Assembly (NCBI RefSeq): GCF_011762095.1
Contig: NZ_JAASQO010000003.1
Location: forward strand, 124,001 to 188,000
Length of the DNA: 64,000 nucleotides
DNA from: Parvibaculum indicum
GTDB taxonomy: Bacteria; Pseudomonadota; Alphaproteobacteria; Parvibaculales; Parvibaculaceae
Direction of reading: 5' to 3'
Shown here: piece by piece, positions 1-64,000 of the stretch
How positions within the stretch are numbered: position 1 is the first letter of the stretch
How the letters are laid out: every line of letters starts with the position of its first letter
The notes under the pieces: generated by a model
Told to the model about the DNA's origin: nothing
Databases searched by the model: none
What the model saw: the letters and a program-made list of their open reading frames with translations, nothing else
Position numbers and translations under genes: made by a program

Positions 1-1
1 C

Positions 2-3000
2 GAAGACGCCATGGCCGGACTTATCAGTTCGGACCCGACCGAGGTGGTCGATTATCTGTCGGTCGGCCTGATCGCGGTCGGCGACAGCGCCTCGGCCACC
101 AACTATGAAGGCGGCTCGATCTTCGCGACCGGTCAGGATGCCGGGGGTATGCTGGTGATCGCGACTTCGCCGGAAGGGACGGCCTCGGGAAGGAACGACG
201 GGTCGATCTCGACCGGTCAGGCGGTATACGAGCCGTATGCCACGCCCGGTTATCATGATGCCGCGGTCGGCATGCTGGTGATCGCCGATGACGGCGGTGC
301 GACCGTCTACAATGGCGGCGACATCGAAACCTATGGCGTCGGCAGCATGGGGGCCGTCGCGGGCGCCCGTGGCGATGCCACGGCGACGAATTCCGGCACG
401 ATCTCCACCGGGACCGTGCAGGGCGAGGCCTATTCCGCCGGCGAGGAGAGTCGCACCTCGCCCGGTCTCGTGGCCCTGTCGACGGCCGCCGATGCGACCG
501 CGACGAATTTGGCTTATGGCGTGATCGAAACCTCCGGCGACAATTCCTCCGGCATGGTGGCGCTGGCGCCGGAAGGCACGGCGGCCGCGCATAATTACGG
601 CAGGGTCACGGTCAACGGCGAAGTGGACGGGATTGCCGCGGAAGAACTCGTCGGGATCCTCACCGGTGCCGGCGAGCCTTACGTGTCGGAGGAAACGGCG
701 GCGAAATATCTCGTGACCGGCGTGGTGGCCATCGGCGACCGGGCCTCGGTCTGGAACCATGAAGGGGCGACCGTCACGGCAACCGGTCAGGATGCATCGG
801 GCATGCTGGCCGTTGCCACCTCCACCGAATATGCCGCGCTGGCGCACAATGACGGCACCATCTATGCGGGGCTGACGGAGGGCTATCACGACGCAGCCTT
901 CGGCATGGCCGCCATCGGTGGCGAAGGCGGTGCGGCCGTCAACAATACGGGCGACATCCAGACGGGCGGCCTGCTGGGCTTCGGTGCCCTCGCCGCATCG
1001 GATGGCAACGCCGTCGGGTACAATTCCGGCACCATCACCACCGGTAGCGAGGAAATGGCCGGCGATACGCTGGGTGGCTTCGGTATCGCTGCGGCCTCGG
1101 TCAGCGGCAAGGCCTATATCGGCAATAGCGGCGATATCGAAACCTTCGGCCCGGCGGGCCTTGGCGCTGTCGCCATCGCGGGCGGTACGCCCGACGGGCT
1201 CGGGGAGCCCGAGGCTCCCTTCTGGGTAATGGCGAAATACCTGCCCGAGATCGTTGCCGAATACGGCACGGCTCTGGTGCTCAACGATACCGAGGCAAGC
1301 ATCGTCACGCATGGCGATTTCGGCATCGGCGCCGCCGCTGTCGGTTTCCTTGCCGGTGTTGAAAACCGGGGCGAGATCCGGACGGACGGTCTGGCATCCG
1401 TCGGCGCGGCGTCGCTCGGGCTTTATGCCAGCGTGCATAATGCGGAAGGCGGCACGATCACGACCGGTGCCGCCGATGGCGATGACATCGGGGCTGTCGG
1501 TATGCTGGCCGGCGGTTTGCGCCTGGGCGCGGCGGAGAATGACGGCACCGTCACGACCTATGACACGGGCGGCGTCGGTGTCGCAGCCATCGGCGCCAAA
1601 TATGCGGTGGCGCAGAACGGCTATGACGGCAGCATCACGACGCATGGCGACTACAGCCTCGGCATGGTGTCGGCAAGCCTCTTTGCCGCGGCGGCCTATA
1701 ATGACGGCGAGATTTCGACCGGCGGCGACGTCTCCATGGGTGTCGCGGCTGTCGGCTCGCTCTATGCGGTTCTGGACGAACTCGATCCGGACATCACCTC
1801 CGGTATCCTCGACGGCGTCGAAGATTACCTGGAAGGCCTCGATGCGCCCGGCGAGTTCGGCGAAGCTTCCGGCACCCTTGCCGCGAACGGCGAAGGTGGC
1901 ACTGTCGACACGGAAGGCGATTTGTCGGTCGGCGTGATGGCGCTCAACTTCGACAATGAAGCTCGCGCAGGCAATATCGGTCACGTTACCACAAGCGGCG
2001 AATATGCCGCCGGCGTGGCTGCGTTCAGCGTCGGCGAGGACGCCTATGCCTATAACAACGGCTCCATCGAAACCTCGGGCGACTACTCGGCGGGTCTGAT
2101 GGCGTCCGGCGGCGCCCAGCCGGTCTGGACGCTGTTCCATGCGACCGGTCTCGGCTCATACGATCTGGAAGCGGTCTTCCCCGATCTCGAGCCTGAGGAC
2201 ATGGAAGGCGATGCCGTTGCCGTCAACTACGAAGACGGCGCGATTTCGACAACCGGCTATTCCGCGACGGGCGTTGAGGCCTGGACGACCAACGGCTATG
2301 CGGCGGCCGTCAATTTAGGCACCGTGACGACGGGGTCGGAAATCGTGCCGCTGACGCCAAGTTATGACGGTGCCGATTCGGCCGGCCTGTGGGCATTCAG
2401 CTGGGGCGACGACGTGCTCTCCACCGCCTATGCCCTCAATGCCGGCACGGTGACGACCTGGGGCGACGACGCCGCGGGTATGCGGGTCGGGGCAGTGCAG
2501 GAAGGGGTCGATATCACCGGTAGCGGTGCGATGGAGGGGGCCGTCGACGGCGCCATCATCGTGGCTCGCGCGGAAAATGCCGGCGACATCGTAACGCATG
2601 GCGACGGCTCCGACGGCATCGCCGCCGAAGCGAACGGCGACGTGCGCTACTACGACTATGTCGAGTATGAGATCGTCCATCTGGACGCCGGCGCGAGTGT
2701 CGACAATAGCGGCTCCATCACGACATATGGCGATTACAGCAACGGTGTGAGCGCGCAGGGCCCGCATGTCGAAGTCGTCAATGAAGCGGATGCCACGATC
2801 ACGGTGAACGGCGACTATTCGGTCGGTATCGAGGCGCGTTCCTTCGGCCTGGCCACCACCGAGGTCGAAAATGCCGGCACCATCACGGTCAATGGCGACT
2901 ATTCGGCGGGCATCTATGCCACGGGCGAATACGTTACCATCGAGAATGGCGCGACCGGCGTGATCGACGCTTCGGACTCCTATGCCGGTGTCATTCCGGG

Positions 3001-5170
3001 TGATGAGTACGGTCTCGGTATTCTCGTGAACGACTCCCGCGACATCACCATCGACAATGCCGGCAAGATCTACGGCACGGTCGCGGTGGGGCATGCGCTC
3101 GGCTTTCACATCGACGCCATGTTCTATAACGACACCGACCTCACCAATACCGGCACCATCGAAGGCAATGTGATCCTCGCTTCCGGCGACGACACGGTGC
3201 TGAACGAGGGCGGCACGGTCTCGGGCGGTATCTATACCGGCAGGGGCGACGACGAGGTCACTATCTCCGGCACCGGCAACGAGATCGGATACGGTATCCA
3301 CTCCGCCGCGGACGAATACGACTATTCGACGCTGACCTTCGAGCAGACCGACAAGCTGACGCTGGACAACGGCGCCGCACACAGCATCTTCGAGGGGCCG
3401 GGCGGCCTGTCGCCCGAAGGTGCCAATGGTCTTGCGATCAGCGGTTTCGACCGTATCGATTTCAAGGACGGCACCACCGTTTTCGACGAAACCGACATCC
3501 TGACCAACAAATATGCAGGCGATATCGTTCTGCATCAGGGGGCCAAGGTCTCTGCGCTGGACGATATGTGGATCGGCGCAGGCTCCTTCCAGGTTGGTAC
3601 CGGATCGGGCGAAGGGATCGATACCTATGCCGATCTGGAACTCACCCATGGCGCGGCCGTCTATTCCACCGCGGATTTCGATTTCGCCAATGGCGGTCGC
3701 TTGATCGTCGGCATCAACGGCGACGACGATACGGGCTTCATCTCCACGACGGGATCGATGACGGTCGCGGGCCCGACGCTGGACGGCGAAACGGTGGTCG
3801 AACCGGGCTTTACCGTCTATGCGAATGTGATCGCAGGCATCGACCTGACCGTGGGGCACGATCTCGACATCGGTTATGCCGAAGAAGGCGTCTATCTGAC
3901 AGGCGACGCGGCTCCCACCGCGGTCGACAATTCGATCCTCTTCAACTTCACCTCCGGCGCGAACGAACATGATTTCTACCTGACGGTCGGCCGCGAGCAG
4001 ACGATCAACGACATCATCGACGATGGCGGCGACGGCACACCGAACAAGGACAGCATCTCCAGCGCGCTGGAAGGCTATCTCGCCAATGTGCCGAAGGATA
4101 ACCCGATCGTCGTTTATCTCTCGGGCAACTGGCCGAACGATCCCGAGGCTCAGGCCGCGGCGCTTCGCAAGCTGGTCGAGGAAACGGTGCCGGAAGAGGC
4201 GGCTCTTTCGGGCCAGAGCCTGGTCGCGGCCACCGATGCGGTGCTCGACCTGATCATGGACCGCCTGAGCGGTGGCGGTTTCCAGACCGCCTCCAGCGAA
4301 AGCGGCGTGAGCGGCGTCTCGGCCGGCGACATGCCGCTTGGCGGCGACGGCAACTGGGCTCTCTGGGGCCGGGCCGGCAAGAACTGGGCGACCTTCACGC
4401 CGTCCGGCGCCAATGGCTTCGATGCCGATAGCTGGGGCGTCTCCGGCGGCATAGACGGCGAGCTTGCCGACAATCTGCGAGTGGGTGTCTCCTACTTCTA
4501 CACCAAGGCCGATTTCGACGAGAACGGGGCCGGCGCAAACAGCAATGCCGATATCGACGGCAACGGGGTCGTGGTCTATGCGACCTACCGGCCGGCACCC
4601 TGGTACCTCAATGCCTCGCTGGGCTATGGCTGGAACAGCTACAAGAGCAAGCGCTTCGTGACGGGCTTCGGCACGAACGAAGCGAACTATGACGGCAAGC
4701 AGATCATGGGGCGCGCCGAACTCGGTTACATCCTCTCCGAGGGGGCGCTCGACATCACGCCGCATGTCGGTTTGCGGGTGAACCTGCTCGATATCGACGG
4801 CTACACGGAAACAGGACCCGCGCCGGCCGTTACGGTCGATAGCCGGGACGTCAACAGCGTTCGCGGCGTGCTGGGCCTGGGGCTGCGTTACACGGCCGAT
4901 CTGGGCAACGCTGGCAAGATCGTTCCGGAAGGATATGTCCGCCTGCTGAACGAGTTCGGCAGTCCGGACGAGGCCATCACCGGCAATATCGTCAGCGGCG
5001 GGGCCTTCAGCACCAAAACCGTCGCCCGGGACGATCTGAGCTATGCCTTGGGAGCGGGCCTGACCTATGCGATGAACGACAGCGTCAGCCTTCGTGTCCA
5101 CTACAATGGTGAATTCCAGAGTGACTATGACGAACACGCGGTCTCCGCATCGTTCCGCTTCGCCTTCTGA
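2..5170 (+). CDS. Autotransporter (type V secreted) outer-membrane protein, 5' partial
   Basis: The frame stays open to the window edge, no ribosome binding site precedes the ATG at 11 and no signal peptide is seen, so the true start lies upstream. About 1,440 residues form a passenger built of many short Gly/Asn/Thr-rich units of the type N-x-G-x-I-x-T-x-G-D-x-S-x-G, as expected for a right-handed beta-helix. Residues around 1050-1090 carry GDD-rich turns. The last ~275 residues (from the GNWALWGRAGKNW segment near nt 4350) look like an autotransporter beta-barrel and end in the typical terminal Phe (SFRFAF). It probably exposes or releases an adhesin-like passenger at the cell surface. The ligand cannot be predicted. 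A low-complexity passenger explains the long antisense frames opposite it. Confidence 0.9.
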   Translation, partial: EDAMAGLISSDPTEVVDYLSVGLIAVGDSASATNYEGGSIFATGQDAGGMLVIATSPEGTASGRNDGSISTGQAVYEPYATPGYHDAAVGMLVIADDGGATVYNGGDIETYGVGSMGAVAGARGDATATNSGTISTGTVQGEAYSAGEESRTSPGLVALSTAADATATNLAYGVIETSGDNSSGMVALAPEGTAAAHNYGRVTVNGEVDGIAAEELVGILTGAGEPYVSEETAAKYLVTGVVAIGDRASVWNHEGATVTATGQDASGMLAVATSTEYAALAHNDGTIYAGLTEGYHDAAFGMAAIGGEGGAAVNNTGDIQTGGLLGFGALAASDGNAVGYNSGTITTGSEEMAGDTLGGFGIAAASVSGKAYIGNSGDIETFGPAGLGAVAIAGGTPDGLGEPEAPFWVMAKYLPEIVAEYGTALVLNDTEASIVTHGDFGIGAAAVGFLAGVENRGEIRTDGLASVGAASLGLYASVHNAEGGTITTGAADGDDIGAVGMLAGGLRLGAAENDGTVTTYDTGGVGVAAIGAKYAVAQNGYDGSITTHGDYSLGMVSASLFAAAAYNDGEISTGGDVSMGVAAVGSLYAVLDELDPDITSGILDGVEDYLEGLDAPGEFGEASGTLAANGEGGTVDTEGDLSVGVMALNFDNEARAGNIGHVTTSGEYAAGVAAFSVGEDAYAYNNGSIETSGDYSAGLMASGGAQPVWTLFHATGLGSYDLEAVFPDLEPEDMEGDAVAVNYEDGAISTTGYSATGVEAWTTNGYAAAVNLGTVTTGSEIVPLTPSYDGADSAGLWAFSWGDDVLSTAYALNAGTVTTWGDDAAGMRVGAVQEGVDITGSGAMEGAVDGAIIVARAENAGDIVTHGDGSDGIAAEANGDVRYYDYVEYEIVHLDAGASVDNSGSITTYGDYSNGVSAQGPHVEVVNEADATITVNGDYSVGIEARSFGLATTEVENAGTITVNGDYSAGIYATGEYVTIENGATGVIDASDSYAGVIPGDEYGLGILVNDSRDITIDNAGKIYGTVAVGHALGFHIDAMFYNDTDLTNTGTIEGNVILASGDDTVLNEGGTVSGGIYTGRGDDEVTISGTGNEIGYGIHSAADEYDYSTLTFEQTDKLTLDNGAAHSIFEGPGGLSPEGANGLAISGFDRIDFKDGTTVFDETDILTNKYAGDIVLHQGAKVSALDDMWIGAGSFQVGTGSGEGIDTYADLELTHGAAVYSTADFDFANGGRLIVGINGDDDTGFISTTGSMTVAGPTLDGETVVEPGFTVYANVIAGIDLTVGHDLDIGYAEEGVYLTGDAAPTAVDNSILFNFTSGANEHDFYLTVGREQTINDIIDDGGDGTPNKDSISSALEGYLANVPKDNPIVVYLSGNWPNDPEAQAAALRKLVEETVPEEAALSGQSLVAATDAVLDLIMDRLSGGGFQTASSESGVSGVSAGDMPLGGDGNWALWGRAGKNWATFTPSGANGFDADSWGVSGGIDGELADNLRVGVSYFYTKADFDENGAGANSNADIDGNGVVVYATYRPAPWYLNASLGYGWNSYKSKRFVTGFGTNEANYDGKQIMGRAELGYILSEGALDITPHVGLRVNLLDIDGYTETGPAPAVTVDSRDVNSVRGVLGLGLRYTADLGNAGKIVPEGYVRLLNEFGSPDEAITGNIVSGGAFSTKTVARDDLSYALGAGLTYAMNDSVSLRVHYNGEFQSDYDEHAVSASFRFAF

Positions 5171-6251
5171 CGAAGGCGCGGCAACCGAAAACGGACGGCA
5201 TCCCGAAAGGGGTGCCGTCCCGCTTTTCGACCCTGCCAATATCGAATATCGGCCGGTCTGGCGCAGGGACGATGAACGGGTCATGCGCGATGCCATGGAG
5301 ATGTGGCAGGCCGAAGGCATTCTGCCCGAAGGCGTCGACCCGGCCGCGCGCGCCAGAGAACTCGTCATCGCCATCTATGATGGAGAGACGCTGGCCGGAT
5401 GTCTCACCGCGGAGGTCCATCCCCTGCGCGAGCTGGGAGAAAAGTTCGCCTTCGCCCGCAGTTTCATTCGCCCGGCCTGGCGCGGTGCGCGGCTGACGGA
5501 TCGATTGATGATCGACGGTCATGCCGAACTCGGTCGATGGGCCGCGGCGCATCCCGACGAGAAGCTGGCCGGATCCGCCGCGATCTACCAGAACCACAAT
5601 CTCGGTGCCCGGCCGGTGGAGCCGTCGGGCCTGACCTTGTTCGGCTATACCGGCAAGGGGCTTCAGAAGCGCGTTCTATGGTTCGACCACTATCGCTTGC
5701 CGGTCGACGATCCGGCTCATGCGGAGGAGGCGGCGTCGGCGGGGCAAGCGAGCTGGCGTCTGACCCCGGTCGGACGGAACGGCGCGGATGATCGCGCCTT
5801 GCGCGAGGAAGCATGCCGTTTCTGGCGCGACCGGAATGTCTTTGCGCCGAACACGGATCTTTCCGGCCCCGCCGCGGCGTTGAGCGTGATGGCGCATGAC
5901 GGGGAAGAGATGATCGCAACCTCTTCGCTTCGTATCGTCCCGCTTCCGGCCCTTCGGCGACGCTTTGTCATGCTTCGCTGTTTCGTGGCGCCGAGATGGC
6001 GCGGGACCGGCTTGCGGGAAGCGCTGGCCGCTGAGAATTTCCGGCTCACCGAAACGGATTTCGCCGCCTCGGACAGCCCGGCATCGCCCGCAGGTATGCT
6101 GACGATTTGCGGCGGCGAGGATCGCTCCCCCCGGCCCATTGACGGCGCCGGCTTTATGCTGGCCGGCTATGCGCCGGAGCGCGATCAGGTTCGCTTGCGC
6201 TGGTTCGGCCATGCGCGGATCGCCCCCGCGCGCCGCCCTCTGTCGGCGTGA
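5127..6251 (+). CDS. Tandem GNAT-like two-module protein, paralogue A
   Basis: 374 residues if the ATG at 5127 is used; GTG 5094 and ATG 5106 are alternative starts, all inside the 3' end of the autotransporter gene. No start codon lies between 5190 and 5284 that would keep the conserved IEYRPVW segment, so overlap is required. The protein consists of two similar halves (about residues 38-195 and 208-365). Each has an acetyl-CoA-loop-like segment (RPAWRGARL, APRWRGTGL) and ends with a conserved closing motif of the form L-x-GY-x4-Q-x-R-x-x-WF-x-H. It is clearly paralogous to the gene at 11381-12397. The acyltransferase fold is inferred from these segments only; substrate and function are unknown. 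Confidence 0.7.
   Translation: MTNTRSPHRSASPSDEGAATENGRHPERGAVPLFDPANIEYRPVWRRDDERVMRDAMEMWQAEGILPEGVDPAARARELVIAIYDGETLAGCLTAEVHPLRELGEKFAFARSFIRPAWRGARLTDRLMIDGHAELGRWAAAHPDEKLAGSAAIYQNHNLGARPVEPSGLTLFGYTGKGLQKRVLWFDHYRLPVDDPAHAEEAASAGQASWRLTPVGRNGADDRALREEACRFWRDRNVFAPNTDLSGPAAALSVMAHDGEEMIATSSLRIVPLPALRRRFVMLRCFVAPRWRGTGLREALAAENFRLTETDFAASDSPASPAGMLTICGGEDRSPRPIDGAGFMLAGYAPERDQVRLRWFGHARIAPARRPLSA
5193..5227 (+). terminator. Hairpin resembling a terminator for the autotransporter gene
   Basis: Twelve-base stem (5193-5204 with 5209-5220, one G-U pair) closed by a GAAA tetraloop and followed by CGCTTTT. It begins 23 bases after the autotransporter stop codon, where a terminator would be expected, yet it lies inside the predicted 5' coding part of the next gene. 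The T-run is short, so termination would be partial. Confidence 0.4.
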
Positions 6252-6373
6252 AGAAAAATTGTTCTTTAAAACAGTTAGTTAGGTCATTGTGCGCTGCATG
6301 ATTTCCGCATGCCGAAGTGAGTGGTATGCTGACGGTTCCGCCATGGGGGAGTGTGCGGAAGCGGGGAGGAAAC

Positions 6374-6988
6374 ATGAACGAGCATGCGGCATTGGGCTAT
6401 CTGCAATCGGACGCAAACCCGTTGATCCGGGCGATCGAGGCGGGGGTTGCGATCATGCGGTCGGAAGAGGCGTTCCGTCTCTATTCGGTGGCGCTGATTG
6501 CGGCGCTGCTGCTGGTGTCGGTCATGGTGGTCTGGCGTATCCTGGCCGGCGCGGCGGCCGACAACGCTCCCGAGCATGATACGCGCCGGCGTCTTGCCCA
6601 TCGCTTCACCGGCTTGATGATCTGGGGCTTCGGCGTGCCGAGCCTTGCACTCTTCGGCGGGATTGCCGCCTATGTCGACCTCATCGGCGGTGCGCCGGTC
6701 TTCGTCGAGGCGGCAAGCGGTCAGGCGGCGACGGTGCCGGGTCTGGGCGCCATCGCGCTTTTCGTCACCGCCCAGTTCGTGCAGGCGGCGCTTCTCGACA
6801 TCTTCCATATCTATGCGAGCTTCGGGGCGACGCTGAGCGTTCACCCGAAGGCGGCAGCGTTCGGCGCGGTGGTCATTGCCTATCGCATCGTCATCGCCCT
6901 CTCGACCCTGGGGCTCCTCTATTTCCTCTGGCGCTCCACGCGCATTCTGTCGCGCGCCGTGGCGTCGTCGAAATCGCAACACGCCTGA
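6374..6988 (+). CDS. Hypothetical polytopic membrane protein
   Basis: 204 residues from the ATG at 6374, chosen because GGGAGG lies a few bases upstream; an earlier in-frame start at 6317 has no such site. Hydrophobic stretches at about residues 37-58, 79-105, 121-145 and 160-185 predict four membrane helices. A short charged loop (DTRRRLAH) follows the first. I do not recognise the family. It ends 17 bases before the convergent end of the RND pump gene, so it is not part of that operon. Function unknown. Confidence 0.7.
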   Translation: MNEHAALGYLQSDANPLIRAIEAGVAIMRSEEAFRLYSVALIAALLLVSVMVVWRILAGAAADNAPEHDTRRRLAHRFTGLMIWGFGVPSLALFGGIAAYVDLIGGAPVFVEAASGQAATVPGLGAIALFVTAQFVQAALLDIFHIYASFGATLSVHPKAAAFGAVVIAYRIVIALSTLGLLYFLWRSTRILSRAVASSKSQHA

Positions 6989-7005
6989 AGAGCGCGACCG
7001 GCCGT

Positions 7006-10000
7006 TCAGTCGGCGCTTTCCGGCAGCTCGACCTGCTGCGCGGCTTCGCGTTCCAGCCGTTTGCGCGTGTCGTCCGGCGCACCCGTATGGCGGGCGAGCG
7101 CCTGATAGGCGACCGGTACGACGAAAATCGTGAAGACGGTCGCGGAGATCACACCCGAAAACACGACCAGGCCGATGGCCGCGCGCGTTTCCGACCCCGC
7201 TCCGAAGGAAAGGATGAGCGGCACCGCGCCCGCCGCTGTCGTCACGCCTGTCATCAGGATGGGGCGCAGGCGAATGGTGGATGCTTCTATCAGCGCGTCG
7301 CGGAACGGGCGGCCTTCGCTGCGCAGCTGATTGGCGAACTCCACGATCAGAATGCCGTTCTTCGCCGCCAGCCCGACCAGCATGATAAGCCAAATCTGCG
7401 TATAGATGTTGAGCGAGCCGCCGGTGAGATAGATGCCCGCCAGCGCACCTGTCATGGCAAGCGGCACGGTGGCGATGATGATGACGGGATGGATGAAACT
7501 TTCGAACTGCGCCGCCAATACGAGGAACACGACGAGCAGGCCCAGCGTGAAAACGAAGGCGAGCGATCCGCCCGACTCGATGAAGTCGCGAGACTGACCC
7601 TTGTAGTCGATGACCGCCGACGCCGGCAGCTTCTCTCTTGCCTGGGTCCGCAGATAGTCCAGCGCGGCCCCCAGCGAATAGCCCTCGGCCAGATCGGCCT
7701 CGATGGTGATGGCGCGCACACGGTTGAACCGGTTGAGGCTCGACGGGCCGGCATATTCGGTCACTTTCACCAGATTGGCGAGCGGAATGAGCTCTCCGGT
7801 CCGGTTTGAGCGGACGAAGATATTGTTCATGTCCGCCGGCGTTCGCTGTTGGCTGCGCTCGCCCTCCAGGATCACGTCATATTCCTCGCCATCCTCGATA
7901 TAGGTGGTGACGCGCCGGGACCCCATGAAGGTTTCGAGCGTACGGCCTATGTCGTCCACGGTGACGCCGAGATCGCCCGCCCGGTTCCGGTCGATGGAAA
8001 CGCGGATCTGCGGTTTCGTTTCCTTGTAGTCGTCGTCCACGTTCAGCAGGTTCGGATTGTCCTGCCGTATCGTGTCTTCGAGAATGTCGCGCCATTCGGC
8101 AAGCTGCGCATAGGTGCCGCCGCCGATCACGAATTCGACGGGCTTCGACGTGCTGCCTCCAAAGCCCTGCCGCATGATGGGAGAAATGCGCACCCCGGCG
8201 AGATCGTTCGTCTTCTCGCGGATCTCGTCCATTATGACCCCGGCGGGCCGTCGGTCGCTCCAATCCGCCAATACGCAGATGGCGATGCCGGTATTGAAGC
8301 TCGACAGATTGCCGAAGCTGCGCGGTGCGCGTATCAGCAGGCGCTTCATCTCCCCGCTTTCGACATAGGGCGTCAATCGCGTCTCGATCTCGTCCATATA
8401 GTCGCTCATATAGGAAAAGGACGCGCCCTCGGGTCCGTTGACGGAAAGGAAGAACACGCCGCGATCTTCCTTCGGCGCATATTCCGACGGTATCGCGACA
8501 AAGAACGCATAGGCGGCGCCCACCAGGGCGAGGAAAACGCCAAAAGTGATGATGGGTTTGCCAAGCGCCTTGTCGAGCGCCTGCGCATACCCGCCTTGTA
8601 GCCGGTCGAAACCCGCATCGATCAGCCGCACCAGTTTCGGCTGGCCTTCCGGTTTCTTCAGCAACTTGGAGGCGAGCATGGGCGAGAGCGAAAGCGCCGC
8701 GAAGGCGGAAAAAGCGATGGCGGCCGCCATGGTCACCGCGAATTCGGTGAAGAGCCGTCCGATCTGGCCTTCGATGAAGGCAAGCGGCAGGAACACAGCC
8801 ACCAGAACCAGTGTTGTCGCGATGACGGCGAAACCCACCTGTCTCGCCCCCCGAAAGGCGGCGACGAGCGGCGTCTCGCCTTCCTCCATCCGGCGATGGA
8901 TGTTTTCCAGCACCACGATGGCATCGTCCACCACCAAGCCGATAGCGAGCACCAGCGCCAGCAGCGTCAGCAGGTTGATGGAAAATCCCAATGCGTAAAG
9001 CGCGATACACGAGGCGATGAGCGACACGGGCACTGTCGCCGCAGGGATGAGCGTGGCACGCAGGCTTCCCAGAAAGAGGAAGATCACCAGCACCACGAGG
9101 ACGATCGCGATGCCGAGCGTTTTATAGACTTCCCGCACGGCCCCTTCCACGAACACGGAACGGTCGTAGCTCTGTTCGATCGACATGCCCCCGGGCAGGT
9201 CGCGGTTGACGAGCGCGGCTTCCCTTTTCGCCGCCGCCGCCACGGAGAGCGTATTGGCCTGGGACTGCTTGATAATGCCGAGCCCGACCATCACCACGCC
9301 ATTGCCGCGATAGAAGGTCCGGTCTTCCTCCGCCGCGCGCTCCACACGTGCCACATCGCCGAGGCGTACCAGATAGCCGCCCGTGCCCCGCCCGAGAACC
9401 AGCGCGCTGAAATCGCCGGCGGTATGGAACCCGCGTTCCACGCGCGCGGTGAACTGGCGCTGCGTCGACTCCACGCTGCCCGCGGGCAGCTCCACATTCT
9501 CCGCTCTCAGCGCGTTTTCCACGTCGTCGACGGTCAGCCCGCGCGCGGCCAGCGCCGTCCGGTCGAGCCAGATGCGCATGGCATAGGAGCGTGCACCCGA
9601 GAGCCGGACCCGGGCCACCCCGTCCAGCACCGAAAAGCGGTCCACCAGGTAGCGCCGTGCATAATCCGTCAGCTCCAGCACGCTCATCTGCGTGCTCTGC
9701 ACATTGAGCCACATGATGACGTCGTCGCTGGAGTCGACTTTCTGGATATCCGGCGGATCGGCGTCTTCGGGCAGATTGTCGACGACGCCCGACACGCGGT
9801 CGCGAATATCGTTGGCGGCTTCGTCCACATCGCGCCCGGGATTGAACTCGATGGTGATCTCCGATTCGCCGTCGCGGCTTTCCGAGCTGATGAAGGCGAT
9901 GCCGGAAATGCCGGCGATCCGGTCTTCGATCACCTGCGTGATCCGTGTCTCGATCACCTGCGCCGCGGCGCCGGGATATTCCGTGTCGATGGAAACGATG

Positions 10001-10128
10001 GGCGGGTCGATATCGGGATATTCGCGCAAGGGCAGGCGTTCATAGGAGATGACCCCCACCGCGATCAGCAGGAGGCTCATCACGGCGGCGAAAACGGGCC
10101 GTGTGACCGATATGTCGGAGAGCTTCAT
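7006..10128 (-). CDS. RND (HAE1-type) multidrug efflux transporter
   Basis: 1,040 residues, full length for an AcrB/MexB-type inner-membrane pump that exports hydrophobic compounds using the proton motive force. The N-terminus [14 protein letters not shown] is typical of the family. Helix 4 carries the paired aspartates of the proton relay ([12 protein letters not shown]), and two large periplasmic loops separate the two halves of the transporter. Its start codon overlaps the stop of the upstream adaptor gene (ATGA at 10125-10128), so the two are translationally coupled. No TolC-type outer-membrane channel gene is in this window, so the pump presumably uses one encoded elsewhere. Substrate unknown. 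Confidence 0.93.
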
Positions 10129-11222
10129 TGCAGCTTCTCCACTTGCGTTGCGTCCGCCCGGTCCGCGGATTTGATGAGCTCGCGGATCGACTGGCCGGGC
10201 TTCGTTTCGCCGAGAACCCGCACATGATCTCCGTTACGAAGGCGCATCGCGCCATGCGTCACCAGAAGGTCGCCCGCATCGAGGCCTTGAAGGATTTCGA
10301 CCTGGCCGGGCCGGCGCCCGCCGATTTTCACCTCGCGGCGTTCCACCTCATTGTCCCGCGCGCGGTGGACGACGAAGACGAAATTCTTCTCGCCTTCCGG
10401 CAGCAGTGCTTCCTCCGGCACGACCACGCCCTGGCGCGGCCGCTTCATCAGCTCGACCGTCATCAGCAGGCCGGGCTTTATCCTGAGATCGGGATTGGGC
10501 AGGACCGCGCGCGCCATCGTCGATCGCGTCGCCGGATCGACGCGGGGGGAAACGCTGCTGATCTCGCCGCGAAAGGTTTCGCCGCCCAGGGCTTCCGACG
10601 TCGCCTCGATTTCAAGTCCCGCGACCAGTTCGGAGATATGCGTGGCGGGGACGGAAAAATCGAGCTTGATCGGGTCGAGATCGTCCAGCGTCGTGATCAC
10701 GGTGCCCGGCGTCACCAGGGCGCCGGGGCTGATATTGCGCAATCCCACCACGCCGTCGAAGGGCGCGCGGATCTGCCGGTCGGCCAGGCGCGACCGTGCC
10801 GCTTCCAGATTGGCCGTCGCCTCTTCCAGCGCGGACCGGCGTTCGTCGAGCGAAGCGGTTGTGGCATATTGCCGGCTTTCCAGCTTGCGCGCCCGGTCAT
10901 AGGCGGTCTCGGCCTCGACGCGGCGTGCATCCGCCGCTCTGACCGCAGCTTCTTCTTCCGCGCGCTCCAGGCCGACGAGCAACTGCCCCTCCTTCACCCG
11001 GTCGCCATCGTCGAAGCCGATCTCGACAACTTTCTCGGTCACATTGGAGGTGATATCCACCGTCTCGTTGGAGCGCGTCGTGCCGATGGCTTCCACCCGG
11101 TCCACGAAACGCTGCAGCGTGGCCGTTGCGACCGCCACGGGCGGTCGCTGCTCCGCGGCAGCCGCGGGCAGGGCCCAGAGCGCAATCAGGCCGGCAAGGA
11201 AGAAACGGAAACGACGTGGCAT
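10125..11222 (-). CDS. RND efflux periplasmic adaptor (HlyD/MFP family)
   Basis: 365 residues from the ATG at 11222, preceded by GGAG with a 7-base spacer. The open frame continues upstream, but only this start gives a signal peptide (MPRRFRFFLAGLIALWALPAAAA). After cleavage come the lipoyl-like half (VTEKVVEIGFDDGDRV), an alpha-helical hairpin rich in Ala/Glu/Arg, the second lipoyl half (APFDGVVGLRNISPG) and beta-barrel domains. It links the inner-membrane RND pump encoded next to an outer-membrane channel. No lipobox is present, so it is probably anchored by its signal or soluble in the periplasm. Confidence 0.9.
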   Translation of the reverse strand: MPRRFRFFLAGLIALWALPAAAAEQRPPVAVATATLQRFVDRVEAIGTTRSNETVDITSNVTEKVVEIGFDDGDRVKEGQLLVGLERAEEEAAVRAADARRVEAETAYDRARKLESRQYATTASLDERRSALEEATANLEAARSRLADRQIRAPFDGVVGLRNISPGALVTPGTVITTLDDLDPIKLDFSVPATHISELVAGLEIEATSEALGGETFRGEISSVSPRVDPATRSTMARAVLPNPDLRIKPGLLMTVELMKRPRQGVVVPEEALLPEGEKNFVFVVHRARDNEVERREVKIGGRRPGQVEILQGLDAGDLLVTHGAMRLRNGDHVRVLGETKPGQSIRELIKSADRADATQVEKLQ

Positions 11223-11380
11223 AGGAGAACTCCGGCAAACTTTAAAAAGCTGTCGAGTATCGCTGCTCCCCCCAACGATTATGTGACTGTAATCCATTTT
11301 GGCGGAATTCGCGCCGACGATTGTCGGGAGGGATCGAATGTCGGTTGAGGCATCGGTTCCGCACCGCATAATTACGCCTG

Positions 11381-12397
11381 ATGGCTGGAGAAATTCGCTA
11401 CATACCCGTCTGGCAGGCACATAATCCGCATATCCGCGCAGATGCGATGGCGCTCTGGGCGAGGCTGAAGGTGTTGCCGGCACAGGCCGATCCCGTTGCC
11501 CGTGCCGACGAGATCTGCATGGCGGCCTATGACGGCAATCGGCTGGTCGGCGTGGAAACCTGCCGCGTGCGTTTTCTTGCCGCGCTCGATGCCCGCTTCG
11601 CCTTCACCAATGTGCTGGTGGACCCCGATTATCGGCAATGCGGGATTTCGTCGGCCCTCCTCCTGCATTCCTACTACCTGCTGGCGGGGTGGGCGCAGGC
11701 CCATCCCGAAGAGCGTCTCGCCGGAACGGGCTTCGTCCTCGTCAATCCGAAACTGGGGCGCCGCCCCGTTGTCGGCGACGGCTTCTTCCTGATCGGCTTC
11801 AGCCATGAAGGCCATCAGCTGCGGATTACATGGTTCGAGAATTACCGCCTGCACGATCGCGATCTCGCGCTGTCTTCAGGCTCCGGGCATGCGCTGCGCT
11901 GGGAATGGGCGTGGCGGCGCAATGCTTCGGGCCCCGTCGCCGATGCGATGGCGCTCTGGACGAAACTGGGCATGCGGCCCCGAGGCGTCGAGACCAGAGA
12001 CAGGACGGCGGAGATCAGCCTTGTCGGCTATGACGGGGAAAGGCCCGTCGCGGTTTCCACCGTGAAGCCCGTTTTCCATCCCGGGCTGGGCGAAATCTTT
12101 GCAGGCCTGTCCCTGGTCGTCGATCCGGCCTACGCGCATGCGGATGTCCGGCACAGAATGGCGAAGGAGAATTTCAGTCGGCTGGAGCAATGGTCGGCCG
12201 CCGATCCCGGCAAGCCGTGGGCCGGGCTGATGACGGTCTATGAAGACCCTGAAATGGGGGCCTTCCCGGTCGATCCGTCCGGCCTCGTTCTCGCAGGATA
12301 TGCGAAATCGGGCGGTCAGATCAGGCTCAACTGGTTCGCGCATGCACAGGTGGAACCGGGGCGGGCGGTGGAGAAGCCTTTTTTGCTTTCCGGTTGA
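11381..12397 (+). CDS. Tandem GNAT-like two-module protein, paralogue B
   Basis: 338 residues, same architecture as the gene at 5127-6251. The N-terminal half starts IRYIPVW and contains a GNAT-like segment VDPDYRQCGISSALL. The second half begins near RWEWAWRRNASGP and has a degenerate equivalent (VDPAYAHADVRHRM). Each half ends in the shared closing motif (GHQLRITWFENYR; GGQIRLNWFAHAQ). It is transcribed divergently from the efflux adaptor; the 158-base gap would hold both promoters. An acyl-CoA-binding fold is inferred from the motif only. The eroded second loop suggests that one half may be structural. Function unknown. Confidence 0.75.
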   Translation: MAGEIRYIPVWQAHNPHIRADAMALWARLKVLPAQADPVARADEICMAAYDGNRLVGVETCRVRFLAALDARFAFTNVLVDPDYRQCGISSALLLHSYYLLAGWAQAHPEERLAGTGFVLVNPKLGRRPVVGDGFFLIGFSHEGHQLRITWFENYRLHDRDLALSSGSGHALRWEWAWRRNASGPVADAMALWTKLGMRPRGVETRDRTAEISLVGYDGERPVAVSTVKPVFHPGLGEIFAGLSLVVDPAYAHADVRHRMAKENFSRLEQWSAADPGKPWAGLMTVYEDPEMGAFPVDPSGLVLAGYAKSGGQIRLNWFAHAQVEPGRAVEKPFLLSG

Positions 12398-12406
12398 ATT
12401 CGGCAT

Positions 12407-12438
12407 GAAAAAGCCGCGCGCAGGGTCTGCGCGCGGCT
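12407..12438 (-). terminator. Rho-independent terminator of sodB
   Basis: An 11-bp GC-rich stem (12412-12422 with 12428-12438, 5-base loop) is followed, reading on the minus strand, by a run of five T. It sits 24 bases beyond the superoxide dismutase stop codon. On the plus strand it lacks a good T-run. Confidence 0.8.
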
Positions 12439-12462
12439 CGTCTTGTTCCGTATGCGGAAACG

Positions 12463-13065
12463 TCAGATCGCCGCTTCGTAGTTCGCCTCGGCGAATTCCC
12501 AGTTGATCAGGTGATCGACGAAGGTCGCCAGATAGTCCGGACGGCGGTTCTGGTAGTCGAGATAATAGGTGTGCTCCCACACATCGGTGGTGAGGATCGG
12601 CACGTCCTTGCCGGTGATCGGCGTCTCGGCATTGGCGGTGCCATAGACGGCGAGCTTGCCTTCCGGCTTCAGCACCAGCCAGGCATAGCCCGAGCCGAAC
12701 TGGCCGGCGCCCACCTTCTTGAACTCGTCCTTGAACTGTTCCAGGCCGCCGAAATCTTCCTTGATCTTGTCGGCCAGCTTGCCCTTGGGCTCGCCGCCGC
12801 CATTCGGCTTCATCGAATTCCAGTAGAAGGTGTGATTCCACACCTGGGCGGCGTTGTTGAACACGCCCTTCTTGGAGGTGTCGCCCGCGACCTTGCGGAT
12901 CAGCTCGACAAGTTCCAGATCGGCAAGCTCGGTGCCCTCGATCAGCTTGTTGCCATTGGTCACATAGGCCTGATGGTGCTTGCCATAGTGAAAGGACAGC
13001 GTCTCGGCGGAAATATGCGGCGCGAGGGCATCCATTTCATAGGGAAGTTTGGGGAGTTCGAGCAT
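12463..13065 (-). CDS. sodB: Superoxide dismutase, Fe type
   Basis: 200 residues, usual length. Converts superoxide to oxygen and hydrogen peroxide in the cytoplasm. Metal ligands are visible: His26 (SFHYGKHHQ), His78 (VWNHTFYW), and the Asp/His of DVWEHTYYLDYQNRR. Gln74 in NNAAQVWNH is the position that distinguishes the iron enzyme from the manganese enzyme, where a Gly is found. AGGAGA precedes the start. Monocistronic, with its own terminator. Confidence 0.96.
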   Translation of the reverse strand: MLELPKLPYEMDALAPHISAETLSFHYGKHHQAYVTNGNKLIEGTELADLELVELIRKVAGDTSKKGVFNNAAQVWNHTFYWNSMKPNGGGEPKGKLADKIKEDFGGLEQFKDEFKKVGAGQFGSGYAWLVLKPEGKLAVYGTANAETPITGKDVPILTTDVWEHTYYLDYQNRRPDYLATFVDHLINWEFAEANYEAAI

Positions 13066-13397
13066 GGGGCTTCTCCTTACTGGTTTGACGCGGCCCCGGC
13101 ATTCTCGGGGCCGGACCGGTCCGACGCATACGCAACAGAACGCCGCGTATCTCGGATTGTCCGCATGGGATGCGGGCTTGTTTATATGCCCCCACTAATC
13201 GGAGATGCGGGCCGGATTTTCAAGACGGTATAAAAAATTTATTAGGGAACAAAGCGACTTATGAGCAAGCGCATAATCCCTAAAAAATTGTGGGTAATGC
13301 GGCCGCGGCGCGGAGGCGACGGCTAAACCCTTGAGTTCGTGGCACGAATTTTCGGCAGAGCGCGCATCGCCGCTTGTGCCCGCACCGGTGCGATGAA
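13066..13397. other. Non-coding divergent region between sodB and hsp20
   Basis: No protein-like frame is convincing here. The stretch holds the sodB promoter region (minus strand). An AT-rich patch around 13230-13290 contrasts with the GC-rich surroundings. I could not assign a definite promoter for sodB. Confidence 0.5.
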
Positions 13398-13426
13398 CTT
13401 GCAACGGCGCGACGGAATTACCACAT
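13398..13426 (+). promoter_or_regulatory. Candidate RpoH (heat-shock sigma) promoter for hsp20
   Basis: CTTGCA (13398-13403) and CCACAT (13421-13426) with a 17-base spacer resemble the alphaproteobacterial heat-shock promoter (CTTG and a C-rich -10). The position, about 90 bases before the hsp20 start, leaves room for the leader described below. Weak match; transcript start not known. Confidence 0.35.
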
Positions 13427-13457
13427 CTTACGGAACGGTGCCCATTCCGGGGCCGTG

Positions 13458-13506
13458 CCCTGCGGGGGTGCCCGCGGGGTGGAGCAAAGTCGCTTGGAAG
13501 AGGACT
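13458..13506 (+). ncRNA. Candidate ROSE-type RNA thermometer in the hsp20 leader
   Basis: Two hairpins precede the Hsp20 start at 13516. The first is a stable 9-bp stem (13458-13466 with 13471-13479, GGTG loop). In the second, AGTCGCT (13488-13494) pairs with AGGACT (13501-13506) leaving one bulged G. The AGGA ribosome binding site is thus trapped by a UCGCU segment, the hallmark pairing of ROSE elements that melt at heat-shock temperature. ROSE elements are known to control alphaproteobacterial small heat-shock genes. The AGGA-to-ATG distance (11 bases) is slightly long. Confidence 0.55.
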
Positions 13507-13515
13507 TTGAAGGCC

Positions 13516-14025
13516 ATGAGCCGTATGACGCAGTTCAACAGCCCGTTTCTGCTCGGTTTTGAACAGATCGAGCAACTTCTGGATCGTGTGGCGAAATCCT
13601 CCGACGGATATCCGCCCTACAATGTCGAGCAGTTGCCTGCGCCGGCGGAAGATGGCGAAGCGGCCGGCTCGGACATGCTGCGGATCACGCTGGCGGTTGC
13701 CGGCTTCTCCCGTGACGAACTATCCGTCACCGTCGAGGACAACCAGCTCGTCATCCAGGGCCGCCAGCGTGAGGAGAACGACGCGAATTACCTTCATCGC
13801 GGCATCGCCGCCCGCCAGTTCCAGCGCAAATTCGTGCTGGCAGAAGGTGTGGAGGTCGTCGGCGCCAGGCTGGAGCACGGTCTTTTGATTATCGACCTTC
13901 TTCGCCCCGAACCGGCAAAAACAGTCCGCCGGATCGAAATCGACGATGGCGACGGAAGAACGAAGGGGTCACCCATCTCTTCCTCGAAACCCGGACGCAA
14001 ACGGATCGAGGAGGATGCGGTCTGA
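13516..14025 (+). CDS. Small heat-shock protein, Hsp20/IbpA family
   Basis: 169 residues from ATG 13516 (MSRMTQFNSPFLLGFEQIEQ), the usual IbpA-like start; the frame is open further upstream but that part is the leader. The alpha-crystallin domain covers about residues 50-145, with the conserved segment FSRDELSVTVEDNQLVIQG and the closing HGLLIIDLLRPEP. It acts as an ATP-independent holdase for unfolding proteins in the cytoplasm. It is followed by a DUF1150 gene, a common alphaproteobacterial pairing. Expression is probably heat-induced through the leader structure. Confidence 0.93.
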   Translation: MSRMTQFNSPFLLGFEQIEQLLDRVAKSSDGYPPYNVEQLPAPAEDGEAAGSDMLRITLAVAGFSRDELSVTVEDNQLVIQGRQREENDANYLHRGIAARQFQRKFVLAEGVEVVGARLEHGLLIIDLLRPEPAKTVRRIEIDDGDGRTKGSPISSSKPGRKRIEEDAV

Positions 14026-14131
14026 ATTGAAGCGCGTCGGGAGACGAGACGCGCGGCAATGAAACGACCGTCGAGGTCGTCGCATGGCGCTGAGACAAGG
14101 CCCGCGGCGAACCGTCTGAAAGGAGTATGAC

Positions 14132-14443
14132 ATGCGTAAGGACAATGACCGGTTCGACGATACCGGAAACGAAATACCGAATGCCGGCTGGGGCGCGGAG
14201 GATCTGCGTACGCTGAGCGACGAGGCTTTCGCCAATGCGGGCGTGGGCAACATCGTCTATGTGCGGGAGGTTCTGGCAGGCGACCTGGTGTCGGAGTTCG
14301 GCAACGAGATCGATGTGCCCGCCGATACCGTTCTCTACTCGGTCCATGCCGCCAATGGCGAGCGCATGGCCGTGCTGGACAATCGCGATGCCGCCTTTGC
14401 CGGCGCGCGCCAGTACGACCTGGAACCCGTAAGCGTACACTGA
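14132..14443 (+). CDS. DUF1150 family protein
   Basis: 103 residues, preceded by AAAGGAG. The core (ALGDEAF-like TLSDEAFANAGVGNIVYVRE ... LYSVHAANGERMAVLDNRDAA) matches the small DUF1150 family, which is typically found next to hsp20 in alphaproteobacteria. Biochemical role not established. It is probably co-transcribed with hsp20, 106 bases upstream, and a terminator follows. Confidence 0.85.
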   Translation: MRKDNDRFDDTGNEIPNAGWGAEDLRTLSDEAFANAGVGNIVYVREVLAGDLVSEFGNEIDVPADTVLYSVHAANGERMAVLDNRDAAFAGARQYDLEPVSVH

Positions 14444-14484
14444 CGGGCGCAACAGGCGTCGAATTCGACAGGCTGAAAATGCGA

Positions 14485-14511
14485 AGCCCCGCCGTCTCCG
14501 GCGGGGCTTTT
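14485..14511 (+). terminator. Rho-independent terminator after DUF1150 gene
   Basis: Ten-bp GC-rich stem (14485-14494 with 14499-14508), TCTC loop, then TTTT. It lies between convergent genes and may also limit read-through from ptsN. Confidence 0.8.
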
Positions 14512-14533
14512 GCGTTTGCGGGGTCTGACGCGC

Positions 14534-14998
14534 TCAGACGGCGCTGGTTGCGGCCGGTTCGGTCAGGATGGCGTAAAGCGCGGCGGCATCGTCGGTCGCG
14601 CGGAGCTTTTCCACTACCGCGCCGTTCCGCAGCAGGCGCGACACGCGCGCCAGCGCTTTCAGATGGTCCGCGCCCGCGCTTTCCGGCGCAAGCAGCAGGA
14701 AGATCAGGTCCACCGGCTGGTCGTCCACCGATTCGAAATCGATCGGCGTGTCGAGCCGCGCAAACAGCCCGTGCAGCCGATCCAGTTCGCCCAGCTTGCC
14801 ATGCGGAATGGCAATGCCCTGGCCCACGCCCGTGGAGCCCAGGCGCTCGCGCTCGAGCAGCGTTTCGAAGATAGAGCGCTCGGAGACGCCGGTGAGGTCC
14901 GCCGCGCGCGCGGCGAGTTCCTGCAGCGCCTGCTTTTTGCTGGTGACCTTGAGATGCGCAAGCACCCCTTCCGGCCGTACCAGATCTTCAAGCTCCAT
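14534..14998 (-). CDS. ptsN: PTS IIA-like nitrogen regulatory protein (EIIA-Ntr)
   Basis: 154 residues from ATG 14998 (MELEDLVRPEG). The open frame extends upstream but without family similarity. The phosphorylated histidine is His66 in GIAIPHGKL, with the EIIA-2 core following (SVDDQPVDLIFLLLAPES). It takes phosphate from PtsP/NPr and in known systems regulates potassium, carbon and nitrogen functions by protein-protein contact. Its position after rpoN and hpf is the classical arrangement. Confidence 0.95.
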   Translation of the reverse strand: MELEDLVRPEGVLAHLKVTSKKQALQELAARAADLTGVSERSIFETLLERERLGSTGVGQGIAIPHGKLGELDRLHGLFARLDTPIDFESVDDQPVDLIFLLLAPESAGADHLKALARVSRLLRNGAVVEKLRATDDAAALYAILTEPAATSAV

Positions 14999-15107
14999 GA
15001 TCCGCACCCTGTTCTGCTGAGGCTGTGGCCGAAGCGCGTGTCCATGCGCCGGGCGGGTGCCGGGCAGGGGACGTGCGCTGGCTAGAGCGGTAAAGCTTCT
15101 CACGGTC

Positions 15108-15686
15108 TCAAGCCTTTTGTGAATCGCGGCTGGTATCGACCCAGCCGATATTGCCGTCCTGACGCCGGTAGACGAGACAGAGGCCGCCATCGCCATTGCG
15201 GAACATGACGAAGGGCGCGTCGCTCAGATCCATGCGCATGACCGCATCGCCCACGCTGAGTTTCGGAATGTCCGTCGTGCCTTCGGCGATGATGACCGGC
15301 TGCGCGTCCTCTTCGACTTCCTCATTCTCGGAGACCGCCTCGATCACGAAGGACGGCACCGTCTCGGCGGGGAGTTCGGGCTTGTTGTTGTTGTTGTGGT
15401 TTTTCAGCTTGCGCTTGTAGCGCCTGAGCCTCTTCTCCAGCCGTTCCAGCGCGGCGTCGAAGGCGGCATAGACTTCCGTCGCCTGGCCCTCGGCCTTCAC
15501 ATACATGCCGGAACTCAGATGCACCGCGCAATCGGCGCGATAGTTGAATCCGTCCTTGGTGATGGTGACGTTCGCATCTACCGGACGATCGAAATATTTG
15601 TCGACGGCGGCTTCGAGCCTGTCGGTAACATGGGTGCGGAGCGCATCTCCGATGTCGAGATGATGGCCGCTGACCTGAACCTGCAT
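15108..15686 (-). CDS. hpf: Ribosome hibernation promoting factor, long form
   Basis: 192 residues. The N-terminal domain (about 1-98, MQVQVSGHHLDIGDALRTHV) binds the 30S decoding region. An Asn-rich linker (NHNNNN, encoded by a short trinucleotide run near 15390) follows. The C-terminal domain (about 132-187, SVGDAVMRMDLSDAPFVMFRN ... YRRQDGNIGWVDT) dimerises in long-form HPF to join two 70S ribosomes into 100S particles in stationary phase. Encoded between rpoN and ptsN, as usual in proteobacteria. Confidence 0.94.
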   Translation of the reverse strand: MQVQVSGHHLDIGDALRTHVTDRLEAAVDKYFDRPVDANVTITKDGFNYRADCAVHLSSGMYVKAEGQATEVYAAFDAALERLEKRLRRYKRKLKNHNNNNKPELPAETVPSFVIEAVSENEEVEEDAQPVIIAEGTTDIPKLSVGDAVMRMDLSDAPFVMFRNGDGGLCLVYRRQDGNIGWVDTSRDSQKA

Positions 15687-15952
15687 TGAGAGACCTTTCC
15701 GGGTCGCAATGTCCCGATGGACTGCCTGTGGCGAAGCGCGCCGCCCTGTCCGCGGGGCCTCGCCCCGAGCCAGGATTGGCTTCTGCTATCTGCCGCGTCG
15801 CGGAGATTCTATCTGCCACGCCGTCATCAAGCGCGTGGAAACTAGTGGGGCCGCCATAAGGTGTCAACCGGGACCCTGATAGAGCCTTAAGATCGTTTTG
15901 AATCAGTGTGTTACGGGTTTATCCGGCACTCTGCCGCATGGCGCCGGCCCGC

Positions 15953-17482
15953 TCAGGCATAGGCCTTCTTTTCCCGCCGCCGCTGGACCGAGGACGGGAT
16001 GCTCAGGGCTTCCCGGTACTTCGCCACGGTGCGCCGGGCGATGTCGATCCCCTGGCCTTTCAGGATTTCCACGATGTTGTCGTCGGAAAGAACGGCGTCC
16101 GGCCGCTCCGAATCGATCAGTTCCTTGATGCGATGGCGCACCGATTCCGCCGAATGCGACGCGCCGCCTTCCGTTCCGGCGATGGCCGAGGTGAAGAAAT
16201 ATTTCAGCTCGAATATCCCGCGCGGCGTGGCGATGTATTTGTTCGAGGTCACGCGGCTGACGGTGGATTCGTGCATCGAGATCGCATCCGCTACCGTCTT
16301 CAGGTTCAGCGGCCGCAAATGCTGCACGCCATACATCAGGAAGGCATCCTGCTGCCGGATGATTTCGGACGCCACTTTCAGGATCGTGCGCGCGCGCTGG
16401 TCGAGGCTCTTCACCAGCCAGTTCGCATTGTTGAGGCATTCCGACACATAGGCCTTGGCCTTGGCGTCCGCGAGGCTGGAGACTTCCGCGTAATATTGCT
16501 GGTTCACCAGAACCCGCGGCAGCGTTTCGGAATTGATCTCGACGAGCCAGCCACCGTCCGATCCCCGCCTGACGAACACGTCCGGAATGACCGGCACCAC
16601 CGGTTCGTCGCCGAACGCAAGGCCGGGCTTGGGGTTGCAGGCACGGATGTCCTCGATCATGCCGGCGATGTCGTCGCGGTCCGCGCCGGTGACCTTCATG
16701 AGCTGGTCGAAATCGCGCTTGGCGAAAAGCTCCAGGTGATCGAGGAAGTTCTCCATGGTCGGATCGAGCCGGTCGCGCTCGGCAAGCTGGATCGCGAGGC
16801 ATTCTTTCAGGTTGCGCGCGCAGACGCCCGCCGGCTCGAAACCTTGCAGAACCTCGAGCACGCTGAGCACGTCCTCGATTTCCGCGCCGAGCCGTTCCGC
16901 AATCTCTTCCATGTCGGCGGTGATGTAGCCGGCCTCGTTCACCTGGTCGATGAGGTAGGCGCCGATCAGGCGGTCCTGCGGCACTTTGAGGGACATCTGC
17001 ATCTGTTCGGTGAGATGTTCCGAAAGCGTTGCCTCGCGCGTCAGCGTGGCTTCGAAGCTGTATTCGTCGCTGCCCTGTCCGCCGCCGCCGGAGGTTCTGA
17101 GCGACTGCCAGTCGGAGCTTGAGGAGCCCGCGGCGGCCGCTTCGTTCTGCACGTCGCTGCGCGCCTCGTCGGCATAGACATTGTCGTAATCGGTATCGAG
17201 GTCGCTTTCCCGGCCGGGCAGGGGGGAATCTTCGCTGAGGGAGAGCTGGTCCTCTGACCACCGCGTCTCGGAGGACGATTCGGCAGCGGTGTCGTCGCGG
17301 GAGCGCTCGTTCTCGGGCTCGCCCGAACCGGATTCGAGCAGCGGATTGCGCTCGAGTTCCTGTTCGACATATTCGGCAAGCTCGAGATTGGAAAGCTGCA
17401 GCAGCTTGATCGCCTGCTGCAGTTGCGGCGTCATGACAAGGCTCTGGCCTTGTCTCATCTCCAGCCGCGGTGCGAGCGCCAT
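15953..17482 (-). CDS. rpoN: RNA polymerase sigma-54 factor
   Basis: 509 residues, normal length. Region I (QGQSLVMTPQLQQAIKLLQ) binds activators. An acidic region II follows (many D/E near 50-120), then the core-binding domain and the C-terminal RpoN box ARRTVAKYREALSIPSS that reads the -24 element. It needs AAA+ activator ATPases to open promoters. Lies 56 bases after lptB on the same strand, the standard alphaproteobacterial context. Confidence 0.97.
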   Translation of the reverse strand: MALAPRLEMRQGQSLVMTPQLQQAIKLLQLSNLELAEYVEQELERNPLLESGSGEPENERSRDDTAAESSSETRWSEDQLSLSEDSPLPGRESDLDTDYDNVYADEARSDVQNEAAAAGSSSSDWQSLRTSGGGGQGSDEYSFEATLTREATLSEHLTEQMQMSLKVPQDRLIGAYLIDQVNEAGYITADMEEIAERLGAEIEDVLSVLEVLQGFEPAGVCARNLKECLAIQLAERDRLDPTMENFLDHLELFAKRDFDQLMKVTGADRDDIAGMIEDIRACNPKPGLAFGDEPVVPVIPDVFVRRGSDGGWLVEINSETLPRVLVNQQYYAEVSSLADAKAKAYVSECLNNANWLVKSLDQRARTILKVASEIIRQQDAFLMYGVQHLRPLNLKTVADAISMHESTVSRVTSNKYIATPRGIFELKYFFTSAIAGTEGGASHSAESVRHRIKELIDSERPDAVLSDDNIVEILKGQGIDIARRTVAKYREALSIPSSVQRRREKKAYA

Positions 17483-17538
17483 GAGCTCCTATGCCCCCCG
17501 TCCGTTACGCATTACGATCTCAAGCCCCGTCATCTTCG

Positions 17539-18369
17539 TCACAGGCTGAACCGGTCGCCGAGATAGAGACGGCGCACATCTTCATTGCCCACGATTTCGG
17601 AAGGCTCGCCTTCCATCAGCACCTGGCCATCGTGAATGATGACCGCGTGGTCGATCAGTTCCAGCGTCTCGCGCACATTGTGGTCGGTGACCAGCACGCC
17701 GATGCCCCTGTCCTTCAGATGCGCCACGAGATCGCGGATATCGCCGATCGCGATCGGGTCGATACCGGCGAACGGTTCGTCGAGCAGCATGAAGGAGGGT
17801 TGCGTGGCCAGCGCGCGCGCGATTTCCACGCGCCGCCTTTCGCCGCCCGACAGCGCAATGGACGGCGTGCGGCGCAAATGGGTGATCGAGAATTCCGCCA
17901 GCAGATCGTCCAGCGCCGTCTCGCGCCTGTCGCGGTCGCGTTCCACCACTTCCAGCGTCGCGCGGATATTCTGCTCCACGGTAAGGCCGCGAAAGATCGA
18001 GGCCTCCTGCGGCAGATAGCCGATGCCCATGCGCGCGCGCCGGTACATCGGCAGTTCGGTCACGTTGAGACCGTCAAGCGCGATGCTGCCGTAATCGGGC
18101 CGGATGAGGCCGGTAATCATGTAGAAGACGGTGGTCTTGCCGGCGCCGTTCGGGCCCAGAAGGCCCACGGCCTCGCCCCGGTGGAGGTTGAAGCTGACGC
18201 CGCGGACGACGGGCCGTCCCTTGAAGCTCTTGCCGATCTTTTCGACCTGAAGCCCGGCATTGCGGGTGACCAGCTGCGGCCCGCCATCGGCGGAACCGGA
18301 GGCTTTTTGCCCCCCTTCCGCGTTTGCGGCGCGCTGTGTCGCGCGATGTCCGGTCTGGATCGAAGTCAT
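17539..18369 (-). CDS. lptB: LPS export ABC transporter ATP-binding protein
   Basis: 276 residues from ATG 18369, chosen over GTG 18375 because GAGG lies at proper distance. Walker A GPNGAGKTT, signature LSGGERRRVEIARAL and Walker B FMLLDEPFAGIDP are intact. LptB powers the LptFG complex to extract LPS from the inner membrane. About 35 extra N-terminal residues, polar and low-complexity, precede the ABC core compared with the ~240-residue enterobacterial protein. Follows lptC-lptA in the operon. Confidence 0.96.
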   Translation of the reverse strand: MTSIQTGHRATQRAANAEGGQKASGSADGGPQLVTRNAGLQVEKIGKSFKGRPVVRGVSFNLHRGEAVGLLGPNGAGKTTVFYMITGLIRPDYGSIALDGLNVTELPMYRRARMGIGYLPQEASIFRGLTVEQNIRATLEVVERDRDRRETALDDLLAEFSITHLRRTPSIALSGGERRRVEIARALATQPSFMLLDEPFAGIDPIAIGDIRDLVAHLKDRGIGVLVTDHNVRETLELIDHAVIIHDGQVLMEGEPSEIVGNEDVRRLYLGDRFSL

Positions 18370-18447
18370 TGCCACCTCAGCCTTGAAAGCTCATCAAAGG
18401 ACACTTGGCATTAAAATTGTATGAAATGCCGCGGATTACCAAGCCCC

Positions 18448-19062
18448 TTATTCCGCCCCGTTGTCCTCGGGAGGCTGGAAAAGGCCTTTGACCCGCCCGT
18501 TTCCGCCATTTTCCGTCCCCCCGGACGAATTGCCGCCGGTCACGCGGCTCTCGCCGCTATTGAGGTCGACGAAGAGCCTGGTCCCCCGGATGACGTTCTC
18601 GCCCTGCCGCAGCACGACGCTGTCGCCCATATTGATGCGCCGCGTGGCGACCTGGTATTCGGCCCAGTTGCCGCTCGCCGATTGCTGGTCCGGCGCGCTC
18701 ACATGCACGCTGCCCGTGGCCCGGATCCTCTCGATCCGGTTGCCGCCATTCCCCTGCTTGTTGACATAGAAGACGGTCAGCCGGTCCGCTTTCATGCGCA
18801 CGTCGCCCTGCACCACGACCACATTGCCTGCGAAGGTGGCGGTGCCTTTCTTGTCGGCAACTTCCAGCCGGTCGGATTCGATTTCGATCGGCGCATCGGG
18901 CTCATTGGCGAAACCGGTCATGCCCTGCGCCTGCGCCGTCGTGGCGGCGCCGAGGCATATCGGGGCGAGCAGGGCGCCCAGCAGAAGGGCATGGCGCAAT
19001 GCGGGGCGCCTCGCCCCGATGCCCGCAAGGCGTCCTGCCCGGACGGTCGTCAATCGCTTCAT
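18448..19062 (-). CDS. lptA: LPS transport periplasmic protein
   Basis: 204 residues with a signal peptide (cleavage near AQAQG). The OstA/LptA beta-jellyroll core includes PIEIESDRLEVADKKGTATFAGNVVV and YRRG-type turns. It forms the periplasmic bridge that passes LPS from LptC to LptD. The start codon overlaps the lptC stop (ATGA at 19059-19062), showing translational coupling. The C-terminus is a Gly/Asn/Ser-rich tail. Confidence 0.92.
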   Translation of the reverse strand: MKRLTTVRAGRLAGIGARRPALRHALLLGALLAPICLGAATTAQAQGMTGFANEPDAPIEIESDRLEVADKKGTATFAGNVVVVQGDVRMKADRLTVFYVNKQGNGGNRIERIRATGSVHVSAPDQQSASGNWAEYQVATRRINMGDSVVLRQGENVIRGTRLFVDLNSGESRVTGGNSSGGTENGGNGRVKGLFQPPEDNGAE

Positions 19063-19886
19063 TGTGCCCCCTCGTTCTGATCGTCCGGCGTACCGGCTTG
19101 CGTCTCGTCCTGGCTTGCATCGGATCCGGAATCGCCGCCCGGATAGATCGTCGCCTTCACCCGGCCGCGGAAATTGATGATCTCCGACATATTGTCGGCG
19201 GACATGCTGTCGGCGCGCAGCGTGCCCATCGGCCCCTGACCCCAGACCTCGTCGTCGCTCTCGACCGTTCCCTTGTCGAAATTCACATCCGCTTGCCTTG
19301 CGTGGAATTCATACCCTTGCGTGGTGAAGAGATCGACCTTGTCGTCGAGCTTAAGCGTCTGGCGGTCGGTGTCGAGAAGGCCCTTGGCGGCATTCAGCGT
19401 CAGCCAGCCATTCGTATCGTCGGTCTTCAGGTCCGCGTCGATATTTTCCAGCCGCACGAGATTGGGCTGCGTGGCGTCCTGCGTTGCGGTATCCGCGTTC
19501 AGCTCATAGGGGCGGCCGTCCTGGTTGAGGCCGCTCACGCGCGGGCTCACCATGCGCAGATCGTCATTCTGGGTGGCGATGTCGCGAAACGTGATGTCGA
19601 GCTTGTCGTCGCTATCGAAAAATCCCGAATAGACGAAAAGCGAGACGAAAAGTACCACGGCGGCGCCCGGCAGCAGGAATTTCATGAAGCTGACGAAACG
19701 GCTGTAGCTCGATTTGGCGGGGCCGTCGCCCCCCGACGGCATGCCGTGTCCGACAGAGGTGTGAGAAGGGGCGCCGCGGCCATTGCGCGGCGCCTGCCGT
19801 CCTGCCGGTTCGTCCATCTGGTCTTGCTCCACTTGCGGCACGGTCGTTCTTCTTGCGTTTCGTCTGGCGGATTCGGGCGGTTTCAC
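19059..19886 (-). CDS. lptC: LPS export system protein, bitopic
   Basis: 275 residues from a GTG at 19886 with GGGA upstream; ATG 19817 (252 residues) is an alternative preceded by GGAG at a longer distance. A ~65-residue polar N-terminal cytoplasmic part is followed by one membrane helix (about 66-89, LPGAAVVLFVSLFVYSGF). The periplasmic jellyroll domain comes next (ITFRDIATQNDDLRMVSPR ... LTLNAAKGLLD). It receives LPS from LptBFG and hands it to LptA. The acidic low-complexity C-terminus (DSGSDASQDETQAG) is not part of the fold. Confidence 0.9.
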   Translation of the reverse strand: MKPPESARRNARRTTVPQVEQDQMDEPAGRQAPRNGRGAPSHTSVGHGMPSGGDGPAKSSYSRFVSFMKFLLPGAAVVLFVSLFVYSGFFDSDDKLDITFRDIATQNDDLRMVSPRVSGLNQDGRPYELNADTATQDATQPNLVRLENIDADLKTDDTNGWLTLNAAKGLLDTDRQTLKLDDKVDLFTTQGYEFHARQADVNFDKGTVESDDEVWGQGPMGTLRADSMSADNMSEIINFRGRVKATIYPGGDSGSDASQDETQAGTPDDQNEGAQ

Positions 19887-20074
19887 GCTCGTCCCGAAGC
19901 CTTTTTGCTGCAGGAGGGGGCCGCATGGGACAGCCTTTGCCGGCCGGCAAACCGGCCATTGGCCGCGCGCCTTGAGTATGCGCGCAAGCCTTTCCGGGCG
20001 TCAAATGGCCAGATCCCCGTGATGCGGGAAAAAATGACGCCTTTTCAAGGAGATGGAGAGAGGTTCGCGCAGAA

Positions 20075-20692
20075 TCAATGCGCGAAAATGTCCTCTTCCG
20101 CCCAGCCCGAGAGATCGAGCGAGGCGCGCACCGGCAGGAAGGCGAAGCAGGCCTTGGCAAGCTCCATCCGGCCTTCGCGCATCAGCATGCCGTCCAGCGT
20201 TTCCTTCAGCGCATGCAGATGCAGCACGTCGGACGCCGCATAGGCCATCTGCGCATCGCTGAGCTGATCGGCGCCCCAGTCCGAGCTTTGCTGCTGCTTG
20301 GACATGTCGACGCCCAGCAGTTCCCGGGAAAGGTCTTTCAGCCCGTGCCGGTCGGTATAGGTGCGTACCAGCTTGGAGGCGATCTTGGTGCAATAGACCG
20401 GCGTCGTGACCACGCCCAGATAGCGCTGCATCATGGCGACGTCGAAACGCGCGAAATGGAAGATCTTCAGCACGTTCTGGTCGGCCATCAGCGCCCGCAG
20501 ATTGGGGGCGTTATACGTGCCGCGGTCGAGCTGGACAAGATGGGCGGTGCCGTCGCCCGCCGACAGCTGAACCACGCAGAGCTGGTCGCGATGCGGGTTC
20601 AGTCCCATCGTCTCGGTGTCGACGGCCACGCTGTCGCCGAAGGTCAGTCCGTCGGGAAGATCGCCCTTGTGAAGCGTGATCGTATCCGACAT
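20075..20692 (-). CDS. Ribonuclease D family 3'-5' exonuclease
   Basis: 205 residues from ATG 20692 (MSDTITLHKGDL). DEDDy motifs are complete: VDTETMGL, HFARFDVAMM, and YAASDVLHL with the catalytic Tyr and Asp. The HRDC domains of full RNase D (~375 residues) are absent, so it is the short form common in alphaproteobacteria next to lptC. Likely trims 3' ends of structured RNAs such as tRNA precursors. The substrate is inferred from the family. It is first in the run leading to ptsN. Confidence 0.9.
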   Translation of the reverse strand: MSDTITLHKGDLPDGLTFGDSVAVDTETMGLNPHRDQLCVVQLSAGDGTAHLVQLDRGTYNAPNLRALMADQNVLKIFHFARFDVAMMQRYLGVVTTPVYCTKIASKLVRTYTDRHGLKDLSRELLGVDMSKQQQSSDWGADQLSDAQMAYAASDVLHLHALKETLDGMLMREGRMELAKACFAFLPVRASLDLSGWAEEDIFAH

Positions 20693-20741
20693 CGGCGCTC
20701 CGCTCGGCAGGCGGCGCGGATGCGCCGCCGAAGAAAGAGAA

Positions 20742-20828
20742 TGGTGCCCAGGAGAAGACTCGAACTTCCACGCCCTTGCAGGCGCCAGCACCTGAAGCTG
20801 GTGCGTCTACCAATTCCGCCACCTGGGC
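20742..20828 (-). tRNA. tRNA-Leu (anticodon CAG)
   Basis: 87-base cloverleaf on the minus strand. Acceptor GCCCAGG pairs with CCTGGGC, discriminator A, and encoded CCA. Anticodon stem CCAGC/GCTGG encloses the loop TTCAGGT giving CAG. A long variable arm and GTTCGAGTC T-loop support a class II leucine tRNA. Confidence 0.96.
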
Positions 20829-21013
20829 ACTTGGAGGCGTTGACTTAAAGAGGCGGGCAGGGTTTGTCAATCGGATGAAGGGCTCATTCCCGCCTTTTTG
20901 ATGCTCGCCGGCCTGCAGGGCCTTTCGGGGGACTTTGCTGCAAGGCACCATTGGGCTATCTAGGGGTGGAGTTCTGGCCGCAGGGCTTACCAACGCGTTC
21001 ACTCGAGGCAGGC

Positions 21014-22012
21014 ATGTCGAATTCCACGGAAATCCGGATCAAACGGCTCAAACCCGGCGCGACCATCGCCATATTCGGCGCATCCGGCTTTCTCGGGCGC
21101 CACATCGTCCAGAATCTGGCCGCGCGCGGGTATCGCATCCGCGCGGCGGTGCGCCGGCCCAACGAGGCAATGTTCCTGAGGCCCATGGGCGCCGTCGGCC
21201 AGGTCGAGCCGTTTCAGGCCAATGTGCGCGACGATGCCTCCGTTGAGGCGGCCATTCGCGGCGCCGATGCCGTGATCAATCTGGTCGGCATTCTTTCCGA
21301 AAGCGGCAAGCAGACTTTCCAGTCCGTCCAGAGCGAGGGCGCGGTCCGCGTGGCGCGCGCGGCGAAGGCGGCGGGGATTTCCGTCTTCGTGCAGATGTCG
21401 GCCCTGGGCGCGGATGCCGAAAGCGGGTCCGACTATGCCCGCACCAAGGCCGAAGGCGAAGCCGCGGTGCGCGAGACGCTGCCGGAAGCGGTGATCCTGC
21501 GTCCTTCCATCGTCTTCGGGCCGCAGGACGGCTTCTTCAACCGTTTTGCCGCGATGACGCTCGTCTCGCCTGCCCTGCCGCTCATCGGCGGCGGCAAGAC
21601 GAAGTTCCAGCCGGTTTATGTGAAGGATGTGGCCGAAGCCGTGGCCCGCGTGCTGGAGCGGCCCGATACCGCCGGCAAGACCTATGAGCTGGGCGGCCCG
21701 GACACGCGCAGCTTCAGGGAACTGATGGAACTGACGCTGCGCGAAATCGGCCGCAAGCGCGTTCTGCTGCCGCTGCCTTTCGCACTGGCGAGCTTCATCG
21801 GCTGGTTCACACAGTTTTTGCCCGGTGCGCCGCTCACCGTCGATCAGGTCCGCCTTCTCCGTCACGACAATGTGGTGAGCGAGGAAGCGCGCAATGAAGG
21901 CCGCACACTGGAAGGTCTGGGCATCAAGCCGGTCATGGCGGAGGCGATTCTCGAAACCTATCTTTTCCGCTTCCACCGTCAGGGCCAGTATGCCCAGTAT
22001 AAAACCAGCTAG
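21014..22012 (+). CDS. NDUFA9-like atypical short-chain dehydrogenase
   Basis: 332 residues from ATG 21014, preceded by GAGGCAGG. The Rossmann motif IAIFGASGFLGRHIV binds NAD(P). Later motifs (SALGADAESGSDYARTKAEGE, VILRPSIVFGP) place it with the complex I NDUFA9 / atypical SDR (NAD(P)-binding) family found singly in alphaproteobacteria. The YxxxK pair is seen as YARTK. It might be associated with complex I or quinone chemistry; that is family knowledge and not shown here. Monocistronic. Confidence 0.85.
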   Translation: MSNSTEIRIKRLKPGATIAIFGASGFLGRHIVQNLAARGYRIRAAVRRPNEAMFLRPMGAVGQVEPFQANVRDDASVEAAIRGADAVINLVGILSESGKQTFQSVQSEGAVRVARAAKAAGISVFVQMSALGADAESGSDYARTKAEGEAAVRETLPEAVILRPSIVFGPQDGFFNRFAAMTLVSPALPLIGGGKTKFQPVYVKDVAEAVARVLERPDTAGKTYELGGPDTRSFRELMELTLREIGRKRVLLPLPFALASFIGWFTQFLPGAPLTVDQVRLLRHDNVVSEEARNEGRTLEGLGIKPVMAEAILETYLFRFHRQGQYAQYKTS

Positions 22013-22063
22013 GTACAAAACCGGTTAGGGGCGGCAAGTGCCGCCTATCGCGAAGGAGCCGGC

Positions 22064-22474
22064 ATGAATATCGGCGAAGCGGCGACAAGATCGGGCGTTC
22101 CCGCCAAGACGATCCGCTATTACGAGGATATCTCGCTGATCGACGCCCCGCGCCGCGGGACGAACGGCTATCGCGATTATTCGCAGGACGATGTCCATAC
22201 GCTGCGCTTCATCGCCCATGCGCGAGGGCTCGGTTTCACCGTTGCGCAATGCCGGGACCTGCTGGCGCTCTACAACGACCGCGACCGCAACAGCGCCGAT
22301 GTAAAGCAGATTGCCCGGGACCATATTTCGGAGATCGACCGCAAGATTGACGAGCTCCGGTCCATGCGAGCGACGCTCGACAGGCTCGCCCGCAAATGCC
22401 ATGGCGACGAGCGTCCCGACTGCCCGATTCTCGACGAGCTGTCCGCCGACATTGCCGGCGAGAAGGAGGGCTGA
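22064..22474 (+). CDS. MerR-family copper-responsive regulator, CueR/HmrR type
   Basis: 136 residues. The N-terminal winged helix reads MNIGEAATRSGVPAKTIRYYE, with the usual RxYxEDVHTLRFI region, then a dimerisation helix. The metal loop has two cysteines about eight residues apart (CHGDERPDCPIL), the CueR signature for Cu(I)/Ag(I). It would activate copper efflux genes by distorting promoter DNA with a long spacer. No copper ATPase or chaperone gene is adjacent, so its targets lie elsewhere. Confidence 0.88.
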   Translation: MNIGEAATRSGVPAKTIRYYEDISLIDAPRRGTNGYRDYSQDDVHTLRFIAHARGLGFTVAQCRDLLALYNDRDRNSADVKQIARDHISEIDRKIDELRSMRATLDRLARKCHGDERPDCPILDELSADIAGEKEG

Positions 22475-22594
22475 AGGAGCGGAGGGGCGATTTCGCTTAA
22501 CGGCGGCGGTGTTTGCGCGATAGTAATGAAACGCAGCGATTCACCTGTCGTATCCTAGCCCCGCGGCTTTTTTCCCCACTGCCAGATTGCCGAT

Positions 22595-23275
22595 ATGCGC
22601 ACCCTCTTTCACATGCCTATTTCTCCGGCCTGCCGGACTTTGCGCCTTCTGATGGCGGAAAAGGACATTGCCTTCGAGCTCGTCGAGGAGAAGGACTGGG
22701 AACGGCGGCTGGAATTCCTCGCTCTCAATCCGGCGGGCGAGGTTCCCGTGCTGGTGGAGGAGGATGGCGAGCCGCTGGCCGGCGTTATGGCGATTGCCGA
22801 ATATCTGGAAGAAACCTGCCCCGACGCCCCGCTCCTGCCGGGGGATGCGAAGGCGCGCGCCGAAGTGCGCCGCATCGTGGACTGGTTCGACCGGAAATTC
22901 GCCGCGGAGGTGAGCGAAGGCCTGCTCTTCGAGAAGGTGACGAAACGCTACCTCCATGCCAGCCAGGGCGGCGGCGGGCCGGAAATGGCCGTGGTGCGCG
23001 CCGCGCTCCACAATCTGCGCTACCACCTGGATTACATCAGCTATCTGATGGAAGAGCGGAACTGGCTGGCGGGCGAGGCGCTCACCCTTGCCGACCTCAC
23101 CGCGGGTGCGCATCTTTCCTGTCTCGACTATGTCGGGGACGTGCCCTGGAACCAGTATCCGGCGGCCAAGGAATGGTACATGAAGCTGAAATCGCGCCCG
23201 GCCTTCCGGGGCATTCTCGCCGATCATGTGCCCGGCATGCCGCCCCCGAAATTCTATGCCAATCTCGACTTCTGA
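22595..23275 (+). CDS. Glutathione S-transferase family protein
   Basis: 226 residues. The N-terminal thioredoxin-like domain (MRTLFHMPISPACRTLRLLM ... NPAGEVPVLVEEDG) contains the glutathione-contacting NPxGxVPVL motif and an S-x-x-C-R segment. The C-terminal helical domain follows with LADLTAGAHLSCLDYVG. Its last ~20 bases overlap the start of queG, so the two are coupled. Role could be detoxification or thiol transfer; the substrate is unknown. Confidence 0.9.
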   Translation: MRTLFHMPISPACRTLRLLMAEKDIAFELVEEKDWERRLEFLALNPAGEVPVLVEEDGEPLAGVMAIAEYLEETCPDAPLLPGDAKARAEVRRIVDWFDRKFAAEVSEGLLFEKVTKRYLHASQGGGGPEMAVVRAALHNLRYHLDYISYLMEERNWLAGEALTLADLTAGAHLSCLDYVGDVPWNQYPAAKEWYMKLKSRPAFRGILADHVPGMPPPKFYANLDF

Positions 23276-24395
23276 AAACGCGGATCTGAAGACGCGCATC
23301 GCGGCGAAAGCGCGCGAGGCGGGTTTCGATGCGGTCGGCTTTGCGCGCGCCGATGCGCGGCCCGACCTGCCCGCGAGACTGTCGCGCTGGCTGGAGCTGC
23401 GCCGGCAGGGCGATATGGGCTGGATGGAAGAGACGGCCGCGCGGCGCGCCGACCCGCTGACGCTCTGGCCGGAGGCGAAAACCGTCGTCATGCTCGCCAT
23501 GAATTACGGCCCGGCGGAAGACCCGCTGCCCCGGCTGAAATGGCGCGACCGGGCCGTCGTCTCCGTCTATGCGCAGAACCGCGACTATCACGATCTGGTC
23601 AAGAAGAGGCTCAAACGGGTTGCCCGCTGGCTGGCGGAAGAGGCGGGGGTGGAGGTGAAGGTCTTCGTCGACACCGCGCCGGTGATGGAAAAGCCTTTCG
23701 CGGAAGCGGCAGGGATCGGCTGGCAGGGCAAGCACACCAATCTCGTTTCGACCGAGCTTGGCTCATGGTTCTTTCTCGGCGCCATTTTCACCACGCAGGC
23801 GCTGGAACCCGACACGGCCCATGACGACCGTTGCGGCTCCTGCCGGGCATGTCAGGACATCTGTCCGACAGATGCGTTCCCGCGGCCCTACGAACTCGAT
23901 GCGACGCGCTGCATCTCCTATCTCACCATCGAGCATAAGGGACATATTCCGCGCGAGTTCCGCCGCCCGATGGGCAATCGCATCTATGGCTGCGACGATT
24001 GTCTGGCCGTCTGTCCCTGGAACAAGTTTGCGCATGAGGCGCGCGAGACGGCTTTCCATCCGCGAGAAGACCTGCTGTCGCCGCTTCTTGCCGATCTCGT
24101 CGCGCTGGACGATACGGCGTTCCGTGCCCGCTTTTCAGGCTCGCCGGTCAAGCGGATCGGGCGCGACCGCTTCATCCGCAATGTGCTGGTCGCCATCGGC
24201 AATGCCGGCGATCCGGCCCTGGCGATCCATGCCGAACGCCTGCTGTCCGATCCCTCGCCGCTTGTGCGGGCCATGGCGGTCTGGGCGCTGGGCGAATTGC
24301 TGGACGGGACGCAACTGGCGGTATTGGCAAGAGAGTATCTGCCACGGGAAGAAGATGCGGATGTGCGGGCCGAGTGGCACTCGGCCGCCGGCTGA
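23256..24395 (+). CDS. queG: Epoxyqueuosine reductase
   Basis: 379 residues from ATG 23256, overlapping the GST gene by 20 bases. It reduces epoxyqueuosine to queuosine in tRNA using cobalamin and two [4Fe-4S] clusters. The cluster cysteines are CGSCRACQDICPT and CDDCLAVCPW. The catalytic Asp segment DTAPVMEKPFAEAAGIGWQG is intact. The last ~80 residues form the HEAT-like repeat seen in full-length QueG. Confidence 0.95.
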   Translation: MPISTSENADLKTRIAAKAREAGFDAVGFARADARPDLPARLSRWLELRRQGDMGWMEETAARRADPLTLWPEAKTVVMLAMNYGPAEDPLPRLKWRDRAVVSVYAQNRDYHDLVKKRLKRVARWLAEEAGVEVKVFVDTAPVMEKPFAEAAGIGWQGKHTNLVSTELGSWFFLGAIFTTQALEPDTAHDDRCGSCRACQDICPTDAFPRPYELDATRCISYLTIEHKGHIPREFRRPMGNRIYGCDDCLAVCPWNKFAHEARETAFHPREDLLSPLLADLVALDDTAFRARFSGSPVKRIGRDRFIRNVLVAIGNAGDPALAIHAERLLSDPSPLVRAMAVWALGELLDGTQLAVLAREYLPREEDADVRAEWHSAAG

Positions 24396-24397
24396 CC

Positions 24398-25174
24398 CTA
24401 TTCCGTATCGAGCAGTCTGCGGGCTTCCTGTGCCTCCGGCGCATCGGCGCGGCCGGTCTCTTCGGCAAAGCGCACCACGTCCTGCCAGTCCACCCGCGCC
24501 GCCGCGACCTGTCCGAGATCGGCGCGCACGCGCCCGCGCTCGAGCAGCACGTCGAGACGGTGCCGGGCCGTCTCCGCCGCGCGGTTGATGTCGACCTCGG
24601 AGGCTTTGGGATAACCGAGCTTGCGATTGGCGGTCGACCGCATCACCAGCGCGTCGATGGTGAAGGGCTCGCGCGCCAGCGCCTCGCTGGTATCGGACCG
24701 CACGGCCTTCCAGTCGCCGGCCAGCGCATCCTGCCTGGCCCGGCCGATATAGTATTCCGCCTCGTCCGGCTCGCGGGCAATCGCATACCCGAACGCCCGG
24801 CGCGCCTGTGCATAGTCCCCGGCAAGGCCCCAGGCATCGCCCGCCTGCGCATAGACCTTGGCGCGCTCTGTGTCCGGCGCACCCGTCATCGCCTCGGCGA
24901 GATCGAAGAACAGAAAGGCCGCTTTCTCGTGCCGGCCCTGCGCGCTCAGGGCCAGTCCCTCGCAATGCGTCGCGGCGATGAGGGCACCGTCCGTCTTGGC
25001 CGCCTTGCGCCATGCCGCCGCCTGTTTTTCGGCATCGGCGGGATTTTTCTGCACGAGGTCGAGGCAGGACTGATAGTCGTTTACCTTCCCGCTTGCCGCG
25101 CTCGCCTGCGACGCATAGGTGAGAGGGACGAGCACGGCGAGAAGGCCGAGGAGATATGTCGGGTTCCGTTTCAT
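24398..25174 (-). CDS. Exported TPR-repeat protein
   Basis: 258 residues from ATG 25174. The frame is open far upstream, but this start alone gives a signal peptide (MKRNPTYLLGLLAVLVPLTYASQASA). The mature part is Ala-rich helical repeats of TPR type (AKVYAQAGDAWGLAGDYAQARRAFGYAI; DEAEYYIGRARQDALAGDW). Periplasmic scaffold role is inferred. No clear ribosome binding site is seen. Convergent with queG (2-base gap). Partner unknown. Confidence 0.8.
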   Translation of the reverse strand: MKRNPTYLLGLLAVLVPLTYASQASAASGKVNDYQSCLDLVQKNPADAEKQAAAWRKAAKTDGALIAATHCEGLALSAQGRHEKAAFLFFDLAEAMTGAPDTERAKVYAQAGDAWGLAGDYAQARRAFGYAIAREPDEAEYYIGRARQDALAGDWKAVRSDTSEALAREPFTIDALVMRSTANRKLGYPKASEVDINRAAETARHRLDVLLERGRVRADLGQVAAARVDWQDVVRFAEETGRADAPEAQEARRLLDTE

Positions 25175-25228
25175 GGCCGGTAAGGTCGGGGAGCGGCGCG
25201 CGAAAGACAAGTTAAAACGGCGGAATTT

Positions 25229-26107
25229 ATGAGCGATCGGATGAGCAAGCGTTTGTTCTGTTTCGGGTTCGGTTTCAGCGCCGAAGCGCTGGCGCGTCGT
25301 CTCGCGCCGAAGGGCTTTGCGGTCGCGGGCACCACGCGCAGCGAGGCGAAGGCGATGCGCATGAAGGCCGAAGACGTCGAGCCCTGGCTTTTTGCGGACG
25401 GGAAGGGAATCGCCGACCCGGAAAGGGCGCTGGCCGGGACGACCCATCTCCTCGTGTCCACGCCGCCGGGACAGGAGGGCGATCCCGTGCTGGCCGCTCA
25501 CGCGGGGTTTCTCAGCCGCCTCGCGCCACAGCTTGAGTGGGTGGGCTATCTCTCCACCACGGGCGTCTATGGCGACCGGCAGGGCGAGTGGGTGGATGAG
25601 GAAAGCGCGCTGACGCCTGACACGGAACGCGGCCTGCGTCGCGTCCGTGCCGAAGAAGACTGGCGTGCGCTGGGCGCGCCGCTCCACATCTTTCGTCTGG
25701 CCGGCATCTATGGGCCGGGCCGCAACCAGCTTCGCAGCCTGAAGGACGGCAAGGCAAAGCGCATCGTGAAACCCGGGCAGGTCTTTTCGCGCATCCATGT
25801 GGACGACATTGCCGCGGTCCTGGAAGCCTCCATTGCCAGACCCGATCCGGGAGCGGCCTATAATGTCTGCGACGACGAGCCTGCACCGCCGCAGGATGTC
25901 GTTCTCTATGCGGCGGAGCTTCTATGCATGACGCCGCCACCCGAAATCCCCTTCGAGGAAGCGGAGCTCTCACCCATGGCGGCGAGCTTCTATGCCGATT
26001 CCAAGCGCGTCTCCAACCGGCGCATCAGGCAGGAGCTCGGGGTGGATCTTTCCTTCCCGACCTACCGCGAGGGCCTGAAGGCTCTGCTGGACAGCGGCCG
26101 GTTTTGA
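25229..26107 (+). CDS. SDR-family NAD(P)-dependent epimerase/dehydratase-like protein (YeeZ-like)
   Basis: 292 residues. The N-terminal nucleotide-binding motif is FCFGFGFSAEALARRL (GxGxxA type). GYLSTTGVYGDRQGEWVDE and LAGIYGPGRN follow the YeeZ-like extended SDR pattern. The usual YxxxK pair is not evident. Substrate unknown. The gene is divergent from the TPR gene and monocistronic. Confidence 0.82.
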   Translation: MSDRMSKRLFCFGFGFSAEALARRLAPKGFAVAGTTRSEAKAMRMKAEDVEPWLFADGKGIADPERALAGTTHLLVSTPPGQEGDPVLAAHAGFLSRLAPQLEWVGYLSTTGVYGDRQGEWVDEESALTPDTERGLRRVRAEEDWRALGAPLHIFRLAGIYGPGRNQLRSLKDGKAKRIVKPGQVFSRIHVDDIAAVLEASIARPDPGAAYNVCDDEPAPPQDVVLYAAELLCMTPPPEIPFEEAELSPMAASFYADSKRVSNRRIRQELGVDLSFPTYREGLKALLDSGRF

Positions 26108-26200
26108 GGGGCAGGCCCGTATAACCCCTTATTGCCGCTGTCATGCGGGCTTGGTAGCGATGGTGACGCATCGTTTCGCGCTTACGGAGAAGAAGCCCCC

Positions 26201-26614
26201 ATGCCGCACCAAATGTCGCACCATTTCCACGCCATCGTCTGGATCGACCATCACGAGGCCCGCATCCTCGATTTCAATCCCGACGATACGCAGAGCGAGA
26301 CGGTGCATCCGCGCCACCCGGTAAAGCATCTGCATGTGAAGGCGGGCACCCTGTCGAGCTGGCGCGCGCCGGAAGACAAGGATTATTTCGACGAGGTGTC
26401 GACGAAGCTCGCCGATATCGGCGAAGTGCTGCTGGTCGGTCCGGCCAATGCGAAATTCGAGCTCTACAAATATCTGCAGGCGAAACATCCGCAGACGGCG
26501 GAGAAGGTCGTCGGCATCGAAACCGTCGACCACCCCACCAATGGCGAGTTGGTAAACTATGCGAAGGCCTATTTCATGAAGGCCGACCGCATGCTGCCGC
26601 AGATCGTCGAATAA
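26201..26614 (+). CDS. Small eRF1/translational-machinery-like protein (baeRF-type)
   Basis: 137 residues from ATG 26201; an upstream in-frame start at 26132 exists but the conserved part begins MPHQMSHHFHAIVWIDHHEA. The pattern of an early hydrophobic strand with histidines, then LVGPANAKFELYKYLQAKHP and VVGIETVDHPTNGELV, resembles the bacterial peptide-release-factor-like proteins often annotated as translational machinery protein in Rhizobiales. Family assignment is by general resemblance only; function not established. Confidence 0.6.
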   Translation: MPHQMSHHFHAIVWIDHHEARILDFNPDDTQSETVHPRHPVKHLHVKAGTLSSWRAPEDKDYFDEVSTKLADIGEVLLVGPANAKFELYKYLQAKHPQTAEKVVGIETVDHPTNGELVNYAKAYFMKADRMLPQIVE

Positions 26615-26621
26615 AGGCGGC

Positions 26622-27419
26622 CTATCGCTCCGATTCCGCGATCATTGCTTCGATCTCGCCCGTCAGCCGTGCAATGTCGGCGGGCGTGGAGAGGCGGTGA
26701 TCGCCGCGCTTGGAAAGAGTGATCGTCACATCGTCGCTTTCCAGCATCTCGACGAGCTTCATGGCGTGTTGCCAGGGCACGTCCTCGTCCTTCATGCCCT
26801 GGAGAATACGCACCGGGCAGGTGAGCGGAACGGGCTTGTCGAGCAGCATGTGCTCGCGCCCCTCTTCGATGAGTTTCATCGAGATTTCATAGGGCTCGTC
26901 GTCATAATCCGAGGGCTGGCGATAGATGCCGTCGCGTTTCAGCGTCGCCTTCACCTCGTCGGAGAAGCCTTCCCACATCAGCGCCTGCGTGAAATCCGGC
27001 GCGGGCGCGATGAGCACCAGGCCGCGCACGCGCTCCGGACGGGACAGCGCGGCCAGAAGTGCAACCCAGCCGCCCATGCTGGAGCCGATCAGGATCTGCG
27101 GTCCCGCCGTCTTCTCGTCGATCATGGCCAGCGCATCGTCGCGCCAGCGCCCGATCGTGCCTTCGGTGAACCTCCCGGAGGACGCGCCATGACCGAAATA
27201 GTCGAAACGAAGGAAGGGGCGCCGGGCCGTCTTCGCCCAGTCGGCCAGCGCCGTGGCCTTGGTGCCTGTCATGTCGGACTTGAAACCGCCGAGCCAGGTG
27301 AGGCCCGTGGGCCCCGCGGGCGCGGGCGGCATTTCGCGCATATAGGCGATCGTCTCGGCCTCTGCGCCGGGCGTGATCGGCGGGCGGGCGAACTTGCCCG
27401 TTTCGGTCGTCTCGGTCAT
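26622..27419 (-). CDS. Alpha/beta hydrolase
   Basis: 265 residues from ATG 27419, chosen because GAGGA lies 8-9 bases upstream; ATG 27428 is an alternative. The catalytic Ser lies in LIGSSMGGWVALLAAL. The Asp is likely in LQGMKDEDVPW and the His in KRGDHRLS, completing the triad. An oxyanion-type segment GGFKSDMTGTKA precedes. Probably a cytoplasmic esterase/acyl hydrolase; it resembles the mammalian palmitoyl-thioesterase ABHD10 group in having GSSMGG. Substrate unknown. Confidence 0.85.
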   Translation of the reverse strand: MTETTETGKFARPPITPGAEAETIAYMREMPPAPAGPTGLTWLGGFKSDMTGTKATALADWAKTARRPFLRFDYFGHGASSGRFTEGTIGRWRDDALAMIDEKTAGPQILIGSSMGGWVALLAALSRPERVRGLVLIAPAPDFTQALMWEGFSDEVKATLKRDGIYRQPSDYDDEPYEISMKLIEEGREHMLLDKPVPLTCPVRILQGMKDEDVPWQHAMKLVEMLESDDVTITLSKRGDHRLSTPADIARLTGEIEAMIAESER

Positions 27420-27496
27420 CTTGGGCATCCTCGAACGATCTTCTCTAAAGGCCGCGCCTAACCTGTGGCTTCGCGCGCCGAACCGCAAGGACCGAC

Positions 27497-28696
27497 ATGA
27501 CTCCCGACCGCAATCCGTTTGCCGATCTGGGTAAGCCGACGATCCTGCAGGTGATCCCGGCGCTGGAAACGGGCGGGGCGGAGCGCACCACGGTGGATGT
27601 CGCCCGCGCGGTCGTCGCGGCGGGCGGGCGGGCGCTGGTCGCCAGCCGGGGCGGGCGCATGGTGCCGGAGCTGGAGGCGGTCGGCGGCGAACATATCGAG
27701 CTTGCCGCCCATTCCAAGAACCCGGTGGTGATGGCCCTCAATGTGGAGCGCCTGACGCGCCTCATCGAGCGCGAGGGCGTCAGCCTCGTTCATGCGCGAA
27801 GCCGCGCCCCGGCCTGGAGCGCGCTTGCCGCGGCGCGCCGCTCGGGGCGCCCCTTCGTCACCACCTATCACTCCAGGGTGCATGACAGGCCCCGCCTCAA
27901 GGTCTTCTACAATTCCGTCATGGCGAAGGGCGACGCCGTCATCGCCAACAGCGAATACACCGCGCAGCGCATCCGCCATATTCACACGCCGGACGAGGCC
28001 CGTGTCTTCACCGTCCCCCGGGGCGTCGATATCGCCGGGCTGGATGCGGACAAGGTCGAACCCCTGCGCATGGAGATGCTGCGCGAGGCATGGAAGCCCT
28101 ATGAGCTGGGCCCTCTCTTCATCCATCCCGCGCGGCTGACGCGCTGGAAGGGGCAGTTCCTCTCCATCGAAGCGGCGAAGATCCTCTTCGAGGAAGGCGT
28201 CACCGCCTTTTCGCTCTGCATTGTCGGCGACCATCAGGCGCGCGAAAGCTACAAGGCCGAACTGGAACGCCAGATTACGGATGCCCGGTTGGGGCCGCAT
28301 GTGCGCATCTGCGGCAATTGCGACGACATGCCCGCGGCCTATGCGCTGGCCGATGCCGTGATCTCGCCTTCCATCGAACCCGAACCCTTCGGCCGCACGG
28401 CGGTGGAAGCGCAGGCCATGGCGCGGCCCGTCATCGTCTCCGATGCGGGCGGTCAGCGCGAGACGGTGCGCGATCCCTCGGATGAAGGCGGTGTCGAGCA
28501 GGCGACGGGCCTTCGCGTGCCCGCCGGCGATGCCGGGGCGCTCGCGGCGGCGATGCGGAAAATCATCGATATGAGCGAGGCCGAACGTCACGCCATGGGC
28601 CGGAACGGGCGGATGAACGCGGTGGCGCATTATTCGGTCGGCGCCATGTGCCACGCGACGCTCGATATCTATGCGCGCCTGCTGGCCGCGAAATGA
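27497..28696 (+). CDS. Glycosyltransferase, GT4-like (GT-B fold)
   Basis: 399 residues. N-terminal acceptor domain begins ILQVIPALETGGAERTTVDVA; the C-terminal donor domain has the retaining GT4 motif around SPSIEPEPFGRTAVEAQAMARPVI, with the E-x7-E pair. Likely adds a sugar to LPS or a capsule/glycolipid, on the cytoplasmic face. Its stop overlaps the start of the next small gene (ATGA), so they are translated together. Confidence 0.9.
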   Translation: MTPDRNPFADLGKPTILQVIPALETGGAERTTVDVARAVVAAGGRALVASRGGRMVPELEAVGGEHIELAAHSKNPVVMALNVERLTRLIEREGVSLVHARSRAPAWSALAAARRSGRPFVTTYHSRVHDRPRLKVFYNSVMAKGDAVIANSEYTAQRIRHIHTPDEARVFTVPRGVDIAGLDADKVEPLRMEMLREAWKPYELGPLFIHPARLTRWKGQFLSIEAAKILFEEGVTAFSLCIVGDHQARESYKAELERQITDARLGPHVRICGNCDDMPAAYALADAVISPSIEPEPFGRTAVEAQAMARPVIVSDAGGQRETVRDPSDEGGVEQATGLRVPAGDAGALAAAMRKIIDMSEAERHAMGRNGRMNAVAHYSVGAMCHATLDIYARLLAAK

Positions 28697-29049
28697 CTGA
28701 AAAGGGCACGGCTCCCGGCCCGATCATGGTCATGATGCTTCATGGCGGCCCGGACCGCCTGAAATCCGCGCTTGAGCGCATATCCGCCGCCCATCCCGGC
28801 GCGGCGCTGCTGCTTCTGAGCCATGCGGGCGCCGAAGCCCCGCCGGAGATCCCCCTTGCCGCCCATTGGCGGGACGGCAATATGCGCGGTCCCTTGCGGT
28901 TTCTGGCGCTTTCCCGCCGCCTGTCATGGGCGGGCGCGGCGTGCGGTTACGACCTTGCGCCGACCGCCCGAAGCCGGTTTCTGCGCCGGTCGGTGAGGCC
29001 CGCCATCCCCTGGCATGAGGTGGAAAAGACGTTGCCGCCCGTTTCTTGA
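28693..29049 (+). CDS. Hypothetical protein coupled to the glycosyltransferase
   Basis: 118 residues, start ATG 28693 overlapping the glycosyltransferase stop. Sequence begins MTEKGTAPGPIMVMMLHGGP and is rich in Ala/Arg/Leu. It has a possible single hydrophobic strand (GAALLLLSHAG) and a basic C-terminal part (TARSRFLRRSVRP). I do not recognise a family. Overlap and coding bias support a real gene; a partner role for the transferase is only suggested by coupling. Confidence 0.55.
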   Translation: MTEKGTAPGPIMVMMLHGGPDRLKSALERISAAHPGAALLLLSHAGAEAPPEIPLAAHWRDGNMRGPLRFLALSRRLSWAGAACGYDLAPTARSRFLRRSVRPAIPWHEVEKTLPPVS

Positions 29050-29079
29050 CTTGCGGCGTCGACATCTCAAATCTATAGC
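29046..29079 (+). promoter_or_regulatory. Candidate sigma-70-type promoter for infC
   Basis: TTGCGG (29051-29056) and TATAGC (29074-29079) are separated by 17 bases, with an overlapping TTGACT at 29046. It would give a leader of about 140 bases containing a bulged hairpin (29136-29147 with 29152-29161). Moderate match only. Confidence 0.35.
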
Positions 29080-29223
29080 ATTGCAGCGTAAACCCTGCGG
29101 TCGGGGCTTCCGGCGAAGCTCCGTCATGCCACGAAGGAGAAAAAGGCATCGGCCTTTCTCCGGCTGGCATGAAGGTCTGAGTAGGAAAACAGGCCGGCTG
29201 CCCAGTTCGAAGGAGACCAGTTC

Positions 29224-29763
29224 ATAGCTCGCAGACCGCACCAGGCGCCCGCACCGTCAAAAGACGGCCCGCGCGTCAACGACATGATTACCGAACGCAC
29301 TGTGCTGCTGATCGACGCCGAAGGCGAGAAGCGCGGCGAGGTGCCGATCGAGGAAGCCATGCAGATGGCCGACGAATCCGGCCTGGATCTGGTCGAGGTG
29401 TCGCCCAATGCGAAGCCTCCCGTATGCAAGCTGCTCGATTACGGCAAGTTCAAATACCAGGCCCAGAAAAAGGCCAATGAGGCGCGCAAGAAGCAGAAGA
29501 CCGTCGAGGTCAAGGAAATCAAGATGCGCCCCAACATCGACACGCATGACTACGAAGTGAAGATGCGCTCCATGCTCCGCTTCTTCGACGAAGGGGACAA
29601 GGTCAAGGTGACGCTCCGCTTCCGTGGCCGCGAGATGGCGCATCAGGAACTCGGCATGCAGCTCCTGAACAAGGTGAAGGAGGAGGTCGACGAGATCGCC
29701 AAGGTCGAATCCTATCCCCGCCTCGAAGGCCGCCAGATGGTCATGGTGCTGGCGCCGCGCTGA
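29224..29763 (+). CDS. infC: Translation initiation factor IF-3, AUA start codon
   Basis: 179 residues if read from the ATA at 29224. AAGGAG at 29210-29215 lies 8 bases before it, and the residues encoded ([20 protein letters not shown]) are the normal N-terminus of alphaproteobacterial IF-3. Starting at the ATG 29284 would remove 20 conserved residues and leaves no ribosome binding site. A non-canonical infC start is a known autoregulatory device, because IF-3 discriminates against such codons. N-domain (to ~85), linker helix and C-domain ([21 protein letters not shown]) are complete. The protein prevents 30S-50S joining and proofreads initiator tRNA. Confidence 0.95.
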
Positions 29764-29790
29764 CGCCTGCATTGGACGAAGACGAAAAGG

Positions 29791-29815
29791 GCCCGGCGGA
29801 TTCCGCCGGGCTTTT
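29791..29815 (+). terminator. Rho-independent terminator of infC
   Basis: Eight-bp stem GCCCGGCG/CGCCGGGC (29791-29798 with 29804-29811) followed by five T. Located 27 bases after the infC stop, between convergent genes. Confidence 0.85.
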
Positions 29816-29820
29816 TGCGT

Positions 29821-30780
29821 TCAACGCGGAGAAAGGACCCTCGACAGCCGGTCCGGCCGGTCGGTCAGGATCGCATCGACGCCGAGCGCGATGAGGCGCC
29901 GCATCTCTTCTTCGTCGTCTACCGTCCAGCAGGACACCGAGAGCCCTGCCTCGCGGCAGAAGGCGACGCTCGCCGCCGTCACGTCGCCATGCCAGGCGAA
30001 CCAGCCGTCGGTAGGCGCGGCGGTGATGGCCTTCAGCATGCGTGTGGCGAAATCCGGTCCTTCCCGCTCCCGCCAGTCATAGCCGTTCGCCCAGGGCGCG
30101 CCCGCGGCGGAGATGGCGCGCAATGTCTCGTCCTGCGAGCCCGGCTTGTCCCGCGCGGCGGAGGGGTCTTCCGGATCGATCTGGTGGAAGGGCAACGTGG
30201 TGAAAGCGTTCTCGATTTCCGGTGCGATCTCCTTTGCCCGCGCCAGCGCCCGCCAGTCGAAGGAGACGAAGGTCACCTGCTCCGAAAGCCCGTGCTCGCG
30301 CGTTAGCGCCACGGCGGCTTCCGCAAGCATGGCGGGATCGGCGGATTGGCTGAGGTCCAGCAGCGCGGTCTTCAACTCCACATAAAGCCGGAAATCCGCA
30401 CCCGCCTTTTCCTTCGCCAGCGCATAGACGTCGCGGAGCGCCGGAATGCGCGCCCCGTCGAAAGATGTCTGCTCCGGATAGCGCGCCGAATACCCCGCAC
30501 CGGGACGTAGTCGCCCGATGTCGTAGCGCTGCATTTCCTCGAAGGTGAGGTTTTTCAGGAGCGGGGTCGGGCGCGTCAGCCAGTCGCCGCCGGGCCCGCG
30601 GGCGATGGCGGGTTTCAGGCTCTCATCGTGATGGACGGCCAGTGTCCCGTCCGATGACAGATGCACATCGAGCTCGATCCCGTCCGCACCGGATGCGATG
30701 GCCCGCTCGAAGGCTTCCATGGTGTTTTCCGGCCAGAGGCCCGCGCCGCCCCGATGAGCGACCTTCAATACCCGTCCCAA
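29821..30780 (-). CDS. Glycerophosphodiester phosphodiesterase family protein
   Basis: 319 residues. Hydrolyses glycerophosphodiesters to an alcohol and glycerol-3-phosphate. Active-site motifs are HRGG near the N-terminus (KVAHRGGAGLWPENTMEAF), the metal-binding E-L-D of DGIELDVHLSSDGTLAVHHDE, and the closing GVDAILTDRPDRL. No signal peptide, so cytoplasmic (UgpQ-like). Convergent with infC. Confidence 0.92.
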   Translation of the reverse strand: MGRVLKVAHRGGAGLWPENTMEAFERAIASGADGIELDVHLSSDGTLAVHHDESLKPAIARGPGGDWLTRPTPLLKNLTFEEMQRYDIGRLRPGAGYSARYPEQTSFDGARIPALRDVYALAKEKAGADFRLYVELKTALLDLSQSADPAMLAEAAVALTREHGLSEQVTFVSFDWRALARAKEIAPEIENAFTTLPFHQIDPEDPSAARDKPGSQDETLRAISAAGAPWANGYDWREREGPDFATRMLKAITAAPTDGWFAWHGDVTAASVAFCREAGLSVSCWTVDDEEEMRRLIALGVDAILTDRPDRLSRVLSPR

Positions 30781-30988
30781 CCCCGTTCTCCGCCATTTTT
30801 GTGCGACCCGTTGCGAGGGAGGCTAGCCGCGAAGCCCTCCGCCGTCCATTGCTCCGGATTGGAGTGAATTCTCCCTGTTCGGCGCGCGTGATTCACCAAT
30901 ACCAAATTGAAAGGAGTAAAACTAAGGATGTACCCAAGGGCAGGCAGTCGGAAAGGTCTGTTTGCCGGAAAAAGGCGGAGTGAACGGA

Positions 30989-31282
30989 ATGGTTTCAATC
31001 TTGAAGCGCATGTTCGGAAAGGCGATCCCGCACCGGCGCCGGGTTTCCTATTACGATTCCCAGACTTTCATGCGGCGGGCACTGGAAAACACCGGTTTTA
31101 TCGACCTGATACGCTTTTCCGACGAGGAACTGGAGCAGGTCATCGCGGCCAACAAGAATTCCGGCTGGGTAGACGCGGCCCGTCGCGAAATGAAAACAAG
31201 GCGGGAAATCCGGCAGAAGCTCGGTATCCGCGAAGGCGAGCGGCAGGAATTTCCCGGGCGGGACGGCCTGGCCGCCGAGTAG
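30989..31282 (+). CDS. Small YDSQ-motif protein, paralogue 1
   Basis: 97 residues from ATG 30989, with GGAG 8 bases upstream. A basic amphipathic N-terminus (MVSILKRMFGKAIPHRRR) is followed by VSYYDSQTFMRRAL, a mid-helix with FSDEELEQVIAANKNSG, and a Lys/Arg/Glu-rich C-terminal helix. It aligns clearly with the gene at 31540-31788 over its first ~75 residues. The SDE-x-L segment recalls DUF1127 (LSDRELRDIG) distantly. No known family identified; function unknown. Confidence 0.65.
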   Translation: MVSILKRMFGKAIPHRRRVSYYDSQTFMRRALENTGFIDLIRFSDEELEQVIAANKNSGWVDAARREMKTRREIRQKLGIREGERQEFPGRDGLAAE

Positions 31283-31294
31283 CGCCGGCCCGAT

Positions 31295-31329
31295 CGGTTT
31301 CACGCCAATCCATATGCGTCATGAAACCG
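31295..31329. repeat. Inverted repeat between the YDSQ genes
   Basis: CGGTTTCA (31295-31302) and TGAAACCG (31322-31329) form an 8-bp inverted repeat with a 19-base spacer just after the first gene's stop. No T-run follows, so it may be a weak terminator, a processing site or a protein-binding site. Confidence 0.4.
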
Positions 31330-31539
31330 ACTGAATTCGGTGTTGGAATGACGATGTGAGCTGGCTTTACTCCACAAAAAATATGTGAAAATGTTGCCGG
31401 CAATGTTGCGCGACGCGAATGCCATGCCGCCAAGGTCCGTTGCCGCGACAAGAGCGGCCGACATGTCGCGAGAGGAAGAACGCCCAGGGTTTTTGCACTC
31501 GGAAGAAGCTCGCCTTCTTCCCGACGAGCCGGAAGCGTC

Positions 31540-31788
31540 ATGCCTGTACTCTCATTCTGGCGCCGGTTTTTCGGGCGCCGCAGACGACACAAGACTTCTT
31601 TCTACGACTCCCAGCATCTGATGCGCGAGGCCGCGCGGGAAGATGTGTCGGGGTCGCTGCGTCATCTGTCCGATGAAGCGCTGCGGGAGATCGTCGACAC
31701 GGAAAGCGGCAAGCCCCGAGGGGAAGGTGCGCGCGCCGAGCTGGAGAAGCGCCGCGAAAAGACGGACCGGTGCGGCGGTGCCGACTAG
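31540..31788 (+). CDS. Small YDSQ-motif protein, paralogue 2
   Basis: 82 residues, ATG 31540 with GGAAG just upstream. It shows the same layout as the gene at 30989-31282: basic N-terminus with two Arg-rich patches (FWRRFFGRRRRHK), FYDSQHLMREAA, LSDEALREIVDTESG, and a charged C-terminal helix. The shared positions include YDSQ, M-R, S-D-E and L, separated by the same spacing. Likely a recent duplication, kept in tandem 257 bases apart. Function unknown; possibly a nucleic-acid- or membrane-binding peptide, by its basic start. Confidence 0.65.
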   Translation: MPVLSFWRRFFGRRRRHKTSFYDSQHLMREAAREDVSGSLRHLSDEALREIVDTESGKPRGEGARAELEKRREKTDRCGGAD

Positions 31789-31897
31789 GCTGCATGTTGC
31801 AGCGCATGAAAATCTTTTGCCCGCGCCGCCTTTGCAAGAAGCAGGGTCGGGGTGTCTATAATCCTCCCAACGACAAAAAAAGATTTGGGAGGATCTC

Positions 31898-33145
31898 ATG
31901 CGTTTCGGCGTTTTTTATGAATTGCAGCTTCCGCGGCCATGGGGAGAGGGCGACGAACACCGTCTTTTCCATGAGGCGCTGGAGCAGGTCGTGCTGGCCG
32001 ACCGACTGGGGTATGACCATGCATGGGAAGTGGAGCATCACTTCCTGGAGGAATATTCGCATTCCTCCGCACCCGAAGTATTTCTCGCCGCCGCCGCCGC
32101 GCGGACGGAAAACATCCGGATCGGCCACGGCATCCGGCAGGTGATCCCGAACTACAATCATCCCGCCCGCACGGCCGAGGCGCTGGCGACCCTCGACATC
32201 ATGTCGAACGGGCGCGTCGAATTCGGTTTCGGCGAAGGCGCGACGCGGTTGGAGCTTGGCGGCTTCAATATCTCCGCCAAGGAAAAACGCGCCATCGCCA
32301 TCGAGGCGGCGGAGCAGATCGCCAACATGATGACCATGACGCCCTATCCGGGGTTCGAGGGGCAGTATTTTTCCATGCCCTGCCGCAATGTGATCCCGAA
32401 GCCCATGCAGAACCCGCATCCGCCCATGTGGATGGCCTGCACCAATCGCGACACGATCCGCGTCGCCGCGCAGCTCGGTGTGGGCGCGCTTGCCTTCTCC
32501 TTCGTCGATCCGGAAGAGGCGAAGAACTGGACCGACATCTATTACGGCATCATCAAGTCCGACGAGTGCAGGCCCATCGGGCATTCGGTGAACGCCAACA
32601 TCGCCATGGTGTCGAACTTCTCGCTGCATCATGACCGCGCGGAAGCCATCCGCCGCGGCCATGAAGGTTTCGAGTTCTTCGGCTATGCGCTGAATGCACT
32701 TGTTGCGCACGACACCGTGCCGGGCCGCTCCAACCTCTGGGGCAGCTATATCGATGCGCGCGGCAACCGGACCGAGGAAATCGTTGAGGCGTCCAAACGC
32801 GCCGACGCGATCGCCACCGGCATCGGCACACCGGACGACATGCGAAAGCATCTCGCCGCTTTCGAGGAGGCGGGCGTCGATCAGGTGATCTTCATGCAGC
32901 AGGCGGGCCGCAACAAACACGAAGAGATCTGCGAGTCGCTGGAACTTTTCGCCGCCGAAGTCATGCCGGACTTCGCCGCCCGCCGCGCGGAGCGGGAAAA
33001 GAGGAAGGCGGAAGAATTGGCGCCCTATATCGAGGCTGCGTTGAAGCGCAAGAACTGGATGCAGCCGCTTGCCGACGAGGACATCCCGGTCGTCCAGGCA
33101 TCGGTGAAGAAGGCGCAGGTCAACCAGAATTCGGCAGCCGATTGA
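31898..33145 (+). CDS. LLM-class flavin-dependent oxidoreductase (luciferase-like monooxygenase)
   Basis: 415 residues, with GGGAGGA upstream. The TIM-barrel family start MRFGVFYELQLPRPW and the segments GYDHAWEVEHHFLEEYSHS and NGRVEFGFGEG match bacterial luciferase-like flavin monooxygenases that use reduced FMN or F420 and oxygen. The last ~60 residues (RREKRKAEELAPY) are a charged helical extension. Substrate unknown. It starts a run of oxidative enzymes in this region. Confidence 0.9.
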   Translation: MRFGVFYELQLPRPWGEGDEHRLFHEALEQVVLADRLGYDHAWEVEHHFLEEYSHSSAPEVFLAAAAARTENIRIGHGIRQVIPNYNHPARTAEALATLDIMSNGRVEFGFGEGATRLELGGFNISAKEKRAIAIEAAEQIANMMTMTPYPGFEGQYFSMPCRNVIPKPMQNPHPPMWMACTNRDTIRVAAQLGVGALAFSFVDPEEAKNWTDIYYGIIKSDECRPIGHSVNANIAMVSNFSLHHDRAEAIRRGHEGFEFFGYALNALVAHDTVPGRSNLWGSYIDARGNRTEEIVEASKRADAIATGIGTPDDMRKHLAAFEEAGVDQVIFMQQAGRNKHEEICESLELFAAEVMPDFAARRAEREKRKAEELAPYIEAALKRKNWMQPLADEDIPVVQASVKKAQVNQNSAAD

Positions 33146-33156
33146 GGAAGATTGTC

Positions 33157-33495
33157 ATGCGGCCGGAAAGATATGCACTCGTCTCGATAATGATCTGTGC
33201 GGGCTTTCTGGCCGCATGCGACCAGGAGGGAGCGTCCATGCCGGCGCACAAGCCACCTGAGCAGAGTTCCAGAATGGCGGAAGGCTGCAGTGCGGTAGCA
33301 GCGGGATTTGCAGATCAATGGGTAGGCAAGCCTTATGAGGAGCTGCAGCATATGCTCGAAATTTCCCGTGTGGCGCATATCAGCCGGACCCGCTTCTTCG
33401 AGAAAGGCTCCATGCTCACCATGGATCACGTGCCGGATCGGCTGAATGTCGAATATGACAAGGACGGGAAACTCATCCGGATCTTTTGCGGCTGA
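33157..33495 (+). CDS. I78-like peptidase-inhibitor lipoprotein
   Basis: 112 residues from ATG 33157 (GAGGAAG upstream), 11 bases after the oxidoreductase. The signal peptide ends in a lipobox (FLAAC), so it is predicted to be a lipoprotein. The mature part ends with LTMDHVPDRLNVEYDKDGKLIRIFCG, the closing motif of I78-family inhibitors (elastase-inhibitor-like; T-x-D-x-x-x-D-RLN ... CG). Family call rests on that motif and on length. Confidence 0.7.
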   Translation: MRPERYALVSIMICAGFLAACDQEGASMPAHKPPEQSSRMAEGCSAVAAGFADQWVGKPYEELQHMLEISRVAHISRTRFFEKGSMLTMDHVPDRLNVEYDKDGKLIRIFCG

Positions 33496-33607
33496 TTGTG
33501 GCGTTTAGGCACAGATCGCATATTCTCCCGGCGGGGCGGAAAATAATAATTTCTTAAATAGCATTCTTCATGCTTCTTCCGACGGCAGCCCGCCGTCGGG
33601 AAAGCCG

Positions 33608-34954
33608 ATGCAGGAAAGTCTTCCACGCCTGAACTTGCGCAATGCGCGCGCCTCCGTGCCGGTACTGGCCACGGCGGTGGCGGTGCTTTATGCCTTCCTG
33701 ACGCCGGGGCATTATCTCCTCGTCGAAGGGCCATGGCGGGACATGCTGATCGTGTCCGCCGGCGCAAGCGGTCTCGTGGCCCTTGCGGTTGCCGTCGGGT
33801 TCACGCGCGATCCGCGTCTGTTCCATCACCCCTATATCGTCGAGGCCGTGCTGCTGGGGTTGGTGGTATGGAACACGGTCATTCATCAGCTATTGATCGG
33901 CTCGCCCAACCTGACCACCAATGCGGCTTTCGCGATTGTGGGCCTCGGGCTGATGTGCCATCGGCGGTTCCTGTATTTCGCCTTGTCCGGCGTTTTGATC
34001 TCGGCCGTCCTGGTCGCATGGCGTATGAACGCGGACGATGGGCACTGGCCGCATTTCCTCTTCGGCATGTTGATCGCCACGACCCTGAGCGGCGCGGTCT
34101 ATGCCATGCGTTGGCGCCAGAGCAAGGCGCAAGCCCGCCGGGACGCATTGCAGCGCGACATGATGCGCAGAATGTCGGCGCATGAGGCCGAACTGGCGAC
34201 GGCGCTTAGCCGTGCGGATGAAATGGCGGAGAAGGCGCAGGAAGGCGCGGTCTCCAAATCGAGATTTCTGGCCAATATGAGCCATGAGCTGAGGACTCCC
34301 CTCAACGCACTGATCGGTTTTTCCGAGCTGTTGAAGAGAAATCATCCGGATTCGGGAGATCCGGAGCGAGAGTATATCGGGCAGATCAGCGAAAACGGCC
34401 AGATGTTGCTCGGCATGATCAACGACCTCCTCGATGTCGCCAAAGCCGATTCCGGCCGTATGCAGCTCAATATCCAGGAAGAGGATCTGGAGGATATCGT
34501 CCATTCCGCGGTCGCCACGATGAAGCCGCTCGCCGCTGAGCGGCATCAGCAGCTGACGGTCCGGATCGAATGCGGCGACAGCCGTGCCATGGTGGATGTC
34601 CGGGCGATGAAACAGATTCTGCTGAACCTGGTTGCCAATGCCATCAAATACACTCAGCGCGACGGCATGATCGAACTCAGGCTGGAGCGCAAGAGCCGGG
34701 GCTTCGTCATTTCCGTGACCGACAATGGATGCGGGATCGAGACGGCGAGACTGGAATCCATTTTCGATCCCTTCGAGCAAGTGGACAACAGCTACGACCC
34801 CAATCACCGGGGGACCGGCCTCGGCCTCTATCTGGTGAAATCGCTGACCGAGTTGCAGGGCGGAAGCATTCATGTGGAATCGGAGCCCGGCCGGGGATCT
34901 TCCTTTGCGATCTTTCTCCCGGCGCTCGAAGCCCGTCGCTCCATTTCCGCCTGA
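33608..34954 (+). CDS. Membrane-bound sensor histidine kinase (orphan)
   Basis: 448 residues. The first ~180 residues carry about six hydrophobic segments and no large extracytoplasmic domain. A helix follows, then the HisKA dimerisation domain with phospho-acceptor His226 (ANMSHELRTPLNALIG), and the HATPase domain (N box QILLNLVANAIKYT, G1 VTDNGCGIE, F box FDPFEQVD, G2 GTGLGLYLVK). Autophosphorylates and signals to a response regulator, but none is adjacent and no receiver domain is fused. Signal unknown. Confidence 0.92.
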   Translation: MQESLPRLNLRNARASVPVLATAVAVLYAFLTPGHYLLVEGPWRDMLIVSAGASGLVALAVAVGFTRDPRLFHHPYIVEAVLLGLVVWNTVIHQLLIGSPNLTTNAAFAIVGLGLMCHRRFLYFALSGVLISAVLVAWRMNADDGHWPHFLFGMLIATTLSGAVYAMRWRQSKAQARRDALQRDMMRRMSAHEAELATALSRADEMAEKAQEGAVSKSRFLANMSHELRTPLNALIGFSELLKRNHPDSGDPEREYIGQISENGQMLLGMINDLLDVAKADSGRMQLNIQEEDLEDIVHSAVATMKPLAAERHQQLTVRIECGDSRAMVDVRAMKQILLNLVANAIKYTQRDGMIELRLERKSRGFVISVTDNGCGIETARLESIFDPFEQVDNSYDPNHRGTGLGLYLVKSLTELQGGSIHVESEPGRGSSFAIFLPALEARRSISA

Positions 34955-35057
34955 CGCCGCGAACGATCCTCCCTTCCCTACGGGAAACTTGTGCTAGGCT
35001 TGTCGAAAGCCCTTCGATGAAAGGGCGACAATAACAGCACCAGGGAGGAGGCCCGTC

Positions 35058-36194
35058 ATGGCCAATCTGACATTCTGCACGACCACCGTTCTCGATCACG
35101 GCGCCATTAGCCAGCTCGCCGCCGCGCTGCAGGCGAACGGCATCAAGCGTCCGCTGATCTGCACCGACAAGGGCATCGTCGCAGCCGGCATCCTCGACAA
35201 GGTGCGCGGCGCCATCCCGAACGACATTCAGCCCGTCATCTATGACGGTACGCCCGCCAACCCCACCGAGAACGCGGTGCTGGAGGCCGGCGAGATCTAC
35301 AAGTCCGAAGGGTGCGACGGCATCGTTTCGGTCGGCGGCGGCTCTTCCATCGATCTCGGCAAGGCGGTGGCCTTGAACGTCACGCATGAGGGCGATCTTC
35401 TGGGCTACACCGCCGGCATGGGCGGCGTGGCGAAGATCGGCGCCGTGGCCCCGCTCATCGCCGTGCCGACGACCTCCGGCACGGGCAGCGAGGTGTCGTC
35501 CGGTTCCGTCGTCATCATGAACAATGGCGAGAAGTTGATCCTCGCCTCGAAGAATCTCATTCCCCGCATGGCGATCTGCGACCCGCAGCTCACCATCGGC
35601 CTGCCGCCCATGCTCACCGCCGCCACCGGCATGGACGCCATGGCGCATTGCATCGAAGCCGTGTGCTCGCCCCAGGTGAACCCGCCGGCCGAAGCCGTGG
35701 GCCTCGACGGGATCCGCCGCGGTCTCGGCCAGGGCTTTCTCGAAGCCGCCGTCGCCGACGGCAAGAACGAGGAAGCGCGCTGGAACATGATGCTCGCCTC
35801 CACCGAAGGCGCGATGGCCTTCACCAAGGGCCTCGGCGCGGTGCACTCGATGAGCCATGCCTGCGGTTCCATCAAGGAACTCGGCCTGCATCACGGCACG
35901 CTCAACGCCGTCGTGATGCCGACCGTGCTGCGTTACAACCATGACCGCATCGGCGAGGCGCTGCCCCGCATCCGCGAGGCGATGGGGCTGAAGCAGACGG
36001 CGGATGTGGCCGAGGAGATCGAGGCGCTGAACCAGCGTCTGGGCCTGCCGAAGAATCTGAAGGAAATGGGCGTCACGGAGGACCGGATCGATTATCTCTC
36101 GGCCCACGCCGCCCGCGACGTTTGCACCTTCACGAACCCCAAGCCCGCGAGTGCGGAAGAATATGCCGGCATGTTCCGCGACGCGATGGCATAG
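35058..36194 (+). CDS. Iron-containing alcohol dehydrogenase
   Basis: 378 residues, AGGGAGGAGG upstream. Group III (Fe-type) fold: NAD-binding GGGSSIDLGKAV and PTTSGTGSEVSSGSV. The metal ligands are expected at the conserved Asp, MAHCIEAVCS, GAVHSMSHACGS and LHHGTLNAV histidines. It oxidises primary or diol alcohols to aldehydes with NAD(P). Substrate unknown. A terminator follows. Confidence 0.93.
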   Translation: MANLTFCTTTVLDHGAISQLAAALQANGIKRPLICTDKGIVAAGILDKVRGAIPNDIQPVIYDGTPANPTENAVLEAGEIYKSEGCDGIVSVGGGSSIDLGKAVALNVTHEGDLLGYTAGMGGVAKIGAVAPLIAVPTTSGTGSEVSSGSVVIMNNGEKLILASKNLIPRMAICDPQLTIGLPPMLTAATGMDAMAHCIEAVCSPQVNPPAEAVGLDGIRRGLGQGFLEAAVADGKNEEARWNMMLASTEGAMAFTKGLGAVHSMSHACGSIKELGLHHGTLNAVVMPTVLRYNHDRIGEALPRIREAMGLKQTADVAEEIEALNQRLGLPKNLKEMGVTEDRIDYLSAHAARDVCTFTNPKPASAEEYAGMFRDAMA

Positions 36195-36222
36195 GCGACA
36201 GGCTTCGCAATCGCAGGAATCG

Positions 36223-36255
36223 GGGCGGGTGGCCTTTGTGGCGCCCGCCCTTTTT
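36223..36255 (+). terminator. Rho-independent terminator of the Fe-alcohol dehydrogenase gene
   Basis: Seven-bp outer stem GGGCGGG/CCCGCCC (36223-36229 with 36244-36250), an inner partial stem, then TTTTT. Confidence 0.75.
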
Positions 36256-36272
36256 GCATGAACTCCACCTCG

Positions 36273-36295
36273 TTTGCGTACAATATATACGCAAA
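36273..36295. promoter_or_regulatory. Operator-like perfect inverted repeat upstream of the PhyH gene
   Basis: TTTGCGTA (36273-36280) and TACGCAAA (36288-36295) are a perfect 8-bp inverted repeat with a 7-base AT-rich centre, 82 bases before the dioxygenase start. Size and symmetry fit a dimeric helix-turn-helix repressor site. No T-run follows, so it is not a terminator. No regulator gene adjoins. Confidence 0.6.
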
Positions 36296-36377
36296 TTTGG
36301 CATAAGCCTGAATCTTCTCTACCGTGCCGCAAGGGTCGCCGGGAGGGCGCCTTGAGACAAGAAACGGGGGAGGAAAC

Positions 36378-37232
36378 ATGCCGGGACAGAACGGTATCGA
36401 TCTCGATGCTAAAATGGAGGCCTTCGAGCGCGACGGCTTCGTCATTTTCGAGAATGTGATCGAAAAGGATCTGGTGGAGGAAATCCGCGACGAGCTGCTG
36501 CGTGTCGAGCGCGACAACGATATGGGCTTCCGCGATACCGACTTTGAGGGAAAGAACACGGTTCGCATCTACAACCTGCTCGCCCATGGGCCGACCTTCT
36601 GGAAGATCCCGATCCATGGGGCGACGTTGCCCTTCGCCGAGCGCGTGCTGGACGAGGAGCTGCAGGTTTCATCGGTGAGTTCCATCACCCTCTGCCCGGG
36701 GCAGGGCGCGCAACCTCTGCATGCGGACGATCAGCTGATCCCCGTGCCGAAGCCGCACCAGCCCTTCACGCTGAACTGCGTCTGGGCGATTTCCGACTTC
36801 ACGGAGGAAAACGGCGCGACCCGTCTCGTGCCCGGCAGCCACAAGGCGGGCGGCATGCCCGATTACGATATCGACTGCGACACGATCGCCGGCGAGATGC
36901 CCGCGGGCTCGGTGCTCTTCTGGCATGGCAGCCTCTGGCATGCGGGCGGCACCAACCGCTCCAACGACCGCCGCTTCTGTGTGGCGAACTACTACTGCGC
37001 AGGCTTCATGCGCCAGCAGGAGAACCAGCAGCTCGGCATCCCGCTGGAAGAGGCGCGGAAGTTTCCCAGACGGTTGCAGGAGCTTTGCGGCTATTCCGTC
37101 TATCGCGGGCTTTACGGCCATGTGGACAATGCCGATCCCATCGGGATGCTGGGCCGCGAGGATGGCAACAAGCTGATCTGGCAGCGCACCTATGACGAGA
37201 TGTATGAGGACCGGGCAGGCGCCGCCGAATAG
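36378..37232 (+). CDS. Phytanoyl-CoA dioxygenase (PhyH) family Fe(II)/2-oxoglutarate oxygenase
   Basis: 284 residues from ATG 36378 with GGAGGAAA upstream. The iron facial triad is visible as H-x-D in LHADDQLI and the later His in LWHAGGTNRSNDRR. The 2-oxoglutarate-binding Arg follows in that segment. Uses Fe(II), oxygen and 2-oxoglutarate to hydroxylate an organic substrate. Substrate unknown. The palindrome at 36273-36295 suggests induction by a metabolite. Confidence 0.9.
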   Translation: MPGQNGIDLDAKMEAFERDGFVIFENVIEKDLVEEIRDELLRVERDNDMGFRDTDFEGKNTVRIYNLLAHGPTFWKIPIHGATLPFAERVLDEELQVSSVSSITLCPGQGAQPLHADDQLIPVPKPHQPFTLNCVWAISDFTEENGATRLVPGSHKAGGMPDYDIDCDTIAGEMPAGSVLFWHGSLWHAGGTNRSNDRRFCVANYYCAGFMRQQENQQLGIPLEEARKFPRRLQELCGYSVYRGLYGHVDNADPIGMLGREDGNKLIWQRTYDEMYEDRAGAAE

Positions 37233-37240
37233 GCGGCGCC

Positions 37241-38212
37241 TCACATCGTCTTGACCACGAAAGCGGCCATCACCGCGAAATAGACGATGAGACTCAGCAC
37301 GTCCTGAACGATGGTGGCGACGGGCCCGGAACCGAAAGCCGGGTCCACGCCCATTCGGCTCAGGATCCAGGGGAAGACGAGGCCGACGCTCGACGCCGCC
37401 CCGCCTGCCGCGACCAGCGACAGCGCCACGCCGAGCCCCAGCCGCGCATCCCCGAACCCCGCCCATATCAGCAGGAAGGAAAGCGCCCCGAGTGCGAGGC
37501 CGAGCAGCAGGCCCGTCGCAAGCTCGCCGCCGAAGATCGCCCAGAGCGGCTTGTGGCTGAGCGACAGCCCACGCACGGCAACGGCTTCCGTCTGCGTGCC
37601 GATGGCGTCGGCGAGATAGACGAGCGCGGGGATGAAGAAGGCGATCTCGACATTGGCCGACAGCTCGGTCTCGAACCCCGCCATGATGGAGGTCGCCGCG
37701 ATGCTGCCGCCAAGCCCGACCAGCAGCCAGGGCAGGCGCCGCGCGAACCGGCTGAACGGCGAATCCTCCAGCGCATGCCGCGCCGTGCGGGTCGCTTTCA
37801 TCGTGCCGGTGAAGCGCTGCATGTCTTCCACATGTTCGCGCCAGATGACGTCGAGCAGCCGGAGCGCGGTGACGCAGCCGAGCAGCTTTCCCTCCGCGTC
37901 CACCACCGGCACGTCGGAGACGTCGTTCTCGCGGGCCAGCGTCGCGATGGCTTCCTGATCGGTCTCGGGCGTGACGCGCGGCCAGTCCGTCCGCATGAGC
38001 GAGGCGATGTTTCTGTCCTCGGACGCGTCGTAAAGCGTGACCAGATGCATCGCGCCCAGAAAGCGGCCGCCGTCATCCGTCACGAAGACCGGGTCCACCA
38101 CTTCCCATTCGTTTTCATGGAGCCGGTGACGCCACTCCCCCGCCATGCCGTCGGCGGGCAGCGTGGCGACGCGGCGGCTCATCAGATGGCCGGCGGTTTC
38201 GGGCTGGAACAT
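37241..38212 (-). CDS. MgtE-like divalent cation transporter with CBS domains, lacking the N domain
   Basis: 323 residues, shorter than MgtE (~450). Two CBS motifs occupy about residues 15-135 (GRFLGAMHLVTLYD; GKLLGCVTALRLLDVI). Five membrane segments lie in about residues 175-322 with the MgtE signature (FFIPALVYLADAIGTQTEAVAVRGL). The N-terminal superhelical domain of MgtE is absent. It probably imports Mg2+ or a related divalent cation, with CBS-mediated sensing. Monocistronic. Confidence 0.88.
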   Translation of the reverse strand: MFQPETAGHLMSRRVATLPADGMAGEWRHRLHENEWEVVDPVFVTDDGGRFLGAMHLVTLYDASEDRNIASLMRTDWPRVTPETDQEAIATLARENDVSDVPVVDAEGKLLGCVTALRLLDVIWREHVEDMQRFTGTMKATRTARHALEDSPFSRFARRLPWLLVGLGGSIAATSIMAGFETELSANVEIAFFIPALVYLADAIGTQTEAVAVRGLSLSHKPLWAIFGGELATGLLLGLALGALSFLLIWAGFGDARLGLGVALSLVAAGGAASSVGLVFPWILSRMGVDPAFGSGPVATIVQDVLSLIVYFAVMAAFVVKTM

Positions 38213-38294
38213 GGACGGTCTCCGGCACGGTGAGGCGATGGGACGAGAGTGCCTGCCGCCTGGCCTTTCGCCAAGCCGGGAAACTGAGTAGGCC

Positions 38295-38822
38295 TCAGCC
38301 GACCGGCCGGATCGGGTCGCTGCCGTCCCACTCCATCGCGGCTTTTCGGATATGCTCGAAGAACTTGCCCTTGGCGCCGCTGATATCGGACATCTCGATC
38401 ACCGTGCCGGGATGGGTTTCGGTATCGAAATAGACGAAACGCCCGTCCGGCCCGTTGATCTGTCCCTCATGGCCGATCTTGTAGCCCGCCGCCAGAGCGC
38501 GGTCGTAATCGGCCTGATAGTCGGTCGTCCAGTAGGACATATGCTGCAGCCCCTCGCGGCCCGCATTCAGGAAATCCATATACATGGAGGGCGCATCGTT
38601 GCGCTGCTGGATGAGCTCGATCTGCAGGTCGCCCGTATTGGCGAGCGCAATGCTCATTTCCACGGGCGAGGGCTCGCCCTTATAGGTGAACCAGTCGCAC
38701 TTCACCCGCTCGATGTAATAGAACGGCCCGATGCCCAGGACCTCCGTCCAGTGCGTGAGCGCCGCCTCGATATCGCGCACCACATAGCCGTTCTGGCAGA
38801 CCTTCCCGAAAAACCGGCTCAT
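38295..38822 (-). CDS. VOC-family (glyoxalase-like) protein
   Basis: 175 residues. Starts SRFFGKVCQNGYVVRDIEAAL, the first beta-alpha-beta unit of the vicinal-oxygen-chelate fold. Likely metal ligands are in EIELIQQ, LQHMSYW and TVIEMSD. Could be an isomerase, lyase or ring-cleavage dioxygenase; substrate unknown. Only 10 bases separate its start from the ccdB stop codon, on the same strand. Confidence 0.85.
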   Translation of the reverse strand: MSRFFGKVCQNGYVVRDIEAALTHWTEVLGIGPFYYIERVKCDWFTYKGEPSPVEMSIALANTGDLQIELIQQRNDAPSMYMDFLNAGREGLQHMSYWTTDYQADYDRALAAGYKIGHEGQINGPDGRFVYFDTETHPGTVIEMSDISGAKGKFFEHIRKAAMEWDGSDPIRPVG

Positions 38823-38832
38823 TGAATTCTCC

Positions 38833-39150
38833 CTAAATGCCCGTCATCAGAAAATCGACGGCGGCGATGATGTCGTCGCGGCGATCTGCAAACGAGGTCA
38901 CGATGTCGTCCCCAAGAAACGAGGCAGACACACCTGCGATTTCGAGCGTGGACAGGATGAGTTTCTGTCCTTCCGCCTCGAAAACCGGATTGAGCCGCGT
39001 CATCGGCAGTTCGGCCCGCGATAGCGGGACGAGCGGTGCGACCACCCGCAACGCTCGTGTTTCGATGACATCGTGCTGCAGAAGGAGGAAGAAGGGAATC
39101 TCGTCGCGGCTGGAGGAATGACGATTCCGGTAGACGTCGAATTGCGCCAT
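38833..39150 (-). CDS. ccdB: CcdB-family toxin
   Basis: 105 residues. MAQFDVYRNRHSSS, FLLLQHDVIETRALRVVAPLVP and the closing FLMTGI match CcdB, which poisons DNA gyrase. It lies 11 bases after the antitoxin gene, in the antitoxin-first order. Gyrase targeting in this host is inferred. Confidence 0.9.
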   Translation of the reverse strand: MAQFDVYRNRHSSSRDEIPFFLLLQHDVIETRALRVVAPLVPLSRAELPMTRLNPVFEAEGQKLILSTLEIAGVSASFLGDDIVTSFADRRDDIIAAVDFLMTGI

Positions 39151-39161
39151 TCACTCTATCC

Positions 39162-39389
39162 TCAGAACCGGCGCAGCCCGTCGCTCCACACCCCGTCCCG
39201 TTCGATGCGGCGGTTGAAGGCCTCGATGGCCTCGCGGTTTTCTTCCTTCCAGCGTCGGCGCTCCTCGTCGCGCGCCCTTTCGCGAAGGGCCTCTTCCAGC
39301 GTCGCGGACAGGTTGACCTTCATCTCCTTCGCTCGGGCGAGGAGGTCCGCGTCGACGCTCAGATTGACGGCTTTCTTTGTCATGCGCAT
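39162..39389 (-). CDS. ccdA: CcdA-family antitoxin
   Basis: 75 residues from ATG 39389, or 73 from ATG 39383. The N-terminal ribbon-helix-helix (KKAVNLSVDADLLARAKEMKVNLS) binds DNA; the acidic/basic C-terminal helix (REAIEAFNRRIERDGVWSDGL) neutralises the toxin. Autorepression by the CcdA-CcdB complex is expected at the operator overlapping its start. Confidence 0.9.
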   Translation of the reverse strand: MRMTKKAVNLSVDADLLARAKEMKVNLSATLEEALRERARDEERRRWKEENREAIEAFNRRIERDGVWSDGLRRF

Positions 39390-39415
39390 AGCATATGCGC
39401 ATACATAATGCGCAT
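39382..39415. promoter_or_regulatory. ccdAB operator: three ATGCGCAT palindromes at 13-bp steps
   Basis: The self-complementary octamer ATGCGCAT occurs at 39382-39389, 39395-39402 and 39408-39415, each with a 5-base spacer. The first copy overlaps the ccdA start codon. Regular phasing suggests cooperative CcdA binding along one face of the helix. Confidence 0.8.
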
Positions 39416-39439
39416 CCAGCAGGAAATGCCGTCAAACGC

Positions 39440-39467
39440 TTGACCTCGGCCCTTTTTCCCTTATAAA
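39440..39467 (+). promoter_or_regulatory. Candidate sigma-70-type promoter for rpmI-rplT
   Basis: TTGACC (39440-39445) and TATAAA (39462-39467) with a 16-base spacer. It gives a ~140-base leader in which a 7-bp hairpin (about 39480-39513) could serve L20 autoregulation, as in other bacteria. The structure match is weak. Confidence 0.55.
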
Positions 39468-39608
39468 TCCGCGACTTCGGGACGGGCCGGCCTGTAGGGC
39501 ATGCCTCGCCCGTCCGAAAGCCATGACCCGAACCCGCGCACCTTTTCGGTTTCTTCAATGAAATCAAGGTCTTCACTTGCGGGTTCCATCTGAAGAACGG
39601 AGAGCGAA

Positions 39609-39815
39609 ATGCCCAAGCTGAAGACCAAGAGCGGCGTGAAGAAGCGTTTTTCCTTCACCGCCACCGGCAAAGTGAAGCGCGGCCAGACCGGCAAGCGTCA
39701 CGGCATGATCAAACGGACCAACAAGCAGATCCGCAATTTGCGCGGCACGACCATCGTCCATGAGGCCGATGCCGAGCGCATCAAGAAGGTATTTGCGCCC
39801 TACGGCCTGAAGTAA
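39609..39815 (+). CDS. rpmI: 50S ribosomal protein L35
   Basis: 68 residues, GGAGAG upstream. [22 protein letters not shown] is the L35 start; highly basic. Binds 23S rRNA in the 50S subunit. First gene of rpmI-rplT, as in most bacteria. Confidence 0.97.
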
Positions 39816-39872
39816 GCCGCCCAAAACGGCCAAGAGGGTTCGTCCGGTTTTTATCTCTCAAGGAGAATTATC

Positions 39873-40229
39873 ATGTCCCGCGTGAAACGTGGCGTTACCG
39901 CCCATGCCCGCCACCGCAAGGTGATGAACAAGGCGAAAGGCTATTACGGCCGCCGCAAGAATACTTTCCGCGTTGCCAACCAGGCCGTGGAAAAGGCCGG
40001 TCAGTACGCCTATCGCGATCGCCGTACCCGGAAGCGCAATTTCCGCGCCCTCTGGATCCAGCGTATCAATGCCGGTGTCCGCGAGCACGGCCTCACCTAT
40101 TCGCGATTTATCGACGGCCTCGGCAAGGCTGGCATCGAGGTGGACCGCAAGGTTCTCTCCGATCTCGCCATCCGTGAGCCGGAGGCCTTCAAGGCGCTTG
40201 TCGAGCAGGCCAAGTCCGCGCTGAACTGA
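39873..40229 (+). CDS. rplT: 50S ribosomal protein L20
   Basis: 118 residues, preceded by AAGGAG. Conserved start [27 protein letters not shown] and ILADLAIREP-like end are visible. It binds 23S rRNA early in assembly and in many bacteria represses its own operon. Lies 57 bases after rpmI. About 180 bases with a GC-rich hairpin and no T-run separate it from pheS. Confidence 0.97.
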
Positions 40230-40409
40230 TCGCGGACCGCCTCTGACGGGCGCCGGACCGCCCCCCGGGAGATACTCGGGGGAGAGGCGGATCGCCGGAT
40301 TGCTCGCCTTCCGTTTTCTCTCTGATGTCCCCCGCCGGGTTCGGTGCGGCAAGCGCTGTCATATGGCGGCGCGATAAAGAGCGAAGACGGAAAGCGACAG
40401 GCGCTGCAA

Positions 40410-41501
40410 ATGACCGATCAAAGCGAACTCGACCGCCTCGAGGCGGAATTCACCACCGCCATCGGGGATGCGCTGGACGAAGCGACGCTGGAAGACGTCC
40501 GCATCGCCGCGCTGGGCAAGAAGGGCCGCGTCTCCGAGCTCATGAAGGGGCTCGGCAAGATGACCCCGGAAGAGCGCAAGGAAATGGGGCCGAAGCTGAA
40601 CGGCCTCAAGGACCGGCTGAACGAGGCGCTTGCCGCCCGCAAATCCGCCCTGAAAGAGGCGGCGCTGGAAGCCCGGCTTGCCACCGAAAAGGTCGATGTG
40701 ACGCTGCCCGTGCGCGACAGCGCGCTAGAGCAGGGCCGCATCCACCCGCTCTCCCAGGTCTATGACGAGGTCATCGCGATCTTCGCCGATATGGGCTTCG
40801 CCGTGGAGCAGGGCCCGGACATCGAGACCGACCGGTACAATTTTACCGCGCTCAATTTCCCCGAAGGCCATCCCGCCCGGGAAATGCACGACACCTTCTA
40901 TTTCGAACCGGGGGAAGACGGGTCGCGCCTCCTGCTGCGTACCCATACGAGCCCCGTTCAGGCGCGCACCATGGAAGCCGGCAAACCGCCCTTCCGTTTC
41001 GTCGCGCCCGGCCGCACCTATCGCTGCGACAGCGACCAGACGCATACCCCCCAGTTCCACCAGATCGAGGGCCTCGTCATCGACGAGGAGACCCATATGG
41101 GCCACCTCAAATGGACGCTGGAGGAATTCCTGCGCGCCTTCTTCGAGGTCGAAGGCGTGGAACTGCGCTTCCGCCCGTCCTTCTTCCCCTTCACCGAGCC
41201 GTCGATGGAAGTCGATGTGCGCTGTGCGCGGCTCGGCAACGAGATCCGCATCGGCGAGGGCGACGACTGGCTGGAAATTCTCGGCTGCGGCATGGTGCAT
41301 CCGAACGTGCTGAAAAACTGCGGCGTCGATCCGGAGAAATATCAGGGCTTCGCCTTCGGCATGGGGATCGACCGCATCGCGATGCTGAAATACGGCATCC
41401 CTGATCTGCGCGCCTTCTTCGAATCCGATCTGCGCTGGCTGAGGCATTACGGCTTCGCCGCGCTCGATGTGCCGACACTTGCCGGAGGGCTCTCGTCGTG
41501 A
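40410..41501 (+). CDS. pheS: Phenylalanine-tRNA ligase alpha subunit
   Basis: 363 residues from ATG 40410; the frame is open upstream without family similarity. N-terminal coiled coil (about 1-95), then the class II catalytic core: motif 2 around [25 protein letters not shown], motif 3 [14 protein letters not shown]. Forms the alpha2-beta2 enzyme with PheT and charges tRNA-Phe. A repeat element separates it from pheT. Confidence 0.97.
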
Positions 41502-41529
41502 CGTCGATGTTTTCTCATCTGCCGCATCC

Positions 41530-41660
41530 CCCCCTCCCAACCCTCCCCCGCAAGGGGGGAGGGCTTACCCTTCTTACCTCCCCCTTGAGGGGGGAGGTCG
41601 CCCGCCGAAGCCCGAAGGGCGAAGGCGCGGCGGGTGGGGGTGAGGCGACACGGCAAGGCG
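41530..41660. repeat. Palindrome-rich intergenic element between pheS and pheT
   Basis: Two strong hairpins: CCCTCCCC/GGGGAGGG (41541-41548 with 41556-41563) and ACCTCCCCC/GGGGGAGGT (41576-41584 with 41590-41598). A third GC-rich imperfect pair around 41600-41637 follows. C-tract/G-tract hairpins like this resemble short mobile intergenic repeats common in alphaproteobacteria. It lies within an operon-like pair, so it could affect co-transcription. Confidence 0.6.
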
Positions 41661-41676
41661 CAAGCGAGGTGTCCCG

Positions 41677-44109
41677 ATGAAGTTCACTCTCTCCTGGCTG
41701 AAGGATCATCTGGAAACGGACGCCACGCTCGACGAAATCGTCGAGAAGCTGACCATGCTCGGCCTCGAGGTCGAGGGCGTGGAAGACCCCGCGCAGCGCC
41801 TCGCCCCCTTCGCGGTGGCAAAGGTGCTGGAAGCCGGTCCGCATCCCGATGCCGACAAACTTCAGGTGCTGAAGGTTCGCGTCCTCATCGAGGGCGAGGA
41901 AAAGGATCTGCAGGTCGTCTGCGGCGCGCCAAATGCGCGCGCCGGCATGAGCGGCATTTTCGCGCCGCCCGGCGCCACCATTCCGGTCAACGGCATGGTG
42001 CTGAAGCCGACGAAAATTCGCGGCGTCGAGTCGAACGGCATGATGTGTTCCGAACGCGAGCTGGAACTCTCCGACGAGCATGAAGGCATTGTCGATCTGG
42101 AAGGCGACTGGGCCGTCGGCACACCCGCGGCTGAAGTGCTGGGGGCCAACGACCCGGTGATCGAGATCGCCATCACGCCAAACCGGCCGGACTGCCTCGG
42201 CGTGCGCGGCGTCGCGCGCGATCTCGCGGCGGCTGGTCTCGGCCAGCTCATCATCGACGACATCCCGGAAATCGACGGCAAGTTCGAGAGCGAGACGAAG
42301 ATCTGGCTCGATTTCCCCGCAGGCGCGGAAGATGCCTGCCCGGTCTTCGCAGGCCGCATGGTGAAGGGCGTGACAAACGGCCCGAGCCCGGAATGGCTGC
42401 AAAAGCGCCTGAAGGCCATCGGCCTGCGCCCGATCAACGCGCTGGTCGATATCACCAACTACATCTCCTACGACCGGGGCCGCCCGCTCCATGTCTATGA
42501 CGCCTCGAAGCTGAACGGCGACATCGGCGCGCGTCTGGCGAAGCCGGGCGAAAAGCTTCTCGCGCTGGACGAGAAGGAATATGAGCTGACGCCGGAAATC
42601 TGCGTCATTGCCGACAGCGCCCGCGTACTGGGCCTTGCCGGCGTGATGGGCGGCGAGGAATCGGGCTCGACCGAAGAGACGACCGACGTCTTCATCGAGA
42701 GCGCCTATTTCGATCCCATCCGCACTGCCCGCACAGGCCGCGATACCGGCATCGTGTCGGATGCGCGCTATCGCTTCGAGCGAGGCGTGGACCCCGCTTT
42801 CGTGCGTGAGGGGCTGACGCTCGCGACCCAGATGGTGATGCAGCTTTGCGGCGGGAGCCCGAGCGGCGAGGTAATCGCGGGCGCGGAGCCGGTGACGGAG
42901 AAGGTGATTTCCTTCGATCCGGCCCGCGTGAAGCGCCTGACCGGCCTCGATCTGAAGCGCGAAGAGTCCATCCGTATCCTGACGGCGCTGGGTTTCGATG
43001 TGACCGAGGGCGAGCGGCTGTCGGTCAAGGTGCCGAGCTGGCGCCCGGATGTGGAAGGCGAGGCCGACCTCGTGGAAGAAGTCGTGCGCGTGCATGGCCT
43101 CAATGAGGTGAAGTCGGTCGCCCTGCCGCGCCGCCACGAGGTCGCGCAGCCCGTTCTCACCACGTCGCAGAAGCGCGAGCGTCTGGCGCGTCGCGTGCTG
43201 GCCGCGCGCGGGCTGGTGGAAACGGTCAACTGGTCCTTCATCCCCGGTCCCCATGCCGATCTCTTCGGCGGCGGGGCTGCGACGCCGGGGCTGAAGCTTG
43301 CCAATCCGATTTCGAGCGACATGAGCGACATGCGCCCGAGCCTGCTGCCGGGCCTCATCGCGGTCGCGGGCCGCAACACGGATCGCGGTTTCGGCGATCT
43401 CGCCCTTTTCGAGGTCGGTCAGCAATTCGAGAGCGAGGAGCCTTCCGGTCAGGTGCTGGCCGCCAGCGGTATTCGGCGCGGCACGGCGCGCCCCGATGCG
43501 CGCGGCCGTCACTGGCAGGGCAAGGCCGGTTCGGTCGAGGCGTTCGACGCCAAGGCCGACGCAGCGGCGCTGCTGGCAAGCCTCGGCGCGCCGGTCGACA
43601 ACCTGCAGATCTCCGCCGATGCGCCTGTCTGGTATCACCCGGGCCGCTCCGGTGTCTTCCGTCTCGGCCCGAAGAATGTTCTCGGCTATTTCGGCGAGAT
43701 CCATCCCCGCGTGTTGGGGGAAATGGACATCGCCGGCCCGCTTGTCGGATTCGAGATATTCCCGGATGCCATCCCTGCGCCGAAGAAGAAGGCGACGCGC
43801 GCAAGGCCGCCGCTCGATCTGCCGGACCTTCAGCCGGTTCGTCGCGACTTCGCCTTCGTGGTGGCGTCGGACGTTCCTGCCGACAAGCTCATCCGCGCGG
43901 CCAAGGGCGCCGACAAGAAGCTCATCGCGGGCGTTTCGCTGTTCGACCTATTCGAGGGCGGGTCGCTGGGCGACGACCGGAAGTCGCTCGCCATCGAGGT
44001 GACGCTCCAGCCGGTCGAAAAGACGCTGACCGACGAGGAGCTGGATGAGGTCTCGAAGAAGATCGTCGCGGCGGTGGAAAAGGCAACGGGCGGCACACTC
44101 CGGGGATAA
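41677..44109 (+). CDS. pheT: Phenylalanine-tRNA ligase beta subunit
   Basis: 810 residues, full length, with GAGG about 8 bases upstream. Domains in order: N-terminal, tRNA-binding OB domain (about 40-150, FAVAKVLEAGPHPDADKLQVLKV), B3/B4 editing region (about 215-390), B5 (about 405-480), catalytic-like core, and C-terminal ferredoxin-fold anticodon-binding domain (about 715-808). It contributes editing and tRNA-anticodon recognition. Confidence 0.97.
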   Translation: MKFTLSWLKDHLETDATLDEIVEKLTMLGLEVEGVEDPAQRLAPFAVAKVLEAGPHPDADKLQVLKVRVLIEGEEKDLQVVCGAPNARAGMSGIFAPPGATIPVNGMVLKPTKIRGVESNGMMCSERELELSDEHEGIVDLEGDWAVGTPAAEVLGANDPVIEIAITPNRPDCLGVRGVARDLAAAGLGQLIIDDIPEIDGKFESETKIWLDFPAGAEDACPVFAGRMVKGVTNGPSPEWLQKRLKAIGLRPINALVDITNYISYDRGRPLHVYDASKLNGDIGARLAKPGEKLLALDEKEYELTPEICVIADSARVLGLAGVMGGEESGSTEETTDVFIESAYFDPIRTARTGRDTGIVSDARYRFERGVDPAFVREGLTLATQMVMQLCGGSPSGEVIAGAEPVTEKVISFDPARVKRLTGLDLKREESIRILTALGFDVTEGERLSVKVPSWRPDVEGEADLVEEVVRVHGLNEVKSVALPRRHEVAQPVLTTSQKRERLARRVLAARGLVETVNWSFIPGPHADLFGGGAATPGLKLANPISSDMSDMRPSLLPGLIAVAGRNTDRGFGDLALFEVGQQFESEEPSGQVLAASGIRRGTARPDARGRHWQGKAGSVEAFDAKADAAALLASLGAPVDNLQISADAPVWYHPGRSGVFRLGPKNVLGYFGEIHPRVLGEMDIAGPLVGFEIFPDAIPAPKKKATRARPPLDLPDLQPVRRDFAFVVASDVPADKLIRAAKGADKKLIAGVSLFDLFEGGSLGDDRKSLAIEVTLQPVEKTLTDEELDEVSKKIVAAVEKATGGTLRG

Positions 44110-44175
44110 GGCGGCATTTGCCGTCCTGCCGCTCCCGCCGCACTATGGGTGAACAAGAAACGAGGGGAGGCCGGG

Positions 44176-44976
44176 ATGGCGGGCTTTGAGCCTTATGAAA
44201 CGACCCGCAAGGACAAGGATGGGCAGGAAATACGTCTGACGGGCCATGCCGTCGGCAACGCAAACGGCAGCACCGTGGTGATGCTTGCCTCTCTCGGGCG
44301 ACCGGGAAGCGATTTCGACGACCTCGCCGAAAGGCTGGCACTGAAGGGCTACCGCGTCATCCTGCCGGAACCGCGCGGGATCGGCGCCAGCGACGGCCCG
44401 ATGAAAGGGCAGACGCTGCATGACCTTGCTGCCGATGTCGCCTGTGTCATCGAAACCCAGGCGGTAGCCAGGCCGATTACGCTGTTGGGGCACGCCTTCG
44501 GCAATCGCCTGGCCCGCACCACGGCGGCGGATTACCCTGCGCTTGTTTCCCGGGTCATCCTGCTTGCCTGTGGCGGCCTCATCGAAATGCCGGAGGAAAG
44601 CCGCAAGGCGCTGATCGGCTGTTTCGACGAAAGCCTGTCTCCGGACGAGCACATCGAATGCGTACGCAAAGGCTTTTTCGCGGATGGGAACGATCCGGAA
44701 GTCTGGCGCGAAGGCTGGTATCCCAAGGTCATGCTGATGCAGTCCTCCGCCGTGCGCGCCACGGATGTAGAAGACTGGTGGGAGGCGGGCGGCCAGCCCA
44801 TGCTGGTCATGCAGGCGCTGGACGACGCGATCGCGCTGCCCGCCAATGCGCAGGACATCAAGAACCGTCTTGGAGAACGCATTACGCTCGCCGAACTCCC
44901 CAATGCGGGCCACGCCATGCTGCCCGAGCAGCCCGAAGAGATCGCCCGCATCGTCGCCACCTATCTGGAGGCGTGA
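44176..44976 (+). CDS. Alpha/beta-hydrolase-fold protein lacking the nucleophile Ser
   Basis: 266 residues from ATG 44176 with GGGAGG upstream. Fold markers are present: SLGRPGSDFDDLAERLALKGYRVILPEPRG near the N-terminus and LLGHAFGNRLART at the elbow. Normally GHSxG, the elbow here reads GHAFG, so Ser is replaced by Ala; the codon is GCC. His-likely GHAMLPEQPEEI and Asp regions remain. It may be inactive as a hydrolase or act by another chemistry. Lies just before an enoyl-CoA hydratase gene. Confidence 0.85.
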   Translation: MAGFEPYETTRKDKDGQEIRLTGHAVGNANGSTVVMLASLGRPGSDFDDLAERLALKGYRVILPEPRGIGASDGPMKGQTLHDLAADVACVIETQAVARPITLLGHAFGNRLARTTAADYPALVSRVILLACGGLIEMPEESRKALIGCFDESLSPDEHIECVRKGFFADGNDPEVWREGWYPKVMLMQSSAVRATDVEDWWEAGGQPMLVMQALDDAIALPANAQDIKNRLGERITLAELPNAGHAMLPEQPEEIARIVATYLEA

Positions 44977-44984
44977 GACGGGCG

Positions 44985-45809
44985 ATGGAGCTGAAAACGA
45001 TCCGATACGACATCGCGGGCGGCATCGCTCTGGTGACGCTCTCGAGGCCTCATCGGCGCAATGCCTGGACGGGGCGGATGCATATGGAATACCGCCATGC
45101 GCTGGAGCGCGCCGAGGCCGACAAGGCGGTGCGCGTTATCGTGGTGACGGGCGATCCGGAGGGGAAGGCTTTTTGCGCGGGCGCGGATATGGCGGCGCTG
45201 GAAGGCCATTCCGAAAAAGGCAGATACGACCCCGGCACCGACGACACCATCTCCATGCCCGGCTATGGCGTCGCGCCGGAATTCGATGCGACCTTCGCCT
45301 ATCATTTCGGCCTGTCGAAGCCCGTCATCGCCGCCATCAACGGCGCGGCGGCGGGCGTCGGTCTGGTCCTTGCCGCCTATGCGGATATGCGCTTTGCCGT
45401 GCCGGGGATAAAATTCACCGCCGCCCATGGCCGCTATAATTTCCCCGCCGAGTTCGGTCTGTCCTGGATCCTGCCACGCATCATGGGGCTGACCCATGCC
45501 AATGACGTGCTGCTGACGAGCCGCGTCTTCACCTCCGACGAGGCGATGGAGATGGGCTTCCTCAACAAGCTCCTGCCGCCGGAAGAGCTGATGAACCATG
45601 TGCTGAATCATGCCCGAACCATGGCCGAAACATGCTCGCCGGGCTCGCTGCGCGTGACGAAACACCAGATCTATCGCGACCTGCATCGCGATGCGGCGAG
45701 TTCCGTGGAGGACGCCGAAAGGCTCCTGACCGAGATGATCCGGGACCCCGACTACAAGGAAGGCGTGAAGGCTTTCATGCAGAAGCGGAAAGCCGAATGG
45801 AAGGGGTAG
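44985..45809 (+). CDS. Enoyl-CoA hydratase/isomerase family protein
   Basis: 274 residues from ATG 44985, 8 bases after the hydrolase. Crotonase-fold markers: TLSRPHRRNAWTGRM, the oxyanion-hole segment AFCAGADMAALEG, and the second oxyanion segment INGAAAGVGLVLAAYADMRFA. The conserved catalytic Glu positions are not certain. Acts on acyl-CoA thioesters in a degradation route. Substrate unknown. Confidence 0.92.
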   Translation: MELKTIRYDIAGGIALVTLSRPHRRNAWTGRMHMEYRHALERAEADKAVRVIVVTGDPEGKAFCAGADMAALEGHSEKGRYDPGTDDTISMPGYGVAPEFDATFAYHFGLSKPVIAAINGAAAGVGLVLAAYADMRFAVPGIKFTAAHGRYNFPAEFGLSWILPRIMGLTHANDVLLTSRVFTSDEAMEMGFLNKLLPPEELMNHVLNHARTMAETCSPGSLRVTKHQIYRDLHRDAASSVEDAERLLTEMIRDPDYKEGVKAFMQKRKAEWKG

Positions 45810-45812
45810 GCG

Positions 45813-46688
45813 CTATTGCGCTTCGGGTTCCCAGGGTGTGAGCGCCTCCATCTGCAGCTTGCGCCGTTCGGCGGCGGAGAGGCTGTAATCGCCCTTGAAG
45901 GGCGCCTGTTCCCATGAGCCATAGGTCGGGTTGGGCAGCATGATCCAGTCATGCCCCCAATGGGCCTTGTCCGCTTCGAACACCTTGAGCCGATCGGCCG
46001 CGGTGCCTTTGAACCTGTCGGTGAAATCGCCGAAATTGTCGCCCATCAGCAGGACGATCCGGTAGTTCCTGACGATGAAGGCGCGGCGTTTGCCCTTGTA
46101 TTCGTCCCAGCCTTGCGCGGGATCCTGCGTCAGCACCGTCTCGACATTGCCCCCCATGGGAAAGCCCATCTTGACGAGGTTGCCGCGTGTCGCCTCTTTC
46201 TCGCCCACCGGGCGGTTGGTGACATAGAAGATTTTTACGCCCTTTGAAGTCGCATATTTGGCGAAGGCGAGCGCGCCGGGGATAGGCGTGGAAACCTCGT
46301 CCTTCACGAAGGCATCCCAGCTTTTGAACGAGAAGTGCTCGCCCGTGGCGATCAGATGGGCCATATAGGCCGAATTGTCGAGCACCGTCTCGTCGACATC
46401 CACGACGACCGCCGGGGGCAGGGCTTCGTAATCGTCCGTTTGCTCCGTGGCGGCGGTCCATGCCGGATCGGCCAGAGCTTCATCGAGGCGAATGCGCGCC
46501 AGCGCATAGGCGCTAAGCGCCGCCGCTTTGTACTCGGTCGAGCTTTGCATCCAGAGGGCGGCGCCAAAGCCGTCATTCTGCGCGGGCGGGCTGGTTTCCG
46601 CGGCCATGCCGGGCACGGTTCCGATCGCCAAAATCAGCCCCGCCATTATGCCGACCGCCGAGATGCCCCGTTTCAAGCTTCCGATCAT
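45813..46688 (-). CDS. HAD-superfamily acid phosphatase / 5'-nucleotidase, e(P4)-like
   Basis: 291 residues. Signal peptide (cleaved near GMAAE), no lipobox. The catalytic motif is VVDVDETVLDNSAYM (D-x-D-x-T/V). The motif VTNRPVGEKEATRGN and lower HAD loops follow in the typical order. Expected to dephosphorylate extracellular nucleotides or phosphate esters in the periplasm. Convergent with the enoyl-CoA hydratase gene (3-base gap). Confidence 0.88.
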   Translation of the reverse strand: MIGSLKRGISAVGIMAGLILAIGTVPGMAAETSPPAQNDGFGAALWMQSSTEYKAAALSAYALARIRLDEALADPAWTAATEQTDDYEALPPAVVVDVDETVLDNSAYMAHLIATGEHFSFKSWDAFVKDEVSTPIPGALAFAKYATSKGVKIFYVTNRPVGEKEATRGNLVKMGFPMGGNVETVLTQDPAQGWDEYKGKRRAFIVRNYRIVLLMGDNFGDFTDRFKGTAADRLKVFEADKAHWGHDWIMLPNPTYGSWEQAPFKGDYSLSAAERRKLQMEALTPWEPEAQ

Positions 46689-46793
46689 TGAAATACCCCT
46701 GTCTCGAACTTGCCCGCCGGGCCGCTCAAAAAGCCCCGATTGGCTTCAAACCCGCCCAATGCTATATGGGCGCGTCTTAGCATAGAAAGCCAA

Positions 46794-48596
<1,803 letters not shown>

Positions 48597-48624
48597 TCGG
48601 CGCTCTCTGTTTCCGGACGTGAAA

Positions 48625-48651
48625 AACCGCCCGGCCAATGGCCGGGCGGTT
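48625..48651. terminator. Bidirectional rho-independent terminator
   Basis: Twelve-bp perfect stem (48625-48636 with 48640-48651) with a 3-base loop, flanked by A-run on the left and TTC on the right. It serves best for the minus-strand gene at 48690-48986, with a T-run on that strand, and also lies 30 bases after the lepA stop. Confidence 0.75.
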
Positions 48652-48689
48652 CATTCCCCTCTTGGCCCTTTCGGGCCGCCCGCGTCGTC

Positions 48690-48986
48690 CTAGTCCTTGC
48701 GGCCGAGCAGCGCTGCGATGGCCGCCACCACGACGCCGAGTACGCCGATGACCGCCCAGGCGGGATAGGACATGACGGTCTCGATCGGGCCCGCAGCGCC
48801 CTCCGCCGTGCCGTCCGTCGCCCAGCCCATGAAGGCATCATGGGACCCCGGGTTGAGCAAGGTCCAGAGCTCGCTGGTGGAGCGGATCACCACCTCGCCG
48901 GCCTCGAGCGAGCGCAAAGCGTCGGAGCCGAGCGCCATCAGCGCGACGATAATGAGTACAAGTCCGATGACCCGAACAACAATCAT
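48690..48986 (-). CDS. Small two-helix membrane protein
   Basis: 98 residues from ATG 48986 (MIVVRVIGLVLIIVALMALG). Helix 1 is about residues 3-22; helix 2 about 73-92 (AWAVIGVLGVVVAAIAALLG), ending with basic GRKD. The linker is periplasmic or cytoplasmic depending on orientation. Related proteins occur widely in alphaproteobacteria without assigned function. I do not recognise a family. Confidence 0.6.
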   Translation of the reverse strand: MIVVRVIGLVLIIVALMALGSDALRSLEAGEVVIRSTSELWTLLNPGSHDAFMGWATDGTAEGAAGPIETVMSYPAWAVIGVLGVVVAAIAALLGRKD

Positions 48987-49169
48987 GGATATGAGCCCCC
49001 CAGCTCCAGCACCGTGACAAAAACAAGCGTTGGGAACGGTAGCGCCAGAAACTGTCCCAAACAAGCACACTGCTGTGAAGATTGTGCGGCGAATCAAGGG
49101 GATGGCAGTTGATTCAGCCACAACGATGCGTATAGTGCCGCCCTCTGCGGCCAATGCGCTGCAAAATGC

Positions 49170-49259
<90 letters not shown>

Positions 49260-49447
49260 TAGATTTTTCCACTTGAAATCAAGATGTTGAGACCCGCCGC
49301 CCGGTTGGAAGGGCGAAACGGTTGGCCCCGGAATCGCCTGGATTGCCTGCGCGCTGCGCTGCAAAACGCCCGGGCGCGGAGACAGCGAATCCGTCGATGC
49401 GGCAGAATTGCTACAGGCCGGGGCAAATTATGGTTAACGAGCGCCGG

Positions 49448-50002
49448 TCAGTTCGTGCGGGCGATCTGAAGGGAGCGCCGCGGCCTCAGATAGGCTTCAT
49501 CCGTGAACACGAAGGGGCTCGTGAAATATTTCCCGAGCAGGGAGGTGTAGGTGAACTTCACCTCCGCATAGATCACGCTATCCCCGCCCGAGGTTAGCCC
49601 GGCGGGAAGCGCGAGGGTCGAATTCTTGCCGCGCGCGGACATGTTGTAGCCGTCGCTCCAGGCCACCTTGGTATTGTTGTGGCCGTCGGCCACGACGCTG
49701 GTGACGCGCATCTTGAGGTTCGAGGCGTCGAACGGCGCCATCACCGCCGCTGTGGCGGCAAAGATGTCGGTCATATCGTCATCGGTTATGACGGCGGACT
49801 GAGCGACCAGGTCGGCCACGGTCTGGGTGGCGAGTGTCACGCGGCGATTGGCCGTCAGGGCATCGGTAATCTCCAGCGCGCCGAAATACATTATGATCAT
49901 CAGCGGCAAGATGAGCGCGAATTCCACCGCGGCGATGCCCCTCCGGTCGCCTGCGAAGCGACGGAAGACGCTGGAAATATGCGAGCGCGGGTCCCGTTTC
50001 AT
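49448..50002 (-). CDS. TadE-like pilus minor pseudopilin
   Basis: 184 residues. A short cytoplasmic start is followed by a prepilin-like region RRGIAAVEFALILPLMIIMYFGALE, with a charged Glu in the hydrophobic segment, as in TadE/TadF pseudopilins. Processing would be by CpaA. The rest is periplasmic. The start is 3 bases after the stop of the next upstream minus-strand gene, so the pair is co-translated. Confidence 0.88.
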   Translation of the reverse strand: MKRDPRSHISSVFRRFAGDRRGIAAVEFALILPLMIIMYFGALEITDALTANRRVTLATQTVADLVAQSAVITDDDMTDIFAATAAVMAPFDASNLKMRVTSVVADGHNNTKVAWSDGYNMSARGKNSTLALPAGLTSGGDSVIYAEVKFTYTSLLGKYFTSPFVFTDEAYLRPRRSLQIARTN

Positions 50003-50005
50003 GAC

Positions 50006-50572
50006 TCAGTTCACCGGCGGAAGCGCGGCGCCGAACGGTTCGTTGCGGAACGCGACGCTGGAAACCAGCAGACGGCCGTTTCCGGATACGTTCGACAGGC
50101 CGATGGCGGTTGGGCTTATCACGTCCCAGACGTAGTAGGCGCGCACGAGAACGATGTCGCCTGCAGTGCCCGGTTCGAACCGATGATGTTCGACGACATT
50201 GCCGTCCGCATCGATCAGCGGGGCGAACACGACCGAGGTGAAACTGGGAAAGGTCTGCACATCCACATTGAGATTGCTTTCGCAGTCGCTGATCAGCGTC
50301 ATGCGGTCGCAGATGAAGGTTGTGAAGTCGGACTCGCCCCATCCCTGCATCTGGGCCTGGCCGGTGCGGACCATGCGGCCCGCCTGGGAGACCACGCTGT
50401 CCATATTCGCATTGGCAAAGAAGGTAAGACAGGTCTCGATGATGGCGAAGAGCAACATGAAGAAGGGCGCGGCCAGCAGCGCGAACTCGACCGCGGTTAC
50501 GCCTTTCTCTTCCCGGCGGAACCGGCGCAGTCTGGCGAAAAAGCCGCCTTTATTGTCGCCAAGCTTGTCCAT
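50006..50572 (-). CDS. TadE-like pilus minor pseudopilin
   Basis: 188 residues from ATG 50572; upstream in-frame starts (TTG 50647, ATG 50623) are possible. Contains EKGVTAVEFALLAAPFFMLLFAI, the G-x-x-AVEFAL prepilin signature, then a Cys-containing periplasmic part (ICDRMTLISDCE). Two TadE-like genes in tandem presumably form the minor-pilin set with the TadG-like protein encoded divergently. Confidence 0.88.
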   Translation of the reverse strand: MDKLGDNKGGFFARLRRFRREEKGVTAVEFALLAAPFFMLLFAIIETCLTFFANANMDSVVSQAGRMVRTGQAQMQGWGESDFTTFICDRMTLISDCESNLNVDVQTFPSFTSVVFAPLIDADGNVVEHHRFEPGTAGDIVLVRAYYVWDVISPTAIGLSNVSGNGRLLVSSVAFRNEPFGAALPPVN

Positions 50573-50877
50573 GAGCCGGTCCGAACGCTTTCTGTCGGTG
50601 GAGAATCCACGCCTTGCTCCCATCCATAGCGGACCTGCTCTTACCAAATCGTAAGTGAGGCGCGCGACATTTGAGGCGAAGTACCGGAAGCCCCGGTTTC
50701 CGGTATCCTGATGTTTGCCGGCGCAGGGATGCGGTGTCGTTCGCCGCCGCGGGATTATGCTTAAAATTGGTTCAAGCTGCGCCGCGGGGCTTCACCAAAA
50801 ATTAGGAAGCAGAACCTAGAAATGAAATCTGGAGACTGGCGCTTTTTGCGCGCGTTCTCGGATTGGAGTTCTTCGGC
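50573..50877. other. Non-coding divergent promoter region of TadE-like and TadG-like genes
   Basis: 305 bases without a convincing gene. It contains an inverted repeat (see 50682-50705) and a run GCGCTTTTTGCGCG near 50840. I see no clear promoter consensus in it. Confidence 0.5.
50682..50705. promoter_or_regulatory. Inverted repeat in the TadE/TadG divergent region
   Basis: TACCGGAA (50682-50689) and TTCCGGTA (50698-50705), perfect, 8-base spacer. May be a regulator site for both pilus-gene directions or a hairpin in the plus-strand leader. Confidence 0.5.
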
Positions 50878-52185
50878 ATGTCGGGCATGAGAAAGCGTCT
50901 CACGTTCACTCACGCGATGCGTTACCTCGGCGTCTTCAAAAGGGACAAGCGAGGCAATTTCGCGACGATCTTCGCTCTTGCGCTTATTCCCATTCTTGTG
51001 GCGATGGGCGCGGCGGTGGATATTTCGCGTGCCTATGTCGTGCAGTCGCGCCTGCGTTCCGCGCTCGACGCGGCCGGCCTGGCCGTCGGGACGGCCACCG
51101 GCAAGACCTCCACCGAAGTACAAAACATCGCTCAGGCCTATTTCGACGCGAACTACCCGGCCGAGAAACTCGGCGTTCCGGGCACGATCAACGTGGTCGA
51201 CAATGGCGACACCGTCGATCTGAGTGTGACGGCGGAATTGCCGACCACAATCATGCATATTGTCGGTATCGAGGAGATGGACGTCTCGGCGACGTCCCAG
51301 ATCAAGCGGCAGGGCAAGAAGCTCGAAGTGGCGCTGGTGCTGGATAATACCGGTTCCATGGGGCAGCGCGGCAAGCTGCCGGCGATGAAGGATGCCGCCA
51401 AGCTCTTGCTTGAGACGCTCAAGAATTCCAGCGCGGCGACGAGTTCCGGCGACGTCAAGATCGCTGTCGTGCCTTTCACCGTCGACGTGAATGTCGGCAA
51501 GGAAATGAAGAACGAGAACTGGATCAGGTGGTCGACCACGACACAGGAATATGTGTGTACCGGCTATTGGTGGTGGGAGACATGCGAATGGAAAGATGTC
51601 ACGACCACGGTCAACAAGAACAGTTGGAAAGGCTGCGTACAGGACCGGGACCAAGATTACGACGTCAGCAATACCACTGCGGATCCGGCTGACGACACGA
51701 CGAAATATCCTGCCGAATCCAACAATTCCTATTGTCCGTCGGCCCCGATCCTGCCGCTTACGGACAATTGGGACGTGATCGAGGCAAAGATCAATGCGAT
51801 GAACGCAAGCGGCAACACCAACACGACCATCGGCCTTGCATGGGGTTGGAATATGGTGACTTTCGGTGGGCCGGAATCGACGGCGGCGGCCAAAGCGGAC
51901 GACCTGGAGAAGGCGATCGTTTTCCTGACCGACGGCGAGAACACGCAAAACCGCTTCACCAGCTCGCGAAACCAGATCGACGACCGTACGGAGTTGATCT
52001 GCGACGCGATACGCGAAGACGAGATCAAGGTCTACACGATCCGTGTGATCGAGGGGAACGCGACCCTGCTGCGTAACTGCGCGACGGAATCCGGTATGTA
52101 TTACGACGTGGATCAGGTGGACGAGCTGAAAAGCGTGTTTGCGTCCATCGCCTTGCAGCTATCCAATCTGCGCATCGCGAAATGA
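50878..52185 (+). CDS. TadG-like pilus protein with vWA domain
   Basis: 435 residues from ATG 50878 (GGAG about 10 bases upstream; TTG 50863 also open). N-terminal prepilin-like segment (KRGNFATIFALALIPILVAMGAAVDI) predicts a membrane anchor. A von Willebrand A domain follows with MIDAS-like DNTGSMG (D-x-T-x-S). An unusual Trp/Cys-rich insert (CTGYWWWETCEW, WKGC) interrupts the domain. TadG-like proteins are minor components of the pilus at its base. Divergent from the TadE genes. A terminator follows. Confidence 0.9.
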   Translation: MSGMRKRLTFTHAMRYLGVFKRDKRGNFATIFALALIPILVAMGAAVDISRAYVVQSRLRSALDAAGLAVGTATGKTSTEVQNIAQAYFDANYPAEKLGVPGTINVVDNGDTVDLSVTAELPTTIMHIVGIEEMDVSATSQIKRQGKKLEVALVLDNTGSMGQRGKLPAMKDAAKLLLETLKNSSAATSSGDVKIAVVPFTVDVNVGKEMKNENWIRWSTTTQEYVCTGYWWWETCEWKDVTTTVNKNSWKGCVQDRDQDYDVSNTTADPADDTTKYPAESNNSYCPSAPILPLTDNWDVIEAKINAMNASGNTNTTIGLAWGWNMVTFGGPESTAAAKADDLEKAIVFLTDGENTQNRFTSSRNQIDDRTELICDAIREDEIKVYTIRVIEGNATLLRNCATESGMYYDVDQVDELKSVFASIALQLSNLRIAK

Positions 52186-52246
52186 GGCGGCGCCGGGACG
52201 CAGGCACGCCAGAGGCGAAAATGTCGATGCGTGGACGCTGAATATC

Positions 52247-52281
52247 AAAAAGCCCGGAAGCAATGCTTCCGGGCTTTTTTG
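52247..52281. terminator. Bidirectional rho-independent terminator
   Basis: Eleven-bp stem AGCCCGGAAGC/GCTTCCGGGCT (52251-52261 with 52265-52275) with an A-run before and T-run after, between convergent genes. Confidence 0.9.
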
Positions 52282-52316
52282 TGCGTCGTATCTTGCGCGT
52301 CGCCGGCCTGGAGAGA

Positions 52317-52835
52317 CTACTCGTTGTTCGCCGGCGAAGACTGTTGCGCCATGGCATTCGCAGCGCCCGTCAGCGCTCCGGCCTGTTTCATCAGGTTATC
52401 GAAGCGGGGAACGTCGTCGCCCTGCGCCGCCACGGCTTCGCAGCGTGGCGCGCAATTATAGGTGTACTGGCCCGTGCCGCGCGTAAGCGTGACGATGCCT
52501 TCGTCAGGCGCGGTAATGTTGATCGCCAGATTGAGGATCTGCTTGCCGTCCTTGTCGAGAGCGATGAGATCCGTCTGTCCGTGGTTTTTGCCCAGGATAT
52601 AGACGAGCGTCGAGCTCTGCACGTTGATGTCGGCCACCCTTGGGTTGGAAAGCAGGACCGTCGCCGCGGGCGAGGTCAGGGTGAGCGGGCGGGAGCTGTT
52701 CACCGGCACTTTCATGTCGTCCGCCTGCGCGGCGGTGGCGACGATCGCGGCAAGCCCTGCGCCTGCCATGGCGGCGACCAGGCAGGTGCGGAGAGTTGAG
52801 GCGCGGCGGTCGCCTTTGAATGTTTGTCGGTTCAT
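52317..52835 (-). CDS. Stand-alone pilus/secretin N-domain protein
   Basis: 172 residues from ATG 52835. Has a signal peptide (cleaved after QADD-side AQA). The mature part, VPVNSSRPLTLTSPAATVLL ... QTDLIALDKDGKQILNLAINI, aligns with the N-terminal domain of the CpaC secretin encoded at 55855 (SNPEIVDAVV ... QILNLEIRV). No secretin domain follows. It is convergent with the TadG-like gene and within the Tad region. Function probably concerns assembly or plugging of the secretin; that is inference. Confidence 0.8.
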   Translation of the reverse strand: MNRQTFKGDRRASTLRTCLVAAMAGAGLAAIVATAAQADDMKVPVNSSRPLTLTSPAATVLLSNPRVADINVQSSTLVYILGKNHGQTDLIALDKDGKQILNLAINITAPDEGIVTLTRGTGQYTYNCAPRCEAVAAQGDDVPRFDNLMKQAGALTGAANAMAQQSSPANNE

Positions 52836-52953
52836 GTCTGCCCGTCCTGACACTGAATGTCCCGTAATGCCAACTGGTGGAAGCCTGCGCGGGAAACTGC
52901 CCGGCGCGATTCTCTTGTGCACGATAGCGCCAAGGAATGAACGATCTGTTGAC

Positions 52954-52981
52954 TAATCCGGAGCTTGGGACGGCCGGATTA
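52954..52981. promoter_or_regulatory. Inverted repeat upstream of the Crp-like regulator
   Basis: TAATCCGG (52954-52961) and CCGGATTA (52974-52981), perfect, 12-base spacer. It overlaps a possible -35 TTGACT (52949-52954). About 70 bases before the regulator start, so it might be an autoregulatory site. Confidence 0.5.
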
Positions 52982-53049
52982 ACACCTGTTTAAAGGCGGC
53001 GGCCTAGATTGGCCTTCTGTCGATATTCGATATTGTTGAGGTGCGGCGC

Positions 53050-53805
53050 ATGTTTGGCGGAATCTCCCGGGGAGAACAGGCACAAGGCGGCGGCCGCTCA
53101 CTCGCCCGGATTGCCATTCTTTCCGACCTGCCGCGCAAGGAACTTGCGCTGCTTTCCACCGAATGTGAGTGGCGCGAGATGGCGCGGGAAGAAATCGTTC
53201 TCTCCTCCTCCGCGGGCGATGCGCTTGACGGGATCGTCTTCGTCGTCGCCGGAGCGGTCAGACTGGCCCGGCCCAATGGGCTGACCGGCCAGATCGACTA
53301 TCTGGACGTCGCCGCCGGCGGGCAATTCGGCGAAATGGCGGTTTTTGGAATCCCCGATCCGGAGCTGACGGTGATTGCCAGGGAAGACGGCCTTCTCGCC
53401 ATCCTACCCCAAATCCGCTTTGAGGAACTGCTCACCCGCGAGGAAAGCGTCTCGCGTGCACTTCTTGTTCAGTATGCGCATTTGCTGAGAAGCGGCAGGG
53501 ATGCGGAACCGGACAACGCACTGTCCGATGCTGCCGATCTAACAGGCGAACAACGCGTCTATGGGGAATTGATCTCGCTCGCGGAGCCCAGGGCGGGTGA
53601 GGGCGGCAGTCCGGGTGGTCTTTTCGTCGCCAGGTTACCCCGCCATCGCGAGTTGGCCAGTCGCCTGGCGACCACCGAGGAAGTCGTGGCTCGTGCGATC
53701 GCGGCTCTCGTCCGGGATGGCGTTGCGGTCCGCGAGTATCCTGGGCTTCTCATCAGGGACGAACAGTCGTTGCGCCGTCTCTATGAAAAAAAATCACACG
53801 GCTGA
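53050..53805 (+). CDS. Crp/Fnr-family transcriptional regulator
   Basis: 251 residues from ATG 53050 with GAGG about 9 bases upstream; GTG 53041 is an alternative. A cyclic-nucleotide-binding-like beta-roll spans about residues 20-130 (FVVAGAVRLARPNGLTGQIDYLDVAAGGQFGEMAVFG), without an obvious cNMP pocket Arg-Ser signature. The C-terminal winged helix is RHRELASRLATTEEVVARAIAAL. Placed immediately upstream of flp-cpa, it is a plausible controller of Tad pilus genes. Confidence 0.88.
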   Translation: MFGGISRGEQAQGGGRSLARIAILSDLPRKELALLSTECEWREMAREEIVLSSSAGDALDGIVFVVAGAVRLARPNGLTGQIDYLDVAAGGQFGEMAVFGIPDPELTVIAREDGLLAILPQIRFEELLTREESVSRALLVQYAHLLRSGRDAEPDNALSDAADLTGEQRVYGELISLAEPRAGEGGSPGGLFVARLPRHRELASRLATTEEVVARAIAALVRDGVAVREYPGLLIRDEQSLRRLYEKKSHG

Positions 53806-54087
53806 ATTTTTAACCTGGAAGTAACCAAACTATTTTTCTGCCGATATGAGCTATGCCGTATCGAAGCGACACAATGCCAATGCATGTGGAGTAAATATAT
53901 GTATTTTCTTCTGTCGTTTTCAAGTTATCGGAAAGTGTTCATGCATTAGAACCGAATTGGAAGGGCGGGGTTAGTTTTTGGGTAACGTGTCTCGTCTAGT
54001 ATTCCAGCCAGTCCGAAAGGGCGGCCTTCGCGGTAGAAGCGCAGGCCTGGTGCTGTCGATAGTCACTTAAGTTCAAGGAGGCTTGTT

Positions 54088-54255
54088 ATGAGCCAGTTTC
54101 TGAAGTCTTTTGCAAAGAACGAGTCCGGTGCGACCGCGATCGAATATGGTCTCATCGCCGCCGGCATTGCGGTTGCGATCATCTTCGCCGTCAATACTCT
54201 CGGCTCGACGCTGAAAGGCGTGTTCACAGACGTGAATTCGCAGATCGGAAGTTAA
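54088..54255 (+). CDS. flp: Flp/Fap-type pilin
   Basis: 55 residues, too short for many annotators. AAGGAGG precedes the ATG. The prepilin segment is N-x-S-GATAIEYGLIAAGIAVAII, with processing before Ala after G-A-T (the GATAIEYG motif), then a short C-terminal tail. Polymerises as the Tad pilus shaft after cleavage by CpaA. The upstream ~280 bases are unusually AT-rich and probably hold the main promoter. Confidence 0.95.
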   Translation: MSQFLKSFAKNESGATAIEYGLIAAGIAVAIIFAVNTLGSTLKGVFTDVNSQIGS

Positions 54256-54295
54256 TCGCCGCAAAGCGATCCTCCCCCAAGGGAGGATGCAACTC

Positions 54296-54330
54296 AGGCC
54301 GCGGGAACCGTTATGGTTTCGGCGGCCTTT
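54296..54330 (+). terminator. Candidate terminator or attenuator after flp
   Basis: AGGCCGC (54296-54302) pairs with GCGGCCT (54322-54328), with an inner partial stem and only a short T-run. A smaller hairpin (54269-54276 with 54281-54288) precedes it. Partial termination would keep flp expressed above cpaA. Confidence 0.5.
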
Positions 54331-54489
54331 GTCGTTTGATCCCCGTGCATGTGAGTCAACCTTGAAAATGTTCAGTGATGAAACATTAAGGCCGCTCGTT
54401 TACGTCAAATTTACGGTCGCCCGCCCAGTATTTCCTTGAAAGTCTGATCAAGGCCGTCCGATCCCCGGGCGCCGGAAGGTCAGTTGAGG

Positions 54490-55011
54490 ATGGGCAATCA
54501 GGTGATCAATCTCGTGGCCATTATCGTCTTTCCGCTCGCCATGATTTTCGGGGCGCTCTGGGATCTGACGACCATGACGATCCCCAACTGGCTGACGGTT
54601 TCGCTGGCCGCCGCTTTCGTGGCGGTCGTGCCCTTTGCGGGAATGGGGATGGAGCAGATCGGTTGGCACCTCGTCGCCGGCGGTGTCGCGCTTGCGGCGG
54701 GAATGACGCTTTTCGGCTTCGGCTTTATCGGCGGGGGCGATGCAAAATTCGTGGCGGCCGCCGCGCTCTGGATCGGATGGTCCGATCTGCTCGGATATCT
54801 CATTGTTGCCTCCATCTTCGGCGGTGCGCTGACGCTTGCCATTCTGGGGTTTCGCCGTTTGCCGCTGCCGCAGGTGCTCGCCCGCCAGGCATGGGTAGCG
54901 CGGTTGCACGATCACCGCGAAGGCGTGCCCTACGGCATTGCACTCGCGTTGGCCGGGCTCGTGATTTTCAGGGACTCACAATGGGTCGCCATCGCAGCTT
55001 CAGCCGCATGA
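54490..55011 (+). CDS. cpaA: Prepilin peptidase (type IV A24 family), Tad type
   Basis: 173 residues from ATG 54490 with GGAAGG upstream. Six hydrophobic segments; the two catalytic aspartates are D in DLTTMTIPNWL and D in GGGDAK (FIGGGDAKFVAAA). Cleaves the Flp prepilin leader at the inner membrane. Lies 234 bases after flp. Confidence 0.92.
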   Translation: MGNQVINLVAIIVFPLAMIFGALWDLTTMTIPNWLTVSLAAAFVAVVPFAGMGMEQIGWHLVAGGVALAAGMTLFGFGFIGGGDAKFVAAAALWIGWSDLLGYLIVASIFGGALTLAILGFRRLPLPQVLARQAWVARLHDHREGVPYGIALALAGLVIFRDSQWVAIAASAA

Positions 55012-55048
55012 GAGCGGCGAATGATCCGCGTGGAAAGGAAATGAACAT

Positions 55049-55834
55049 ATGAACGCCGCACGCATTGGAGTTCTGGTTCTGGCGTTGGTCGCAGCGGGCA
55101 TTGCCGCTTTCCTGGCGCGCGGGCTTGTCTCGTCGGATGAGAGCAAGCAGGTCGCGCCCAAAGTCGTCGAGGCGCCGACCTCGGAAATTCTTGTCGCGTC
55201 CGACAACATCGAAACAGGCGGCCGCCTGACAGCCTCGAACATGAAGTGGCAGAAATGGCCTGACAGCGCGATGAACCCGGTTTTTATCACCAGGGAAAAA
55301 CGCTCGCAGGCGCTGCAGTCTCTGGACGGTGCTATTGCGCGACTGCCGATCGTCAAGGGTGAGCCGATTGTTCCCGACCGGCTGGTCTGGACGAAAGGCA
55401 AGGGCTTGATGTCCGCTCTGCTGCAGCCCGGTATGCGCGCGGTGGCAATCCGTATTTCGCCGGAAACGAGCGCTGGCGGATTCATCCTCCCCAATGACCG
55501 CGTCGATGTCGTTCTCACGGGCCGGTCTTCCGGCGGCAGCCGCAATGCCGTCACGGCTGAAACCATCATGCGCAATGTGCGCATTCTCGCCATCGACCAG
55601 CGCTTCAACGAAAAGGAAGGCGGGCAGGTCGCTATGGGTAAGACGGCGACGCTCGAACTGACGCCGGCACAGGCGGAATTGATCGCCATGGCCCAGGAAG
55701 AGGGAAAGCTGACGCTCTCGCTTCGTGGCATCGGCGACAAGGAAATCGCAGGCGGCGACGCGGCGGATGAAGTCGAAGGCTCGGTTGTCCACGTTGTTCG
55801 TTTCGGCCAGCCCCAAACCGTCCGCGTGAAGTGA
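55049..55834 (+). CDS. cpaB: Tad pilus assembly protein CpaB/RcpC
   Basis: 261 residues. N-terminal signal-anchor (MNAARIGVLVLALVAAGIAAFL), then an SAF domain (about residues 45-110, ILVASDNIETGGRLTASNM) and a RcpC-like domain. Required for outer-membrane assembly of the pilus in known Tad systems; thought to stabilise the secretin. Lies 37 bases after cpaA; its 3' end is close to the cpaC start. Confidence 0.92.
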   Translation: MNAARIGVLVLALVAAGIAAFLARGLVSSDESKQVAPKVVEAPTSEILVASDNIETGGRLTASNMKWQKWPDSAMNPVFITREKRSQALQSLDGAIARLPIVKGEPIVPDRLVWTKGKGLMSALLQPGMRAVAIRISPETSAGGFILPNDRVDVVLTGRSSGGSRNAVTAETIMRNVRILAIDQRFNEKEGGQVAMGKTATLELTPAQAELIAMAQEEGKLTLSLRGIGDKEIAGGDAADEVEGSVVHVVRFGQPQTVRVK

Positions 55835-55854
55835 CTGCCATGAGGAACGAAACC

Positions 55855-57312
55855 ATGACGGCAAAAGCACACTCCCTGAAAACGCGAAGCTGGCGCTGGC
55901 TGCGCACGGGCTTTCTTGTGCTTTGCGCCGCGGCGCTGTGTTGGGAACCGGCGACCCCGCTCTACGCGGCCGATGCCCGGCTGGTGAAAATCGACCAGGG
56001 CGGTACCGGTCAGGACTCGCGAGCGATCGTGCTGGGGCTCGACAAGGCCGCGATTGTGGAGCTGCCGGTGGCGGCGCGCGATGTGCTTGTCTCCAATCCG
56101 GAGATTGTCGACGCGGTGGTGCGCACAAACAAGCGTACCTATCTGATCGGACTCAAGGTCGGACAGACCAATGCCTTCTTTTTCGATGAGGACGGTCGCC
56201 AGATCCTCAATCTCGAAATTCGCGTGGAGCGCGACCTTGCGAGCTTGCGCGATGCTTTGAGCCATTACTTCCCCGACGCAAAGATCGATGTGCAGGCCAT
56301 GAACGACAACATCGTGTTGTCGGGCGTGGTGGCCAGCGCTTCCGCCGCCGACAAGGCCCGCACCTTTGCTGCGCGCTTCATCGGTGCGAAACCCGACGAC
56401 AACCGCATCGTCAACATGCTGTCGATTTCGGGCAAGGAGCAGGTGATGCTGAAGGTCACGGTCGCTGAAATGCAGCGCACCGCGATCAAGCAGCTCGGGA
56501 TCAATCTGTCCGGCCTGGGTAGCGTCGGCAATGTCGCGCTGGGCGCGGCGACCAACAACGCGCTGAGCTTGCAGGGGCAGGCTCTTGGCGGCCTGACCGG
56601 CGTGGCCAGTTACAATGAAAAGTTCCAGCTTGGCGGTGCGCTGCAGGCTCTGGAGCGAACCGGCCTGCTGCACACGCTGGCCGAACCGAACCTGACGGCC
56701 ATCTCCGGCGAAGCGGCAAGTTTCCTTGCGGGCGGCGAATTCCCGGTGCCGGTATCGCGCGACAATAACGGCAACATTCAGCTGCAGTACAAGCCGTTCG
56801 GTGTCGGGCTCAACTTCACGCCCGTGGTACTCAGCGATGGCCGGATAAGCCTGAAGATTTCGACGGAAGTGTCCGAACTGACCTCCGAGAACGCCTTTGT
56901 GTTGCAGGGAACCTCGTCGGACGGCGTGACCGTGCCCTCGCTCAAGGTACGCCGTGCGGAAACCACGCTCGAACTGCCGAGCGGCGGGTCCCTGGTCATG
57001 GCGGGCCTTCTGTCCGACCAGACCCGTCAGAACATCGACGGTGTACCCGGTGCGAAGGATCTGCCTGTTCTGGGCGCCTTGTTCCGCAGTCGCGATTATC
57101 AGAAGAACGAAACCGAACTCGTGGTCGTGGTCACGCCGTATCTTGTGGGCCCGACCGCGCGCAAGAACATCGCCCTCCCGACCGACGGCTATTCGCCGCC
57201 GAGCGACATGGACACCATCCTGATGGGCAAGCTCAACGCGACCTATGGACTGAAAGACAGCCAGCCCGCGGGCAAGACGCTCAAAGGTCCCGTCGGCTTC
57301 GTCGTGGAATGA
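55855..57312 (+). CDS. cpaC: Tad pilus outer-membrane secretin
   Basis: 485 residues from ATG 55855, chosen because GAGGA lies 8 bases upstream; GTG 55831 and ATG 55840 are alternatives. Signal peptide, N-terminal pilus domain (residues ~45-125, SNPEIVDAVVRTNKRTYLIG), BON-like region, then the secretin domain closing with VPSLKVRRAETTLELPSGGS. Forms the gated pore for the pilus. Confidence 0.94.
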   Translation: MTAKAHSLKTRSWRWLRTGFLVLCAAALCWEPATPLYAADARLVKIDQGGTGQDSRAIVLGLDKAAIVELPVAARDVLVSNPEIVDAVVRTNKRTYLIGLKVGQTNAFFFDEDGRQILNLEIRVERDLASLRDALSHYFPDAKIDVQAMNDNIVLSGVVASASAADKARTFAARFIGAKPDDNRIVNMLSISGKEQVMLKVTVAEMQRTAIKQLGINLSGLGSVGNVALGAATNNALSLQGQALGGLTGVASYNEKFQLGGALQALERTGLLHTLAEPNLTAISGEAASFLAGGEFPVPVSRDNNGNIQLQYKPFGVGLNFTPVVLSDGRISLKISTEVSELTSENAFVLQGTSSDGVTVPSLKVRRAETTLELPSGGSLVMAGLLSDQTRQNIDGVPGAKDLPVLGALFRSRDYQKNETELVVVVTPYLVGPTARKNIALPTDGYSPPSDMDTILMGKLNATYGLKDSQPAGKTLKGPVGFVVE

Positions 57313-57331
57313 TCAGGGAAAGGCATCGGAT

Positions 57332-58060
57332 ATGACTATGAACCGGAATATGCCGAGAACGACGGTGAAGGCCGCGATGCGGGCCGGATGGCGTCCGCTT
57401 TTTGCCGCCGCCGCGCTGCTGGCGCTGGCCGGGTGCGGCGGGTTCAATGGCCGCGAGGAGGCCTATTACACGCCTGAAAACATGCATCCCATCACCGTGT
57501 CGAAGGACGTCGCGACGCTGAAACTCGACGCGGCGATGGACCTCGGCTATTTGAACGATCGCCAGAAAATGCAGGTCGCCGCGTTTGCGCGCGCCTATAC
57601 CGAGCGTGGCCACGGCCCGATAGTGGTCTCCGTGCCCGACCGCAGTCTGAACAAGGGCGCCGCGTCCTATTTTCTGAACGACGTCAGCCGTGCCCTGGCG
57701 GATGAAGGTGTGACTGACGACCGGGTCGTCTACAAGCCTTACCAGGTTGCCGCGGACAAGACATCGGCTCCCGTTGTCATGACGTTCAATCGGTATGTGG
57801 CGCAGGCGAGCCCCTGCGGCGACTGGTCGATGAACTATTCCTACAATCCCAAGAATCTCAATCCGCCGAATTTCGGCTGTGCGACCCAGAACAATCTCGC
57901 TGCGGTGATTGCCGATCCGGCCGATCTGGTGCATCCGCGCACCATGGATCCGGCGGATGCGGAGCGCCGCAGCGTGGTGCTCGACAAGTACCGCAAGGGC
58001 GAATCGACCGCGGCGCAACGCGCCGACAGCGACTCGGCCTCGGTCAGCGAGGTGAAGTGA
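57332..58060 (+). CDS. cpaD: Tad pilus lipoprotein CpaD
   Basis: 242 residues. Signal peptide with lipobox (LALAGC), so lipidated. Contains LGYLNDRQKMQVAAFARAYTERGHGPIVVSVP, as in CpaD. Assists secretin CpaC assembly in the outer membrane. Stop overlaps the cpaE start (ATGA at 58060). Confidence 0.93.
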   Translation: MTMNRNMPRTTVKAAMRAGWRPLFAAAALLALAGCGGFNGREEAYYTPENMHPITVSKDVATLKLDAAMDLGYLNDRQKMQVAAFARAYTERGHGPIVVSVPDRSLNKGAASYFLNDVSRALADEGVTDDRVVYKPYQVAADKTSAPVVMTFNRYVAQASPCGDWSMNYSYNPKNLNPPNFGCATQNNLAAVIADPADLVHPRTMDPADAERRSVVLDKYRKGESTAAQRADSDSASVSEVK

Positions 58061-59415
58061 TGAGCGACGTAGCCTATAACGACGATATGGACACCGAGGC
58101 CCCGCCGGTCGCGACGGAAGATCCCGCGCCCCCGCCGCGTGCCGAGGATGAGCCGCGCGGCACTCAGCCTGCAAACGACCAGAATGCGGGCGAGGGAGGG
58201 CTGGCACCCGTCATGAAGCCGGTGCCGCGGATCACCATTCACGCGTTCTGCGAGTTTCCCGAAAGCGGCAGCACCATCCAGCGCGCCGGCGAAGACCGTC
58301 GCCTGGCCAAGGCGCATCTGACGGTTCATATGGGCGGTGTCGCTGCCGCGGTCGAGCAGTATCAGACCACATCCACGCCCAATCTGATCATCGTCGAAAC
58401 CTCTGCGTCCGGAAACGAACTCTTCGGCCAGCTCGGCGCCCTCGCGGAAGTATGCGACGCGGGCACGAAAGTGATCGTCGTCGGTCACCTGAACGATGTT
58501 TCCCTCTATCGCGAGATGATCCGCCAGGGCGTGAACGAATATCTCGTTGCCCCGTTGAAACCGCTTGCCGTGATCGAGGCCGTCTCGCGCCTCTATATCG
58601 ATCCCGATGCTCCCCCGATCGGGCGGACTATCGCCTTCATGGGCGCCAAGGGCGGCGTCGGCTCAAGCACCCTTGCGCATAATATCGGCTGGTCGATCGC
58701 GGCGGGTTTCAATGAAGACGTCGTGATTGCCGATCTGGACCTTCCCTTCGGCACCGCGGGCCTCGACTTCAATCAGGATCCCGCCCAGGGCATCGCCGAC
58801 GCGTTGACCGCGCCGGAGCGCCTCGATGACGTGCTGCTCGACCGTTTGCTCGTCAAATGCACGGACAGGCTGAGCCTGTTCGCGGCCCCGGCGGTTCTTG
58901 ACCGAGAATATGAGGTCGATACGGAATCCTGCGAAAGCGTGATCGAAATCGTTCGCGCGGGCGTCCCTTGCGTGATCGTCGATCTGCCGCATATCTGGTC
59001 GCCCTGGACGAAGAAGGCGCTTCTGGCCGCCGATGAGGTGGTCATTACGGCGATGCCGGACCTTGCCAGCCTGCGGAACACGAAGAACCTGGTAGACCTG
59101 ATCCGGCAGGCCCGTCCCAATGATGCGCCGCCTCACCTCGTTCTGAACCAGGTCGGCGTTCCCAAGCGGCCGGAAATACCGGCAAAGGATTTCGCTGAAG
59201 CGATCGGAATGGACCCCGCACTGGTGATCCCGTTCAACCCGGGTCTTTTCGGCACGGCCGCCAATAATGGCCAGATGCTGGAAGAGCTCGAACCGAAGGG
59301 CAAGACCTCGGACAATTTGCGCGATCTCGCACAGATGCTTTGCGGGCGTGAAGCGAGTGCCGGGAAGGCGCGTAAATCGTTCTCGCTCAAGAAACTGTTC
59401 AGCCGAAAAGCCTGA
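58060..59415 (+). CDS. cpaE: Tad pilus assembly ATPase/localisation protein CpaE
   Basis: 451 residues from ATG 58060. A receiver-like N-terminal part (about 50-190) is followed by a MinD/ParA-type ATPase with deviant Walker A MGAKGGVGSSTLAHN and Walker D-like DLDLPFGTAG. Localises the pilus machinery at the pole in Caulobacter; the location in this host is unknown. Confidence 0.93.
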   Translation: MSDVAYNDDMDTEAPPVATEDPAPPPRAEDEPRGTQPANDQNAGEGGLAPVMKPVPRITIHAFCEFPESGSTIQRAGEDRRLAKAHLTVHMGGVAAAVEQYQTTSTPNLIIVETSASGNELFGQLGALAEVCDAGTKVIVVGHLNDVSLYREMIRQGVNEYLVAPLKPLAVIEAVSRLYIDPDAPPIGRTIAFMGAKGGVGSSTLAHNIGWSIAAGFNEDVVIADLDLPFGTAGLDFNQDPAQGIADALTAPERLDDVLLDRLLVKCTDRLSLFAAPAVLDREYEVDTESCESVIEIVRAGVPCVIVDLPHIWSPWTKKALLAADEVVITAMPDLASLRNTKNLVDLIRQARPNDAPPHLVLNQVGVPKRPEIPAKDFAEAIGMDPALVIPFNPGLFGTAANNGQMLEELEPKGKTSDNLRDLAQMLCGREASAGKARKSFSLKKLFSRKA

Positions 59416-59432
59416 ACCGGAGGTAGTGGAAA

Positions 59433-60899
59433 GTGTTTGGACGCCGGAACGAAGGACAAGCTGTTGCGCCCCGCAAGCCCGCGGCGCCGTCCCGCCCCGA
59501 GCCTCAGTCCGGTGGGCAGAAGTCCGGCGGGCAGAAGACCGGTGCGCCGAAAGCGCCGCCGCCCAAGCCCGCGCCGGCGCAACCGACGCCCGCTGCGCGA
59601 CCGAGCGCGGCCGTGGATGAGCGTTCCGAGAACTACTATCAGATCAAGACCACGATCTTTAACGCGCTGATCGATACGATCGACCTGACGCAGCTCGCCC
59701 AGCTCGATACGGAAAGCGCGCGCGAGGAAATTCGCGACATCGTGAACGAGATTCTGTCGATCAAGAATGTCGTGATGTCGATTTCCGAGCAGGAGGCGCT
59801 GCTCCAGGATATCTGCAACGACGTGCTGGGCTATGGCCCGCTGGAACCGTTGCTGGCCCGCGACGATATTGCCGACATCATGGTGAATGGCTGCGAACGC
59901 ACCTTCATCGAAGTGAACGGCAAGACCGAAGTGACGGGCGTTCGCTTCCGCGACAACAGTCAGCTCATGAATATCTGTCAGCGTATCGTGAGCCAGGTCG
60001 GCCGCCGTGTCGATGAATCGAGCCCGATATGCGACGCGCGCCTGCCGGACGGCTCTCGTGTGAACGTGATCGTTCCGCCTCTCGCCATCGACGGCCCCGC
60101 GCTCACCATTCGTAAGTTCCGCCGCGACAAGCTCAAGATGCAGGATCTGGTGGAGTATGCCTCCATCTCTCCGGAAGGCGCAGAGGTTCTGGGCATTATC
60201 GGCAAGGTCCGGTGCAACGTCCTGATCTCCGGCGGTACGGGGTCCGGTAAAACGACGCTCCTGAACTGTCTCACCGCCTTCATCGAGCATGACGAGCGCG
60301 TGATCACCTGCGAAGACGCCGCCGAACTTCAGCTCCAGCAGCCGCATGTGGTGCGTCTGGAAACGCGCCCGCCCAATCTTGAGGGACAAGGGCAGGTGAC
60401 GATGACCGAACTCGTTCGCAACTGTCTGCGTATGCGTCCCGAACGCATCATCGTGGGTGAGGTGCGTGGACCGGAAGCCTTCGACCTTTTGCAGGCCATG
60501 AACACCGGTCATGACGGTTCCATGGGTACGCTCCATGCGAACAGTCCGCGTGAAGCCTTGTCGCGTCTGGAAAGCATGATCACGATGGGTGGCTACAACC
60601 TGCCCTCGAAAACCATCCGTGAAATGATCGTCGGGTCGATCGACGTGATCATTCAGGCCGCGCGCCTGCGAGACGGTTCCCGCCGGATCACGCATATCAC
60701 CGAAGTGCTGGGCACCGAAGGCGATGTGGTGATCACTCAGGATCTCTTTGTCTACGACATGGAGGGGGAAGACGAACACGGCCGCATCCTCGGCAAGCAC
60801 AAATCGACGGGCATCGCCCGTCCCGCTTTCTGGGACAGGGCGCGCTATTACAACCAGCACCAGAATCTCGCTGCGGCACTCGACCGCGCGCAGGACTGA
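59433..60899 (+). CDS. cpaF: Tad pilus secretion ATPase CpaF
   Basis: 488 residues from GTG 59433, with GGAGG nearby. Pro-rich N-terminal region (about 10-65), then the secretion ATPase core: Walker [15 protein letters not shown], Walker B-like [13 protein letters not shown], His-box region. Hexameric motor for pilus extension and retraction. Confidence 0.96.
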
Positions 60900-60916
60900 A
60901 CGGAAACGATAGCCGG

Positions 60917-61903
60917 ATGGATCAGGCCACGTTCATCATCATTGCGATTTCGTTCCTCGTTGCCGTGGGCATCGGGGGCGTCGGCCTGGTTTTTGTCGGT
61001 GGACAGAATTCCACACAAAAGCGCGTTGCGCGCGTGGCCGGGCCCGGTCGTGCGAAAAACGTCCGGGGAGACAGCGAAGTCGACAGCGGCGAAAAACGCC
61101 GCAAGCAGATGCAGGAGACGCTCAAGGGCCTGGAAGAGCAGCAGAAGAAACACAACAAGAAGCTCTCTCTGGCCATGCGTCTGGAACGGGCCGGCCTCAA
61201 GATCGATACGCGCTCGTTCCACATGTTGAGCGCGATCGTGGGGCTTATAGTGGCGGCGATTCTTCTCCTGACGGGATTTTCCACCCTTGTCGCCATGCTG
61301 GGCGGTTTCGCGTCCGCTTTCGGTGTGCCCCGCTGGATCCTGAAATTTCTCATCAACCGGCGCCAGAAAGATTTCGGCGAGGAGTTCGCCAATTCCATCG
61401 ACGTCATCGTGCGCGGTGTGAAGGCGGGCCTGCCGATCAACGACTGCCTGAAGATCATCGCCAATGAAGCGCCCGATCCTGTGGGACAGGAATTCCGCGA
61501 CCTCGTGGAAGGGCAGCGCGTCGGCGTTTCGATGGAACAGGGGCTGTTGCGCATGTATGAGCGCATGCCGCTGGCCGAAGTGAACTTCTTCATGATCGTC
61601 CTGAATATTCAGCAGAAGACGGGCGGCAATCTTTCCGAAGCGCTGGGCAACCTTTCCCGCGTGCTGCGTGATCGCAAAAAGATGCGCGGCAAGATCAAGG
61701 CGATGTCCCAGGAAGCGAAAGCCTCCGCGGCTATTATCGGCTCGCTCCCGCCGGGAGTCATGGGGCTTATCACCCTTACCTCGCCCGGTTACATGGATCT
61801 CCTCTTCTCCACCACCTTGGGCAATGTCCTGATTATCGGCGGCGCCTGCTGGATGTTGTGCGGTGTGCTGGTGATGAAGAAGATGATCGACTTCAAGTTC
61901 TAG
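60917..61903 (+). CDS. tadB: Tad pilus inner-membrane platform protein TadB
   Basis: 328 residues, 17 bases after cpaF. N-terminal helix (IIIAISFLVAVGIGGVGLVF), a cytoplasmic lysine-rich region, then the type II secretion F domain with helices. Forms the platform with TadC around CpaF. Confidence 0.93.
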   Translation: MDQATFIIIAISFLVAVGIGGVGLVFVGGQNSTQKRVARVAGPGRAKNVRGDSEVDSGEKRRKQMQETLKGLEEQQKKHNKKLSLAMRLERAGLKIDTRSFHMLSAIVGLIVAAILLLTGFSTLVAMLGGFASAFGVPRWILKFLINRRQKDFGEEFANSIDVIVRGVKAGLPINDCLKIIANEAPDPVGQEFRDLVEGQRVGVSMEQGLLRMYERMPLAEVNFFMIVLNIQQKTGGNLSEALGNLSRVLRDRKKMRGKIKAMSQEAKASAAIIGSLPPGVMGLITLTSPGYMDLLFSTTLGNVLIIGGACWMLCGVLVMKKMIDFKF

Positions 61904-61911
61904 GACGCACA

Positions 61912-62883
61912 ATGCTGCAGACCTTCGATGCTCTGTTGACGCTTGAAAACGTGGTTATGCTGCTGACCGCGATGGCCGCCTTTGCAACCATCGTGACGCT
62001 GGCCTTGCCGCTTTTCGATCAGGACAAGCTCGATACGCGCATGAAGGCGGTGGCGAGCGAGCGCGAGGCGATGCGCGCCCGCGCGCGTGAACAGCTGGCC
62101 AATGAACGGACCAGGTTGCGCAGCACCCCCAAGGGGCTGATCAAGCAGGTCGTCGACCAGTTCGGTCAAGGCGGCAATCTGCTTGAAAACCAGGCGCTCA
62201 AGGACAAGTTGCGCCAGGCGGGGTTTCGCGGCACAGCACCGCTCTACACCTTTGCTTTCTTCCGCTTCGTGATGCCGCTCATTCTTTTCGTCGTCACGCT
62301 GTTCTATCTGGGCGTGGTCGACGATTTCGGCCTGAGCCCGGTCGCGCGCCTCGCGGCCGCCGCGGCCGCGGCCTTTATCGGTTTCTATCTGCCCAACCTC
62401 TTCGTGGAAAACGTCATTGCGCGCCGGCAGGAGTCGATCCGCAAGGCCTTCCCCGATGCGCTCGACCTTCTGCTGATTTGTGTGGAATCCGGCATGTCGA
62501 TCGAAGCGGCCTTCCAGAAGGTCGCGAGCGAAATCGGCATTCAGTCGGTGGAACTCGCGGAGGAACTGACGCTCACGACGGCCGAGCTGTCTTATCTGCA
62601 GGACCGACGTCAGGCCTATGAAAATCTGGCGGCGCGTACCGGGCTGCCGGGGGTAAAGGCCGTGGTGACGAGCCTTGTGCAGGCGGAACGCTACGGTACG
62701 CCGCTGGGGACGGCGCTGCGCGTGATGGCACAGGAAAATCGCGACATGCGTATGTCCGAAGCCGAGAAGAAGGCCGCCGGGCTGCCGCCCAAGCTCACCG
62801 TGCCGATGATCCTGTTCTTTCTCCCGGTACTCTTCGTCGTCATTCTGGGCCCGGCCATCATTCAGGTTATGGATATCCAGTAG
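61912..62883 (+). CDS. tadC: Tad pilus inner-membrane platform protein TadC
   Basis: 323 residues from ATG 61912, 8 bases after tadB. The first ~30 residues and segments near 115-180 are hydrophobic, and the F domain is LRQAGFRGTAPL ... CVESGMSIEAAFQKVASEIG. Partner of TadB. A terminator follows. Confidence 0.93.
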   Translation: MLQTFDALLTLENVVMLLTAMAAFATIVTLALPLFDQDKLDTRMKAVASEREAMRARAREQLANERTRLRSTPKGLIKQVVDQFGQGGNLLENQALKDKLRQAGFRGTAPLYTFAFFRFVMPLILFVVTLFYLGVVDDFGLSPVARLAAAAAAAFIGFYLPNLFVENVIARRQESIRKAFPDALDLLLICVESGMSIEAAFQKVASEIGIQSVELAEELTLTTAELSYLQDRRQAYENLAARTGLPGVKAVVTSLVQAERYGTPLGTALRVMAQENRDMRMSEAEKKAAGLPPKLTVPMILFFLPVLFVVILGPAIIQVMDIQ

Positions 62884-62906
62884 AAAGACCGAGAGGGACG
62901 GACACG

Positions 62907-62945
62907 AAAAAGGGCGCTTCCGGTCAATCCGAAGCGCCCTTTTTG
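62907..62945. terminator. Bidirectional rho-independent terminator after tadC
   Basis: AGGGCGCTT pairs with AAGCGCCCT (62911-62919 with 62932-62940), plus an inner CGG/CCG pair (62921-62923 with 62929-62931) offset by one bulged C. A-run on the left and T-run on the right, between tadC and the convergent tadD. Confidence 0.9.
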
Positions 62946-62967
62946 TCGACCGGGAAGATCCGACCCC

Positions 62968-63918
62968 TCAGGAAGAGGGAATGCCGGTCCGAGGGTTGCT
63001 GCCATTGCCGTCCAGCGTCTTCAGCTTTTCCCATAGGGCCGGCTGGCTCAGCATGGATTTCAGATAGGAGATGTTGTTTTCCGCGATATTGGGCGGCAGG
63101 TCTGCGCGGGCAAGACGGCGCGCCTCCTCGAAATGCCCCTGGAGCCCCAGAACCACGGCAAGGTTCTGCCGGGCGGAGGCGCCTGCATTGGGATTGGCGA
63201 CCGCCTGGCGCAGGACCTCCTCCGCCTTGTCGAGATCGCCTTCCAGCGCATAGGAAAGCCCCATATTGGTGAGCACGGACGGCTCGCCCGGCGCCAGCTC
63301 CAGTGCCTTGTGATATTCGCCACGCGCTTCGGCGTAGCGCCCCATCTGATCGTAGGCGACGCCGATGGCGGAAGGCAGTCTCCAGTCCCTGGAAGATTTT
63401 CCAAACGCCGCCTGCAGCATGGAAACGCCCTGATCGACGCGGCCGCTGGCCACCAGCACCTTGCCATACTCCCCGAGCACCGCCGGATTGTCCTTGTGCA
63501 GGAGCTGGATGCGCTGCATCACCGTCCCCGCCTGATCGTAGGACCCGATATGGCGAAGCGCGCTCGAATACTGGACGGCGATCTCCGCATTGTCCTGATG
63601 GCGGTCATGCAGGTAACTCCAGCACGTAGCCGCGGTCACATAATCCTTGGTCTTCAGCGCTTTGAGCGCGGCGGCGCGCAGCTCCTCGTCGCTTTGTCTG
63701 GTCCGGGCCGGTGCCTGGCTCTCGGTGCCCGCTCTGGCCGCCGTCGCTTCCGGCGCGGCGGTGCCGCTTCCCGTCGAGGCGCAACCGCCAAGCGCGAGCA
63801 TCGAACAGACGGTCGCCATCGCCAGATAGGACACACGGCGTTCCGACCGGCGCCCTGACCGACGCTGCGTCCGGTCTGCCGGATTAGTATGGAAATCCTG
63901 GATAAGCGGCTTGGTCAT
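62968..63918 (-). CDS. tadD: TadD-like TPR lipoprotein
   Basis: 316 residues. Arg-rich start, hydrophobic segment and lipobox (LALGGC) predict a lipoprotein. The rest is TPR repeats (GRYAEARGEYHKALELAPGEPSVLTNMGLSYALEGDLDKAEEV). Matches TadD, which is needed for secretin multimerisation or localisation in Tad systems. Transcribed opposite to the flp-tadC operon. Confidence 0.88.
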   Translation of the reverse strand: MTKPLIQDFHTNPADRTQRRSGRRSERRVSYLAMATVCSMLALGGCASTGSGTAAPEATAARAGTESQAPARTRQSDEELRAAALKALKTKDYVTAATCWSYLHDRHQDNAEIAVQYSSALRHIGSYDQAGTVMQRIQLLHKDNPAVLGEYGKVLVASGRVDQGVSMLQAAFGKSSRDWRLPSAIGVAYDQMGRYAEARGEYHKALELAPGEPSVLTNMGLSYALEGDLDKAEEVLRQAVANPNAGASARQNLAVVLGLQGHFEEARRLARADLPPNIAENNISYLKSMLSQPALWEKLKTLDGNGSNPRTGIPSS

Positions 63919-64000
63919 CGCTTCATATCCCGCAATGATGGTGGCAAGCCAAAAGGCGCGGCAGCGCCCACCCGGCTCTGCAAATCTGATCTTCGGCTAC

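Follow-up and report, generated by a model that had tools for sequence, protein, structure and literature searches.

Layout of the hsp20 locus

The window, by which we mean the whole 64,000-nucleotide stretch of Parvibaculum indicum DNA analyzed here, carries a gene for a small heat-shock protein (sHSP), hsp20, followed on the same strand by a DUF1150 gene. The leader of hsp20 extends from about 13435 to 13515 and comprises 3 hairpins, with a putative promoter lying upstream; the coordinates of all features are collected in Table 1. The CTTG of the promoter is separated from the -10 box by 17 nt, and the 5' end of the first hairpin (hairpin I) lies 8 nt past the -10 box. Judging from the gene order and the gap of 106 bases between them, hsp20 and the DUF1150 gene are probably co-transcribed. 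The closest named relative of the locus comes from a Parvibaculum metagenome-assembled genome (L033), the Hsp20 of which is 92% identical to that of the window. Our literature search found no report dealing with both heat shock and a thermometer in Parvibaculum.

Table 1. Features of the hsp20 leader and the adjoining genes in the window
Feature	Coordinates	Strand	Details
Putative heat-shock-sigma (RpoH)-type promoter	13398..13426	+	CTTGCAAC at 13398-13405, TACCACAT at 13419-13426
Hairpin I	13435..13456	+	ACGGUGCC...GGGGCCGU, bulged G, YGCC/GGR core
Hairpin II	13457..13480	+	Extra stable hairpin, not conserved
ROSE-like hairpin (SD hairpin) CAAAGUCGCUUGGAAGAGGACUUUG	13485..13509	+	RNAfold, homologues
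Anti-Shine-Dalgarno motif U(U/C)GCU	13490..13494	+	UCGCU here, bulged G at 13492
Shine-Dalgarno (SD) sequence AGGA	13501..13504	+	11 nt 5' of the hsp20 ATG (13516)
hsp20, small heat-shock protein	13516..14025	+	169 aa; PF00011, 68.4 bits
DUF1150 gene	14132..14443	+	Belongs to the family of LarA, a Lon activator of Caulobacter; PF06620, 92.7 bits

The genome holds a second hsp20 (L001), for which Rfam gave no match and the SD of which, by reading, has no UYGCU opposite it. An ibpA-type paralogue, listed for most of the genus relatives, was not found in the P. indicum genome at E values up to 0.001.

Pairing and conservation of the SD hairpin

Four pairs (U13490-A13504, C13491-G13503, C13493-G13502, and U13494-A13501) connect the AGGA with the anti-SD motif and leave G13492 bulged, and this core is flanked by CAAAG/CUUUG on the outer side and by 1 extra pair on the inner side. 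The pairing, bulged G included, had been proposed in the initial annotation; it is confirmed in the sequence, and the hairpin is present in both the minimum free energy (MFE) and the centroid structures produced by RNAfold. At 37 °C, the hairpin has a predicted energy of -8.8 kcal/mol, which places it within the modeled range of 100 such hairpins and somewhat above their median stability (median -7.25 kcal/mol, 22% of them being more stable; the 2 sets compared were not deduplicated against each other), and removal of G13492 brings the prediction to -12.6 kcal/mol. The folding energy of the leader as a whole is unremarkable and, with a z-score of just -1.57 and 17 of 200 shuffles folding equally well or better, was rejected as proof of an element. 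The predicted unpaired probabilities of the 4 AGGA bases range from 0.00 to 0.05 at 37 °C and from 0.00 to 0.11 at 50 °C, a gradual change in which RNAfold predicts no sharp opening of the AGGA hairpin; hence, the melting curve was likewise rejected as proof of a thermometer and, lacking a sharp transition, counts against one. Hairpins I and II are predicted to be folded up to 60 °C.

To assess conservation, we used 111 loci of hsp20 relatives (L002-L112), from which 92 distinct leaders were obtained; L002 is the locus of the window itself, and near-identical leaders remain in the set. The UYGCY/RGGR core is present in 80 of the 92 and absent, as defined, in the other 12. The core accompanied by at least 3 further pairs was found in 64/92 leaders versus 67/4600 dinucleotide shuffles, which ignore common descent, and the 6 further pairs of the window hairpin are reached by 4/4600. 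Because it is conserved among the leaders of relatives, the pairing is not attributable to chance. A fairer measure than this shuffle comparison is a class-wide sample of 60 hand-picked orthologues, mostly every second in the ranking, drawn from the matches in 108 of 191 class genomes. Following removal of one short leader (L144), 59 were usable; they overlap partially with the 92 leaders, and 54 remain distinct. The core occurs in 45 of the 59 and is absent, as defined, in 14; the core with at least 3 further pairs occurs in 29, and a DUF1150 gene lies downstream in 45. The corresponding numbers for 20 hand-picked ibpA-type paralogues, 14 of them from the genus and family, are 17, 15, and 0. 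Three paralogues (L194-L196), scored as “none,” are counted as misses; in L195 and L196, the sequence examined ends with TTGCTC, and the start assigned to these genes probably lies too far upstream.

In our tabulation of the outer stem, the core pairs are formed by construction, and the outer pairs alone constitute evidence. Outer pairs 1 to 4 are formed in 62, 56, 53, and 51 of the 80 leaders, respectively, compared with permuted means of 36.8, 32.8, 41.7, and 39.5 (maxima 48, 44, 50, and 50). Outer pair 5 (44/80; permuted mean 40.0, maximum 51) stays within the permuted range, and outer pair 6 (19/80) falls below its permuted mean of 27.5. Covariation of the outer stem across the class set includes C-G/G-C and A-U/C-G exchanges at the first and second outer pairs, and compensatory change among relatives, one of the hallmarks of ROSE elements, is accordingly found at the class level via outer pairs 1 to 4; within the genus (14 leaders), it was found in none of 15 pairs. 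RNAalifold, applied to 14 genus leaders with the window and its nearest relative excluded, draws both hairpin I and the SD hairpin, each with its bulged G.

Several leaders without the core contain near variants of it (for example, L070, L071, and L082), and 4 leaders in which the core as defined is absent (L024, L070, L071, and L082) have kept the bulged-G hairpin I. In 2 genus relatives, L036 and L037 (at approximately 1480-1505), the codon aligned to the start codon of the window is ACA rather than ATG, and the next in-frame ATG is closely preceded by a second AGGA (AAGG in L037), so that these leaders may possess another SD besides the one masked by the ROSE-like hairpin.

Upstream hairpins, promoter, and covariance models

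A YGCC/GGR bulged-G hairpin I with at least 3 outer pairs was found in 82/92 leaders versus 138/2760 shuffles; this count and that of the SD hairpin use different patterns, and the class-wide pattern for hairpin I is laxer and without shuffles of its own. When the search was limited to single 5' bulges, the best hairpin carried a G before CY in 76/92, 37/54, and 19/20 leaders of the 3 sets, with the respective shuffles yielding 224/1840, 106/1080, and 34/400. In the hairpin I table (166 leaders), where the search pattern itself imposes pairs 0 and 1 and the outer pairs are the evidence, outer pairs 2 to 5 are formed in 133, 124, 117, and 84 of 151, respectively (permuted means 97.4, 67.1, 69.4, and 54.5). 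The bulged-G structure of hairpin I is not new, since the Rfam models ROSE and ROSE_3 draw a bulged G at this place. RNAfold also draws a bulged-G hairpin before CC/GG in the ibpA leader of Escherichia coli K-12 (L116).

The motif CTTG-N14..19-CCCCAHWT, allowing no more than 1 mismatch in the 8 positions of the -10 box, was detected in 63/92 leaders versus 7/1840 simple shuffles. The -10 box of the window is weaker (6/8), and the window is not among the 63. The heat-shock sigma consensus reported for E. coli is CTTGAA-N13-18-CNCCATAT (PMC3669281, partial text), and boxes resembling CTTG-N13..18-CNCCATAT would be expected just upstream of an RpoH-dependent leader. A promoter with a -10 box of at least 6/8 was identified in 77 leaders. 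A search for stems downstream of it, run without a shuffle control and permitting at most one bulge, on either the 5' or the 3' side, found a stem in 74 leaders, 62 of which carry a 5' bulged G. In 63 of these 74 leaders, the stem begins 6 to 12 nt past the -10 box, which would put hairpin I near the expected transcript start.

Hairpin II, by comparison, is confined to the window and L033 in a genus alignment of 17 rows. Five genus leaders (L006, L016, L021, L022, and L028) have hairpin I farther upstream, 73 to 92 nt 5' of the start, a distance that provides space for extra hairpins of their own. The strong upstream hairpin pointed out in the initial annotation exists (13457-13480) but is not the conserved one, which is hairpin I (13435-13456); similarly, the extent first given for the element, 13458-13516, holds the SD hairpin but leaves out conserved hairpin I.

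The Rfam ROSE model RF00435 aligns to the window end to end (model positions 1-94) and in the right register, with its basal stem missing. The ROSE covariance score, proposed initially as a check on the element, came out below threshold at 23.5 bits versus a cut-off of 45 (E 0.085 on 181 bases). RF00435 was unlisted at E values up to 5 when the window and L033 were scanned and, under strict filters, was not found in the P. indicum genome; RF02523 (ROSE_3, at E values up to 10) and RF01832 (ROSE_2) were unlisted for the window. Membership defined by the gathering cut-offs of these 3 models thus does not extend to the window. The hallmarks of ROSE elements that can be assessed from sequence are nevertheless in place, namely, a U(U/C)GCU opposite the SD with one bulged G, stable upstream hairpins in a total of 2 to 4, and a position directly before the Hsp20 gene. 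The ROSE arrangement originally claimed for the leader consequently holds as “ROSE-like” by structure, not as Rfam membership by score.

Under strict filters, RF00435 reached an E value of 0.001 in 3 and the cut-off in none of 142 class genomes, and gave no match in 14 control genomes; the 3 class places, by reading, directly precede sHSP genes. ROSE-type models at E values up to 1 matched 2 of 14 loci, one being the positive control, E. coli ibpA (100.4 bits with ROSE_2). A Caulobacter orthologue (L105) scored 29.1 bits with ROSE_3 (cut-off 43). There was no Rfam match for a genus relative carrying the same hairpin. Because no class genome reached the cut-off and this relative went unmatched, the Rfam models seem too restrictive to settle the matter and, given also the 2 matches among 14 loci, were rejected as sole arbiter. 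We also built a model from the 14 genus leaders, neither the window nor L033 being among them. It ranked the window locus first within the 64 kb (22.2 bits, E 0.0029) and first in the whole genome, but there with an E value of 0.185 and 6 other weak places, and it fits hairpin II of the window instead of hairpin I. The second-best place in the genome (L198), located under 2 genes on the opposite strand that we take, by eye, to be AbiE-like, was regarded as a chance match.

Interpretation and comparison with known systems

The element is a further instance of the known ROSE kind, with corrected boundaries. Given the predicted structure, its conservation and covariation, and its constant position ahead of the gene, we consider it highly probable that the leader functions as a ROSE-like RNA thermometer, its melting being extrapolated from the family. 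Transcription of hsp20 would probably start close to hairpin I, from the putative heat-shock-sigma promoter. At growth temperature, the 3' hairpin would pair the AGGA with UCGCU; the bulged G would weaken this helix, so that, as expected from the family, it would open on warming, allowing ribosomes to bind and Hsp20 to be made. The upstream hairpin or hairpins would remain intact and may assist correct folding of the 3' hairpin. By analogy with the studied leaders (PMC3669281, partial text), heating should melt the SD hairpin while leaving the upstream hairpins in place.

Heat control could instead be entirely transcriptional, exerted through the heat-shock-sigma promoter, with a static SD-masking hairpin tuning basal translation only. 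The conservation of this type of promoter (63/92) and the absence of sharp melting from the RNAfold predictions fit such an arrangement, as does the Caulobacter shsp2-larA operon, which is described as directly sigma32-regulated in PMC10665427, where the word “thermometer” is absent from the main text. A static mask, however, does not need the bulged G, whereas the UYGCY/RGGR core persists class-wide and the outer stem covaries; moreover, the closest studied leaders melt when heated (PMC3669281), and we regard exclusively transcriptional control as unlikely. Still less probable, in our view, is that the leader serves chiefly as a site bound by Hsp20 in translational self-repression, as described for E. 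coli IbpA, with any thermometer function being secondary. The Hsp20 of the window is identical to E. coli IbpA at 60 of 121 aligned residues, and its Y32 and R100 align with Y34 and R93 of IbpA; self-repression in E. coli requires R93, and both residues are reported to be well conserved in alphaproteobacterial IbpAs (PMC10474464, partial text). In addition, the conservation of hairpin I equals or exceeds that of the SD hairpin (82 versus 64 of 92, by criteria that differ). The conserved SD hairpin with its bulge, on the other hand, fits temperature control, and self-repression is compatible with a thermometer mode.

The 228 aa open frame that begins with the GTG at 13339 raises the further question of whether the hairpins lie inside the coding sequence of a real gene, which we find scarcely credible: an in-frame stop occurs at most 90 nt upstream of the start in 53/92 relatives, the upstream translations are dissimilar in the 9 relatives compared, with the exception of L033, and it is the promoter and the hairpins that are conserved instead.

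A ROSE-like thermometer at this position could bear on the neighboring gene as well. In Caulobacter, the DUF1150 protein LarA activates Lon, and larA is predicted to share an operon with the sHSP2 gene, controlled by sigma32 (PMC10665427, partial text). The role of hairpin I is “not fully understood” according to PMC3669281, where breaking hairpin I in Pseudomonas derepressed the reporter and constructs with the second hairpin alone retained the temperature response. One speculative and, on balance, doubtful proposal is that hairpin I, with its own bulged-G core that is kept also without the UYGCY/RGGR core (for example, in L024), forms a second regulatory site in alphaproteobacterial sHSP leaders, for instance in sHSP autorepression, and that the thermometer heat-gates Hsp20 and, by coupling, the Lon activator LarA. 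If the thermometer does set LarA levels, heat would gate Lon activation at translation in addition to transcription. The analysis reveals a conserved ROSE-like branch before hsp20-DUF1150 genes that stays below the Rfam cut-offs in the sequences tried, and it draws attention to the 5'-terminal hairpin I as a conserved partner element in these leaders.

Among known systems, the leader shares with the short ROSE-like elements of Pseudomonas ibpA a heat-shock-sigma promoter (putative in the window), a stable hairpin I, and, ahead of an sHSP gene, a further hairpin in which U(U/C)GCU masks the SD (PMC3669281, partial text); in this comparison, made by description only, the window differs by its extra hairpin II and by DUF1150 as the next gene. 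The hairpin order and the bulged G in both hairpin I and the SD hairpin are those of RF00435, whereas the window has a CAAAG/CUUUG stem in place of the CCAUG-type and lacks the basal stem of the model. The ROSE_3 consensus (RF02523) likewise contains a bulged-G hairpin I and UCGCU/AGGA, and ROSE_2 (RF01832, E. coli ibpA) has a UCUCGCU/AGGAG hairpin before an sHSP gene, the first position of its model falling within the 3' arm of the bulged-G hairpin drawn for the E. coli leader. In Pseudomonas aeruginosa, removing G39 from the thermosensing hairpin resulted in repression, with 1.4-fold induction left, and in a hairpin stable at 42 °C (PMC3669281, partial text). G39 is presumably the bulged G of the motif and, if so, the -12.6 kcal/mol predicted for the window hairpin without its bulged G would fit the repression caused by that deletion.
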